From positions 1 to 45,456 of the forward strand of contig CANFQX010000021.1 of assembly GCA_947449255.1 (NCBI GenBank): DNA of 45,456 nt. Direction: 5' to 3'. Of the stretch, positions 1-45,456 are shown one piece after another; within the stretch, counting starts at the first letter, position 1, and every line of letters begins with the position of its first letter. A program made the position numbers and the translations under genes. This DNA is from Pseudobdellovibrionaceae bacterium (GTDB lineage: Bacteria > Bdellovibrionota > Bdellovibrionia > Bdellovibrionales > Bdellovibrionaceae). Below the pieces are notes generated by a model, which ran no database searches, was not told the origin of the DNA, and saw only the letters and a program-made list of their open reading frames with translations.

Positions 1-341
1 CTCATCGGGTTTATTTCGATCAGGACCTTTTTTTCGATGACTCAAATTATTCGCACCGAAAAATATTTAAATCCAATATATCGAAGCAATTTTCCAAATT
101 GCGCACCCTCAATCGTCCATTTCGGTATCATTTAATTTGAGTCAATTCGGATAAACGACACTGTTAGGCTCGCGCAAAGCGTCACTTTGTAAAATATTTA
201 CCACACTTTTATCGTCATCTTGAATTAAATCAATTTCTAGGTTGGATTGAATTTCGCAAGAAAAGGCTTAAAAAGATCGTTCTAGTTTGAATAAAGGAAA
301 ATTAGTTCCGCAAACATTTTAACGACATCAAGGAGAAAAAC
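1..341. other. Gene-free interval with nested inverted repeats
   Basis: No convincing ORF is present here. Positions 39-143 hold three nested perfect inverted repeats: an outer 11-bp arm pair (39-49 with 133-143), a middle 7-bp pair ACCGAAA/TTTCGGT (55-61 with 120-126) and an inner 7-bp hairpin GCAATTT-tcc-AAATTGC (86-102). Together they could fold into one long interrupted stem as RNA or a cruciform. The rest (144-341) is AT-rich and presumably holds the promoter of the gene at 342, which has a good AAGGAG-type ribosome site. I see no tRNA or CRISPR. Confidence 0.5.
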
Positions 342-776
342 ATGTCAATCTTTAATCAGCGTCTTTTAGCATGGAGCTTGGGAATCTATTTCGTTGTTTC
401 CGTTCCCGCGATCTCCCACGCCATTTCGGGAATTAGATTTTTTTCTGAAAACTGCACCACTCTTGAGCCGGGTGACTTTGGTTACGGTGGCAAATTGAAA
501 CCCGAGTTCTGCTACAAATTCTACGGATTGCCAGTGTGGTCCGAGAGTAAGCGCGAACTTAAAAATTATCAAGTGATGAACCAGTATGCTGTAGAGTACT
601 GCCAGGACAGAAATGAAGGCGCCTACGCGGTTTATGGATCTACCGACCAGTTAAGTTGGGGATCGGTACCGCTCAAAACCACGTTTGAACGTGGTTATGT
701 GTGCTTGTCTGACGAAGATGGTAAGATAGCCGAGCAGAACAGGGCGGCAAGCAAAGTCACTCTCGATAGCAATTAA
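342..776 (+). CDS. Small exported Cys-containing protein, unknown function
   Basis: This 144-residue protein is not recognised. It starts with an N-terminal signal peptide: a hydrophobic stretch around residues 9-27 ending in a probable Ala-rich cleavage site (SHA/I). The mature part has five Cys residues (C38, C57, C87, C121 and the like) and no other hydrophobic segment, so a periplasmic or secreted, disulphide-stabilised protein is plausible. The start is supported by a strong ribosome site (AAGGAG) 6-8 bases upstream of the ATG. It lies upstream of another small exported protein in the same direction, but the gap makes an operon uncertain. Confidence 0.6.
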   Translation: MSIFNQRLLAWSLGIYFVVSVPAISHAISGIRFFSENCTTLEPGDFGYGGKLKPEFCYKFYGLPVWSESKRELKNYQVMNQYAVEYCQDRNEGAYAVYGSTDQLSWGSVPLKTTFERGYVCLSDEDGKIAEQNRAASKVTLDSN

Positions 777-834
777 ACTGTACGGGTAAATTATTTTAAT
801 CTGGCCAGCCAAATAAAATTCAAAGGAAATTTTT

Positions 835-1191
835 ATGAAGCGTTCAAATATTTTTATGGTTTTCTCAGCAAGTCTTTTAATGCTAGCAGGATCTGCATTT
901 GCTGATATGAATACAGACATTTCAAAAGTTAATGCCTATGTGATTAAACCTTCATTAAGTAAAGTTTTTCATGGATCAGGCGTTTCAGAAGGACCTGGGT
1001 TAAATCCCGAGGAAATATGTAGATTGGCTCAGGATGCAAAGGCAGGACTTGCTTCCCTCAGCTCATCTTACTCTGATGATCAAATTGCAGCATTTGAACT
1101 TTTTGATCTTCTTGGTGAAGATGACACCACGGCTAAGGATATCCGATCACTACGACATGAACTTTCTAGTGTCACATCGGTCTGCAAGTAG
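835..1191 (+). CDS. Small exported protein, unknown function
   Basis: This is a 118-residue protein with a clear signal peptide: a basic KR start, a hydrophobic core FMVFSASLLMLAG and cleavage after AFA at residue 23. The mature domain is about 95 residues and mostly helical in character, with two Cys (one near the middle, one as the penultimate residue) that could pair. The family is not recognised. AAGGAAA lies 8 bases before the ATG. It lies 58 bp after the preceding exported protein. A strong hairpin follows at 1216-1250. Periplasmic or secreted location is inferred from the signal peptide only. Confidence 0.55.
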   Translation: MKRSNIFMVFSASLLMLAGSAFADMNTDISKVNAYVIKPSLSKVFHGSGVSEGPGLNPEEICRLAQDAKAGLASLSSSYSDDQIAAFELFDLLGEDDTTAKDIRSLRHELSSVTSVCK

Positions 1192-1215
1192 GAAATTGAG
1201 TCAGAATGGCTAGAG

Positions 1216-1250
1216 CGCCAAGGATTCATATTTTTTGAACAACCTTGGCG
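1216..1250 (+). terminator. Hairpin after 835-1191 gene
   Basis: A perfect 8-bp inverted repeat CGCCAAGG (1216-1223) / CCTTGGCG (1243-1250) is extended inside by TTCA/TGAA. It lies 25 bp after the stop codon of the small exported protein. There is no T-run after the second arm (TATTCC follows), so it may be a factor-dependent terminator or an mRNA-stabilising hairpin. Confidence 0.35.
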
Positions 1251-1409
1251 TATTCCACGGTAAGTCAACTTTACTTGCATAAAAACCAGCCCTTTTAAAT
1301 TCTATTATGAGGTGAATCAACTTTTCAGACTTTATTTTAGTCTAGATCTACACAGAAATAGTGTCTGGCGTCCAAAAGTAAATAGAATAAAGTAAGTAAG
1401 AAGGATCTT

Positions 1410-2144
1410 ATGAAAGTTAATATTCACGGCGTTTCCATTATCGAAGCCTTGGCCGCTATGGGCATTTTTGCAATAATCTCTTCCGCAATGATTTCATTGC
1501 AAATCATTCAGCAAAGAGAAACCAAAGGGCTTTCCGAAAAACTCGCTCTGTTAGATGCAGAAAGATTATTTATGACCTCTTTAGTCGATGGTTCTTCGTG
1601 TCTTCATATTTTGAAAAATCCCGTGGCGCTGACTTTTGATTCTCAAAACTTGCCTCAGTATATCACACCTACACTGCCCCTTTATTCAAAAGTTGTTGCC
1701 GGTGTTCCAGGCCCCATTCTTGCGCAAGTAGGGGTACCTTTAAATCAAGGCACACCAACAGTGGTAGTTAAATCAATCAAGATGAAAATCATCTCCGGCA
1801 GCGCCGGCACTTACTCAGCCAACTGGGAAATATCATTAGATCCAACTTTATTAGTAAGAGCCCTAAAGCCAATTACTGTGTCTGCTCTATTAACTGCAGA
1901 TGATACCATCCCCGCCTCAGCAAAAATCACGGGCTGTATGGAATCAACTGGTGGCAATGTCACCCTCTATCGCACCAGAGGAAATATTGGAAAGCACAAG
2001 TTCTGTGCGCTAAATGTCGTTCAAAATGGCTGGAATACAAGCATCGGCAATAATCAAATTGGAGTCTATCGAAACCCTGATGGAACTTGGAATTTAAATG
2101 GAGCCTGCGATACACCTCGTTGTGGAGCCGTTTGTATGGACTAA
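1410..2144 (+). CDS. Type IV pilin-like prepilin (pseudopilin)
   Basis: The 244-residue protein begins with a type III signal: a short basic leader (MKVNIHG), the prepilin peptidase cleavage Gly, and then a hydrophobic helix with Glu at +5 of the mature protein (VSIIEALAAMGIFAIISS). This is the PilD/GspO recognition pattern of type IV pilins and type II secretion pseudopilins. The large C-terminal globular part has several Cys (C66 region and four in the last ~50 residues), consistent with a minor pilin held by disulphides. AGAAGGATC precedes the ATG. No other pilus genes are adjacent, so it stands alone here; the exact minor-pilin class cannot be told. Confidence 0.75.
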   Translation: MKVNIHGVSIIEALAAMGIFAIISSAMISLQIIQQRETKGLSEKLALLDAERLFMTSLVDGSSCLHILKNPVALTFDSQNLPQYITPTLPLYSKVVAGVPGPILAQVGVPLNQGTPTVVVKSIKMKIISGSAGTYSANWEISLDPTLLVRALKPITVSALLTADDTIPASAKITGCMESTGGNVTLYRTRGNIGKHKFCALNVVQNGWNTSIGNNQIGVYRNPDGTWNLNGACDTPRCGAVCMD

Positions 2145-2150
2145 AAAGGA

Positions 2151-3047
2151 TTACCAAAGCTTTTGGTACCATGCCAGATCACCCAGATTAGATTCCTGAA
2201 TGATCTGCCTGCTATTCATTTGTTCTAGCTGACATTGATAAACCCGATGCAAGGGAGGTCTTTCCTTGGCATAGGTAAAGTAATACTCCCAGGCCGAGGC
2301 CGCAGCATTGTGTCTTGTCTGAGCACTCGCAAAAGGAGAGACCTTTCTAAAGCGTGTAAACACCCATTCCGAAAATCTTGAAACAACAGTGGGCATGACA
2401 TCATTGGCCTGCAACAGCATTAAGGTCAAATTTATATCATCACTGGTATCGTGGTCATCAAAATGTGAAATCACAATCCTGACCAGTGCACTTCCCAGCA
2501 ACTGCAAGTCCGTGAAATAAAGATAGCTATAATATTTTTTTTCATTCATTGCCCGAATATACATTCCCCAGTCTGAGGGACCTGCAATATCCTTATAATC
2601 AAAGGGAAATACTTTTTCTTCATTGGTCCAATTCTTTAGCGTGTTAGGATAAAAATTATTTCCATCCATAAGCTGTTTAAAATTGGCCCTCACTTCATCA
2701 AATTCTTTAAAGGAACCTAAGGCAATAATTAAAGCATTGGTCTGGTCCCGACTGAAATTTGCTGGATTTGAATACCACATTTCTGAGTCGGGATGACGGA
2801 CAAACTGACCCGGTTTAATTCGAAGTTTTTTGAAATCTTCCATGAAATGGTTTTTAACTTCTGCCAGTGCAACTTTATTTGCCTGATATCGCAGATACAT
2901 ACCAAAATAAAAAACACCCGCACGATGAGCGGCATCCCCACCATCCATGTTTTTATCAGCCTGAGTGATCAGACCGAATTTGTCTCTGTAGGGTTCAACC
3001 ATTTGAAAATAATAAGCAGGCGGCTCAACACTGCATAAAAGTATCAT
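2151..3047 (-). CDS. Conserved-looking hypothetical protein, unknown function
   Basis: The predicted protein has 298 residues and no family I recognise. Composition is ordinary soluble-protein, rich in aromatic residues (many Y, F, W), with no transmembrane segment beyond a weakly hydrophobic N-terminus (MILLCSVEPP). That N-terminus could be the remnant of a signal peptide. The ATG at 3047 has no Shine-Dalgarno sequence. Instead a TATAAT box lies 5 bases upstream (3052-3057) and a TAGTCC-N6-GGACTA palindrome (3060-3077) overlaps where a -35 would be, so the message may be leaderless; an alternative start is the ATG at 3002. The gene lies 149 bp after lolD. Confidence 0.5.
   Translation of the reverse strand: MILLCSVEPPAYYFQMVEPYRDKFGLITQADKNMDGGDAAHRAGVFYFGMYLRYQANKVALAEVKNHFMEDFKKLRIKPGQFVRHPDSEMWYSNPANFSRDQTNALIIALGSFKEFDEVRANFKQLMDGNNFYPNTLKNWTNEEKVFPFDYKDIAGPSDWGMYIRAMNEKKYYSYLYFTDLQLLGSALVRIVISHFDDHDTSDDINLTLMLLQANDVMPTVVSRFSEWVFTRFRKVSPFASAQTRHNAAASAWEYYFTYAKERPPLHRVYQCQLEQMNSRQIIQESNLGDLAWYQKLW
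2152..2168. terminator. Hairpin between convergent genes
   Basis: A perfect 7-bp inverted repeat TACCAAA-gct-TTTGGTA lies between the stop codons of the convergent pseudopilin and the minus-strand gene, overlapping the latter's stop. On the minus strand it is followed a few bases later by TTTTT, so it could terminate minus-strand transcription. It is short and imperfect as an intrinsic terminator. Confidence 0.35.
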
Positions 3048-3051
3048 ATTG

Positions 3052-3077
3052 ATTATATTTAGTCCTGTCTTGGACTA
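3052..3077 (-). promoter_or_regulatory. Possible promoter/operator of the 2151-3047 gene
   Basis: On the minus strand, the palindrome TAGTCC-AAGACA-GGACTA is followed after two bases by TATAAT, and the ATG comes 5 bases later. This fits a -10 box with an operator over the -35 region and a transcription start at or next to the start codon. It is seen by eye only. Confidence 0.3.
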
Positions 3078-3196
3078 CCTCTAACCCTAGAATACTTTGA
3101 AATGATTTCTTTTGATAATTTAATGGTGATTCGAATGGAGTATCTTTTATTCGTGTATCAAAATGAAACACCAAAGCACCCTCAAGATACAAACTC

Positions 3197-3883
3197 CTAA
3201 GGATGAACCCACTGCCCATCCTTCATTTGATAGACTTTTGGAAAGCGCTTTGCAAAGGCCAAATCATGAGTGACCACAACAATGGCGAGCTTCATTTCCT
3301 GCTTTAATTGAAAGAACAGGTCTTGAATTTTTAAACTAGTTTGTGAATCCAGATTTCCCGTGGGTTCATCAGCAAACAGAATTTTAGGACTTCGAACCAA
3401 GGCTCGAGCAATGGCAATGCGCTGAAGCTCTCCACCAGAAAGCTCATTGGGATAATGGTGAGCCCTGTCAGCAAGCCCCATAAATTCAAGCAGATTCATT
3501 GCTTTTTCCTGAGCCAGTTTTGGGTTTTCACCCGCCACGCGACAAGGAATCATAACATTTTCAATGGCGCTAAATTCACTCAAAAGATGATGGAACTGAA
3601 AGACAAAACCCATTTCAGCATTTCTAAATTTTGAAAGCTCTTCATCATCCATGACCAATAGATCTCGACCATCGCAAACCAATTCACCACTTGTGGGTCG
3701 ATCCAGTGTTCCCATGATTTGCAATAATGTACTTTTACCAGCACCTGATGAACCCAGTATAGCTAGAGCTTCGCCCTCTTTGATTTCTAAGTTCACTCCA
3801 CGCAAAATTTCAAGTTGCCCCATTGAGTGGGCATAAACTTTTTTAATATTTGAGGCTTTCATAAAGATATTATCTTTAGTCAT
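3197..3883 (-). CDS. lolD: Lipoprotein-releasing ABC transporter ATPase LolD
   Basis: LolD is the ATPase of the inner-membrane LolCDE complex, which extracts outer-membrane lipoproteins and hands them to LolA. The 228-residue protein has Walker A (GSSGAGKST, about residues 44-52), Q-loop (VFQFHHLL), ABC signature (LSGGE, about 148), Walker B (ILFADEP) and the switch His (VVVTHD). Length and motifs match the MacB/LolD family of cytoplasmic ATPases. The start overlaps the stop of the upstream lolC/E-type gene by 8 bp, indicating translational coupling and a shared complex. A related MacB-type exporter ATPase is the main alternative, but the immediate LolC/E partner favours LolD. Confidence 0.93.
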   Translation of the reverse strand: MTKDNIFMKASNIKKVYAHSMGQLEILRGVNLEIKEGEALAILGSSGAGKSTLLQIMGTLDRPTSGELVCDGRDLLVMDDEELSKFRNAEMGFVFQFHHLLSEFSAIENVMIPCRVAGENPKLAQEKAMNLLEFMGLADRAHHYPNELSGGELQRIAIARALVRSPKILFADEPTGNLDSQTSLKIQDLFFQLKQEMKLAIVVVTHDLAFAKRFPKVYQMKDGQWVHP

Positions 3884-5117
3884 TACGAAGTCCTTCCATT
3901 GGGCTCAGTTGACCACCTCGACGTGCAGGTGCCAAAGTCGCTATAAAACAAATAAGCATAGTTGCAAGACAGATGGCCAGAGTGTCAAAAAAACGAATAT
4001 TTAAACTTATTCCATCGATTCGATAGACGGCACCAGAAATCAGATTCAATCGTCCCTGGGCCCAATTGAACAATCCACACAAAATAAAGCCTAACAAAAA
4101 GCCACCAATCAATCCCAGTCCACCCATAAACAGTCCTTGAAAGGTAAAAATTTGAATCACATCTTTGCGACTCAAACCTACTGTTTTTAAAATGGCAATA
4201 TCCTTGAATCTCTGCACAACATTCACGAACAAAGTCGATGAGATATTGAATGCCGCAACAAAAATGATAATAGAAACCACAAAGAAAATAGCTGGACGCT
4301 CGACGCTGACAGCATCAAAAAGATTTTCATTTGAATCTCGCCAATCCCTTACCCAATAAGGACTTCCAAGACCGCTATTCAAGTTAAACCCGGCCACGCG
4401 AGCATAACTAGCATCTTGAAATCTAAGCAACAAACCGCTGTAGCGATCACCGATGGCCGCCACTTGCTGGGCTGTAGTTAGGCCGGTGATCACAAAGCGT
4501 TCATTCCAATCATATTTTCCAAACTCGAGCACGCCCTGAACCTTGAATTTTCCAATTCGCCTTTGCAAACTGGAGTTTCCATTGTTCTCGGTGATTGGGA
4601 CAACAATATTAAAAGTATCGCCAACAGCTAAGTTCATTTTCTTTGCTAGGCCTAAACCAATTAGCGCCAAAGGAATCTCTGACTTTGAACTCAAGTCATC
4701 CGATCCAAACTTAACTCGGGACTTAAGCTTCAGAACACCTTGCACACGCTCTGAATCAATTCCTTCGAGCAAGATCCCAGAAATTTGACCATTGTGAGCC
4801 ATTATTCCTTCGACAAATACAAACCGTGTTGCGCCCTGTAAAGTGGGCTCTAATTTTTTAATACGAGACTCTAACTCAAGCCAATCATCCTGAATTTTAG
4901 AACGTTTGACGACCTGAACGTGACCTGAGACATCCGTCATAGCCTGCTGTAAAGAGGACTCAAAGCCACTCATCACAGCCATTGATACGACCAGAGCTGC
5001 AACCCCTAAAATTAAACCCAACAATGCCAGCGGCGCTGTGCCACCAAAAAGAGTTTTCCTGGAAAGCAAAAGCCGCCAAGAAATCCATGCAACTGAAGGC
5101 TTTATAAATGATCTCAC
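3876..5117 (-). CDS. lolC: Lipoprotein-releasing permease LolC/LolE
   Basis: This is the membrane subunit of the Lol lipoprotein export transporter. The 413-residue protein shows the family layout: one N-terminal membrane helix (about 27-50), the conserved SMAVMSGFE segment just after it, a large periplasmic domain (about 55-270), then the FtsX/MacB domain with three C-terminal helices. Its length equals that of E. coli LolC/LolE. Only one permease gene is present, so it may form a homodimer (LolF-like) as in many non-gamma proteobacteria. It starts with ATGA overlapping the prfB stop and overlaps lolD by 8 bp, giving a prfB-lol-lolD unit. Confidence 0.92.
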   Translation of the reverse strand: MRSFIKPSVAWISWRLLLSRKTLFGGTAPLALLGLILGVAALVVSMAVMSGFESSLQQAMTDVSGHVQVVKRSKIQDDWLELESRIKKLEPTLQGATRFVFVEGIMAHNGQISGILLEGIDSERVQGVLKLKSRVKFGSDDLSSKSEIPLALIGLGLAKKMNLAVGDTFNIVVPITENNGNSSLQRRIGKFKVQGVLEFGKYDWNERFVITGLTTAQQVAAIGDRYSGLLLRFQDASYARVAGFNLNSGLGSPYWVRDWRDSNENLFDAVSVERPAIFFVVSIIIFVAAFNISSTLFVNVVQRFKDIAILKTVGLSRKDVIQIFTFQGLFMGGLGLIGGFLLGFILCGLFNWAQGRLNLISGAVYRIDGISLNIRFFDTLAICLATMLICFIATLAPARRGGQLSPMEGLRND

Positions 5118-6257
5118 CTGAGAGACACTTCCCCATCCGGCGGGTTTGTGATTTGAGATTTTAAAAAAGCCATAATGAATCCATCAAGGTCGCCATCTAA
5201 AATATCATTCACTTGATTTGTTTCAAAGTTAGTCCGGTGATCTTTCACTAATTGATAAGGATGCATGACATAGGAGCGAATTTGAGATCCCCACTCATTT
5301 GCTTTTTTTACTGAATTCATGGCGTCTTTTTCAGCATTGCGCTTTTCGATCTCTTTTTCATAGAGCTTCGCCTTAAGCATTTTCAGTGCCTTCTCACGAT
5401 TTTGAATCTGTGATCGCTCTACCTGGCAAGACACCACAAGGCCCGTTGGGATATGATGCATTCGCACAGCAGAATCCGTCCTGTTCACATGCTGTCCACC
5501 GGCACCACTCGCTCGGAAGGTCTCCACTCGGATATCATCGGGCTTCACTTCAATATTAATATCATCATCCACTTCAGCCCACGCAAAAACAGAAGAAAAA
5601 GAGGTGTGTCTTCTGGCATTCGAATCAAAAGGAGAAATTCGAACCAGGCGATGGACCCCTGATTCCGCTTTTAAATATCCATAGGCATAAGGACCTTCAA
5701 TGAGAAGGGTGCATGATTTAATCCCTGCGCCCTCACCATCAGTCATTTCTATCACTTGGTATTTAAATCCATGCTTATCAGCATATCGCATATACATCCG
5801 CAGCAGCATCTCAGCCCAATCGCAGGACTCAGTTCCACCAGCTCCAGAATTAATTGATAAATAAGTATTATTTGCATCCAACTCACCATTAAGGACACGC
5901 TTTAACTCAAGCTCTTGCCCATATTTTTCAAGGGAAGAAATTTCTTGTTTCACTTCACTAAAGCTCTGCTCATCCTGGGCCTCTTCGGCCATTTCAAGAA
6001 GCACCTTCGCATCACTCAATCGGCTTAAAAAAATATCAAATTCGCCCACTGCTTTTTCGAGCAGACTTTTTTCTTTATTGAGTTTTTGCATTTCCGAAGG
6101 TTTTTCCCACAAAGCAGGATTTTCAGATTGAATGGCCAATTCATCCAAACGCTTCTTTTTTTTGTCTAGGTCAAAGATACCCCCGGAGTTCCTTTGAAAA
6201 ACTCTCGAGGGATTGTATTTTACTTTTTACTTCTGAGGCTTGAGTTATGATAGACAT
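5114..6257 (-). CDS. prfB: Peptide chain release factor 2, +1 programmed frameshift
   Basis: RF2 releases nascent chains at UGA and UAA. The gene starts at ATG 6257-6255 and reads 28 codons ending in L-R-G-Y-L, then meets an in-frame TGA (6173-6171). A +1 shift at CTT-T-GAC continues in the frame of the long ORF, giving about 380 residues. The SPF tripeptide (about residues 208-210) that discriminates stop codons and the catalytic GGQ (about 253-255) are intact. The frame-zero leader reads cleanly as coding sequence right up to the slip site, so this is recoding and not damage. The lolC/E ATG overlaps the stop by 4 bp. Regulation is autogenous: low RF2 favours the shift. Confidence 0.93.
6170..6185 (-). 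promoter_or_regulatory. prfB +1 frameshift signal
   Basis: On the minus strand the site reads CGG GGG TAT CTT TGA C. The G-rich stretch acts as an internal Shine-Dalgarno 3 bases before the slippery CTT, and UGA-C is a poor termination context. This is the same arrangement as the RF2 autoregulatory site of E. coli (established knowledge). Confidence 0.93.
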
Positions 6258-6288
6258 AAATCCAATGTCTTTTTTTACCGATCTGAAG

Positions 6289-6735
6289 TCAAGAGATACG
6301 CCGCAGCAAAATCTCAAATACTGAATCCTGAAGGTCGAACATTTCTTTGGCTTCTTTGGGACCTAATTCATGATCATATCCAAGCAAATGCAAGACACCG
6401 TGAAGCACCATATAGCCCAATTCTTTTTGGTAGGTCAGCTTATGTTCCTTGGCTTGCCGCTTTAGAACTTCCGGGCACACAATCAGTTCGCCCAGGGAAA
6501 GATGATCCATGGATTCAAAACTTAAGACATCGGTTGCATAGTTTTTGCCCCGAAATTGTTTATTTACTTTCTGTGCTGGTTTCAAATCTAAAAACACCAA
6601 GGTGATTTCTTTAAGGGCCTCGGGTGAATCTATAACCTTGCGTTTTTTTAATTCCTTCGTAAGCCCCTTCATCCAACTCTCCAAAAACTGCCGAGGAATT
6701 GAATGTGTCGACTCATTAACGATAAGCACTTGCAT
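6289..6735 (-). CDS. ybeY: Endoribonuclease YbeY
   Basis: YbeY is a zinc-dependent single-strand endoribonuclease needed for 16S rRNA 3'-end maturation and ribosome quality control. The 148-residue protein has the zinc triad H112, H116 and H122 in HGVLHLLGYDH and the conserved RGKNYATDVLSF segment (about residues 62-74). Its length is typical for the family. It starts 5 bp after the stop of the upstream pgpH-type gene, so both are cotranscribed; a HD-phosphodiesterase followed by ybeY is a common arrangement, often with phoH nearby, which is absent here. The end of the gene lies close to the start of prfB. Confidence 0.95.
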   Translation of the reverse strand: MQVLIVNESTHSIPRQFLESWMKGLTKELKKRKVIDSPEALKEITLVFLDLKPAQKVNKQFRGKNYATDVLSFESMDHLSLGELIVCPEVLKRQAKEHKLTYQKELGYMVLHGVLHLLGYDHELGPKEAKEMFDLQDSVFEILLRRIS

Positions 6736-6740
6736 CTTGA

Positions 6741-9149
6741 TCAGCCTTGAGATGGCTTCTGAACTTCAGACAAACCACCTCCTGCACTTCGCGGATAATC
6801 GATGCGCTGATGATAGATCCCTAAAAGAATCCTAACGAACGAGGCCTCTACTTTTGAAATATCTTTCAAAGTTAAGTTACACTCATCCAGCTGACCATCT
6901 GAGAACTTTCGTTGGATGATATTTTTAACGATATTTTGCAAACGTGCTGGGGTGGGCTCATCCAGAGAGCGTGCTGCCGCCTCAATGCTGTCTGCCAACA
7001 TGCAAAGGGCGGATTCCCTAAATTGCGGTTTTGGACCAGGATATCGGAAATCTTGATCGCTGATTTCTGGCTCCGCATCCCCTTTGATATCGAGTGCTTT
7101 ATTATAAAAAAATGAAATCAAGGTCGTTCCATGATGTTGAATTATTCCATCAATAATGGGTTTCCCTAGCTTATAGGAAATGCCCATTTCAACTCCGTCC
7201 TTAACATGTGCAATCAGCAAGGTTTTGCTCATAAAAGGTGAGATGTGATCATGGGGATTGTGACCTGGCTTTTGATTTTCAATGAAATAATTTGGATGCT
7301 CCATTTTACCAATATCATGGTAATAGCACATCACTTTCCCAAGTAAAGAATTGGCTCCAATTTCTTCAGCCGCAGCCTCAACCATTGAACCCACCATCAT
7401 TGAGTGATGATAAGTTCCTGGAGCTTTCACGATCATTTCCTTCAAAAGGGGATGATTTAAATTGCTCAACTCAAGCAACTTAACATCCGTCGTGTAATTA
7501 AAAATGGACTCGAGTAGGGGAATAAACATCATCGCAAATAAAGCACTAAAAATTCCCCCAACAAAGCCGGCTGGGATTGAAAAGAGTATTTCTTTTGCTC
7601 CACCCTCTTGATCAAACCTAGTCATTGTCAGCAAAAAAGCAATCATCAAGGCATTCACACATCCCGTCCGAACCCCTGCAAAATAAATATCATTGCGCGT
7701 TTTACAACTAAAAACGCCCCGAGCAGCAGCAATACCACCGACCATGCTAACAATCATAAAATTGTAGTTGTAATCAACCATAACACCCAGACAAATCGCT
7801 ATAAAAACAGCGAACAACCAAACAACTTCGCCCGAGGTGACCAACAAGCCTACCAACATAGGACCAGCCCCAACCGGAGCTGCATACAAAAAGAAACTGC
7901 TGGGCAGCAGATGACCTATTTTTGACAGGAACGCTGATTCAGTGACAAATAAATAAGATTTTGTAATAACAATAACACCCAAGGCGATAAGCATCATTAC
8001 AACGACGTCTTTAAAATCAACTTTTACTCTTTTTAAGGCAAATCGCCGTAAATACGAAAAGAAAACCAAAATAGAACAAGAGAGCATCAATGCCATGGAT
8101 ATGGCCATAATATCTTTTTTCTTATCCGCTCGAATAGTTTCAATTTGTTTCAAGACAGCCATATGGAATGGCTGCACTGTGGCTCCACGAGCAATGATCG
8201 TCTGATTTTTTTTGATGGTAATCATGATAGGAATTACGGAATCTCGCGCCAACTGGCGTCGATCTTTTGTTTCCTGCTTGTTGAAGACCATATTTGGGAT
8301 GATCAAAGAATGTGCAAAATAAAGAATATTTGCTCTATCACTTTCAGTAAATTTATCGAGATCTTTTTTTTCTTCTAGAATAAATTTTTCGGTGTCCTGA
8401 AGGTCAATGACTTCATCACGAGGAACTAAGAATTCTCGGCCCGCACTTCCCTTACGCAAGGTTCGACTAGCAATATTGGTCTGACCCAATGATATATGAA
8501 GGTCTGGTGTCTCTGCTATTTTTCGTTCATACCAATTCTCAAGGTTACGCATGAGAACGCCTTCAATACGCTCATTGAATTTATTATCAATAAGCCATTC
8601 AAAGATAAAATCTGAGACTGAAACACCGAGGGCTTTTTCAAAATCTGGTTTATATTTAAAAAAAACTTTGATGCTTGAACGATGCTCTACGGAGGATTTG
8701 GGCCATACCGTCTCTTTGTAATAAGTCCTCATAGTACGGAACGCATGAATCATGCCCTGCGAAACTGTTTCAAAAGCATGCGAATCAAAGTCGTAGACCG
8801 CCGGAACCAGAGCCTCTGCCTTGACTCGCTTTTCCTCGCTTGTCACTTCATCAACCATCTCAAAACCAATGGGTGAAATGACATCAAACCGGGCAACATC
8901 GCCAATATGTACATCGTACGGAACATCGAACTGAAAAAAAATGGCATAAGACAAAAGGACGCAGTATAGAAAAATCGAGGCTGCGCGACGCACAAAAAAC
9001 TTCTCTTCCATCAATTGTGCAAAACGTCCAAAAAATGTTTTTTCGAGTCCGATAGAATCGACCCAATCCAAAAACTTAAGACTATGATCCTCATAGTTTA
9101 CGCGGGTTGCGTGTGATTCATTTTTCTTAGAATGCTTGTTTCGCTGCAT
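6741..9149 (-). CDS. pgpH: 7TM-HD phosphodiesterase, PgpH-like (cyclic di-AMP)
   Basis: PgpH proteins degrade cyclic di-AMP through a cytoplasmic HD domain. The 802-residue protein has the family order: one membrane helix (about 55-75), a large extracytoplasmic 7TMR-HDED domain (about 80-335), a block of about seven membrane helices (about 345-550), then an HDIG phosphohydrolase domain with H-H at 581-582 and HDIGK at 611-615, followed by further His in NPHDHIS and QHHGT. These metal ligands appear intact. It is followed by ybeY after 5 bp. Family assignment is firm; the c-di-AMP substrate is known for Listeria PgpH and inferred here. Confidence 0.9.
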   Translation of the reverse strand: MQRNKHSKKNESHATRVNYEDHSLKFLDWVDSIGLEKTFFGRFAQLMEEKFFVRRAASIFLYCVLLSYAIFFQFDVPYDVHIGDVARFDVISPIGFEMVDEVTSEEKRVKAEALVPAVYDFDSHAFETVSQGMIHAFRTMRTYYKETVWPKSSVEHRSSIKVFFKYKPDFEKALGVSVSDFIFEWLIDNKFNERIEGVLMRNLENWYERKIAETPDLHISLGQTNIASRTLRKGSAGREFLVPRDEVIDLQDTEKFILEEKKDLDKFTESDRANILYFAHSLIIPNMVFNKQETKDRRQLARDSVIPIMITIKKNQTIIARGATVQPFHMAVLKQIETIRADKKKDIMAISMALMLSCSILVFFSYLRRFALKRVKVDFKDVVVMMLIALGVIVITKSYLFVTESAFLSKIGHLLPSSFFLYAAPVGAGPMLVGLLVTSGEVVWLFAVFIAICLGVMVDYNYNFMIVSMVGGIAAARGVFSCKTRNDIYFAGVRTGCVNALMIAFLLTMTRFDQEGGAKEILFSIPAGFVGGIFSALFAMMFIPLLESIFNYTTDVKLLELSNLNHPLLKEMIVKAPGTYHHSMMVGSMVEAAAEEIGANSLLGKVMCYYHDIGKMEHPNYFIENQKPGHNPHDHISPFMSKTLLIAHVKDGVEMGISYKLGKPIIDGIIQHHGTTLISFFYNKALDIKGDAEPEISDQDFRYPGPKPQFRESALCMLADSIEAAARSLDEPTPARLQNIVKNIIQRKFSDGQLDECNLTLKDISKVEASFVRILLGIYHQRIDYPRSAGGGLSEVQKPSQG

Positions 9150-9267
9150 AGGTTAATTTTGCTTTTCCACTGTGATGTCAAATGATTATATAATTCTTCC
9201 AATTCTTCAATAGTTTAAGATAGAATCCTCTGCATTCCAAGTAAGTTCCGACGTCAATGACGTTCAC

Positions 9268-9273
9268 TATAAT
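9268..9273 (+). promoter_or_regulatory. Possible -10 box for mazG
   Basis: A TATAAT hexamer lies in the divergent pgpH/mazG intergenic region, with a weak TTCCGA-like -35 about 16 bp upstream. This is read by eye; the minus-strand promoter of pgpH was not resolved. Confidence 0.3.
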
Positions 9274-9391
9274 TTAGCAGTACTTGACCAGTAATAAGTC
9301 GGCATTTTAGGGAAGAAAGATGAAATCGGCATGGGCTTGGTCAAATATTTATATTTTTTATTTAAATGAAGAACAGAAAGTCGAGGCTTTT

Positions 9392-10225
9392 ATGGTCACT
9401 GCTCCTACAGATCTAAAAAAAATCCAGTCTTTAGTCGAGATTTTAGAGGCCCTACGAGGCCCACAAGGATGTCCATGGGACAAGGAGCAAACTCATGAGT
9501 CTCTGACTCAATATCTCATCGAAGAGACACACGAATTGGTAGAGGCCATAGAGGAAGCCTCCCAAGATAGGGACACCAGAATGAAGGAAGAATTAGGCGA
9601 TGTCTTATTTCAAGTTCTTCTTCACACCCAGTTAGCTTCTGAAAGAAGTGCATTTAAATTGGATGATGTCATAGAAGGAATTTGCAAAAAACTGATTCGA
9701 CGACATCCACACGTCTTTGGCAATGTCAAAGTCAGCAACTCAAATGAAGTCCATCTAAACTGGGAAGAAATAAAAAAACAAGAACGTCAACTCAAGGGCG
9801 AATTTGAAAGCGCCGCTTATTCTATTAAAGTTCCCCCACTTCCAGCATTACAGCGTGCCTATAAAATTGGACAACAAACTAAGAAATTGAATTTCGATTG
9901 GGAAGATGTCGACGGCGTGATGCTAAAGGTTGAAGAAGAATTGGATGAATTGCGCGAAGCTCTTGACGGCCCTTCCCGCGCTGAAATTGAACATGAACTT
10001 GGTGATGTCTTATTTTCCATGGCACAACTTGGCCGCCACCTCAATATGGAGCCTGAAAAAATTTTAAGAAAAGCCAATGAACGATTTGAAGGGCGCTTTA
10101 AAAAAATGATAGAATTTTGCACGGCTGATAAAAAAAATTGGGAAACATTAGATACCGAAGCTAAAGAATACTATTGGGATAAAGCTAAGGAAGCATTAAA
10201 AAAAACAGGCACACTGCAATCCTAA
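9392..10225 (+). CDS. mazG: Nucleoside triphosphate pyrophosphohydrolase MazG
   Basis: MazG hydrolyses (d)NTPs to monophosphates plus pyrophosphate and is linked to ppGpp control and house-cleaning. The protein carries two MazG domains: the first has LRGPQGCPWDKEQTHESL, EETHELVEAI and the metal-binding EELGDVLFQ; the second has KVEEELDELREAL and EHELGDVLFS. The tandem layout and about 277 residues match full-length bacterial MazG. I chose the ATG at 9392 because it places the conserved block as in homologues and has GAGG 6 bases upstream. An upstream ATG at 9320 with AGGGAAG would add 24 residues and cannot be excluded. A terminator follows at 10356. Confidence 0.93.
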   Translation: MVTAPTDLKKIQSLVEILEALRGPQGCPWDKEQTHESLTQYLIEETHELVEAIEEASQDRDTRMKEELGDVLFQVLLHTQLASERSAFKLDDVIEGICKKLIRRHPHVFGNVKVSNSNEVHLNWEEIKKQERQLKGEFESAAYSIKVPPLPALQRAYKIGQQTKKLNFDWEDVDGVMLKVEEELDELREALDGPSRAEIEHELGDVLFSMAQLGRHLNMEPEKILRKANERFEGRFKKMIEFCTADKKNWETLDTEAKEYYWDKAKEALKKTGTLQS

Positions 10226-10560
10226 AAAAGAATATTGCACTGATTTTACTACACGGCCATTTTAAATTTTCAAAAAATTGAAAATAATTTGGACGATATT
10301 ATCAATGAATATAAATTGGGCCTTGCCCTTTCTAATTAAAGTGAAAAAATAATGTGCAGTTTTTTATTTTTAAAAACTGCCTTTTTTAAATAACTACGCA
10401 GTTTCAAACACTTAGAGTGTCTCAAAACAATAATAAAAAAAATATACCAAAGCAAATCAATCACTTAGCTGAAATTTTATTTTCTATTAATGATCCTTCA
10501 CACTGATACCGACACATTCACTGATGGATTGTCGAATTCCCACAGGAAGGAAAGTGACAG
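10226..10560 (+). other. Intergenic region mazG to motor operon
   Basis: There is no credible ORF in these 335 bp. The interval is very AT-rich. It contains a small GGGC-ctt-GCCC hairpin near 10317-10327 and an intrinsic terminator at 10356-10387, both serving mazG. The remainder (10390-10560) must contain the promoter of the large plus-strand operon beginning at 10561; I could not pick a confident -35/-10 pair. A strong AGGAAGGAAAG ribosome site precedes the operon's first ATG. Confidence 0.5.
10356..10387 (+). terminator. Intrinsic terminator downstream of mazG
   Basis: A stem GCAGTTTTT (10356-10364) / AAAAACTGC (10372-10380) is followed directly by C and a TTTTTT run, the canonical shape of a Rho-independent terminator. 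It lies about 130 bp after the mazG stop codon and ahead of the next operon. Confidence 0.7.
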
Positions 10561-11643
10561 ATGAATAAAAATTTTAGACAAGTCTCAAGATCTCTGGCAT
10601 CAGTCGCAATTTTGACAAGCACCATCGTAGGTTGTTCTAAAGGTGATCTTTCTTATACGACCTTAGCTGCTACTTCTGATTTTAAGCAAGAGGCCGTGTA
10701 CCTTCCAAAAAAGATAGATATCCTTTGGGTCATTGACAATTCCGGTTCAATGGCTACTTCACAGTCAAACCTAATAAATAATTTTCAATCCTTTATTGGC
10801 CGATTTACTCAATACAACTATGATTTCAGAATGGCGGTCACGACCACAGACGCCTGGGAAAAACAATTTATTCCTGGAAGTCAAAAGGCCAAATTTCGCG
10901 ACGGAGCCGTTCTTACCGGGGGGCAGCCCTCTACCCATTCTGGCGTTTTTGTAATGGATAAAAATACTCCTGACATAAGCACTGTCTTTGAAACAAACCT
11001 TCGACAAGGAACCATCGGTAATGGTGATGAAAGAGCTTTAGAAAGCATTTACCAAACACTCAGCAATGAAACGTTCAACACCACTTTAGGATTTCGCAGA
11101 ACCGATGCCTTCCTTGCCGTGATCATTGTCAGCGACGAGGACGACTTTTCTAATTCAACAACGGGCTTGATAGAAAATGCTGCGGATCCTCGCGTCTACC
11201 CGATTTCGAAATACACTGATTTCCTAGATTCCTATACTGGAGGAACTACAAATGGCAGAAATTATTCTGTGAACACAATTTCGGTTGTCGATCAAGCTTG
11301 CCTAGATACACTCAACAATGGGGCACAAAAGGTCTCTTTAAGATATCAAGAAATATCTGATCTCACCGGAGGAATTAAGGGCTCTATCTGTTCAAATTTT
11401 GGAACGACTCTGCAACTGATCTCTGACACCATCATCCAACTTTCAAGTGCCTTTAAGTTAGATAGAGAACCTTTGGTTGAAACTATTTCAGTAAAAATTG
11501 ACGGAGTGATCGTAGTTCAGGATATCAGTAATGGCTGGACCTATGATGCCACAACGATGGTCGTGACCTTTCATGGTAGTTCCATTCCACAAGCAAACAG
11601 CAGCGTGAGCATAAATTATGATCCTAAGACTCTCAAATTATAA
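10561..11643 (+). CDS. Lipoprotein with von Willebrand factor A domain
   Basis: The protein has 360 residues. A lipoprotein signal peptide ends in the lipobox IVGC with lipidated C25. A VWA domain follows from about residue 50, opening with the MIDAS motif DNSGSM (D-x-S-x-S) and the flanking segment ILWVID; this fold mediates metal-dependent protein binding. It is expected to be anchored in the inner or outer membrane facing the periplasm or the surface. It is the first gene of the large motor operon, 14 bp before the GYF-PilZ gene. VWA lipoproteins such as CglB act as adhesins of the Myxococcus gliding machine, so an adhesin-like role is plausible, but it is inferred from position. Confidence 0.8.
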   Translation: MNKNFRQVSRSLASVAILTSTIVGCSKGDLSYTTLAATSDFKQEAVYLPKKIDILWVIDNSGSMATSQSNLINNFQSFIGRFTQYNYDFRMAVTTTDAWEKQFIPGSQKAKFRDGAVLTGGQPSTHSGVFVMDKNTPDISTVFETNLRQGTIGNGDERALESIYQTLSNETFNTTLGFRRTDAFLAVIIVSDEDDFSNSTTGLIENAADPRVYPISKYTDFLDSYTGGTTNGRNYSVNTISVVDQACLDTLNNGAQKVSLRYQEISDLTGGIKGSICSNFGTTLQLISDTIIQLSSAFKLDREPLVETISVKIDGVIVVQDISNGWTYDATTMVVTFHGSSIPQANSSVSINYDPKTLKL

Positions 11644-11657
11644 CAAGGTGCACAGAC

Positions 11658-12254
11658 ATGAGCGATATTAAAACTTCAACCAGCAACAGCACGGATTGGT
11701 TTGTACTTAGGGGCGAGTCAAAATATGGCCCCTATGATTATTCTTCAATGATAGAAATGATTCAGAATGGGGAATTGAATGATTACAATTTTGTATGGGC
11801 CCCTCACCTAGAAAAATGGACTGTCATATTTGAAGTTGCTGACTTTTCAAAGGACCGCCTGCGACTCCTCATTGAGACGAACGATCCCCTTGTTAAGTTT
11901 TTTGAAAAGCGAAAATTTCCTCGAAAGAAAATTACAATCCCCGTCTATGCCCACAACAACTATGTCTTCTGTGATGGCGAAACGGTCACAGTCAGTGAAG
12001 GAGGTGGCCTGTTTCTATTAAATAATCCCCTACTATCACCTGGCGAACAAGTGCTTCTGCATTTTAAGAAGACTGCTGAAAATCCAATATCCTTTAATGC
12101 CCTAGGTGAAATCAAAAGGAAGAATTACTCAAAAAACAGACTCAATATTAAATCAGGTTTGCTTTACATTGTTACCTTTAATGAAGTCCAATCTGAAGGC
12201 ACTCATCAATTATTAAACTGGAAAAATAACAACACCACGCTCGAGGAGAATTAA
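11658..12254 (+). CDS. GYF_2 (DUF4339) plus PilZ domain protein
   Basis: A 198-residue cytoplasmic protein. Residues about 12-63 (WFVLRGESKYGPYDYSSM..., ending FVWAPHLEKW) form a GYF_2/DUF4339 domain, usually a peptide-binding module. Residues about 85-175 form a PilZ domain with the c-di-GMP-binding Arg motif (RKFPRKK) and the downstream S-x-G-G (SEGGG). The gene ends 1 base before the TolQ-like gene. In Myxococcus the linker protein AgmX/GltJ carries a GYF domain; here GYF is instead fused to a c-di-GMP receptor inside the motor operon. Control of the motor by c-di-GMP is my inference. Confidence 0.8.
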   Translation: MSDIKTSTSNSTDWFVLRGESKYGPYDYSSMIEMIQNGELNDYNFVWAPHLEKWTVIFEVADFSKDRLRLLIETNDPLVKFFEKRKFPRKKITIPVYAHNNYVFCDGETVTVSEGGGLFLLNNPLLSPGEQVLLHFKKTAENPISFNALGEIKRKNYSKNRLNIKSGLLYIVTFNEVQSEGTHQLLNWKNNNTTLEEN

Positions 12255-12255
12255 A

Positions 12256-12963
12256 ATGGCATTTTTTAAGTTCATGAACGAATCTGGATTCATTGGTTGG
12301 TCCATCCTGATGGTTGGATTTGGCTCATTACTGCTAGTTTTCGAACGCGCTCTAAAATTATACAAGGCCTATGGCATGAACTCGGCAGAATTTATGTCAA
12401 AGATACAAAATCTCATCAATGCGAAAAAAATTGACGAGGCACTGCTAACATGTGCACAACTTGAATCGAAACCACTGGCTGGGGCTTTTAAAAAAATTCT
12501 AGAAAAAGCTGATCGAGATGATGATACAATTTTTCAAGCGCAGGACATTGCATTGGCTGAATTTATTCCGCTCTATACAAAACGATTGCACTACCTATCA
12601 ATGCTAGCCAATGTGGCCACACTGATGGGACTTTTGGGAACAATTCACGGTTTGATATTGTCTTTCCAAGCTGTTGCGCAAGCGGATCCGGCGCAAAAAC
12701 AAGCCTTGTTAGCCCAAGGTATTTCAGTCTCAATGTATACAACAGCGCTGGGATTGGCTGTTGCAATACCTGCGATGGTCTTTTTCTCTATACTGACATC
12801 AAGACAAAACCAGTTGATGGAAGAAATGATCGAAAAGTCAGGCAAGCTCGTAGACATTCTCACCAGCGCGTACATTCCTAGCTTAACTCGCAAAAATGTT
12901 TTTCCCGATCAATTGAATGCCTTGTCTAAAACACCCCCAGCAATGCATGGACAAGCAAAATAA
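12256..12963 (+). CDS. MotA/TolQ/ExbB-type proton channel (AglR-like)
   Basis: This is a stator subunit that with TolR/ExbD-type partners converts proton-motive force into motion. The 235-residue protein has an N-terminal helix (about 13-32), a cytoplasmic helical region, and two further helices (about 110-138 and 155-182) with the conserved MLANVATLMGLLGTIHGLILSF and GISVSMYTTALGLAVAIPAM segments of the family. It is followed by two ExbD-like genes, the arrangement of AglR-AglQ-AglS in Myxococcus gliding. The gene abuts the GYF-PilZ gene. TolQ of the Tol-Pal system is a poorer match because TolA, TolB and Pal are absent. Confidence 0.88.
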   Translation: MAFFKFMNESGFIGWSILMVGFGSLLLVFERALKLYKAYGMNSAEFMSKIQNLINAKKIDEALLTCAQLESKPLAGAFKKILEKADRDDDTIFQAQDIALAEFIPLYTKRLHYLSMLANVATLMGLLGTIHGLILSFQAVAQADPAQKQALLAQGISVSMYTTALGLAVAIPAMVFFSILTSRQNQLMEEMIEKSGKLVDILTSAYIPSLTRKNVFPDQLNALSKTPPAMHGQAK

Positions 12964-12996
12964 GTTTTTCTTTGAGAAGATAGAAATAGGTGAATC

Positions 12997-13569
12997 ATGA
13001 GACGCGCAAAAAAAATTAAAATAAATCACAACAGCGAATTTGACCTCGACCTAGCTCCACTTCTTGCTGTTATGGTTAAGCTGGTCCCCGTGCTTTTAAT
13101 TTCTTCAGCCTTTGTTCAAATGATGGTGATAGAAACAGAACTGCCACAAGTAGTCAGCGAAGCTATTCAAAAGCAAGAAAACGACCCTATACAGAAAAAC
13201 ATCACCCTCGATGTGGATCCGACACAGGGATTTACAATTGATATTTCACAAAATAATCAATCCACCAATGAAAATATTCCCCTGAAAAATGGACTCCTTG
13301 ATTTCGAAGAACTCCATAAACACATGGTTGCGATTAAAAAACTGCATCCAGAAATTTTTAAACTGGATCTGAATCCAGATGCAAAAATTGCTTATAAAGA
13401 TATTGTGAAAATCACTGATGAGCTTCGGCAAGCTCATGACCCCAATATAAAATTTCCAGTTTTTGATTCAAAAAAAGGCAAAGTTACTGAAACTCCCTTT
13501 ATGTTCCCCCAAATTATCTTTGCTAACATGATGGAAGGCACCCACAATGGCAAGACGACATCGCTTTGA
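12997..13569 (+). CDS. ExbD/TolR-like protein lacking the membrane Asp
   Basis: A 190-residue protein with a short cytoplasmic N-terminus (basic, MRRAKKIKI), one membrane helix (about 22-45) and a periplasmic domain, as in ExbD/TolR. In the motif that reads PLLDVLL in TolR, the sequence here is PLLAVMVKLVPVLL: the proton-carrying Asp is replaced by Ala. The periplasmic part is longer than usual. The gene lies between the TolQ-like and second ExbD-like genes and overlaps the latter by 23 bp. It may be a structural, non-proton-binding partner in a hetero-oligomeric stator. Family assignment rests on topology and context. Confidence 0.75.
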   Translation: MRRAKKIKINHNSEFDLDLAPLLAVMVKLVPVLLISSAFVQMMVIETELPQVVSEAIQKQENDPIQKNITLDVDPTQGFTIDISQNNQSTNENIPLKNGLLDFEELHKHMVAIKKLHPEIFKLDLNPDAKIAYKDIVKITDELRQAHDPNIKFPVFDSKKGKVTETPFMFPQIIFANMMEGTHNGKTTSL

Positions 13570-14044
13570 ACCAAATATAAAAAAGAATTCGACATTTGCC
13601 CTTAATATCACATCAATGACGGATATGTTTACAATCTTGCTCGTTTTCTTACTCCAAACATACTCAACTTCGGATGTTCAAATAATTCCCGAAAAAGGCT
13701 TGCGCTTGCCTACATCGGCTTCGCTCAGCAGCCCAACTGAAGCGACAAAAATATCGCTTTCGACAAGTGCACTAAAATTAGGTCAAACCCAAATAGCTGT
13801 TGTAAAGAATGCTGATTTCCTAGCTCAGGACCTTGAAGAGCATGACAGCAACTTTATTAAACCCCTTTTCGATGAACTGGATAAAATTGCAAAAAATAAT
13901 CCAGAAAAAGATCATGTTAAAGAGGGTCGCATCATCCTGCAAGCTGACAAAGAGCTCCCCTACGCGACACTCAGAAAAGTGATGTACACAGCATCTATGG
14001 CAGGCTTTCCTCAGCTAAAGTTGATCACCTTGGTCGGAGAATAA
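13547..14044 (+). CDS. ExbD/TolR-type stator protein (Asp present)
   Basis: The 165-residue protein has a basic N-terminus (MARRHRF), a membrane helix (about 20-42) with LNITSMTDMFTILLVFLL, in which the conserved protonatable Asp (D26) is retained, and a C-terminal periplasmic domain ending with LRKVMYTASMAGFPQLKLI, typical of ExbD. With the upstream TolQ-like channel it should form the active proton path. It overlaps the preceding ExbD-like gene by 23 bp and is followed after 13 bp by the giant TPR gene, so it lies within one operon. Confidence 0.88.
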   Translation: MARRHRFEPNIKKNSTFALNITSMTDMFTILLVFLLQTYSTSDVQIIPEKGLRLPTSASLSSPTEATKISLSTSALKLGQTQIAVVKNADFLAQDLEEHDSNFIKPLFDELDKIAKNNPEKDHVKEGRIILQADKELPYATLRKVMYTASMAGFPQLKLITLVGE

Positions 14045-14057
14045 AGGATATTAAAAT

Positions 14058-17000
14058 ATGAAATCAGCAATGTTAAAACTTACAATAATCATTTTGATCT
14101 TTCCAATTTTAACATTTGCTCAATCTGAAAAAGGGCTCTTGCCAGAAATTAGAATGTCAGATAATGAAAATGAGAATCAGAGCAAAGCTTTAAAAAGCGA
14201 AATCATGATCACGCGAACAGAGAATAAAGCGATTGAGTCATTGCAAGTCATTTTAAAAAAACAAAAGGGATCCCCCAACGAAGCTGACTTATGGTATCGC
14301 TTGGGTGAGCTCTATATGAGGCGATCAAAATCAGGCCGTTTCTTTGATTTAAATAAAGAGACCCCTTTAATGAAGCCTTCTACCTTCCCCATCCCAAACG
14401 AAAAAGGCTCTGAATCTATCAAGAGAGCCATCAAAATCTACACGAAAATCGAGACTGATTTCCCCAAGTTTAAGCAACTTGACTCTGTCCTCTTCAACAA
14501 TGCTTTTGCAAATCAACAAATTGGAAATATCAAAAGCTCTGAGATACTTTACACAAAAATGAGAAACCAATTCCCGAATTCAAATCTCATCCCCGACGGA
14601 ATCTTAGCCTTAGGCGAGATTCACTATGAACAAGGTCATTTTGCTTTAGCAATAGATCAATTCAAAGCGCTTGAAAAATTTCCAAATAGCCGAGGTTTTT
14701 CATTTGGAGTCTATAAGGCTGCTTGGGCCTACTACAATATGCATGAAAACCAAAAGGGTATTGAAAAACTCGTAGAGGTCATTAAAAAGAATCCGGCGCT
14801 TCGCGAGGGCGAAACCCCGACAAACAGACACAACCTCCACGAAGAGGCCCTCCGAGACCTCTCTCTGTTCGCTGGTGAGACTGTGCCGGCAAACAAACTC
14901 TTTACTTTTTTCGAATCAATTACAACTGATGAGGAACTAGGTCCCTCGATGCTAAATCTAGTTAAAATCTATGAGTCACATAGTCGACATAAAGAAATCT
15001 CAATTTTTCTTAAAGAATATCTAGAAAAAAGGAGCACTGGAGACCAGGCCGTCATGGCAAATATTGCCTTGGTCGATGCAAACGAAAATCTAAAAATTCG
15101 AGATAACGTGATCGATCACCTTGATGCAGCCATTGGCCTCTGCAAAAAAGACTCCACATGGAGAGCTCTTCAAAAGCCGATCATCATACAAAAATCATGC
15201 ACAGAAGATCTCCATCACGCTACCCTTGATATATCCAAAAAATGGCTAGAGATTTGGAATAAAAACAGAACCAACGAAGGTTTTTCAATCCTGACGATAA
15301 AGCTTTTTAAAATCATCCTTGAAAATGAAGATGCCGAAAAGCCGGACATTAGGACGAGATTTGCATTTGCAGAAATGCTGTTTCAATCTAAAAATTACGA
15401 AGAATCAAGCGAACAATACAAACTTATTGGCTCTCAGTGTGACTTCAAAAGTGAGCCTAGCTTGTGCCATGACGCCGATTATTCAGCACTCTTCGCAAAA
15501 GAAAAAAGTATCGAAAAAGAAAAGACAGCTCTCAAGATCTCAGATCGAAAAGAATTGGCATTGAACTATATAAAAAAATATCCCAAGGGAAAATTTTCTG
15601 AGGATATTCAGTTTAAACTTGCACACATAGCCTACGAAGAAAACGACTTGCCAGATTCAAAAAAATGGCTTCAGACCTTATTGGATGCAAAAACCATAGA
15701 GAACGAAAAAATTAAAGTTCAATCTGAAGATCTCATGTTAGACATCCTAAATATTGAAAAAAACTTTTCCGGAATCACGCAGTTAGCAAAGAAAATTCTG
15801 ACATCCACAAGTTCTCCAGAACGAAAAGCATCCATGACCAAAATTGCACAAGAAACACAGTTTGCGGAAATTCAGGAGTTTGCAAAAACCGGCAAACCAG
15901 ATGAAGCTGCGCTTAGACTTGTTGCCTTTTCTAATGTATATACGAATTCAAATCTGTCTAAGGATGCTCTTTGGCAGGCCATAGGAATCTACTATCAATC
16001 AGAAAACTTACCCTTAGCCGCAGATTTGAGCGAAAAATATGCTGCTAAATATCCCAACGATAGCAGAAACATCCTGATCCTCAAGGACACTACAAAAGCC
16101 TATACAGAAATCGGCAGACTTGAGAAATCGGCTGAGACTCTTATTCAATTAGCACAACTTGAACCGAAAAACAGAACTGTTCATCTAGAATCAGCAGCTG
16201 ACATCTATAGCATTGAAAATAAAAAAGCTTCAGCGAGGAGCACCTATTTTAGCCTAGTCAATGCATTACCCTCCGGAAATGAAAAAACAGAAGCACGTAT
16301 CTATGGAAAAATACTAGACACCTATACAGAAGAAAAAAACTCTCCGGAATTGCTTAAACTTCAAGAAAAAGTTCAGTCCAAAGGGCTTGAACCTTTCACC
16401 ACTCGATTTATGATAGATAAAGCAAGAAAATATTTGGAAACTGGAAAAACCAAAGCTGCCTTTGAACTTGCAATGAAAGCCAACGGTCGTTCAGCTCCCT
16501 CTGAAATTAGAGCGGAGGCAAGAACCATCCAAGCCTCAATTCTTGAAAAAGAACTTATCCAGCAGAGCGTAAAATCAAGCGTTGAGAAATTTGCTATGGT
16601 GCTAGCCCTAAAAACTGAGAAATTAGACAAAGCCCAATCAGCATTTCTTTCAGCACTAAAAATGAGCAAAGACCCAAAACAACAATTTGAAGCCTTACAA
16701 GGCATTGACCGATGCTACCAAAATTATTTGGATTCTTTAAAATCCATTTCCTTGCCCGCTGCACTCAGTGCAGACGAACAAAAACAATTAAAAACCGAAC
16801 TAGAAAAAATAACTTTACCAATTGAAAAAAAGAAAGCTGAAAACGAAGCCCGAATTGAAACTATAAGGTCTTCAATTGTTCTTTCTCAGAAAACAACGAG
16901 AACCTACGCAGGGCTAGGACTAGACAAATCTGTTGAACCAGAAATTATTTTCCCTGACGGGAAAAAATTAGGTGTTTTTATCCCTGCTGGAATTAGTAAA

Positions 17001-17909
17001 GATATGGAATTGCCTACTCGACTTGAAATAAAAAACTGTAAAGATTGTGTAAAAAAACTTTGCAACAAAAGTGTGATCTCCTCACTTACAAATTCCACTA
17101 GTGATGTTCAAGGAAAAATTGGCGAGCTTGCAGGCACCTGCTATCAGTTTAAACAATTTGATTTGTTATTATCTTTGGGACTCGAACTAGCGAAAGACAA
17201 GGCCCATCGTCCTGATGGATTGTTTTACTTAAGTCTAGCATCTGAGGGCCAAGGTCTAAATACAAAGGCCATGTGGATGATAGAATCTGCATTGAAGAAG
17301 GCTCCCGAATCTGCCCTTTATCTGTACCAAAAAGCCAGACTAACATATTTAAACGAAGGTCCATCTTCAGCTTCCAAACTTTTCGAAAAACTATTAGACA
17401 TGAAATTGTATTCAACTGAGCTCAATGTTTTTGCTGGAATTAAATCCTTCTCGGACCGAGACTTTACAGCAGCTTTTGAAAAATTTTCTGCACTTACGAA
17501 GGAACAAATGTATACTTTCAATGTAGGTCTTCTTATGAGTGAATCCATTGCACAAAAAGGTGACGCCGATAAAGCAATCAACCTGGTTAATGAACTCATA
17601 AGTCTTCATGAAAAAAGCACTAAAAAAACCTCACCAGAAAGTGTGAACGAGCTGATGCAAGAAGATTTACTAATAGATAGTAAAAACAAGAGTGTAGGAA
17701 TGATCCTCCAGAAAGCTCACCTGTATGAACAATACAAGAGCAATTCAGGACTTGCTTTAAATTCATACGAGAGTGCTTTAAAAATAACATCAAATAGAGA
17801 TCTTCAAGATTGGCTTGCAAAAAAAATTGAGCATCTCAAAAATCAAAACAAGCTTACTCAAAATTTGAGCGCAGAAGCCACGCAGGGAATAAGTGGAGGG
17901 CAAAAATGA
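14058..17909 (+). CDS. Giant exported TPR-repeat protein of the motor operon
   Basis: A 1283-residue protein with a signal peptide (MKSAMLKLTIIILIFPILTFAQ, cleavage after A) followed by many tetratricopeptide-type helical repeats across most of its length, e.g. DLWYRLGELYMRR near residue 80, DGILALGEIHYEQGHFALAI near 178 and further repeats to the C-terminus. Such repeats build superhelical scaffolds for protein binding. Location should be periplasmic. Large TPR proteins (GltD/GltE, AgmK class) are components of the Myxococcus gliding complex, and the operon context supports an analogous role. The stop overlaps the next start as ATGA. Confidence 0.8.
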   Translation: MKSAMLKLTIIILIFPILTFAQSEKGLLPEIRMSDNENENQSKALKSEIMITRTENKAIESLQVILKKQKGSPNEADLWYRLGELYMRRSKSGRFFDLNKETPLMKPSTFPIPNEKGSESIKRAIKIYTKIETDFPKFKQLDSVLFNNAFANQQIGNIKSSEILYTKMRNQFPNSNLIPDGILALGEIHYEQGHFALAIDQFKALEKFPNSRGFSFGVYKAAWAYYNMHENQKGIEKLVEVIKKNPALREGETPTNRHNLHEEALRDLSLFAGETVPANKLFTFFESITTDEELGPSMLNLVKIYESHSRHKEISIFLKEYLEKRSTGDQAVMANIALVDANENLKIRDNVIDHLDAAIGLCKKDSTWRALQKPIIIQKSCTEDLHHATLDISKKWLEIWNKNRTNEGFSILTIKLFKIILENEDAEKPDIRTRFAFAEMLFQSKNYEESSEQYKLIGSQCDFKSEPSLCHDADYSALFAKEKSIEKEKTALKISDRKELALNYIKKYPKGKFSEDIQFKLAHIAYEENDLPDSKKWLQTLLDAKTIENEKIKVQSEDLMLDILNIEKNFSGITQLAKKILTSTSSPERKASMTKIAQETQFAEIQEFAKTGKPDEAALRLVAFSNVYTNSNLSKDALWQAIGIYYQSENLPLAADLSEKYAAKYPNDSRNILILKDTTKAYTEIGRLEKSAETLIQLAQLEPKNRTVHLESAADIYSIENKKASARSTYFSLVNALPSGNEKTEARIYGKILDTYTEEKNSPELLKLQEKVQSKGLEPFTTRFMIDKARKYLETGKTKAAFELAMKANGRSAPSEIRAEARTIQASILEKELIQQSVKSSVEKFAMVLALKTEKLDKAQSAFLSALKMSKDPKQQFEALQGIDRCYQNYLDSLKSISLPAALSADEQKQLKTELEKITLPIEKKKAENEARIETIRSSIVLSQKTTRTYAGLGLDKSVEPEIIFPDGKKLGVFIPAGISKDMELPTRLEIKNCKDCVKKLCNKSVISSLTNSTSDVQGKIGELAGTCYQFKQFDLLLSLGLELAKDKAHRPDGLFYLSLASEGQGLNTKAMWMIESALKKAPESALYLYQKARLTYLNEGPSSASKLFEKLLDMKLYSTELNVFAGIKSFSDRDFTAAFEKFSALTKEQMYTFNVGLLMSESIAQKGDADKAINLVNELISLHEKSTKKTSPESVNELMQEDLLIDSKNKSVGMILQKAHLYEQYKSNSGLALNSYESALKITSNRDLQDWLAKKIEHLKNQNKLTQNLSAEATQGISGGQK

Positions 17910-18154
17910 GCAGCCTCATCAAAATAGCAATGATACTGAGCCTGACAGGAGCCTCAATCTCCTTTGCAAAACAAAAATCAATTCGCAAGGTTCAAGAGAT
18001 CAATTTTTCTGAAATGAATCTCAAGGGTACAATTCGCAATCCCGATGGTGCCTATTTAGTGCAAAAGAGGGGTATAAAATTTATGCCTCTCTATGATGTC
18101 CAGAAAGACTTGGATGCACGCATCCGCGAATCAGCCCTTTATTTAAACAATTAA
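17906..18154 (+). CDS. Small exported protein of the motor operon
   Basis: 82 residues: a signal peptide (IKIAMILSLTGASISFA, cleavage after A) and a mature part of about 60 residues with EINFSEMNLKGTIRNPDGAYLVQKRG and a C-terminal segment ending RIRESALYLNN. I do not know the family. Start codon overlap (ATGA) with the giant TPR gene and a 13-bp gap to the linker protein gene show it is translated with them, so it is probably a small periplasmic component of the same complex. Confidence 0.7.
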   Translation: MSSLIKIAMILSLTGASISFAKQKSIRKVQEINFSEMNLKGTIRNPDGAYLVQKRGIKFMPLYDVQKDLDARIRESALYLNN

Positions 18155-18167
18155 AAAGAGGTTACAG

Positions 18168-19643
18168 GTGATCACCCTAATAGTACGGCAATCGATGAAA
18201 AATGGCGTGAATAAAACTTGGAAGCTCAGCTCCAAAAAGTTGCTCTATACTTTTGGCACATCTCCCCTTGCTGATATGAACTCCATAGATTTAAATCTCC
18301 AAGGTATTCAAGGAGTCTTCGAATACAGCAATAACAAATGGAATTTTACCGGCCTAGATATCGAAAAATCGGCAAAGGAGCCAAACAGCAATTCAACGAT
18401 AATTGAATCGGAAGGTCTGATTCAATTTAACGATTGTGCTCTCGAATGCAAAACTGTCATCAGGCAATTTGATGTCTTTGATGATATTGAGAAGTTTGCT
18501 AATCAATCCCCTTTAGATGGCCTGAAAAAGCAATATCAGATCTTTATTGTCAAGCAAACTGGAAAAGTGATTGAAACTAAAATCTTGCCTCTTAAAAAAG
18601 CCTTTACTCCCTTGAACTACTCAAAAAAAATAGCATCGATATACAGTCCCGAATGGAATCGGATGAGCTTAGACAATCTTGAAATTAGTCAAAAAACTAT
18701 TTCTTTGGATGATTCTTCGATACTGGCTCGATTCACAACAAGTCAAATAGTTGATGAAGATGCACGAGTTGGTTCGCTGATTATGTTGGGCTTTGCTGCA
18801 TTAATTCTAACAATTTCAATTTTTCTTCCCAGAGATAAAACAAGTTCCCTTTCAAAAGACAGCGCCCAGAGCTCTCAACAGTTTTTTGTAAAAACTGAAA
18901 TGAAACCTAAAAAGATAAAGCCTGCAGCTTCGCCAACAGCTCAGCCAACCCAAAAGGTTGTTATCAGCGAACCCACTCCTGGGCCAAAAATCAATTCAAC
19001 TGCGTCATCAAGCGGTGGAAAAATGGCGAGCATGATGAAGGCTTTCTCTGGCGGAAGAATTTCTCAACTCATCGGAAAAGTTTCAGCCCAAGCCAGCAAA
19101 AGTGCTAACGTCAAATTTGCCTCAGGAATCAAGGCGGGCTCAGGACCTTCAGGCAGTGCCCTTTCATCTTTGGGCAGCATTGAACAGTCAGGCCAAGATT
19201 GGGGAACTGCCGGCAAAGGAAAGGGCGTCACTATTTCTACCGTGGGTAAAGGTGGTGGAAGACAAGCTTCAGGAATGGGAGGGCTTTCTGCGGGATCCAC
19301 TGGAAACAAAGCTGTTGGACTTCTGGAAGAAGAAGGTGAAATTACAGGCGGTCTTGATCGAGAGGTCATTGCACAATATATCAAATCCCAACTTGGACAG
19401 ATTCTCTATTGCTATGAAAGGCAACTGAGTGCCAATCCTGATCTTTTCGGAAAAGTGGCCGTTAAGTTTGTTATTGGAGCCAACGGCAGAATAGAGCAGC
19501 AAATTATTGGTGATAGCACCTTGAAAAATTCAAATGTTGAAGGTTGTATTTTAAATAAGATCGCTTCTTGGAAATTCCCTAATCCACAAGGTGGTACTCG
19601 TGTTTACGTTACCTATCCATTTTTATTTAAAAGCACCAACTAA
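18168..19643 (+). CDS. Membrane linker protein with AgmX/PglI TonB-like tail (GltG/GltJ-like)
   Basis: 491 residues in three parts: an N-terminal cytoplasmic FHA-like beta-rich domain (about 1-195), one membrane helix (about 205-223, LIMLGFAALILTISIFL), a long Pro/Ser/Gly-rich linker (about 225-385), and a C-terminal TonB-like AgmX/PglI domain (about 395-491) with LYCYERQLSANPDLFGKVAVKF and an ending in IASWKFP...VTYPFLF. This architecture matches GltG/GltJ-type proteins that connect the Myxococcus inner-membrane gliding motor to the cell wall and outer membrane. The start is GTG, supported by AGAGG 6 bases upstream. It follows the small exported gene by 13 bp. Confidence 0.82.
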   Translation: MITLIVRQSMKNGVNKTWKLSSKKLLYTFGTSPLADMNSIDLNLQGIQGVFEYSNNKWNFTGLDIEKSAKEPNSNSTIIESEGLIQFNDCALECKTVIRQFDVFDDIEKFANQSPLDGLKKQYQIFIVKQTGKVIETKILPLKKAFTPLNYSKKIASIYSPEWNRMSLDNLEISQKTISLDDSSILARFTTSQIVDEDARVGSLIMLGFAALILTISIFLPRDKTSSLSKDSAQSSQQFFVKTEMKPKKIKPAASPTAQPTQKVVISEPTPGPKINSTASSSGGKMASMMKAFSGGRISQLIGKVSAQASKSANVKFASGIKAGSGPSGSALSSLGSIEQSGQDWGTAGKGKGVTISTVGKGGGRQASGMGGLSAGSTGNKAVGLLEEEGEITGGLDREVIAQYIKSQLGQILYCYERQLSANPDLFGKVAVKFVIGANGRIEQQIIGDSTLKNSNVEGCILNKIASWKFPNPQGGTRVYVTYPFLFKSTN

Positions 19644-19657
19644 GAAACAGGTATAAA

Positions 19658-20476
19658 ATGAAAAAGAACTTCAACCTAAAAAAAATTAAATTTCCATCAA
19701 GCGTTTCCAGCCTGGCTTTTTTGACAATAATAACTGCATCACTTCCAGCGCTATCTCAGGACGGGGCAAATTCAAGCGACAAAAAAAATGACCAACGAAG
19801 CAGCGACAAGCTTGACATTAAAAAGCTCGAACAGAAATATTGGGCAGCCAAGGATGATGATTTTGGAGTTGTTCAAAACAGACGGTTTGTAAAAGCTCAA
19901 AGAGCATTTTTAACTCTTGAAGGCGGAATCCCCTTCAACAACGCTTACAGCGTGGGAACAATTGGCTCCGCCAGTGCTGGGTATTTTTTTAATGAACGAT
20001 ATGGCCTTGAGTTGAACTACAATCAAAACTCACTCACCGACAATGATGCCGTAAAACAGTTTGTCCTTCAGTACCAAGTTATTCCAGATCATAACATTTC
20101 AAAATCTTCGCTTTTTGCCTCAGCTGTTTTTGTGCCCTTCTATGCAAAAATGAGTTTTATGGATAAAGCCATTATCTATTTTGATATGGGTCTGTCCCTG
20201 GGTGCTGGTACTCTCAACTATGACATTGCTCAAAAAGAAGGAAATATAGAAAAATCTACTCCTGCATTTAAGCTCGGTGTTTTTCAGCAGATCTTTTTCA
20301 CTGAGCACTTTGCGATTCGTATTGACCTCAATAACACCTGGTCTAGCCAGGAAAGACAAAAATATTATACCCCTGGAACATCAGTTGGAGGTGCGACCAT
20401 CACTGGTGTTCGTGACCTTGGGTCCCAAACGATCAATGACACTTCTCTTATTTTTGGATTCACCTACTGGCACTAA
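19658..20476 (+). CDS. Outer-membrane beta-barrel protein of the motor operon
   Basis: 272 residues with a long signal peptide (about 1-33, ending PALSQ), a short charged linker (KKNDQRSSDKLDIKKLEQKY) and a C-terminal domain of alternating hydrophobic/aromatic strands (AFLTLEGG, YGLELNYNQNS, AIRIDLNNTW, TSLIFGFTYWH) typical of an eight-strand-class barrel. It resembles the myxobacterial outer-membrane beta-barrel family near gliding genes. It lies 14 bp after the linker gene; its partners likely bridge the motor to the outer membrane. The exact family is not certain. Confidence 0.75.
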   Translation: MKKNFNLKKIKFPSSVSSLAFLTIITASLPALSQDGANSSDKKNDQRSSDKLDIKKLEQKYWAAKDDDFGVVQNRRFVKAQRAFLTLEGGIPFNNAYSVGTIGSASAGYFFNERYGLELNYNQNSLTDNDAVKQFVLQYQVIPDHNISKSSLFASAVFVPFYAKMSFMDKAIIYFDMGLSLGAGTLNYDIAQKEGNIEKSTPAFKLGVFQQIFFTEHFAIRIDLNNTWSSQERQKYYTPGTSVGGATITGVRDLGSQTINDTSLIFGFTYWH

Positions 20477-20508
20477 TTTGCACCGTGAATCAAGGAGCTC
20501 GAGCTAAG

Positions 20509-22662
20509 ATGAAAAATTTAGGTTTAAGACAAATATTTACCGCTACATTGTTTTGCACGACCAGTGCAGGATTCTTATCCGAAGCCCTTGGTGAGCCTAT
20601 TTTACTGGTGACCGAAAAAGCTCGACCCTCAGATGCTAATTTAAAAATAAAAACTAGCCTGGTGCCTACTTTTGAGGTCTATCAAAAAAAGACAATCAAT
20701 GGGAAGATCGAAACTTTTAAAATAAAAAATATTCCTGCCTTAAATATTGGCAGCGAAAGAAAAGTTCAAGCCTCAGAACTGAGTCCACTCTACTTGCCAA
20801 GCTCCACTGTTCTGAATTTAAAACCCATTCAAAAAAGTAAACCCTTAGAATTATTTGCTGGGATCGTTTTCAAGGAAAAAGAAGCACCCCTTGCCACAGT
20901 TAATCTTGCGAAGGCACTGGTTCAAAGCAATGGCATCACAAAAATACCCGATCTTAAACCCATAGAATTGATCACAACACCACCAGCATCTGATCCAATT
21001 GTCAACTTGACCCCACTCAAAGAGATGAATGCAAATGATTATAAACTACTTCAAGCTCTCATTTTTTTAGAAAGCCGAAAACAATATGAAATGGCAATGG
21101 GTCTTTTTGCAGAACTGATGGAAGATCCTGTACACAGAATTGAGGCACTCTATAATTATGCCATGACAGCCAAAGGTTTAGAACTGAACTCGGAATTTAG
21201 ATATTATATGATTCTCGTTGCACAGGAATCAAAGTCAAAAATTTGGCAAGAAAAAGCTACTGAGGCCCTTGTTCGAAACATCAGTATCCTAGAAAAAAGT
21301 GATATTGGCCTTATAGATCCTTTAGTTGTTAAGTATGATCTTGATACAACTCACAATGACGATTATCAAATCACTAGAGCCAAATATTATTCAGATATCG
21401 GACAGCTAGGTTTAGTTGAAGACTCTTTACTTTCAATCAATGACAAGTCACCACGATATTTAGAGTCTTTGCTTCTAAAATCTTTACTCAGTTACCGCCA
21501 AGGGCAGCTCGACGAAGCTATAGAAAGCCTCGAACTACTTGTCAAAGCAAGTGAATCAAATAAAACTCTGCAAATTCGAAATGTAGCGGCTTTAACATTG
21601 GCGCGCATGCAGTTCCAAAAAGGACTTTTTAAAGAATCTTTCCAGTCTTATATTCACATCGATAAAACCAGTCCCCTGTGGCTTCAAGCTATGATTGAAA
21701 GCTCTTGGACTCAAATCCTTGCACAAGATTACGAAGGTGCAACGGGGAATATGTTTTCATTGCACACCGATTTTTTCAAAAATGCCTTCGTTCCAGAATC
21801 CTATGTTGTACGCACAGTGGGATACCTTAACTTGTGCCAATACGGTGACGGAGCCATGGTCATCAATGAAATGAAAAAGAAATATGGCCCGTGGAAAAAG
21901 CGTCTTGAGCAATATATTGCTAACAACAAAGAGTCTCTCAAATATTATGAAACCGTAAAATCCTGGATTAAAAATTCTGATTTAAAGGAAATGGACGAGT
22001 TGCCCCGCTCTTTTATTGTTGAACTAGCTCGCCATCCTTCCTTTATAAATATTCAAAAACAGATTAACAATTATGAAGATGAGATCGTCAGATTCAATAA
22101 GATCGCATTGACGCTGGTAAAAATCGAACGCAATACTCTCAGTCAAAAAAATGCCATCCAAAAAGAACTTAATGAAGTCAAAGCAAAAAGTTTGAAAGAT
22201 CTTAAAAACACCAAAGCTGCCGAAGAGGTTCAACTTACAGAGAAAAAGCTGCTCAGCTATGGAATACAATATCGAATAGCCCAAAAAGCTCGTGATTCCA
22301 TCAAGAATGTGAGAACTCTTGGACTTCAGCGCATAGATAAAGAAAAAAACAATATGCGTCTCGTTGCAGGCAATAACCTTCAGACACATTTCAAGGAAAT
22401 GCTGGGGAATTTAAATAAGGTCCTCGATCAAAATGAAATCCTAAGCTATGAGCTTTATTCCGGGGCGGGCGAACATCTGCGCTACCAATTGGCCGGGGGA
22501 GACATCAACTCCAAGGAACACCCTGAACTGAAAGTTCAAGATGAAAAAAGTCTAAATTGGAAATTTAAAGGTGAATTTTGGGAAGATGAAGTAGGACATT
22601 ATCGATCCTCCTTAAAAAATGTTTGTCCTAAAGAAGAAAACTCCAACGAAGTAAAAAATTAA
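20509..22662 (+). CDS. Second exported TPR protein of the motor operon
   Basis: About 717 residues. I use the ATG at 20509, which has GGAG upstream and begins a signal peptide (MKNLGLRQIFTATLFCTTSAGFLSEALG); a GTG at 20485 would add 8 residues in front of it. A disordered, Lys-rich segment (about 25-165) is followed by TPR-like helical repeats (about 190-440: LLQALIFLESRKQYEMAMGLF, LLLKSLLSYRQGQLDEAI, LTLARMQFQKGLFKESF) and a C-terminal coiled coil (about 530-640). Probably a periplasmic scaffold of the gliding-type machine. It is 32 bp after the barrel gene. Confidence 0.75.
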   Translation: MKNLGLRQIFTATLFCTTSAGFLSEALGEPILLVTEKARPSDANLKIKTSLVPTFEVYQKKTINGKIETFKIKNIPALNIGSERKVQASELSPLYLPSSTVLNLKPIQKSKPLELFAGIVFKEKEAPLATVNLAKALVQSNGITKIPDLKPIELITTPPASDPIVNLTPLKEMNANDYKLLQALIFLESRKQYEMAMGLFAELMEDPVHRIEALYNYAMTAKGLELNSEFRYYMILVAQESKSKIWQEKATEALVRNISILEKSDIGLIDPLVVKYDLDTTHNDDYQITRAKYYSDIGQLGLVEDSLLSINDKSPRYLESLLLKSLLSYRQGQLDEAIESLELLVKASESNKTLQIRNVAALTLARMQFQKGLFKESFQSYIHIDKTSPLWLQAMIESSWTQILAQDYEGATGNMFSLHTDFFKNAFVPESYVVRTVGYLNLCQYGDGAMVINEMKKKYGPWKKRLEQYIANNKESLKYYETVKSWIKNSDLKEMDELPRSFIVELARHPSFINIQKQINNYEDEIVRFNKIALTLVKIERNTLSQKNAIQKELNEVKAKSLKDLKNTKAAEEVQLTEKKLLSYGIQYRIAQKARDSIKNVRTLGLQRIDKEKNNMRLVAGNNLQTHFKEMLGNLNKVLDQNEILSYELYSGAGEHLRYQLAGGDINSKEHPELKVQDEKSLNWKFKGEFWEDEVGHYRSSLKNVCPKEENSNEVKN

Positions 22663-22702
22663 TAAATCAAATTATTTGCTTAAACCTGAAAGGCACAAAG
22701 AC

Positions 22703-23383
22703 ATGTATCTGCCAAAATACGTAAACAACAGATTAAATAAGAGCTTATTACTGTTTTGCATTCTATTTAACATCCAACTGAACGTTAAGGCCGAGTCCTT
22801 GCCAAACACCGCACAGGAAGGCTTATCGAGAATTAAAACTAATTTATCCAACTGCAAAGCAAACCTGACTGAGTACCAAAACAGTTTAAAGGTCGTTGAG
22901 GGAAACCTGTCTGAGACGGCCAAAGCTAAAAGCCAAATAGACAGTCAAGTCAAACAGGTCCTCCAGCAAGATGAAGAGAATAAAAAATCATTATCCCTCC
23001 TGAGTAATCAAGAAAAAGAACTCAGTAAGTTGATTTCTGGCGAAACAGTCCTTAAGGACCAAGAATCCAAAAAGATTCTCGAGTATGAAACACTCCTCGC
23101 TAAAATGAAAGAGAATCAAAAAAAACGTGAAGACAATATAGCCAGCTATCAAGAGCAAACTCTTCAACTGCAAGAAGAAAAAAAAATATGGCAAGCCAGA
23201 GCTTTGGATTTGAAGGCTCAACAAGATCAGGTCAGAAAGAATCTTAAGGCCATAACCGCCGAAGAAAAAGAGTGGAAGGGCAAACAACTTGGCTATCAAA
23301 GCGAGGTCAAGCGTTGGAGTGCTGAAGTTGAAAGACAACAAAAACTAAATGACTCTTACAGTTCTTTATCTGAGGTGAAGTGA
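22703..23383 (+). CDS. Exported coiled-coil protein
   Basis: 226 residues from the ATG at 22703 (AAAGG upstream), which gives a proper signal peptide (LNKSLLLFCILFNIQLNVKA, cleavage after A). Nearly all of the mature protein is charged heptad-like sequence rich in K, E and Q (about 40-226), predicted to be one long coiled coil without a catalytic domain. It is the last gene of the plus-strand motor operon, 40 bp after the TPR gene, and converges on murJ with 3 bp between stop codons. Function unknown; it may be a periplasmic spacer protein. Confidence 0.7.
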   Translation: MYLPKYVNNRLNKSLLLFCILFNIQLNVKAESLPNTAQEGLSRIKTNLSNCKANLTEYQNSLKVVEGNLSETAKAKSQIDSQVKQVLQQDEENKKSLSLLSNQEKELSKLISGETVLKDQESKKILEYETLLAKMKENQKKREDNIASYQEQTLQLQEEKKIWQARALDLKAQQDQVRKNLKAITAEEKEWKGKQLGYQSEVKRWSAEVERQQKLNDSYSSLSEVK

Positions 23384-23386
23384 TTT

Positions 23387-25015
23387 TTAGAAAGGGGTGT
23401 CTTTTTTTTGAGGAAGCCCCTTTCTTATCAAATACTCAAGGATGCCCGTGGCATATTTAATTCCAAAAATATGACCTGAAGAGACATACAAGATGAGCGC
23501 AACAATAGCTCCCAGCACTAGGGCTATGACCTTGACTGGCAATGGCCCTAGCCCACTTTGATTCAGTAGTAAATCGAAAAGCAGCTGGTAGACTTGCAAG
23601 CCCAATCCAAAAATCAAAGCTGAAAAAAGCAACTTATTCATTTCAATAAATAACTTTTTTATTGCAAAGCCCTTTTGGAAAAAACTCAAGGCCATCGCCA
23701 GCAAAAAAAACTGCAAACTCATCGCAATCAGACTCGAGGTCACTAGACCTTTTAGCCCAAAATATTGAATCCAAAGTGATGCAAAGGCGATATGGCACAG
23801 CAGACTGACTAAAGATGTCAGAGCCGGGATCCAGGTGTTTTTAAGGGCATAGAAGGCCGGGGACAAGACTCTGACACTCGCTATGAATGGCAAACTTAAA
23901 GCATACACTTTTAAAACCATCGCTGTCTGCTCGACATCGCTGACGGAAAAATGCCCGCGCTTAAATAAGATTTCAACGATGGGATCAGCTAAAATATACA
24001 AGCCCATTGCAGCTGGAATTGAAATAAAAAGGTTTAAAATAAAATATTCTTCGATGGTGCTCTTGAATTTGCTCTCGTTTTTAAAAAGAGCAAGCTCTGT
24101 CAAAGTTGGCAAAATAGCGGTTCCCAAGCTGACTGAAACGAGAGAGAGGGGCAATTCGAGTAAGCGATCAGCCCAATAAATATATGAAATGGCTCCTTCG
24201 CTTAGACTGCTTGAGAAATACAGATTCACCAGGGTTAAAAATTGCAGCAGACCTAAACCAAAAACGCCGGGTGCCATATTCATCACCACATGGCGCACGT
24301 CTTGATTCCAAAGGGGCCTTAAAATAAAATGTGGCAAATAGCCCCGTCTTCGAAGCAATCCCCAAAGAAAGAAAGCCTGCCCTGCCCCTCCAACAAGAAC
24401 GCCCCAGGCCAACCCATCTCCGTGCTGGAAAAACCAAGTTTTGGGCATAAAAGTAAAGATCAGCATGGATGCATTTAATAGAGCCGGCGCCAAAGCCGGA
24501 AGGCCGAAGCTTCCAAGGGCATTCAAAACCCCCATAAAGTAAGCGTAAAAACTGACAAAATAAACAAATCCAAACATGATGCGAGCCATTCGAACCGTTA
24601 AAAGCCATTTTGCCGACTGAGTGACATAATCAGCGGAGAGGAAAATCTTCAATAGGGGCTCCATATAAAGGATCCCCAAAACAGTCAGTCCTCCGACCAA
24701 AATCAAAAACAGAGTGTATAAGGCATTGAGCAAATTTTTTGCTCTATCCCCCGTTGGGTCTTCGCCCTGAGCTTGCAGAAATACGGGAATAAAGCTCACT
24801 GAGAGCGAGCCTTCTCCAAACAGCCGGCGAAATAAATTAGGCAATCGAAAGGCCGCTGTCCAGGCATCTGTTGTGGCACGATCAAATAAGGCTGCCATGG
24901 CCATATCTCTAAATAACCCAAGAATGCGGCTCGTTAGTGTGCCCCCAGCCATGGAGAAAGCTGCTTTTTCAACCTTTTTGATATCTTGACTTAATACGCT
25001 TGCTTCGTGAGACAC
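23387..25015 (-). CDS. murJ: Lipid II flippase MurJ
   Basis: MurJ flips lipid II across the inner membrane for peptidoglycan synthesis. The 542-residue protein is highly hydrophobic with about 14 membrane helices. It shows the family N-terminus GGTLTSRILGLFRDMAMAALF, FRLPNLFRRLFGEGSLSVSFIPVF (with conserved Arg residues) and later the ALPFIASVRVLSPAFYALKNTWIPA segment. The GTG at 25015 is the longest start; an ATG at 24952 would place the start closer to the family norm. It is divergent from rpsT with only 53 bp between starts and converges on the motor operon. Confidence 0.93.
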   Translation of the reverse strand: MSHEASVLSQDIKKVEKAAFSMAGGTLTSRILGLFRDMAMAALFDRATTDAWTAAFRLPNLFRRLFGEGSLSVSFIPVFLQAQGEDPTGDRAKNLLNALYTLFLILVGGLTVLGILYMEPLLKIFLSADYVTQSAKWLLTVRMARIMFGFVYFVSFYAYFMGVLNALGSFGLPALAPALLNASMLIFTFMPKTWFFQHGDGLAWGVLVGGAGQAFFLWGLLRRRGYLPHFILRPLWNQDVRHVVMNMAPGVFGLGLLQFLTLVNLYFSSSLSEGAISYIYWADRLLELPLSLVSVSLGTAILPTLTELALFKNESKFKSTIEEYFILNLFISIPAAMGLYILADPIVEILFKRGHFSVSDVEQTAMVLKVYALSLPFIASVRVLSPAFYALKNTWIPALTSLVSLLCHIAFASLWIQYFGLKGLVTSSLIAMSLQFFLLAMALSFFQKGFAIKKLFIEMNKLLFSALIFGLGLQVYQLLFDLLLNQSGLGPLPVKVIALVLGAIVALILYVSSGHIFGIKYATGILEYLIRKGLPQKKDTPF

Positions 25016-25068
25016 CCTATGTTAATCCCTTTGGTTCGTTTTAAAAAGATTACTGTGGAGGTTACCCC

Positions 25069-25332
25069 TTGGCAAATCATAAGTCTGCTGCAAAAAGAGC
25101 TCGTCAAACCGTTCGTAAAACTGCCGTTAACAGCGCTCGCAAAAGCACTGTGAAAAAAGTTGAAAAAAAACTAGTTAAGGCTATCGAAGCAAAAGATATC
25201 AAAGCTCTTCCTGAATTGTTAAAAGCTTTTACATCTTCTGTTATGAAAGCTGCAAAAACTGGCGTTATTAAGAAAGAAACTGCATCTCGCAAGATCAGCC
25301 GACTTTCTTCACGCGCTTCAACTGCAAAATAA
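25069..25332 (+). CDS. rpsT: Ribosomal protein S20
   Basis: S20 binds 16S rRNA early in 30S assembly. The 87-residue, Lys/Arg/Ala-rich helical protein begins ANHKSAAKRARQ after the initiator, the diagnostic S20 start. The initiation codon is TTG (25069-25071) with a strong GGAGG about 9 bases upstream. There is no usable ATG, and E. coli rpsT is known to use UUG for autogenous translational control, so the start is credible. The promoter must lie in the 53 bp shared with murJ. Confidence 0.96.
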   Translation: MANHKSAAKRARQTVRKTAVNSARKSTVKKVEKKLVKAIEAKDIKALPELLKAFTSSVMKAAKTGVIKKETASRKISRLSSRASTAK

Positions 25333-25359
25333 TAATTTAGCTATTTTTTAAAGCAAAAG

Positions 25360-25791
25360 TTAATTTTGTGCTGATACAAAAGCACGAATTTGCCTTTTGT
25401 GAGAAAAATCTATATTAATAAATTTCAGTCCATGGGTGACATTTTTGTCACCCACATTTTTCTGCGTCCCTGTAACAACAGCGCGCAGAAAAACAAAACT
25501 TCCTTCGGGAATTTGAAAGCTAACAACCAGCTCATTTCCGTCAGATAAGACAAAGTCAGAAATAAAAGACAAGCCACCTTCGCCTAATTCTTTTGCATTT
25601 CCAAGAAAATAGACTCCATGACATAGCAATCCCACCTTGCGATTAAGAGCTCGCCGGGGGTATTTACGTAGCGATTTGTTCTGATCTTGATTTTTTTCTT
25701 CTGAAGTCATCCCCGTACATATCGGGATTTTAATTGGAACTCTTAAATAAGACTCTCTAAAAGGAAACTCTTCATTCTCAAAATGAGGCAT
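25360..25791 (-). CDS. PilZ domain protein
   Basis: 143 residues from the ATG at 25791; a GTG at 25818 inside the end of holA would extend it by 9 residues. After a non-conserved N-terminus, a PilZ domain spans about residues 42-140, with the c-di-GMP Arg motif RKYPRRALNRKV and a downstream LGEGGLSF in the position of the D/N-x-S-x-G-G motif (the first residues differ from consensus). PilZ proteins respond to cyclic di-GMP, so this is a candidate c-di-GMP effector with unknown partner. It is translated after holA, overlapping or abutting it, and converges on rpsT. Confidence 0.75.
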   Translation of the reverse strand: MPHFENEEFPFRESYLRVPIKIPICTGMTSEEKNQDQNKSLRKYPRRALNRKVGLLCHGVYFLGNAKELGEGGLSFISDFVLSDGNELVVSFQIPEGSFVFLRAVVTGTQKNVGDKNVTHGLKFINIDFSHKRQIRAFVSAQN

Positions 25792-25804
25792 TCCGCACTT
25801 CGTT

Positions 25805-26809
25805 TTATAGTTCACCACATGTTTTTAAGATTAAATTTTCAAGCCATATGCGGCCTGAAATTGGCGACGACTTTAAGGCTTTATCTGTTTGAGAAAGCAA
25901 AACCAAGGTCTCCTCTAACTTTTGCGAAGTCCAACCGCGAGCCTGCTCTGAATAATTTTGCAAGAAATAAGGAGGAACTTGAGCATAGCTGGCCAACTTA
26001 ACTCCCTGCAAACCCTCATCCATCCCTTTTTTTACAGCCAGAAGAGTCCGAATTTGCCTAGCAACTAAGGACACGACTCCCACTTCATTTTGACCTTGAT
26101 CCAACAAATGAACAAGCAGCTCCAAAGCCTTAACTCGATCATTTTCACCAACGGCTTTGGTAAAATCAAAAATACTTTCTGATTTGGACCGAGACACGAC
26201 CTGTTTGACATCGGCAACCTCGATCCGTCGCTGATCCCCAATAAACTCACCCAGTTTTTTGAGCTCGCTTTCAATTTCAGTCAATTGCTGCCCTACCATT
26301 CGATGTAAAAAATGAATAGCTTCATTGCTTATAGATAAACCTAAGCTCTGAGCAATATGGCTGATCCATGAGGGTATTTGATTGTCGTAGGGTTTTTTAA
26401 ATTCAACACAATCGGCAACTTCAAGCAACGCACGAACATGCTTTTTTCTTTTATCAATTCGAGAAGCTAGAATAACAAATACGGTGCTGCTGACAGGATT
26501 TTCGATGATAGCCTCAAGCTGCCCCCACTCTTTATCAGTCAACTCTTGAGACTCCTTGAGAATCACCAAGCGTTGCGGAGTCATCATAGGCAAAGTTTCC
26601 ACCGCATCACGAACCGCCAAAACATCAGCATCACTTGCATAAAATAAACTGTAATTAAAATCTAGGCCACACTCACTAAGAACGGCATTTTTAAAACGCT
26701 CCACACACTGATTCAACAAATAGGGCTCATCACCAAAAAGAAAATAAATCGGCGCTATTTGCCCTTTTTCTAGATCACGATAAAATTTTTGGGAGTCTAT
26801 CAGTGCCAT
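25805..26809 (-). CDS. holA: DNA polymerase III delta subunit
   Basis: HolA is the clamp-loader subunit that opens the beta clamp. The 334-residue protein has the family N-terminus (FYRDLEKGQIAPIYFLFGDEPYLLNQCVERF), the VETLPMMTPQRLVILKESQEL segment, and the three-domain layout ending with a helical collar region (EETLVLLSQTDKALKSSPISGRIWLENLIL). Length is typical. It follows lptE by 71 bp, and the lptE-holA order is conserved in many proteobacteria, which supports both assignments. Confidence 0.93.
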   Translation of the reverse strand: MALIDSQKFYRDLEKGQIAPIYFLFGDEPYLLNQCVERFKNAVLSECGLDFNYSLFYASDADVLAVRDAVETLPMMTPQRLVILKESQELTDKEWGQLEAIIENPVSSTVFVILASRIDKRKKHVRALLEVADCVEFKKPYDNQIPSWISHIAQSLGLSISNEAIHFLHRMVGQQLTEIESELKKLGEFIGDQRRIEVADVKQVVSRSKSESIFDFTKAVGENDRVKALELLVHLLDQGQNEVGVVSLVARQIRTLLAVKKGMDEGLQGVKLASYAQVPPYFLQNYSEQARGWTSQKLEETLVLLSQTDKALKSSPISGRIWLENLILKTCGEL

Positions 26810-26880
26810 ACTTTAAATTGCCATATTTTAGTTTTAAAATTTGAATTGTCTTTTTGGGCGTATCACCTGGCTTAAGTTTA

Positions 26881-27489
26881 TCAAAAATTTTCAGTAATAC
26901 GATCATGAACTTCAAGCATCAGGTCATTGGCCATCAGGTCAATGTTTTGCCTTCGTGCAGAAAGATTGTAAAGAGGATTTAAGGAGTTCACGCCTGCAAG
27001 CGTTACCTGAGGAGCCTGATATGTGCGCTCTCCATTGAAAGATCCCTTCCATAGCTGAGCACCATCGGACTGTCTGATGACTTTCACTGTCACAGTTAAT
27101 AAAATTCGATACTCTGAAGCCAAAGCTGTTCCCAGAGGCATTAATGGCGTCGCTGAGTCACCTGACAAACGCTTGGCACCCGGCAAATACTGGACTCGCT
27201 CAATCATTCCAACCACGGAAACCTCAGACAAAGAGTTGTCGACAATACGAGCCACTCTGGAGCGCTGGAACTCTTGAATTAAGGCATTGGTGAAAGACAC
27301 TTCGATGCCAACTTCTTGTGTGCTATTTTTAAAGACAGGCACTGAAATCTTTTTTGAACCCCCGGGAATACTTCGCCCTGCAGAGCCTAAATGGTAAGCA
27401 CATCCCCCACTGGTTAAAACCGCAGCCAGACTGAGTGCTGCAAGCCCTGATATCAAAGTATTTCGAAAAGCTTTAAAGATTGCGTCCAT
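26881..27489 (-). CDS. lptE: LPS-assembly lipoprotein LptE
   Basis: LptE plugs LptD in the outer membrane and helps insert lipopolysaccharide. About 202 residues when started at the ATG at 27489, which begins the lipoprotein signal MDAIFKAFRNTLISGLAAL with the lipid-acceptor C30 in SGGC, followed by AYHLGSAGRSIPGGSKKISVPVF. This resembles LptE (CGYHL... near the cleaved Cys and a VPVF strand). A longer ORF to 27654 is rejected because it puts 55 non-conserved residues before the signal peptide and crosses the divergent gene's start. Neighbour holA follows in the same direction. Confidence 0.87.
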   Translation of the reverse strand: MDAIFKAFRNTLISGLAALSLAAVLTSGGCAYHLGSAGRSIPGGSKKISVPVFKNSTQEVGIEVSFTNALIQEFQRSRVARIVDNSLSEVSVVGMIERVQYLPGAKRLSGDSATPLMPLGTALASEYRILLTVTVKVIRQSDGAQLWKGSFNGERTYQAPQVTLAGVNSLNPLYNLSARRQNIDLMANDLMLEVHDRITENF

Positions 27490-27533
27490 GAATTCAGTTG
27501 AGTATAAATTAAACAATATATCAAGGAAGAAAA

Positions 27534-28739
27534 ATGAGCTTAATTTTAGAATCAGATTTAAATTCAGATTTTGAATCCAATAAAAATTCAGACTATAGCC
27601 TCTTGGCTCCGGGCCCAGTGAATCTTCATCCGGAAGTGCGTAAAGTGCTTTCACTGCCGATGATTCATCATCGCACTCCAGAGTTTGATAAAATCTTAAA
27701 AAAAGTTTTGCTCAATATAAAAACAGTCTTTCAAACCAAAGAAGACGTTTTTTTGTTAACCACAACAGGCTCAGGTGGCATGGAAGCACTTTTAGTCAAC
27801 ACACTTTCCCCTGGTGATAAAGTTTTATCCATAGTGTGTGGAAAATTTGGCGAACGCTGGGCCGAAATGGCAAAAGCCTTTGGTGCTGAAGTTTCTATTT
27901 TGGAAACAAGCTGGGGAAAGGCCGTTGAAGTCAATGCGGTCGAAGAGCATCTAAAAAAGCACCCAGACACACGCTTAGTCCTTTGTCAGGCTTGCGAAAC
28001 CAGTACGGCCGTTTCAAATCCTATTCGCGAAATAGCTGCTGTTGTAGATAAATACCCAGATACGCTTTTTTTAGTCGATGCCATCACAGCCCTGGGGGCT
28101 TATCCCATCAGAATGGATGAATGGAAAATAGATGGCCTGGTCGCTGGCTCGCAAAAGGCCTTTATGTTGCCAACTGGCATGGCCTTTATCTCTTTTTCAA
28201 AAAAAGCTTGGAAGTTTGTCGAGAAAGCTTCAGTGCCAAAATTTTATTTTGATTTGCGCAAAGAAAAAAAAGCGAACCTGACTGGTGAAACATTTTTTTC
28301 ATCCAACGTCATGATCACTCGCGCCTTGGATAAAGTTCTGGATTTAATTTTAGACCGTGGCCTTGAAAAATTATTTCACGATATTCATCGTCGCGCTGAG
28401 TTCACGCGCATTTTCGGAGAAAAATTGGGTTTCACGCTTTATGCGGACTCCCCTAGCGATTCAGTCACTGCCCTCAAAGTCCCTCCTTCGATGGATGGAC
28501 AAAAAATCAGACTCCACCTCGAAGAAGTCCACAACATCACGATTATGGGCGGACAAGACCAAGCCAAAGGTAAAATCATTCGCATTGGTCATATGGGATA
28601 TATTCAAGATTTTGAACTGATCAAACTCATCAAATCCTTGGGATTGAGTTTAAACTTTTTTGATGCCACTTTTATCACACCCGAACAAATCACAGCCCTG
28701 ACAACAGAGGCCTCAAAGTGGTTGGAGCAAAATCCATGA
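27534..28739 (+). CDS. Class V aminotransferase (alanine-glyoxylate/serine-pyruvate type)
   Basis: PLP-dependent aminotransferase of 401 residues. Visible family marks are LLAPGPVNLHPEVRKVL near residue 22, HHRTPEF, LLTTTGSGGMEAL (cofactor phosphate region), LFLVDAITALGAYP (Asp that contacts the PLP ring nitrogen) and the Schiff-base Lys in DGLVAGSQKAFMLP. AAGGAAG precedes the ATG. The next gene, a D-2-hydroxyacid dehydrogenase, starts with ATGA overlapping this stop, so they likely act in one pathway: 3-phosphoserine or serine/glyoxylate metabolism (inferred). It is divergent from lptE with a 44-bp gap. Confidence 0.88.
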   Translation: MSLILESDLNSDFESNKNSDYSLLAPGPVNLHPEVRKVLSLPMIHHRTPEFDKILKKVLLNIKTVFQTKEDVFLLTTTGSGGMEALLVNTLSPGDKVLSIVCGKFGERWAEMAKAFGAEVSILETSWGKAVEVNAVEEHLKKHPDTRLVLCQACETSTAVSNPIREIAAVVDKYPDTLFLVDAITALGAYPIRMDEWKIDGLVAGSQKAFMLPTGMAFISFSKKAWKFVEKASVPKFYFDLRKEKKANLTGETFFSSNVMITRALDKVLDLILDRGLEKLFHDIHRRAEFTRIFGEKLGFTLYADSPSDSVTALKVPPSMDGQKIRLHLEEVHNITIMGGQDQAKGKIIRIGHMGYIQDFELIKLIKSLGLSLNFFDATFITPEQITALTTEASKWLEQNP

Positions 28740-29722
28740 ATAAAAAAATATTAATCACTGATCGTTTTGCACAAGACAGTTTTTTATTTTTACAACAACA
28801 GGGCGATTTTGACTTAGTCAGAGCAGATCATCCTCACCACCTGCCCCTAGAGCATCTGGTCACGGCCAATGCCTTGATTATTCGCAGCCGTACCCAAATC
28901 ACCGAAGAACTTCTCAAAAAAGCTCGCCAACTGCAGCTGATTATCACCTGCACAAGCGGCTTTGATCACATTGACCTGAGCGCCACCGAAAAATGGGGCG
29001 TTACTGTGATGTACACACCCACTGCAAATATTGAATCCGCTGCGCAACTGACTTGGGGTTTGGTTTTAAGCTGTGCAAACAATCTCCATCAAGCTCATAA
29101 AATGGTCAAAGCGGGGGAATGGAAGCGAGACCTCATCACGGGCATTGAACTGCATGGTCGCACTTATGGAATTATTGGATTGGGCCGAATTGGCAGCCGC
29201 GTCGCCGAATTAGCGCAAGCCTTTGGGATGAATTTAGCGGCTTATGATCCCTATGCCTCTGACGAAAATTTTGAACGCTTTAACATTCCTCGTCTAAGCT
29301 ATGAAGAGGTTTTAAAATCTGCTGATATTTTAAGCTTTCATGTTCCTAAGACCTTGGAAACGGAGCACATGCTCAATCGCTCTCACTTTGAATATCTTCA
29401 CCGCGGAATGATCTTAATCAACACCTCCCGTGGGTCTGCGATCAACGAAAATGATCTCGGCGAAGCCTTGAGCAAGGGATGGCTCCGGGCTGTAGGCCTC
29501 GATGTCTTTGAAAAAGAACCCCTACCAAGGACCTCAAATCTCTTGAATTACCCCAATGTTGTTTTAAGTCCCCACATTGGCGCCAACACCGAAGAGGCCT
29601 TCTTCAAAGCCTCCCAAATCGCAGCAAACAAGCTTTTCACCTTTTTTACTGATGGCAGCACTTCTGACACTCTCCCACCAAAGGCCGCTTGGTATGGAGC
29701 AGCTCCATTTAAAAGAGAATAA
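28736..29722 (+). CDS. D-2-hydroxyacid dehydrogenase (SerA-like, no ACT domain)
   Basis: An NAD-dependent dehydrogenase of about 328 residues. It has a Rossmann motif GIIGLGRIGSRVAE, the substrate-binding R in INTSRGSAINE, the catalytic E in DVFEKEPLP and the catalytic H in LSPHIGANTEEA. Length without a C-terminal ACT domain suits 3-phosphoglycerate dehydrogenase of the short type or another D-2-hydroxyacid dehydrogenase. The start is the ATG at 28736 (GGAG upstream), overlapping the aminotransferase stop; a GTG at 28718 would add 6 residues. Coupling to a class V aminotransferase suggests serine synthesis, but specificity cannot be read from the sequence alone. Confidence 0.87.
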   Translation: MNKKILITDRFAQDSFLFLQQQGDFDLVRADHPHHLPLEHLVTANALIIRSRTQITEELLKKARQLQLIITCTSGFDHIDLSATEKWGVTVMYTPTANIESAAQLTWGLVLSCANNLHQAHKMVKAGEWKRDLITGIELHGRTYGIIGLGRIGSRVAELAQAFGMNLAAYDPYASDENFERFNIPRLSYEEVLKSADILSFHVPKTLETEHMLNRSHFEYLHRGMILINTSRGSAINENDLGEALSKGWLRAVGLDVFEKEPLPRTSNLLNYPNVVLSPHIGANTEEAFFKASQIAANKLFTFFTDGSTSDTLPPKAAWYGAAPFKRE

Positions 29723-29799
29723 TACTTGCCTCTGACACTCTCTTACCAGATATTTCCAAGGTGCCTGTTTCCATGGGCATTTTTTTGTGAGGTGATGTG

Positions 29800-31098
29800 A
29801 TGTCTGGTGTAGTTGTTGTCGGTGCCCAATGGGGTGATGAAGGTAAGGGTAAACTTGTTGATGTGTTTGCTGAAAAAGCAGATATCGTTGTCCGCTACCA
29901 AGGCGGCGCAAATGCGGGCCACACTTTAGTGGTCAACGGTTTAAAAACCATCTTGCATTTGGTTCCCTCTGGAATATTACGTCCAGAAACGACCTGCGTG
30001 ATTGCGGCTGGTGTCGTGATTGACGTTTTTTCAATTCGCGAAGAAATTAGACGTCTTAAGGACTCAGGCTTACTGCAAAATCCAAAACAACTGATGATCT
30101 CAGACTCTGCGACGATCATCTTGCCTTACCACAAGGCCTTAGATGCAGCACGAGAATCCGCACTCAGTGAAGCCAAAATCGGTACAACTGGAAAAGGCAT
30201 TGGCCCTGCTTACGAAGATCGCGCCGCTCGCAGAGCTATCTTGTTCGGTGATATTTTTGACCGCGAAACACTTTACAAAAAACTCGAGCTAGCACTTCAA
30301 GAAAAAAACTTTCTTCTAGAGGGCTTTTACAAATTAAGTCCTTTCAAAATTGATGACCTCATGAAAGATCTTGAGCAAGTGGCTGAAGAGCTCGCCCCTT
30401 ACCGGGCCAAAGACAACTCCCTCTTTATTGCTAAGAGCTTGAAGTCAGGAAAGCGCGTCCTCTTCGAAGGCGCTCAGGGCACCATGTTGGATATTTTGCA
30501 TGGATCTTATCCCTTCGTAACCAGCTCTTCAACCTTGGCCTCCAATGCCTGTGCTAGCACTGGTGTTGGTACAAACAGCATTCAAAAGGTCATTGGTGTC
30601 TTTAAGGCCTACACAACTCGAGTGGGCAGCGGGCCATTTCCAACTGAATTGCATGATGAGATTGGCAAAAAAATTCAAGCTGATGGTCACGAATTTGGCT
30701 CTACAACGGGCCGATCGCGCCGTTGTGGCTGGTTAGATCTTGTTGCCCTGAAATATGCCATTCGCGTGAATGGCATCACCAATCTGGCCTTAATGAAGAT
30801 TGATGTGCTTTCTGGACACGATCGAATCGGCATTTGTACATCCTACAAATTAAATGGTGAAATCATATTTGATCTGCCGACATCGCCTTATGATTTAGAA
30901 AAAGTGGAGCCCATCATTGAATGGCTTCCTGGTTGGAAAGAAGACTTAACAAAAATCAAGAGTCTTTCAGACCTGCCGCGTCCTACAACTAACTACATTG
31001 ACTATGTGGGAGCGCAATTGGGGACACCTATCGACGTTATTTCTGTTGGCCCAGGCCGAGAGCAGACACTTTGGGTGAAACCATTGTTTAACAATTAG
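29800..31098 (+). CDS. purA: Adenylosuccinate synthetase
   Basis: PurA condenses IMP and aspartate with GTP in AMP synthesis. The 432-residue protein begins MSGVVVVGAQWGDEGKGKLVD (GTP-binding loop with the catalytic Asp of WGDEGKGK) and has YQGGANAGHTLV with the catalytic His, GTTGKGIGPAYEDR, LFEGAQGTMLDILHG and TTGRSRRCGWLDLVAL. All are hallmark segments. I chose the ATG at 29800 (GAGG about 8 bases upstream); a GTG directly before it is less likely. It is followed by the tRNA pair. Confidence 0.97.
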   Translation: MSGVVVVGAQWGDEGKGKLVDVFAEKADIVVRYQGGANAGHTLVVNGLKTILHLVPSGILRPETTCVIAAGVVIDVFSIREEIRRLKDSGLLQNPKQLMISDSATIILPYHKALDAARESALSEAKIGTTGKGIGPAYEDRAARRAILFGDIFDRETLYKKLELALQEKNFLLEGFYKLSPFKIDDLMKDLEQVAEELAPYRAKDNSLFIAKSLKSGKRVLFEGAQGTMLDILHGSYPFVTSSSTLASNACASTGVGTNSIQKVIGVFKAYTTRVGSGPFPTELHDEIGKKIQADGHEFGSTTGRSRRCGWLDLVALKYAIRVNGITNLALMKIDVLSGHDRIGICTSYKLNGEIIFDLPTSPYDLEKVEPIIEWLPGWKEDLTKIKSLSDLPRPTTNYIDYVGAQLGTPIDVISVGPGREQTLWVKPLFNN

Positions 31099-31201
31099 GC
31101 ATATCTTCGTTTTATTATCGAGAGCTGCTCAATCAAAAGGCACTCTCTCGATGCACCACAAGAATCTGCGCTAAATTTTTAAAATATTGCAAGAAATCGT
31201 A

Positions 31202-31230
31202 TTGACATTATGACCCTCTTATAACAAATT
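31202..31230 (+). promoter_or_regulatory. Probable promoter of the tRNA pair
   Basis: A perfect TTGACA (31202-31207) is followed by an AT-rich -10 region (TATAAC at 31220-31225 or AAATTA about 18 bp from the -35), then a GC-rich discriminator GCGC. This lies 20-50 bp before tRNA-Lys. The exact -10 is ambiguous because TATAAC is only 12 bp from the -35. Confidence 0.5.
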
Positions 31231-31251
31231 AGCGCTTCCTCAACGAGACGT

Positions 31252-31327
31252 GGTTCGCTAGCTCAGCTGGTAGAGCACTTCACTTTTAATGAAGGGGTCG
31301 ATGGTTCGAATCCATCGCGAGCCACCA
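31252..31327 (+). tRNA. tRNA-Lys (anticodon TTT)
   Basis: 76 nt cloverleaf with encoded CCA. The acceptor stem GGTTCGC pairs with GCGAGCC (one G-T wobble), the D arm contains AGCTCAGCTGGTAGAGC, the anticodon stem CTTCA/TGAAG holds loop CTTTTAA with anticodon TTT, and the T arm has GGTTCGAATCC. tRNA-Glu follows after 26 bp, presumably on the same transcript. Confidence 0.97.
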
Positions 31328-31353
31328 TTTTTTTCTCGTTGTTTGCTCTATAC

Positions 31354-31429
31354 GTTCCCATCGTCTAGGGGCCTAGGACACCTCCCTTTCACGGAGGATA
31401 CAGGGGTTCGAATCCCCTTGGGAACGCCA
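31354..31429 (+). tRNA. tRNA-Glu (anticodon TTC), island integration site
   Basis: 76 nt with encoded CCA. The acceptor stem GTTCCCA pairs with TGGGAAC, the anticodon stem CCTCC/GGAGG holds the loop CTTTCAC with anticodon TTC, and the T loop is GGTTCGAATCC. The last 21 nt (from 31409) belong to the attL core, so the tRNA remains intact after integration. Confidence 0.97.
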
Positions 31430-31435
31430 ATTTTT
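31409..31435 (+). repeat. attL of the island
   Basis: A 27-bp core shared exactly with attR, starting CGAATCCCCTTGGGAACG and ending in CCAATTTTT. It covers the T loop, the acceptor 3' strand and CCA of tRNA-Glu plus seven following bases. Confidence 0.92.
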
Positions 31436-31446
31436 CTTAAGTATTC

Positions 31447-31496
31447 AAAATCCAACAACATTTAAAGTGCAAGCAGACAAATGTTGTTGGGATTTT
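31447..31496. terminator. Long hairpin at the end of the integrase gene
   Basis: A nearly perfect inverted repeat (31447-31463 with 31479-31496; one bulged base in about 17 pairs, arms AAAATCC-AACAACATTT) with a 15-nt loop. It overlaps the last codons of the integrase and sits between tRNA-Glu and the convergent integrase. A T-rich flank exists on both sides, so it could act as a bidirectional terminator that replaces the original tRNA terminator. Confidence 0.6.
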
Positions 31497-32610
31497 GCTT
31501 GTTCTTATTTTCAATCCATCTATTTACTTCTAATCCTAAAGTTTGATTGCTCACATGAGAATAGCGATCTGTCGTACTCAGATCTTTATGACCCATGATC
31601 TCAGCAACAATGCGACGATTCATTCCTGTAGAATCTATATAACTACAGAAAGTATGCCGAAGACTGTGAAAGTTAATCTGTGGCAGCTGCGGGATCTTCT
31701 TTAAATCCTTCTGCAAAAGTCGACTAAAGTGTGATGGCTCCAAAGGCTCATGACCACCGAATACGAAGGGCCCTGTGGCACCTTGCTTCATTTCGAGTAT
31801 GAGAATGCGAAGCTCTGGAAAAATAGGGACCATTCGATTTTCACCATTTTTTGTCGTGTTGCGAATTTCACAAGTCTTCTGTGCGCATGTTCTGCAGACC
31901 TTTATAAAACCAATATGCGCCCCAGACTTCATATCTAAATGAACACAATCCCACTTTAAGGCCGACACCTCGCCGGCTCGCATGCCAGTCCATAGGGTAA
32001 ATCTCCACAAACGAATCCACTTGCTTTCTGATGCTGCATTTAAAAAGAAATTCATTTCCTTTTGATCCCAGAAGCGCGGCTCTTTGGCTTTATGCTTTGG
32101 GGTCCTTACAGATAAAATTCCGCTCATGGGCATGTAATCATCTTCGATCGCTTGTCTTAAAATCATTTTCAACAAGGTCACTGAACTATTCACATTATAA
32201 GTTGAAACTTTATTTCGCTGCAGTTCGGAAATATAATTTCTTAGATGCACTTTCTCCAGCTCTTGCAGCTTGTATGCTCCGAAAAATGGATTGATAAATC
32301 CTTTAATCAAGTCCCCGTACCGCCGAGCTGTTGCGCTCTCCACATCATTTCGAGCCTTCATATCAAGCCACTGGTGTGCATATTCAGAAACAGTAATTTT
32401 ACTATCACCTAAATGGCCCAGTTTATTTTTATTCAATAAGACCTTGGTGTACTCTGTACAAGCGAAGCTCATTGCGTGGGATTCTTCAATAAATCCACCT
32501 TCACGAATTTGACCGCCTCGTCCATCGGGAAGGACAACTTTCCAACGAGCACCTTTTTGGGTTTGATAAGATTTAACGTATTTTTTCACTTCTTTTTTTA
32601 ATTGCGCCAT
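31462..32610 (-). CDS. int: Tyrosine recombinase/integrase of the island
   Basis: This enzyme catalyses site-specific integration and excision at the tRNA-Glu site. The 382-residue protein has an N-terminal arm-binding segment, a core-binding SAM-like domain (about 71-165) and a catalytic domain with R211 (TGMRAGE), K254, H315-x-x-R318 (HSLRHTF), H341 (GHKD) and nucleophile Y350 (YSH), all present. Between the catalytic Arg and Lys it carries C239, C242 and C247, a possible metal-binding or disulphide insertion. The 3' end lies 27 bp from attL, as expected for a cognate integrase. Its last codons lie in a long hairpin. Confidence 0.95.
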   Translation of the reverse strand: MAQLKKEVKKYVKSYQTQKGARWKVVLPDGRGGQIREGGFIEESHAMSFACTEYTKVLLNKNKLGHLGDSKITVSEYAHQWLDMKARNDVESATARRYGDLIKGFINPFFGAYKLQELEKVHLRNYISELQRNKVSTYNVNSSVTLLKMILRQAIEDDYMPMSGILSVRTPKHKAKEPRFWDQKEMNFFLNAASESKWIRLWRFTLWTGMRAGEVSALKWDCVHLDMKSGAHIGFIKVCRTCAQKTCEIRNTTKNGENRMVPIFPELRILILEMKQGATGPFVFGGHEPLEPSHFSRLLQKDLKKIPQLPQINFHSLRHTFCSYIDSTGMNRRIVAEIMGHKDLSTTDRYSHVSNQTLGLEVNRWIENKNKQNPNNICLLAL

Positions 32611-32698
32611 ATTTTCCTCATTTTTGAGAAAACCAAGCCCACCCGTATTTGAATTTCAAAGAACACTGGGGGGCTTGTAGTAGTCTGAATGAATTATA

Positions 32699-32881
32699 TC
32701 AAGAGTAATATTTTGGGACGCCCCGCTGAAGCTGACGCAGAACCTGCTCAGGATCAAAAAGCATATGTCGACCGAGCTTCAAGGTGGGTTTGATTCTTCC
32801 CTTTCGCAAGTGGTAGCGCAGGGAGTTTTCTGACTTCCCGAGTATTATACAAAGTTCTTTTAACGGCACAAAAGACTTCAT
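32699..32881 (-). CDS. Small HTH_17 (excisionase-type) protein
   Basis: 60 residues forming a winged-helix/MerR-like DNA-binding fold: LKELCIILGKSENSLRYHLRKGRIKPTLKLGRHMLFDPEQVLRQL, with the wing residues LGRHMLFDPE characteristic of HTH_17 excisionases. The position just before int, with its start overlapping the stop of the DUF3987 gene by 4 bp (ATGA), supports a role as recombination directionality factor (Xis) or regulator. The gap to int is 88 bp. Confidence 0.75.
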   Translation of the reverse strand: MKSFVPLKELCIILGKSENSLRYHLRKGRIKPTLKLGRHMLFDPEQVLRQLQRGVPKYYS

Positions 32882-34179
32882 CTGCGCACCTCATCGACAG
32901 AATTATACGACTTATACGACATAAGTGGACTTTTGTCGTTTTCGTCGTCAGCTCTAGTGAGCGGTTGCATCTTATCGCCTTTTACTTGACGCAACACCTC
33001 AGCAGGTCGACCGCCACCGCTTGGTTGAATATAAACCTCAATAAGCTTTGCATCGACTAACATACGAACAGCATCATCAATAGATTCTTTGGGACAATTT
33101 TTATTAAAGAAATCACGAACACTTGTGCGCGTAACACCATTTTCACTGCCACAAATGAAATCGAATAAAAGATCCGCCTGACGAACGCCTAGCTTATTTC
33201 CGAAAACATATTTCAGTGAATCAAGGCAATAGTCATGAATGGCTAGGGCCGCTTCAAGGGCTTCTCTTGTTATCTGATCTTGTCTGTTGAAAAGTGCCAA
33301 GATCATAGCTAATCTCATCACTTGCGCTTCGGATCTACTAGATAGGGAGCCAACAATCCCAGGTAGGCCTTCGGATAGAGTGGGGTAAACTTCAATCCAA
33401 AGTTCATCTGCCTGGCGACTTCTCTTCATCTGGCTTACATGCCGTGCAAACTCAACCGATGCCTTAACCTCATCAGCCATCATTCTAATATCGTCATCCG
33501 GCGGCGTTCCACCGAAAGGCTTAACACCTGATCTTTTAACGAAAAAGAAAAGAAACCTATTTGCTAGTCCATTCATTACTTCAGTTTGCCGGAGCAGCTG
33601 GGACAACTCCGTCATAGTAATATGGCCAATCATTGAGACGTGATGATTGGTGGCCTCTAAAGAAAGGCCCTTTGTGATGTTTCGCAAAGTAGTGCCATCC
33701 CATACATTTCTAAAAACTGGTGAAGTTAAATTCCCTTCACGATTTACAACTTTAAGAAGACTTCCAAACTCCGTTTCCAATATCATAAGTCGCTTGTCTT
33801 CATCCAATAATTGAACCTCATCCAAACTATCTCTGAGCATATAAACTAGCGCCTCGCCTGAGCCAATGCCCGCTGAGATCTTCTTGCCTAACCAGGTACT
33901 ATCGACATTAGACATCAAATTAGCTATCTGCCCCCAAGAGGTACCCTTTCTCCCCTTGGACGAGTTACCAACATTCAGCACGAATAAATTGCAACCGTGC
34001 CTGTCAGCTTCTGCTTTGAAATAAGGGCCACGCCCGATTACATTACCAAAACTGCTAAGGAGCTGGCTTTTTAATGCCATAGGGTCTGCCTCCGTGAAAG
34101 GCGATATTGAATTGACAATGCTTCCAGATAAGCCCCAGAAGCACTTACGCTGTGGTTCCGGGATCGTCGCCTTACTCAT
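32878..34179 (-). CDS. DUF3987-family ATPase (island replication/primase-helicase-like)
   Basis: 433 residues from the ATG at 34179, chosen because it overlaps the preceding stop as ATGA; a 13-residue longer start exists at 34218. A Walker A-like loop NSSKGRKGT sits at about residues 72-80, followed by ISAGIGSGEAL and an acidic strand LMILETEFGSLL. This pattern (GxSSKGRKGT... and a later ISMIGHIT-type segment) is that of DUF3987/YfjI proteins found with mobile elements and related to helicase modules. The C-terminus looks like a winged helix. Probable role is element replication or maintenance (inferred from family context). Confidence 0.75.
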   Translation of the reverse strand: MSKATIPEPQRKCFWGLSGSIVNSISPFTEADPMALKSQLLSSFGNVIGRGPYFKAEADRHGCNLFVLNVGNSSKGRKGTSWGQIANLMSNVDSTWLGKKISAGIGSGEALVYMLRDSLDEVQLLDEDKRLMILETEFGSLLKVVNREGNLTSPVFRNVWDGTTLRNITKGLSLEATNHHVSMIGHITMTELSQLLRQTEVMNGLANRFLFFFVKRSGVKPFGGTPPDDDIRMMADEVKASVEFARHVSQMKRSRQADELWIEVYPTLSEGLPGIVGSLSSRSEAQVMRLAMILALFNRQDQITREALEAALAIHDYCLDSLKYVFGNKLGVRQADLLFDFICGSENGVTRTSVRDFFNKNCPKESIDDAVRMLVDAKLIEVYIQPSGGGRPAEVLRQVKGDKMQPLTRADDENDKSPLMSYKSYNSVDEVRR

Positions 34180-34451
34180 TTGTGCACGCCCTTTAAATAC
34201 TCTTCGTGATATTTGCAAACACTTATTGCAGTTGAAATCAGCATGTCTAAATCTGCATTGTAATCACTAAACTGGTGCGCATTAGAATCGCTGAGTGATT
34301 GCGCCAATAAATGCACACCCTTTTCGATGTATCTTCTTGCTTCACAGACCATCTGAATACGCTCTCTACGAGTTAAGATGGATCGCTGTGCTATCTGACC
34401 ACACATGGAACAGGGGCGACATTCGTTAACAAGTCCCTCTCTGTTACCCAT
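34176..34451 (-). CDS. Small Cys-motif protein, unknown function
   Basis: 91 residues from the ATG at 34451, which overlaps the upstream HTH gene's stop by 8 bp. A longer in-frame start at 34571 would duplicate coding of the HTH gene in another frame and is unlikely. The N-terminus carries CRPCSMCGQ, a CxxCxxC cluster that may bind zinc, and the rest is helical with RRERIQMVCEARRYI. Family not recognised. It is sandwiched between the HTH_17 and DUF3987 genes by overlapping start/stop codons, so it belongs to the replication/regulation module of the island. Confidence 0.55.
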   Translation of the reverse strand: MGNREGLVNECRPCSMCGQIAQRSILTRRERIQMVCEARRYIEKGVHLLAQSLSDSNAHQFSDYNADLDMLISTAISVCKYHEEYLKGVHK

Positions 34452-34686
34452 TTTTCCCCCTCTTTTGAGACTGAATCCATAGATCAATATCTTTTTTTGA
34501 GAATCGAAGTGAACGACCGATTTTGATATATGGAATTCTACTTTTGAAAACCTCATACCGAATTCGACCACTATCCATTTTCAACCACGATGCGAGATCC
34601 TTAACATCCAGGTATTCATCAGCCTGCGCATCATTGATTCCCAATATGGGACCTTTGAGCTTTAGCCACGGCATATCATTAGACAT
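34444..34686 (-). CDS. HTH_17 DNA-binding protein
   Basis: 80 residues. The C-terminal half is an excisionase-like winged helix: YLDVKDLASWLKMDSGRIRYEVFKSRIPYIKIGRSLRFSKKDIDLWI, with the IGRSLRFSKKDID wing typical of HTH_17. AGGAGAAAA lies directly before the ATG. It is the first gene of the minus-strand module and divergent from the 34776 gene, so it may be the module's regulator or a second Xis-like factor. Confidence 0.75.
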   Translation of the reverse strand: MSNDMPWLKLKGPILGINDAQADEYLDVKDLASWLKMDSGRIRYEVFKSRIPYIKIGRSLRFSKKDIDLWIQSQKRGKNG

Positions 34687-34775
34687 ATTTTCTCCTTAAT
34701 TGTTCATGCCCTTGACTTTAATTGACCAAGGGGTTTAGAGCTCACAAAACCGTTTAATACGTTTGGAGCACTGGC
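34687..34775. promoter_or_regulatory. Divergent promoter region with palindrome
   Basis: This 89-bp region separates divergent genes. It contains CCCTTG (34710 region) and CAAGGGG forming an inverted repeat around ACTTTAATTGAC, plus an AAAC...GTTT-type repeat, plausible operator sites for the HTH protein. Promoters for both directions must lie here; none is assigned with confidence. Confidence 0.35.
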
Positions 34776-35579
34776 ATGTCTTCTCAAAGCGATGAAATAG
34801 ATGCAAAGGTAGCCCTGGGGCATTTAACTACGGCGCACTTACAGCAGGATTTTTTACAACAATACGAATACCACCTTCAATTTACGCTATTCAATTCCCT
34901 CCAAATGTATATTAGCTTTCTAAATGATAACCTGAAACCAAACCTTGAAATTCACAACTTTGTGCGCCCGTACTGGAAGATCGTCCATACAAGAGCTGAC
35001 AATAGCACCGCGCCGCTATTGATTGATGGACTAATTTGCCTTGGAATTTCATTGCAGCATAAAGGCTCTAAACAGGGCTTCTATAGCAACTCAAAAAATA
35101 GTGCCGATTTGGATTTGAAAAATTGTGTTACCCCGAATAAGCTTAAGAAACTCCTAAAGCTCCACGATGAAATTCAAAGTAATTCTGATTTTTTCACAAA
35201 TATTGATCAAGCATTCAACCAATCTTTTACGGAACAAAACAAACAGCTGCGGTGGCTTATTTTTGCTGCCGAAAATACCAAGTGGTATCTTGCCAATAAG
35301 CATTATTTTGAAGGTCTAAGTTACGCCATTCTGAGCCATTTCTTCCCAAAGGATTTGGATATATTGATCGGGAAATACATTCAATTCCTATCGCTCGACG
35401 AGGATCCTTCGAAACTTTTAATGGATATAAAAAACAGACATAAAAACAGAAGTAGGCAATGCTATACTTCAATATTCAAACACCCAGGCACAGAGAATTT
35501 CGCAACACGTTTAAGTGCCCTAGAAAATAAAATTTCAAAAACAAAATATCCAAAATTAAGTCTAGACAGAAGTGAGTAA
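34776..35579 (+). CDS. Unknown soluble island protein
   Basis: 267 residues, no family recognised. It is predicted soluble and mostly helical, with no signal peptide or membrane segment. Notable segments are NFVRPYWKIVHTRADNSTAPLLIDGLICLGISL near the middle and a basic Arg/Lys-rich C-terminus (KNRHKNRSRQC... KISKTKYPKL) suggesting nucleic-acid contact. GGAG about 8 bases upstream supports the start. It stands alone between the replication module and an Mrr-type nuclease gene, a slot where mobile elements often carry defence or regulatory cargo, but no function can be assigned. Confidence 0.6.
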   Translation: MSSQSDEIDAKVALGHLTTAHLQQDFLQQYEYHLQFTLFNSLQMYISFLNDNLKPNLEIHNFVRPYWKIVHTRADNSTAPLLIDGLICLGISLQHKGSKQGFYSNSKNSADLDLKNCVTPNKLKKLLKLHDEIQSNSDFFTNIDQAFNQSFTEQNKQLRWLIFAAENTKWYLANKHYFEGLSYAILSHFFPKDLDILIGKYIQFLSLDEDPSKLLMDIKNRHKNRSRQCYTSIFKHPGTENFATRLSALENKISKTKYPKLSLDRSE

Positions 35580-35893
35580 AAATTATCTGAATATTTCAAT
35601 GACAAAAAATTATTTACAAGCATGCAAACCATGGATTTCTTCAGAAGTGCCGATAAGTTATGTTGCAAATATTTTCGCCTTCTAAATGTTTGTGCAGATT
35701 TTAAATTGATCCGTTGGAAAACAAGATAACCCGCATAAAAATTAAACTTAAACGACTTTTCTTTTTTTGGATATTTTTAAATCCATATTTGCCTAAATTA
35801 TCAAAATGATACAAGCCAAAATTACCGGGCTAAAATAATCAGAAATCATCAAACTTTAGTTGGTTTCTACCGATACCTAATCTTGAGGTATCG
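35580..35893 (+). other. Intergenic region before the Mrr-type gene
   Basis: This 314-bp AT-rich region has no credible ORF. Its 3' end carries a perfect 8-bp inverted repeat CGATACCT (35871-35878) / AGGTATCG (35886-35893) that ends directly at the ATG of the nuclease gene and includes its likely ribosome site. The promoter of that gene must lie here, but I could not single out a -35/-10 pair. Confidence 0.5.
35871..35893 (+). promoter_or_regulatory. Inverted repeat abutting the Mrr-type start codon
   Basis: CGATACCT, a 7-nt loop, then AGGTATCG immediately followed by ATG. The only Shine-Dalgarno-like bases (GAGG, 35885-35888) fall at the loop/stem boundary, so the structure could hide the ribosome site in RNA or serve as a DNA operator. 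Confidence 0.5.
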
Positions 35894-36808
35894 ATGGCAA
35901 TTCCTGATTATCAAACTCTGATGTTGCCGCTTTTAAAATATGCGGCTCAAAAAAAACAAATCACGTTGCGAGATTGTGAAGAACATCTTTCAACTCTATT
36001 TGACCTGACCACAGAAGAACGAACCACTATGCTACCAAGTGGCAATCAACAGATAATGACGAATCGAGTGGGCTGGGCTAGGACATACCTCAAAAAGGCG
36101 GGGTTACTAAATTCACCAAAAAGGGGTCTATTTGAAATCAGCCAACGTGGCAGGGATCTTTTAGAAGAAAATCCAAATATAATAAATGTTAAACTTTTAA
36201 AAAGATATCCTGAATTTTTGGAATTTCAAAAACCCTCAGATGACAATGTTGAGGACAGCTCTGAATTAATGTTGAGTGTGATTTCCGAAAAAACTCCAGA
36301 GGAAAACTTATTAAGCTCTGTTCAAGAGTTAAGGTCAGCTTTAGAATCTGAGATGCTCGAAAGAGTCAAATCCTGCTCACCCCAATTCTTTGAGAGACTT
36401 GTTGTGGATGTATTAGTCAAGATGGGCTATGGCGGTTCGCTCAAGGAAGCCGGGAAAGCTATTGGACAAAGTGGAGATGAAGGGGTTGATGGCATTATTA
36501 ATGAAGATCGACTGGGCCTTGACGTAATCTACATACAAGCAAAAAGATGGGATAGTAATATAGGTCGCCCTGAAATTCAAAAATTTGCTGGAGCCCTGCA
36601 AGGAAAACGTGCACGTAAAGGTGTTTTCATCACGACAAGTGATTTCACGAGTGAGGCCAAGGACTTTGTTAAGCATATAGAATCGAAAATTATATTGCTC
36701 TCGGGTCGTCAATTAGCTTCACTAATGTGGGAGCATGGTGTTGGCGTTGGTGGCTCAATTATTTATGAAGTTAAACGAATAGATCAAGATTTTTTTACGG
36801 AATCATAA
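35894..36808 (+). CDS. Mrr-type restriction endonuclease
   Basis: A 304-residue two-domain protein. Residues about 1-110 match the Mrr N-terminal winged-helix domain (YQTLMLPLLKYAAQKKQITLRDCEEHL ... LLNSPKRGLFEISQRGRDLL). Residues about 163-290 match the Mrr catalytic domain of the PD-(D/E)xK fold: F-F-E-R-L (E167), GDEGVDGII (D199) and YIQAKRW (Q215-x-K217). Active-site residues look intact. Mrr enzymes cut methylated or otherwise modified foreign DNA (type IV restriction), so this is likely a defence gene of the island. It converges on the histidine-kinase gene with 32 bp between stops. Confidence 0.9.
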   Translation: MAIPDYQTLMLPLLKYAAQKKQITLRDCEEHLSTLFDLTTEERTTMLPSGNQQIMTNRVGWARTYLKKAGLLNSPKRGLFEISQRGRDLLEENPNIINVKLLKRYPEFLEFQKPSDDNVEDSSELMLSVISEKTPEENLLSSVQELRSALESEMLERVKSCSPQFFERLVVDVLVKMGYGGSLKEAGKAIGQSGDEGVDGIINEDRLGLDVIYIQAKRWDSNIGRPEIQKFAGALQGKRARKGVFITTSDFTSEAKDFVKHIESKIILLSGRQLASLMWEHGVGVGGSIIYEVKRIDQDFFTES

Positions 36809-36840
36809 ATAAAAAGAGGCAAAAAAGTTCACAGTGAAAC

Positions 36841-38820
36841 TTAAAATGCGGGATACTTCCCCACTACACCCGTTACAAACACTGGCGCTGTGAGTGAACT
36901 GGGTTCATAACCTGTTGCAATGTATATTCTCTTAAACCCAAGGTTTGAAACAGCCTCGGCAAGAATCTCGCCTTTGCCTTCAGCACCCAAATTTGAATCA
37001 ATGTAGATTGGCGACGCTAAATCAATTTTCGAGGCCTCCACCATAAAATCCGCCATCTTATTAAAAGACTTTATCGATTTATTATTTTCACTAGCGTACA
37101 GGGACCATGTCATATGGTTTAAGGATTCATCATCTATCAGCACACAGTCATATTTTTCTTTTTCGGGCTCGATCTCGATGGGCACAAAGCCTGCCATATT
37201 TTTTGGAATCATCTTAATCCCGAGCGCTGAGCATCGGCTGCGTATATGTGGTTCATCATATCTGCTTGTCACTAAAATCACTTGATTGTTCGTCTTAGAA
37301 CTTAGATTTAGCTCATCAATAATATCCAAACCCGTTTGTGATTGATTAAGTAATTCAAAATCAATCAGAAACAACACCCTCTCTGACAAACTTGACTTTA
37401 ACCCTTGGACGTATTTTTTAAACTCTACACCTGATGTAAAATTCAGCAGTTCAGGCTGCTTTGCGCCTATGTTGATACTTTCTAATCTTCCACGCCAAAT
37501 TCCATGTATAGACATATCATCGTCCAAAGAAATAATCTTTTGAAGCGGCTGCAAAGATAAATTAGGCTGAAACCAAGCTGGCGAATCCACTATCGGAAAA
37601 TTCATCACCATCAGTGTCCCTTCACCAACTTTAGAATTGATCTGAAACTGTCCACCAAAAGATTCTATGGTGGATTTTGCATGCCACACACCCAATCCAC
37701 TTCCAGATTGTGTTCCATCTTTTCCATGAGTGACACCCCGTTCGCCAAGCTTTGCAAGAATTTCTGGGGGAATACCCTTCCCATTGTCCTGAACGACAAT
37801 CGACACTTTATCGCCATATTTGCGCAAACAGACAGCGACCCTACCATGACCATCAGTAAAAGCTTCAACTGAATTGTTAATCAAATTCGAAAGGACCCTT
37901 GAAAACTCGTTGACATTTAAATTTACAAAAACACCATAGGACTGATTTATATCAGCTTCGATTTGAACACCAACTCTGTCACGAAAATGAATCCGCTTTT
38001 CAGAAACTATTGCATCTATCAAAGTTGGAAGCAGAACAAACTCACTTTTTGAATTCCCAATTTTAGATTGGCCGTCAGTTATACCACTTGAGGCTTCATT
38101 ACTGTGGCTTGATTCACTGACTTTGCTTTTTGCAAGAAGGTCATTGGCGATGTCGTTGATTCGTTGAATTGAGTTTCTAATTAGGATTCGTTTTTCCTCT
38201 GGCACATTTGTTAGGGTTGACGAGATCATATTTAGTGCTGACAACGGTGATCTTATGTCGTGGGCTACTTGGGAAGCTAGCTGTGATGCAACTTCAAGTT
38301 CTTTTTGATGGATAACAAGGGTGTGGCGTTCTGCCAGTCTTATTCTGGAACGTCTTAAGAATTGTGAAAAAGCAAAGAACAAGGCAACGGATATTAAAAT
38401 ACAAATCATCAACGGTGTAAAGATTGAGTAATAAAAAGTAGTCGATGCCACAATAGCACCAGTAGCGTCATCAACAGTTAAGTTTTGAACGATTGATGCA
38501 GTCATTATACTTTTAGCATTTCTCTTGATTGATTCGTCTGTAGGTATCTGAAGTATTACTTCTTTTTTATGGTTCATTACTACAACACCATAAAATCCAT
38601 CATCAATAGCAGGAGCAAGTGACGACAAAGTCTGTCTGTAATCTCTTATCACAATGCTGTTTCTTGATGCAAATGAATATGACCTAGCCAATTTTTCTTG
38701 TGTAGAATAGTGAAATAAAATTACCGCTGCAGAAGCAGTTACCGCCACCAAAAGATATCCGAGTTTAAAAACCAAATTTAGTGACTTTATTTCTTTTGCT
38801 AAGGAATCGGTCTTACTCAT
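36841..38820 (-). CDS. Hybrid sensor histidine kinase with two receiver domains
   Basis: 659 residues: membrane helix (about 19-37), short extracytoplasmic sensor (about 38-133), second helix (about 134-155), HisKA with phospho-acceptor H187 (SQVAHDIRSPLS), HATPase with N box (NLINNSVEA, about 312-320), G1 (DNGKGI) and G2 (GSGLGVWHA), then two receiver domains. The first has D487 (LIDFEL) and K540 (IPKNM). The second has LIDDES, D608 (IYIDSN) and a Lys in GKYP near the C-terminus. Both look competent. Start: AGGAG 8 bases upstream of ATG. It is the last gene of the YcaO operon, 11 bp after YcaO. No separate output regulator lies nearby. Confidence 0.93.
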   Translation of the reverse strand: MSKTDSLAKEIKSLNLVFKLGYLLVAVTASAAVILFHYSTQEKLARSYSFASRNSIVIRDYRQTLSSLAPAIDDGFYGVVVMNHKKEVILQIPTDESIKRNAKSIMTASIVQNLTVDDATGAIVASTTFYYSIFTPLMICILISVALFFAFSQFLRRSRIRLAERHTLVIHQKELEVASQLASQVAHDIRSPLSALNMISSTLTNVPEEKRILIRNSIQRINDIANDLLAKSKVSESSHSNEASSGITDGQSKIGNSKSEFVLLPTLIDAIVSEKRIHFRDRVGVQIEADINQSYGVFVNLNVNEFSRVLSNLINNSVEAFTDGHGRVAVCLRKYGDKVSIVVQDNGKGIPPEILAKLGERGVTHGKDGTQSGSGLGVWHAKSTIESFGGQFQINSKVGEGTLMVMNFPIVDSPAWFQPNLSLQPLQKIISLDDDMSIHGIWRGRLESINIGAKQPELLNFTSGVEFKKYVQGLKSSLSERVLFLIDFELLNQSQTGLDIIDELNLSSKTNNQVILVTSRYDEPHIRSRCSALGIKMIPKNMAGFVPIEIEPEKEKYDCVLIDDESLNHMTWSLYASENNKSIKSFNKMADFMVEASKIDLASPIYIDSNLGAEGKGEILAEAVSNLGFKRIYIATGYEPSSLTAPVFVTGVVGKYPAF

Positions 38821-38831
38821 CTCAATAGCTC

Positions 38832-39809
38832 CTAATTAAAAGGGTGAGGGAGTTTATTCACATCTGAAAGTTTTATTTGTTTTTTTGCAAACTCCTCAAG
38901 TCTCTTAAGATTTATTGCCGAATCTTGAGGTGAACCTAAAAATATGTTTTGCGCATTTTGCGAAATGGCTTTTGCAAAATAAAAAGGACAACCATCTTTG
39001 GTCCAAGAAAGATCGAAAATATTTACTTCGTAAGGACTCAGTTCATTATATGGATAAACAAAGCCAGACGCCTCTTTTTTAGAAAACAATGGCGCTATTT
39101 GATTTGCATAATCAATATTTAATGCCAACTCACCATGATCCTTAAAATCAGGTTTGTTAATCTGACAAAACTGATTCAATGAAATACCTTTTCCATTGTT
39201 GTCTCTTCGAATAAAATAGGCCTGTCTAAGACTTTCAATAGTTGCTGAAATTGCTGCGACCTCTAAATCTTCCTTATAACTAGACCCAATAATAAATCCG
39301 ATTTTGTTTTTTGATTCAAGACCGTCAATCGCACATAAAATTCCAAAATTACCAAGAATGTAATATCTAATCCGCAAATCTAGAGTGCAAATCAAACTTT
39401 CAATTTTGGGTAGCCATTTCCAACCTATTTTTTTATCATCTGCAATTGGAATAAATTCTGAATTACTCAAGAAGTGACAAAAAAACAAATCCCTCTCAAT
39501 CAATTCAAACATGGCATTTTGCCGAGCTTTATCTGGAGATAGGTGCGCTGCAAAACCATTAGATGTGGGGCTGCCGTCCTGCTGCAGCACCTCGCGCTCT
39601 GTAGCCTCTGAAAATGCTTTCAAGAGGGCTATATCTGCTGTTTCTGATGCTCCCCAAGAAGTTATTTCATTTCCATTAATATTGAGAGTACAGCAGACAT
39701 CTGTCCACCCGGGGAATGCTTTTTCTATCCAGGACATTGTTTGAATTTTAAGTTGGTACTCCTGACTATGTTCTAAAAGCCAAGCTAACGCTATTGTCTC
39801 ATTCGCCAT
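38832..39809 (-). CDS. YcaO-domain protein (ATP-dependent peptide modification type)
   Basis: YcaO enzymes activate peptide backbone amides with ATP, making azolines, thioamides or amidines. Numbering is from the ATG at 39809, chosen for its AGGA site at good spacing; a GTG at 39851 would add 14 residues. The 325-residue protein has the ATP/Mg motifs AFSEATERE (E68, E71, R72), MFELIERD (E102, E105) and ATIESLRQ (E192, R195), and TSNGFAAHLSPDKA of the fold. The C-terminus ends PHPFN, close to the PxPxP tail of azoline-forming members. It overlaps the upstream solute-binding gene by 19 bp and precedes the kinase. Neither an E1-like partner nor a dehydrogenase is present. Function is inferred. 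Confidence 0.85.
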   Translation of the reverse strand: MANETIALAWLLEHSQEYQLKIQTMSWIEKAFPGWTDVCCTLNINGNEITSWGASETADIALLKAFSEATEREVLQQDGSPTSNGFAAHLSPDKARQNAMFELIERDLFFCHFLSNSEFIPIADDKKIGWKWLPKIESLICTLDLRIRYYILGNFGILCAIDGLESKNKIGFIIGSSYKEDLEVAAISATIESLRQAYFIRRDNNGKGISLNQFCQINKPDFKDHGELALNIDYANQIAPLFSKKEASGFVYPYNELSPYEVNIFDLSWTKDGCPFYFAKAISQNAQNIFLGSPQDSAINLKRLEEFAKKQIKLSDVNKLPHPFN

Positions 39810-41428
39810 AACTGATTTCCTGCTATGAATGGTAAAAAATTTAGTTTCCACTTTTTATTCCCAAAGGCCATATAAGAGCTCACTGTGATGGGATAGATCA
39901 CACCTTGTTTTAATAATTCAAAATGAAAAGCTCGAAGCTTTTGGCGCCTTATCTCGATATTTTCTGTATGAATATACTCACTAAGCCATTTTTCCTTATT
40001 AAAATCAGATAAATGAAAAATACCCGCTGCAAAATTGTGCCCCAATAAAGAGATATTTTCATTCCATGCTGAGTCAGTTTGGATTAGGTATGTGTCTAGA
40101 CGCTCCTCTAATGGTAAAAGAAATGCAGCCGTCGAACGATCAACGACATCAACTTCAAATTTATCTTTAAGTTGATGCTTATAGTGATCATAACTCCCGG
40201 GATTTGTTGCGAATCTAATTTGATTGCTGAAAAGATCTGATGATGGGTTATTTCTCAAAGTTTTTATGATTTCCTTTTGATCCTCATCAAGGTTCCCATC
40301 ACTCACTCCTTGAAAGAACTCAAAAGTATCTTTACTACCAGGTGCCACAGTTCGTGCTTTGAATGCGTCTGCTATTGACTTACCAACTTGCATCCGTTGT
40401 TCGATAGAAAAATTCTTAATAGCATTAGGAGTGAAGCAAAGTAATGTAACCTTAATAGGAATCGTTTGGAAAGAGTTAAAACGGTCAGGTGAATCATAAA
40501 CTTCCTGGGCATTTTTGCCCCAAGTTAAACCCAAAAAAGTAGGCAAGAGGTCAATTTTGTCTTTGAGTAATAATTCATATGCATTGGCATAAGTAGCAGG
40601 TATCAAATGCACTTCCTGGGGCATCTCTGTTGTGAATTTTGAATTGAATTTATTTGCCCTTAGAACCCAAGAGCCATCCGCCGCATCTTTTGCGACATAA
40701 TAAGGTCCGGTTGCATTGCTAAATGATTTGATTGGTAACTTGTGTGAGGTAAAATCGATATTCGTTTTACTGATAACACTAAAATCAGCACTCTCTAGGA
40801 AAGGCAATAGGAAGGCAGAGATCTTTTCTTCCACAGGAGTTAAGATAAGTTTATTACCATCTAGTTTAACCCCAGGACAATCATCTTCAATAGTATTTAA
40901 AATATGACCTGGACATAGGAAACTGCGTAGGTCGCCATGCCCAGTCTTTCTTAAATAAATTGCGCGTTTGATTGAATAATACGCATCTTCTGCCGTAATT
41001 AACTCCCCTTTACTTGTTTTATGTTTATTTCCAAATTCAAAAACAAGGTTGTTGCTATCCCAATAAAAAGTATCAGCCAAATCTGCCACTAATTGTTGAT
41101 TTGCATCGTATTGAACAAGTCGACCATAAAGGTAATCCACAAACTCATACTCTTCCAAGCTACCAATATCCGCAGGATCTAAATCCAACACAGACCTATC
41201 TAGGTTACTTCCTACACGTAAAGGTTCTTGTGGTTTCTTAATATTCACTAAGGCCTCCGAGCCGAGAATTAACAGTGTAAGACCAACTACGATTTTTAAT
41301 AAATTAACTCGGCATACACCTATTTTTTTCACTTGAAACAACCTTTTTTTAGTCCATGTCGTTCTTTTTGCGACAACCACCTGTTGTTCTTTGGCAACTG
41401 GACATTGCCATAGGGTCAACTGATTCAT
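39791..41428 (-). CDS. Membrane-anchored family 5 solute-binding protein
   Basis: 545 residues: a 42-residue basic cytoplasmic N-terminus, one membrane helix (about 43-61), then a periplasmic SBP_bac_5 domain, the family that binds peptides for Opp/Dpp ABC transporters (LRVGSNLDRSVLDLDPADIG... LYGRLVQYDANQQLVADLADTFYWDS is the usual N-terminal lobe pattern). It is unusual in being anchored by an uncleaved helix and in having no permease or ATPase genes beside it. The annotated ATG lacks a ribosome site, so the true start may be a downstream GTG. It follows the small exported peptide gene by 34 bp, and YcaO overlaps its end. Confidence 0.85.
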   Translation of the reverse strand: MNQLTLWQCPVAKEQQVVVAKRTTWTKKRLFQVKKIGVCRVNLLKIVVGLTLLILGSEALVNIKKPQEPLRVGSNLDRSVLDLDPADIGSLEEYEFVDYLYGRLVQYDANQQLVADLADTFYWDSNNLVFEFGNKHKTSKGELITAEDAYYSIKRAIYLRKTGHGDLRSFLCPGHILNTIEDDCPGVKLDGNKLILTPVEEKISAFLLPFLESADFSVISKTNIDFTSHKLPIKSFSNATGPYYVAKDAADGSWVLRANKFNSKFTTEMPQEVHLIPATYANAYELLLKDKIDLLPTFLGLTWGKNAQEVYDSPDRFNSFQTIPIKVTLLCFTPNAIKNFSIEQRMQVGKSIADAFKARTVAPGSKDTFEFFQGVSDGNLDEDQKEIIKTLRNNPSSDLFSNQIRFATNPGSYDHYKHQLKDKFEVDVVDRSTAAFLLPLEERLDTYLIQTDSAWNENISLLGHNFAAGIFHLSDFNKEKWLSEYIHTENIEIRRQKLRAFHFELLKQGVIYPITVSSYMAFGNKKWKLNFLPFIAGNQLWRMRQ

Positions 41429-41462
41429 GAATAGTCTGGTAGTTTTTCAAAATTTCCATTAC

Positions 41463-41654
41463 TCATCCGTTGATCTGCATTTTACCTGTGTTATCAACTC
41501 TGACAAATCCTTCTTGAATCATGCCTGCCAAAAGATCAGCAGCTTTCAATTGTTCTTCCATTGATTGGGCATGGGTATATGTTGGGCTACCATGAGCAGT
41601 AATTGCCGTAAGTATGAATCCCAATGTACTTAGAATTAAACGTTTCTCTGTCAT
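41463..41654 (-). CDS. Small exported peptide, candidate YcaO-operon precursor
   Basis: 63 residues from the ATG at 41654 (GGAG 7 bases upstream); an in-frame ATG at 41747 has no ribosome site. A signal peptide (MTEKRLILSTLGFILTAITA) leaves a mature part of about 35 residues: an amphipathic helix (EEQLKAADLLAGMIQEGF) and the tail VRVDNTGKMQING. No similar family is known to me. It is the first gene of the peptide/SBP/YcaO/kinase operon, so it may be a signal, substrate or accessory peptide. It is poor in Cys, Ser and Thr, so a classical azoline core is not evident. Confidence 0.6.
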   Translation of the reverse strand: MTEKRLILSTLGFILTAITAHGSPTYTHAQSMEEQLKAADLLAGMIQEGFVRVDNTGKMQING

Positions 41655-42016
41655 ACAAAACTCCTTCAGGGCTAAAAAATTCCCCTTAATTGGTTTAATG
41701 GCGCTGCAATTCTTGGTGGAAAAAATTTCCCTATAAACCCAACTCAACGCCTACTAATAAATCCCATTGCGAAGCCTATGCCAACGCCGAATATTTGTTT
41801 ATTTAGATTTGACAAGAAAAGACTGACTAGGGAATTTACATAATGCTGACAATTTTAGGCCTGCCGCTGTTTTCAACAATTACAGAACTTAGAGACATCG
41901 GCGGGTATTTTGGGATATCTAATTGGAATCAATATGCCGGCTTCCTCGGTATGCTTTTGAATTGAAGCGAGTCAATCCGTTGGACCTTAAGGACGAATTG
42001 ACCTTTAGAATTACCC

Positions 42017-42988
42017 CTAAAACCAATACCGAGCGCCAATACTGAATCCACCCAAATATCCTGTTCCTAAATCATAGGTCCAATTTGTGTTGGAATCGAC
42101 GCCGGACTCTTGATAGCCTAAGACTCGATATAGAAATTCAAATGAGATGTTTTCATTAATGATCACGCCTGTTCCAATCACAAAACCCAGGTCTGGTTTT
42201 GTTGATGACGAGCCTGATCCACCATCTTTTCGAATAGCCATTGAAACATTGATTCCAAATGGAAAGTAAATCTTATCATTGCGGTAAATCCTGGAGAATT
42301 CTCCAAATAAATAGGATACGGCAGAAGTACCCCCTGCATCACTAACTGCTGTAGACCCACTCATGTTAATTTTGAGCTTCTTTATTTTTCGTGGCATCTC
42401 AAATTGACCTGACAACAGATATCCAAATCCCTTGTTTGGCATTGAACCATAGGACAGCCCCAAACCCACTGCTGTTTCAGTCAAGAACTCCCCGGACACC
42501 GGTACGCTGGTGCCACTTAAATCAATACTGCCTTTATTAAATTTTATGCTTTCAGCAAGAGAATAGTACGCAGTAAGCGACATTCGAGGTGAATCAAATG
42601 AGTTTAAGGTAGGCAGCAAAGTCACAGTATTGATGTCATTCCTTGCCTTTTCAATTTCGACAATTTTTTTGGGTGAAGCTGAGTTTGATGTTGAGATTAG
42701 GGACTTTTCTAATGAATCACCCGCTTTTATACCCTCCTTGAAGGAACATTTAGATGTATCAAGAGTCGCTATTCCTTTTTTGACCTCAGTCACAAAAAGT
42801 GAACAATTCTTCTGATCTGCGGACTTTGCAATGAGGATGTCTCCTACCTCAAGGGAATTCTCTGTTTCCAGTTTCACAGCTGCTTTTTCAATATCGGTGA
42901 GCGATTGACTCACCAGAAAATTTTCTGCATGCACGAACTGGGAAGAAAATAAAAAAATAGAAAAAATAGAAATGGTCGTGGTTTTCAA
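42017..42988 (-). CDS. Exported outer-membrane barrel-like protein
   Basis: 323 residues with a signal peptide (TISIFSIFLFSSQFVHA, cleavage after A). A soluble N-terminal domain (about 22-115, with Cys at positions 62 and 82) is followed by alternating hydrophobic/polar strands (MSLTAYYSLAESIKF, GLGLSYGSM, ISFEFLYRVLGY) and the C-terminal aromatic F of outer-membrane barrels (SIGARYWF). Family not recognised. It is read in the same direction as the lipoprotein gene upstream (70 bp gap) and lies upstream of the peptide operon with a 362-bp separation. Role in the island unknown. Confidence 0.65.
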   Translation of the reverse strand: MKTTTISIFSIFLFSSQFVHAENFLVSQSLTDIEKAAVKLETENSLEVGDILIAKSADQKNCSLFVTEVKKGIATLDTSKCSFKEGIKAGDSLEKSLISTSNSASPKKIVEIEKARNDINTVTLLPTLNSFDSPRMSLTAYYSLAESIKFNKGSIDLSGTSVPVSGEFLTETAVGLGLSYGSMPNKGFGYLLSGQFEMPRKIKKLKINMSGSTAVSDAGGTSAVSYLFGEFSRIYRNDKIYFPFGINVSMAIRKDGGSGSSSTKPDLGFVIGTGVIINENISFEFLYRVLGYQESGVDSNTNWTYDLGTGYLGGFSIGARYWF

Positions 42989-43058
42989 TTTAAACGTCCT
43001 TCTTGATTTGGAATAGCCATAGAAATGAATATTAACTTTTACACTAACTTCACTTTGT

Positions 43059-43658
43059 TTATTTCTTAGAACTTGCCGGGGCTCTTGATTCTGACCTTAC
43101 ATTAACGGATTTTTTTGCTAAAATATTATTCTTTGCGCGAATTGAATTTGCTGCGATAAAGGCACAATTTTTATCCTCAACCATTGCGCTCAAATCTGGC
43201 AAAGCAAATCCGGGGATTGAATACTTGGCATAATTTTTTAAATAAAATATAGAGCCTGGACCCCATGAAGGGATTTCTGCGGTGATTGTATCGCTAAAAT
43301 TGCTACTTTGAAGAACAAAAGATCCACTGTAAAGGGGGTAGCAAGTCTCGTATAGATAATTGATATTAAAAGTATTACCGATTGTCGTATAAGAACCGAT
43401 CTTTTTCTGGTAATAAATTGGGCCACCTGCGGACGTAACTCTAATCGTTAGTTCAGTAATGCCGTTGTTTACATCAAATATTTCAAACACTAATAGTGTG
43501 TCACTTGTACCTTTGTAATTGGGCGATGGTGGCATGTAATATGTGTGACCCTTGGGTGATTTCGCAGTCAGAATGACTTGCCCTCCAGAACTACTCCCCC
43601 CGCCCCCAGAACACGCTGCTAAGCCAAGGGTTGCGATCATCAGTAACAGATATTTCAT
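43059..43658 (-). CDS. Lipoprotein of unknown function
   Basis: 199 residues. The signal peptide MKYLLLMIATLGLAAC carries a clear lipobox (LAAC) with lipidated C16, followed by a Gly/Ser-rich linker (SGGGGSSSGG). The mature domain has several Tyr-rich beta-like segments and three Cys besides the lipid Cys. It starts 9 bp after the XRE regulator, so the two are probably cotranscribed. No family recognised. It may be exposed in the periplasm or on the surface. Confidence 0.65.
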   Translation of the reverse strand: MKYLLLMIATLGLAACSGGGGSSSGGQVILTAKSPKGHTYYMPPSPNYKGTSDTLLVFEIFDVNNGITELTIRVTSAGGPIYYQKKIGSYTTIGNTFNINYLYETCYPLYSGSFVLQSSNFSDTITAEIPSWGPGSIFYLKNYAKYSIPGFALPDLSAMVEDKNCAFIAANSIRAKNNILAKKSVNVRSESRAPASSKK

Positions 43659-43667
43659 GCAGTGCTC

Positions 43668-43970
43668 CTATTCAGACTTGTTGATATTCATTTTGGTTAT
43701 TTTGATCTCATAAACCCCTTCAAAAACATCTTTTCGAATAATCTTTTGAATGGGTTCTTGACCATCCTCTTCCCCAAATAAGAGATAATGAAGACTGATT
43801 CCGAGAAACTTCGCTACGGATCTAACTTGGTTAGGGTTCTTTGGCGTTCTATTGCCCTGCCACTCGGCAAGCGTTGTTGCGGGAACACCTGAGCCCTTTG
43901 ATACTTCTTTAAGGGTTAAACGACGATCCTTGATGATTTGTGAAAAAACTTTTCCAATTTGTGTTGCCAT
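43668..43970 (-). CDS. XRE-family HTH transcriptional regulator
   Basis: 100 residues. The N-terminal helix-turn-helix (about 10-70) has RRLTLKEVSKGSGVPATTLAEWQGNRTPKNPNQVRSVAKFLG, the classical phage-repressor fold. The C-terminal 25 residues are non-conserved. It is followed after 9 bp by the lipoprotein gene, so it may autoregulate that pair and the neighbouring island genes. The divergent region 43971-44146 probably contains its promoter. Confidence 0.85.
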   Translation of the reverse strand: MATQIGKVFSQIIKDRRLTLKEVSKGSGVPATTLAEWQGNRTPKNPNQVRSVAKFLGISLHYLLFGEEDGQEPIQKIIRKDVFEGVYEIKITKMNINKSE

Positions 43971-44146
43971 ATACAGCCCCTTTCGACTGACTAAACAGAA
44001 TTCTGAACTTAAATCCGACCACTCGTCCTTTAAAACGAATGAAATGATCTAAGAAACGAAACACGGGGTTTTACCAAAAAATGAGGCCAAAGGGGTTCAT
44101 TGATGAATATTGAAAATCAGAAATATTTTTAAATTAGGATATTTCG

Positions 44147-44341
44147 ATGTTGGAATTTTGCTTACTGCTCGCAACAATTCACAACAATATACACCTATTG
44201 GCACCGCTTTTTATGGTTTTTTTGGGCTTGGAATTATCAACTAAATTATTGTTACTGTTGGTTTTTATTTGTTTACTTGCTGTTCATTCTATTTTGTCAT
44301 TAGCGAATCCCCTTGGGAACGCCAATTTTTTCGAATACTAA
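44147..44341 (+). CDS. Possible small membrane protein crossing attR
   Basis: 64 residues, almost entirely hydrophobic, with two likely membrane helices (about 1-30 and 32-54). AGGA 7 bases before the ATG gives a good ribosome site. Its last codons read through the attR core and stop just outside the island (after FFEY), so the C-terminus depends on integration. It may be a genuine small membrane peptide of the island or chance coding in AT-rich DNA. Confidence 0.3.
   Translation: MLEFCLLLATIHNNIHLLAPLFMVFLGLELSTKLLLLLVFICLLAVHSILSLANPLGNANFFEY
44304..44330 (+). repeat. attR of the island
   Basis: An exact 27-bp copy of attL, here without the rest of a tRNA (flanked by CATTAG upstream instead of T-stem sequence). 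It marks the right end of the island. Confidence 0.92.
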
Positions 44342-44366
44342 CCCGATCCAAAAGATCGGGTTTTTT
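44340..44366 (+). terminator. Intrinsic terminator right of attR (displaced tRNA terminator)
   Basis: A perfect 9-bp stem AACCCGATC / GATCGGGTT with a 5-nt loop, ending in a TTTTTT run. It lies 10 bp after attR. Before integration these bases would have directly followed tRNA-Glu, so it is most likely the tRNA operon's original terminator, now separated by the island. Confidence 0.8.
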
Positions 44367-44760
44367 ATTTTCTGGGGATGATGAATTCTGGTTGCTGGCG
44401 ACCAACTTCAATCTAGCGCAAAAATTTTAAAAATATTTTGATAGATTAGTTTTTGCGAACACCCAGTTTAAAAACATCTCGAATATCTTTTAATATAGCC
44501 TGCGCCCTATTGGCGGCCACTTCTTGGCCTTTTTTAAGGATACCTGCACAAAGGGGATATCTTGCGCGTACGGCAAGCGGCACTCCATTATTGGGCGGAG
44601 TGTTTCTTGTTAAGCTTAATCAAGGTGTTTTTTTTGACACCATCTCCTAATCGACAAAAACTTTATCTGGATGGAGGTGATCAAGAAACATATATATGAC
44701 ATTTCCATCAACCTGAACAGGATCCCCAACAGCCTTACCGCTTTGGAATCTATTTATTTA
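44342..44760 (-). other. Interval with decayed coding remnants
   Basis: Apart from the terminator at its left edge, this 419-bp interval has no intact gene. On the minus strand two coding-looking stretches remain. One follows the kinase stop (about 44654-44745) and reads SGKAVGDPVQVDGNVIYMF before a TAG. The other runs from an ATG at 44643 to a stop at 44446, with an in-frame TGA at codon 8, and reads NNGVPLAVRARYPLCAG then ILKKGQEVAANRAQAILKD. I do not recognise either; they look like gene remnants. Confidence 0.4.
44446..44643 (-). pseudogene. Unrecognised gene remnant with in-frame stop
   Basis: About 65 codons from an ATG at 44643 to a TAA at 44446, interrupted by TGA at codon 8 after MVSKKTP. 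The part after the stop reads smoothly, with a positively charged, helical C-terminus (QAILKDIRDVFKLGVRKN). It could instead start at an internal GTG. The family is unknown. Confidence 0.3.
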
Positions 44761-45315
44761 TTACCGAGTTATACTTAGCCGCATTTCAGCTGAAGTACCC
44801 TCGTTTATCACCGAACTATAGTTGAGTTCTCCGCCCCATGAAATAATACTACTCATTGCATGGTGAACTCCGATACCCGAACCAGAGGTTGAATGATTTT
44901 CCTTTCCAACAGAGTAACCACGAGTGCCTAATTTTTTTAAGGTATCAGCTGACATACCTTTACCATTATCGCGAAGTAACAAAATAGCTTTTCCTTCTCT
45001 GACATCCAGACTTATTTCAATGACACCGGGCCTGCCTTCGTTAAAAGATTCATATGAATTATTAAGAAGATTGGAAACAATCCGTTTAAAATCAGATTCA
45101 TTTCCAACTACTTTTAAATCACCTAACTGTTGAAAATTTAATTGAAAATGGCAGCTATTGCCCCATGTAATATTTTTTTCAGCTACAATGTCAGCAAGAC
45201 ATCTGGCAATGGGTATATCATTTTGATTTTCTCTTTTTTGTTTTAATTCATCAAAGATCTTTTGAGTGCGATCTACTGACTTGATCAAAACATCTTTTAC
45301 TGTTGGGTTGGAAAA
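44761..45315 (-). pseudogene. Truncated sensor histidine kinase (H box lost)
   Basis: The remaining part is the C-terminal catalytic portion: helix after the H box (SNPTVKDVLIKSVDRTQKIF), N box (NLLNNSYES), G1 (DNGKGM), G2 (GSGIGVHHA) and the final strand MRLSITR. It aligns in order with the island's hybrid kinase (residues about 205-410), but its phospho-acceptor helix, sensor and any membrane part are missing. Upstream the reading frame runs into the 23-bp repeat array at 45316, where coding sense is lost. The best explanation is disruption by a mobile element whose end is that array. Stop codon at 44761. Confidence 0.8.
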
Positions 45316-45428
45316 TTGCATGAAACGGGAGCCACCTAGTTGCATAAGTGGGATCCACCCGATTGCATGATCGGGATCCACCGAGTTGCACATTTGGGAG
45401 CCACCCAATTGCATAAACGGGAGCCACC
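45316..45428 (+). repeat. Five-copy 23-bp direct repeat array
   Basis: Copies run 45316-45336, 45340-45359, 45363-45382, 45386-45405 and 45409-45428. The constant parts are TTGCA at the start and GGGA-G/T-CCACC at the end; the middle 5-6 bases vary. The helical-turn-matched spacing (about two turns) suggests side-by-side binding of a protein on one DNA face. Confidence 0.85.
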
Positions 45429-45456
45429 TCTGGAACAATATGTAATCCTCCTAGAA
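45316..45456. mobile_element. Putative IS21-like element end (partial)
   Basis: Five imperfect direct repeats of TTGCA-N6/7-GGGANCCACC begin at 45316, 45340, 45363, 45386 and 45409, a period of 23-24 bp. On the minus strand each reads GGTGGNTCCC, the kind of multiple transposase-binding repeat found at IS21-family ends (recalled pattern). The array abuts the truncated kinase. No transposase lies within the window, which ends at 45456, so the assignment is tentative. Confidence 0.5.

Follow-up and report, generated by a model that had tools for sequence, protein, structure and literature searches.

A recurrent operon of a YcaO enzyme, a peptide-type solute-binding protein and a histidine kinase in Bdellovibrionota as a candidate peptide-signalling cassette

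Introduction

Peptide pheromones are best known in Gram-positive bacteria. In the Agr and ComX systems, a single operon encodes the precursor, a modifying enzyme, the kinase and its response regulator. In LuxP-LuxQ, a solute-binding protein (SBP) presents the signal to a hybrid kinase, and LuxP is a sugar-type SBP which binds AI-2. Azoline-forming YcaO enzymes carry a C-terminal PxPxP. We know of no YcaO-modified pheromone and, to our knowledge, no RiPP pathway with a stand-alone YcaO contains an SBP, a kinase and a response regulator. In the pCF10 system, PrgZ acts together with a permease, and cytoplasmic PrgX serves as the receptor (PMC6540685). The bottromycin D proteins are YcaO enzymes without an E1-like C protein (PMC4603692). 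ItfB from Bacteroidetes is a stand-alone, amidine-forming YcaO which acts on its peptide at the C-terminal end (PMC10352776).

Here, we analysed a 45,456-nucleotide stretch of DNA (the window) from a Pseudobdellovibrionaceae bacterium. The first-pass annotation of this DNA had proposed that a peptide is modified by YcaO or bound by the SBP and that the information passes to the kinase. It knew of no described system with this gene set, and our search of the open-access literature (YcaO with Bdellovibrio, pheromone, histidine kinase and conjugation), which leaves most subscription journals outside, gave no description either. Nor did we find, in the same open-access literature, that communication by peptides had been described for predatory Bdellovibrionota. 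The interrupted precursor, the genomic island and the link to conjugation described below were absent from that annotation. We consider it probable that the cassette serves peptide signalling, in which the SBP binds a YcaO-modified peptide, the kinase senses it and, in the branch with a response regulator, it controls conjugation.

Results

The operon and its gene products

A precursor-like ORF, a peptide-type SBP, a YcaO enzyme and a histidine kinase form one operon in the window:

36841 to 38820, minus strand: membrane histidine kinase, with two receiver-like segments at the C-terminus (HisKA and HATPase_c by Pfam, receivers by eye)
38832 to 39809, minus strand: stand-alone YcaO enzyme of about 325 aa (Pfam, invariant Glu/Arg signature, C-terminal NxxPHPxx)
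39791 to 41332, minus strand: membrane-anchored OppA-like (family 5) SBP of 513 aa, starting with GTG at 41332 (profile and model; relatives match SBP_bac_5)
41349 to 41654, minus strand: precursor-peptide ORF with ATG at 41654, Shine-Dalgarno sequence GAAGGAG and N-terminal Sec-like signal; both halves match the precursors of L031, L032 and L033
41768 to 41784, minus strand: sigma-54-like -24/-12 site TTGGCATAGGCTTCGCA, which scores 15.1 (p 0.01 against shuffles) and lies 130 bp ahead of the start of the precursor

The minus-strand genes for SBP, YcaO and kinase lie as closely together as first described: the end of the SBP gene and the start of YcaO overlap by 19 bp, and 11 bp separate YcaO from the kinase. 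The genome (3.2 Mb, 34 contigs) contains a single YcaO in a genome-wide search, and it is the one inside the operon.

The kinase had been annotated with two receivers. Pfam confirms HisKA and HATPase_c, but detects no receiver in either C-terminal segment, where the Asp/Thr/Lys pattern was seen by eye only. In one relative, the kinase matches Response_reg weakly (8e-4).

The window YcaO, which starts with ATG GCG AAT GAG, matches PF02624 with 1.8e-7 and 31.3 bits, above the cut-off of 25.7. The family profile matches seven solved YcaO sequences, among them MJ1094, McbD, TruD and LynD, and the structural model, with pLDDT 91.7, gave matches to LynD as well as to E. coli YcaO in the AMP-bound form. 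E66, R70, E100, E103, R104 and E190 are invariant in 35 members. The second ExxER and the following Glu align with MJ1094, McbD and TruD, so that the signature residues for ATP binding, whose loss would have spoken against the proposed role, are intact and the acidic residues of the ATP/Mg site are present. We regard the protein as a stand-alone enzyme with a putative function in ATP-dependent amide activation. Many members end in NxxPHPxx, which is reminiscent of the PxPxP end of azoline-forming YcaOs.

The window SBP sequence alone has no Pfam match. The family profile matches OppA (1e-30), AapF and PrgZ (5e-17), the latter being the pheromone-binding protein of pCF10. The AlphaFold model (pLDDT 89) matches MppA, OppA and NikA with E values of 1e-22 to 1e-24, in line with the original assignment as a membrane-anchored family-5 SBP. 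The longest SBP ORF starts at 41428; we rejected this start as the 32 additional residues are modelled with pLDDT below 50 and overlap the precursor frame. GTG 41332, which is located directly behind the precursor ORF and nine bases behind AAAAAAAGG, is the more likely start.

When the neighbourhoods of relatives were compared, no TOMM partner (E1-like C protein or RRE, dehydrogenase) and no exporter recurs near the operon, and no cognate ABC permease recurs next to the SBP, as the first-pass annotation had noticed for the window.

The precursor of the window copy is interrupted

The peptide had been described as an exported peptide of 63 residues. A short ORF with a Sec-like signal is indeed present, but the 63 residues are the N-terminal part of an ORF of about 100 aa, in which a TGA (41465-41463) precedes the tail. 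The in-frame TGA divides the ORF into 63 codons before and 37 codons after it, and the ORF closes with TAA at 41351-41349. The 37-codon continuation reads VMEILKNYQTIHESVDPMAMSSCQRTTGGCRKKNDMD, has the C-terminal tail ...AMSSCQRTTGGCRKKNDMD and ends where the SBP begins. Each half shows similarity to the precursors of L031, L032 and L033, the nearest relatives (p 0.001-0.025 against shuffles), and all three have Ser at the TGA position. We rejected selenocysteine at this codon because of the Ser in these relatives and because no tRNA-Sec was found in the genome (the best match is a tRNA-Ser). The TGA could be a nonsense mutation, a sequencing error, or a point of termination and re-initiation at TGA GTA ATG.

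In our reading, the signal peptide of the window copy is lost or split by the TGA, so that the copy may be decaying or a receiver only; perhaps it no longer makes its signal. The chances are about even that the operon is dead or receiver-only, with SBP and kinase answering, if at all, to peptides from other strains, which is compatible with the signalling reading. The position of the TGA between two segments which each resemble related precursors, the missing tRNA-Sec, the lack of a response regulator alongside and the lack of VirB4 in the genome point in this direction. However, SBP, YcaO and kinase have kept their frames intact across more than 3.9 kb. This favours a loss that is recent, an error in the assembly, or re-initiation at TGA-GTA-ATG.

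The window operon sits on an integrative island

The operon is located on an island of about 12.9 kb at a tRNA-Glu gene (31354-31429), with an integrase beside the tRNA and flanking direct repeats:

31409 to 31435, plus strand: attL, the copy of the 27-bp direct repeat located at the tRNA-Glu 3' end
31462 to 32610, minus strand: tyrosine integrase of the island (Phage_integrase, 1.5e-19)
35894 to 36808, plus strand: type IV restriction enzyme Mrr, a cargo gene of the island in convergent orientation to the operon
44304 to 44330, plus strand: attR, second repeat copy, 100% identical

Further island genes encode an HTH_17 excisionase-like protein and DUF3987. In relatives, the operon is not accompanied by the remaining genes of the island, apart from Mrr in L079.

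The gene set is conserved and diverges as a unit

A search of the order with the window YcaO gave matches in 36 of 141 genomes. With the YcaO family profile, 120 of 369 genomes of the phylum were matched, the weak ones of which may include other YcaOs. Among 50 YcaO loci of the order, 47 have the SBP and 48 the kinase; by a manual count, the SBP lies beside YcaO in 32 of 40 additional loci, most of which belong to the phylum's other classes or families. Two gene orders occur, with or without the regulator (RR) in front in the first: [RR]-peptide-SBP-YcaO-HK and YcaO-peptide-SBP-HK-RR. Thus, the content is kept and the order is not. The distance matrices of SBP, YcaO, kinase and regulator correlate with r of 0.73-0.91, which was reached in 0 of 500 permutations, and hence the cassette genes diverge as a unit.

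The cassette recurs across Bdellovibrionota, and its arrangement is not accidental. A lack of any conserved neighbourhood would have spoken against the early proposal, and the relatives show the opposite. A chance neighbourhood of unrelated genes, in favour of which one could cite only that few genes are seen in the window, has practically no probability left, as it is refuted by trees that co-vary (r 0.82-0.91) and by the recurrence of the set in dozens of loci throughout the phylum.

The GTDB contigs gave no match with the window protein as single query; with the type-B YcaO alignment, strong matches were found only in Bdellovibrionota-like MAGs. In three weaker GTDB matches under other names (L174, L177 and L178), the operon is absent. 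Plasmids contained no YcaO and only weak SBP matches, and viral contigs of IMG/VR gave no match.

Most precursor ORFs in relatives have a Cys-bearing tail

A short ORF with a Sec-like N-terminus adjoins the SBP in 44 loci, so the exported ORF is a recurring part of the cassette. The precursor ORFs were chosen by hand, by position and signal sequence and not by Cys. In 33 of 40 non-redundant precursors, a Cys is found within the last 15 residues. Its share is 6.5% in this tail vs 1.0% in the body (odds ratio 7.1, p 1e-13), and the tails are also enriched in Gly, Ser and Thr, while the sequences are otherwise highly diverged. Typical ends are SSICY, TTICVGASGGITK, RGGTICF, KTGTICV, PSCWTK, GGTSCYAR and GASCG, with [S/T]-I-C or P-S-[C/S] recurring among them. 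Such a composition would be expected of a YcaO substrate. An adjacent precursor with a Cys/Ser/Thr core, as in TOMM or linear azol(in)e peptides, is present in the relatives; that of the window is the one interrupted by TGA.

In L057, L059 and L066, P-S-C has become P-S-S, with Ser replacing Cys at the same place, a swap which is allowed for a cyclodehydratase. A few loci have tails without Cys (GGTGGHGA in L132, KGGGGA in L134, and L141), and hence an azoline cannot be the sole product.

These tails bear on two other readings. The modified peptide could be an antimicrobial of the azole microcin type, with SBP and kinase in self-sensing or immunity as in autoinduced bacteriocin operons. The YcaO relatives McbD, TruD and LynD make toxins or natural products, the tails are rich in Cys, Ser, Thr and Gly, and sigma-54 sites at the operon fronts (see below) are compatible with autoinduction. 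However, there is usually one Cys per tail, a Sec signal takes the place of a recurring exporter, immunity pump, protease or E1/dehydrogenase, and the branch with the regulator lies beside genes for conjugation and not for transport. We consider this reading unlikely.

Marginally less likely still is that SBP and kinase sense environmental or prey peptides, with YcaO modifying another target (a protein or a partner of SBP and kinase) and the short ORF encoding a periplasmic accessory subunit. OppA-like SBPs bind varied peptides, and some short ORFs are long (160-170 aa in L058 and L122) or have no tail Cys. The Cys enrichment and the recurring ends in otherwise diverged ORFs speak against it, and a YcaO in nearly every copy would be needless for prey sensing.

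A sigma-54-dependent regulator accompanies many copies

The output regulator had been reported as missing. This is correct for the window copy, which belongs to a regulator-less branch and has none beside the operon, but does not apply to many relatives, whose operon encodes a partner of about 465 aa with a receiver and a sigma-54 AAA+ activator (NtrC-type). This regulator occurs in about half of the loci of the order.

The window genome has rpoN. A -24/-12 site scoring at least 10 was found at 29 of 74 operon fronts compared with 6 of 116 control genes (p 5e-9) and 0.9% of shuffles. Eight loci have tra genes behind the operon. In seven of them (L040, L053, L060, L069, L072, L075 and L076; the exception is L051), the best site within 500 bp lies 44-87 bp before the first tra-side gene. 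The signal is weaker than before the operon, with shuffle p ≤0.05 in only four loci, and as it was noticed after the fact, it is suggestive only.

Copies with a regulator lie next to conjugation genes

The neighbours of the regulator-bearing loci belong to an F-type T4SS, with strong matches for TraC/VirB4 and weak ones for a TrbC-like pilin, TraL and TrbL. Within 20 kb of VirB4, we found 27 of 64 YcaO loci of the order, where 1.6 were expected. All 27 carry the regulator, and none of the loci lacking it lies close to VirB4. Seen from the side of VirB4, the cassette is present within 20 kb of 27 of the 94 genes and absent from this range at 67, so most conjugation systems of this VirB4 family do without it. 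The link of pheromone-type genes to a conjugative T4SS thus holds for the regulator-bearing relatives only and not for the window copy, in whose genome no VirB4 of this family was found.

A 9.5-kb stretch that takes in T4SS genes is 94.9% identical at the DNA level between L057 and L066, which come from different families and have only 66% identity in purA. This indicates a recent transfer between families.

Discussion

The early proposal that a peptide is modified by YcaO and/or bound by the SBP and signals to the kinase gains support, at the level of sequence, from the conserved neighbourhood and short ORF, the YcaO residues, the co-varying trees and the NtrC-type regulator. According to the reading we prefer, a precursor of about 50-170 aa with a Sec signal would be made, and within the Gly/Ser/Thr/Cys tail at its C-terminus, the stand-alone YcaO would activate a backbone amide, with a Cys or Ser azoline as the most likely product. 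Export and cutting would release a short, modified C-terminal peptide. The anchored OppA-like SBP, having no permease, would bind this peptide in the periplasm and pass the signal on to the histidine kinase in the membrane. For the larger branch, we propose that this kinase phosphorylates the NtrC-type regulator encoded in the same operon, which together with sigma-54 may drive the operon itself (autoinduction) and probably also the adjacent F-type conjugation genes. Overall, the product would be a modified-peptide mating pheromone in Gram-negative bacteria.

Several observations stand against signalling: YcaO has no leader-binding partner (RRE or E1-like), a Sec signal is unusual on a cytoplasmically modified peptide, a few tails have no Cys, the precursors were picked by hand, the tra-side sigma-54 signal is the weaker one, the cassette is missing at 67 of 94 VirB4 genes, and the window copy combines an interrupted precursor with the lack of regulator and T4SS.

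We put slightly less than even weight on the broader view of a new quorum-sensing class, centred on Bdellovibrionota and spread on mobile elements, in which YcaO-modified pheromones (azoline, thioamide or amidine) would be perceived by an OppA-like SBP and kinase, conjugation would be under sigma-54 control, and island copies would be receiver-only eavesdroppers. The signalling reading, if true, would explain the scatter of YcaO over the phylum and how some conjugative elements might time their transfer. The cassette is a concrete, testable candidate, with precursors, enzyme, receptor, kinase, regulator and probable targets named and many natural tail variants at hand.

Comparison with known systems

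The nearest working analogues are pCF10 with PrgZ, Agr/ComX and LuxPQ, and the cassette is a member of none of them. It resembles pCF10 of Enterococcus (cCF10/iCF10, PrgZ, PrgX) in the proposed short peptide from a larger precursor, the OppA-family binder and the linkage to a conjugative T4SS, but has no permease, contains a histidine kinase, a sigma-54 response regulator and YcaO, and is found in Gram-negatives. With Agr and ComX, it shares precursor, modifying enzyme, kinase and regulator in a single operon, whereas YcaO takes the place of AgrB or ComQ, the SBP is the likely co-receptor, the output is NtrC-type and the host is Gram-negative. LuxP-LuxQ, too, combines a permease-less SBP of the periplasm with a kinase in the membrane; the cassette differs in its peptide-type SBP and in its own precursor and YcaO. 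The stand-alone YcaO pathways of bottromycin and ItfB likewise have a YcaO without E1-like C protein, but their clusters carry other tailoring enzymes or peptidase-containing exporters. Signalling by peptide pheromones as such is already known; if its function is shown, the cassette would represent a new class of it.

Genomic island and neighbouring genes

The signalling operon lies on a genomic island inserted at a tRNA gene. Alongside it, the island carries genes for an integrase, an excisionase-like HTH protein and DUF3987, and for Mrr, a type IV restriction enzyme.

31409-44330: genomic island of 12.9 kb at tRNA-Glu, bounded by 27-bp att repeats
44761-45438: another histidine kinase, C-terminal part with HATPase_c, at the contig end and outside the island

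The latter ORF has a repetitive N-terminus, IGWIPLMQLGGSRFMQF. The window's Mrr shares 59% identity with an Mrr enzyme encoded at L079, a YcaO-family locus of another genome, where the candidate YcaO substrate is internally duplicated, with two blocks of the types ...DSRDCLQFDG... and ...DSKECMQFDG....

L079 10058-10540, minus strand: precursor with internal duplication

Related cassettes in other genomes

Genes for small zinc-ribbon-like proteins, about 70-120 aa long, repeatedly lie where the signalling operon gives way to the T4SS (F-type conjugation) genes.

Clusters c11 and c13: L040, L053, L060, L069, L072, L075, L076
Cluster c12: L052, L057, L062, L066

More distant YcaOs of the same phylum have no SBP neighbours (L131, L135, L140, L142, L147, L149, L154, L155) and represent a second, different YcaO context.

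Two typical Bdellovibrionota cassettes, L166 (CALQIT020000011) and L170 (CALQIT020000009), occur in one MAG labelled Streptomyces griseus. This label looks wrong because the whole-genome search places the MAG (G029) in the window's family.

At L057 and L066, the conjugative segment including the cassette is nearly identical across two bacterial families, a case of recent inter-family transfer.
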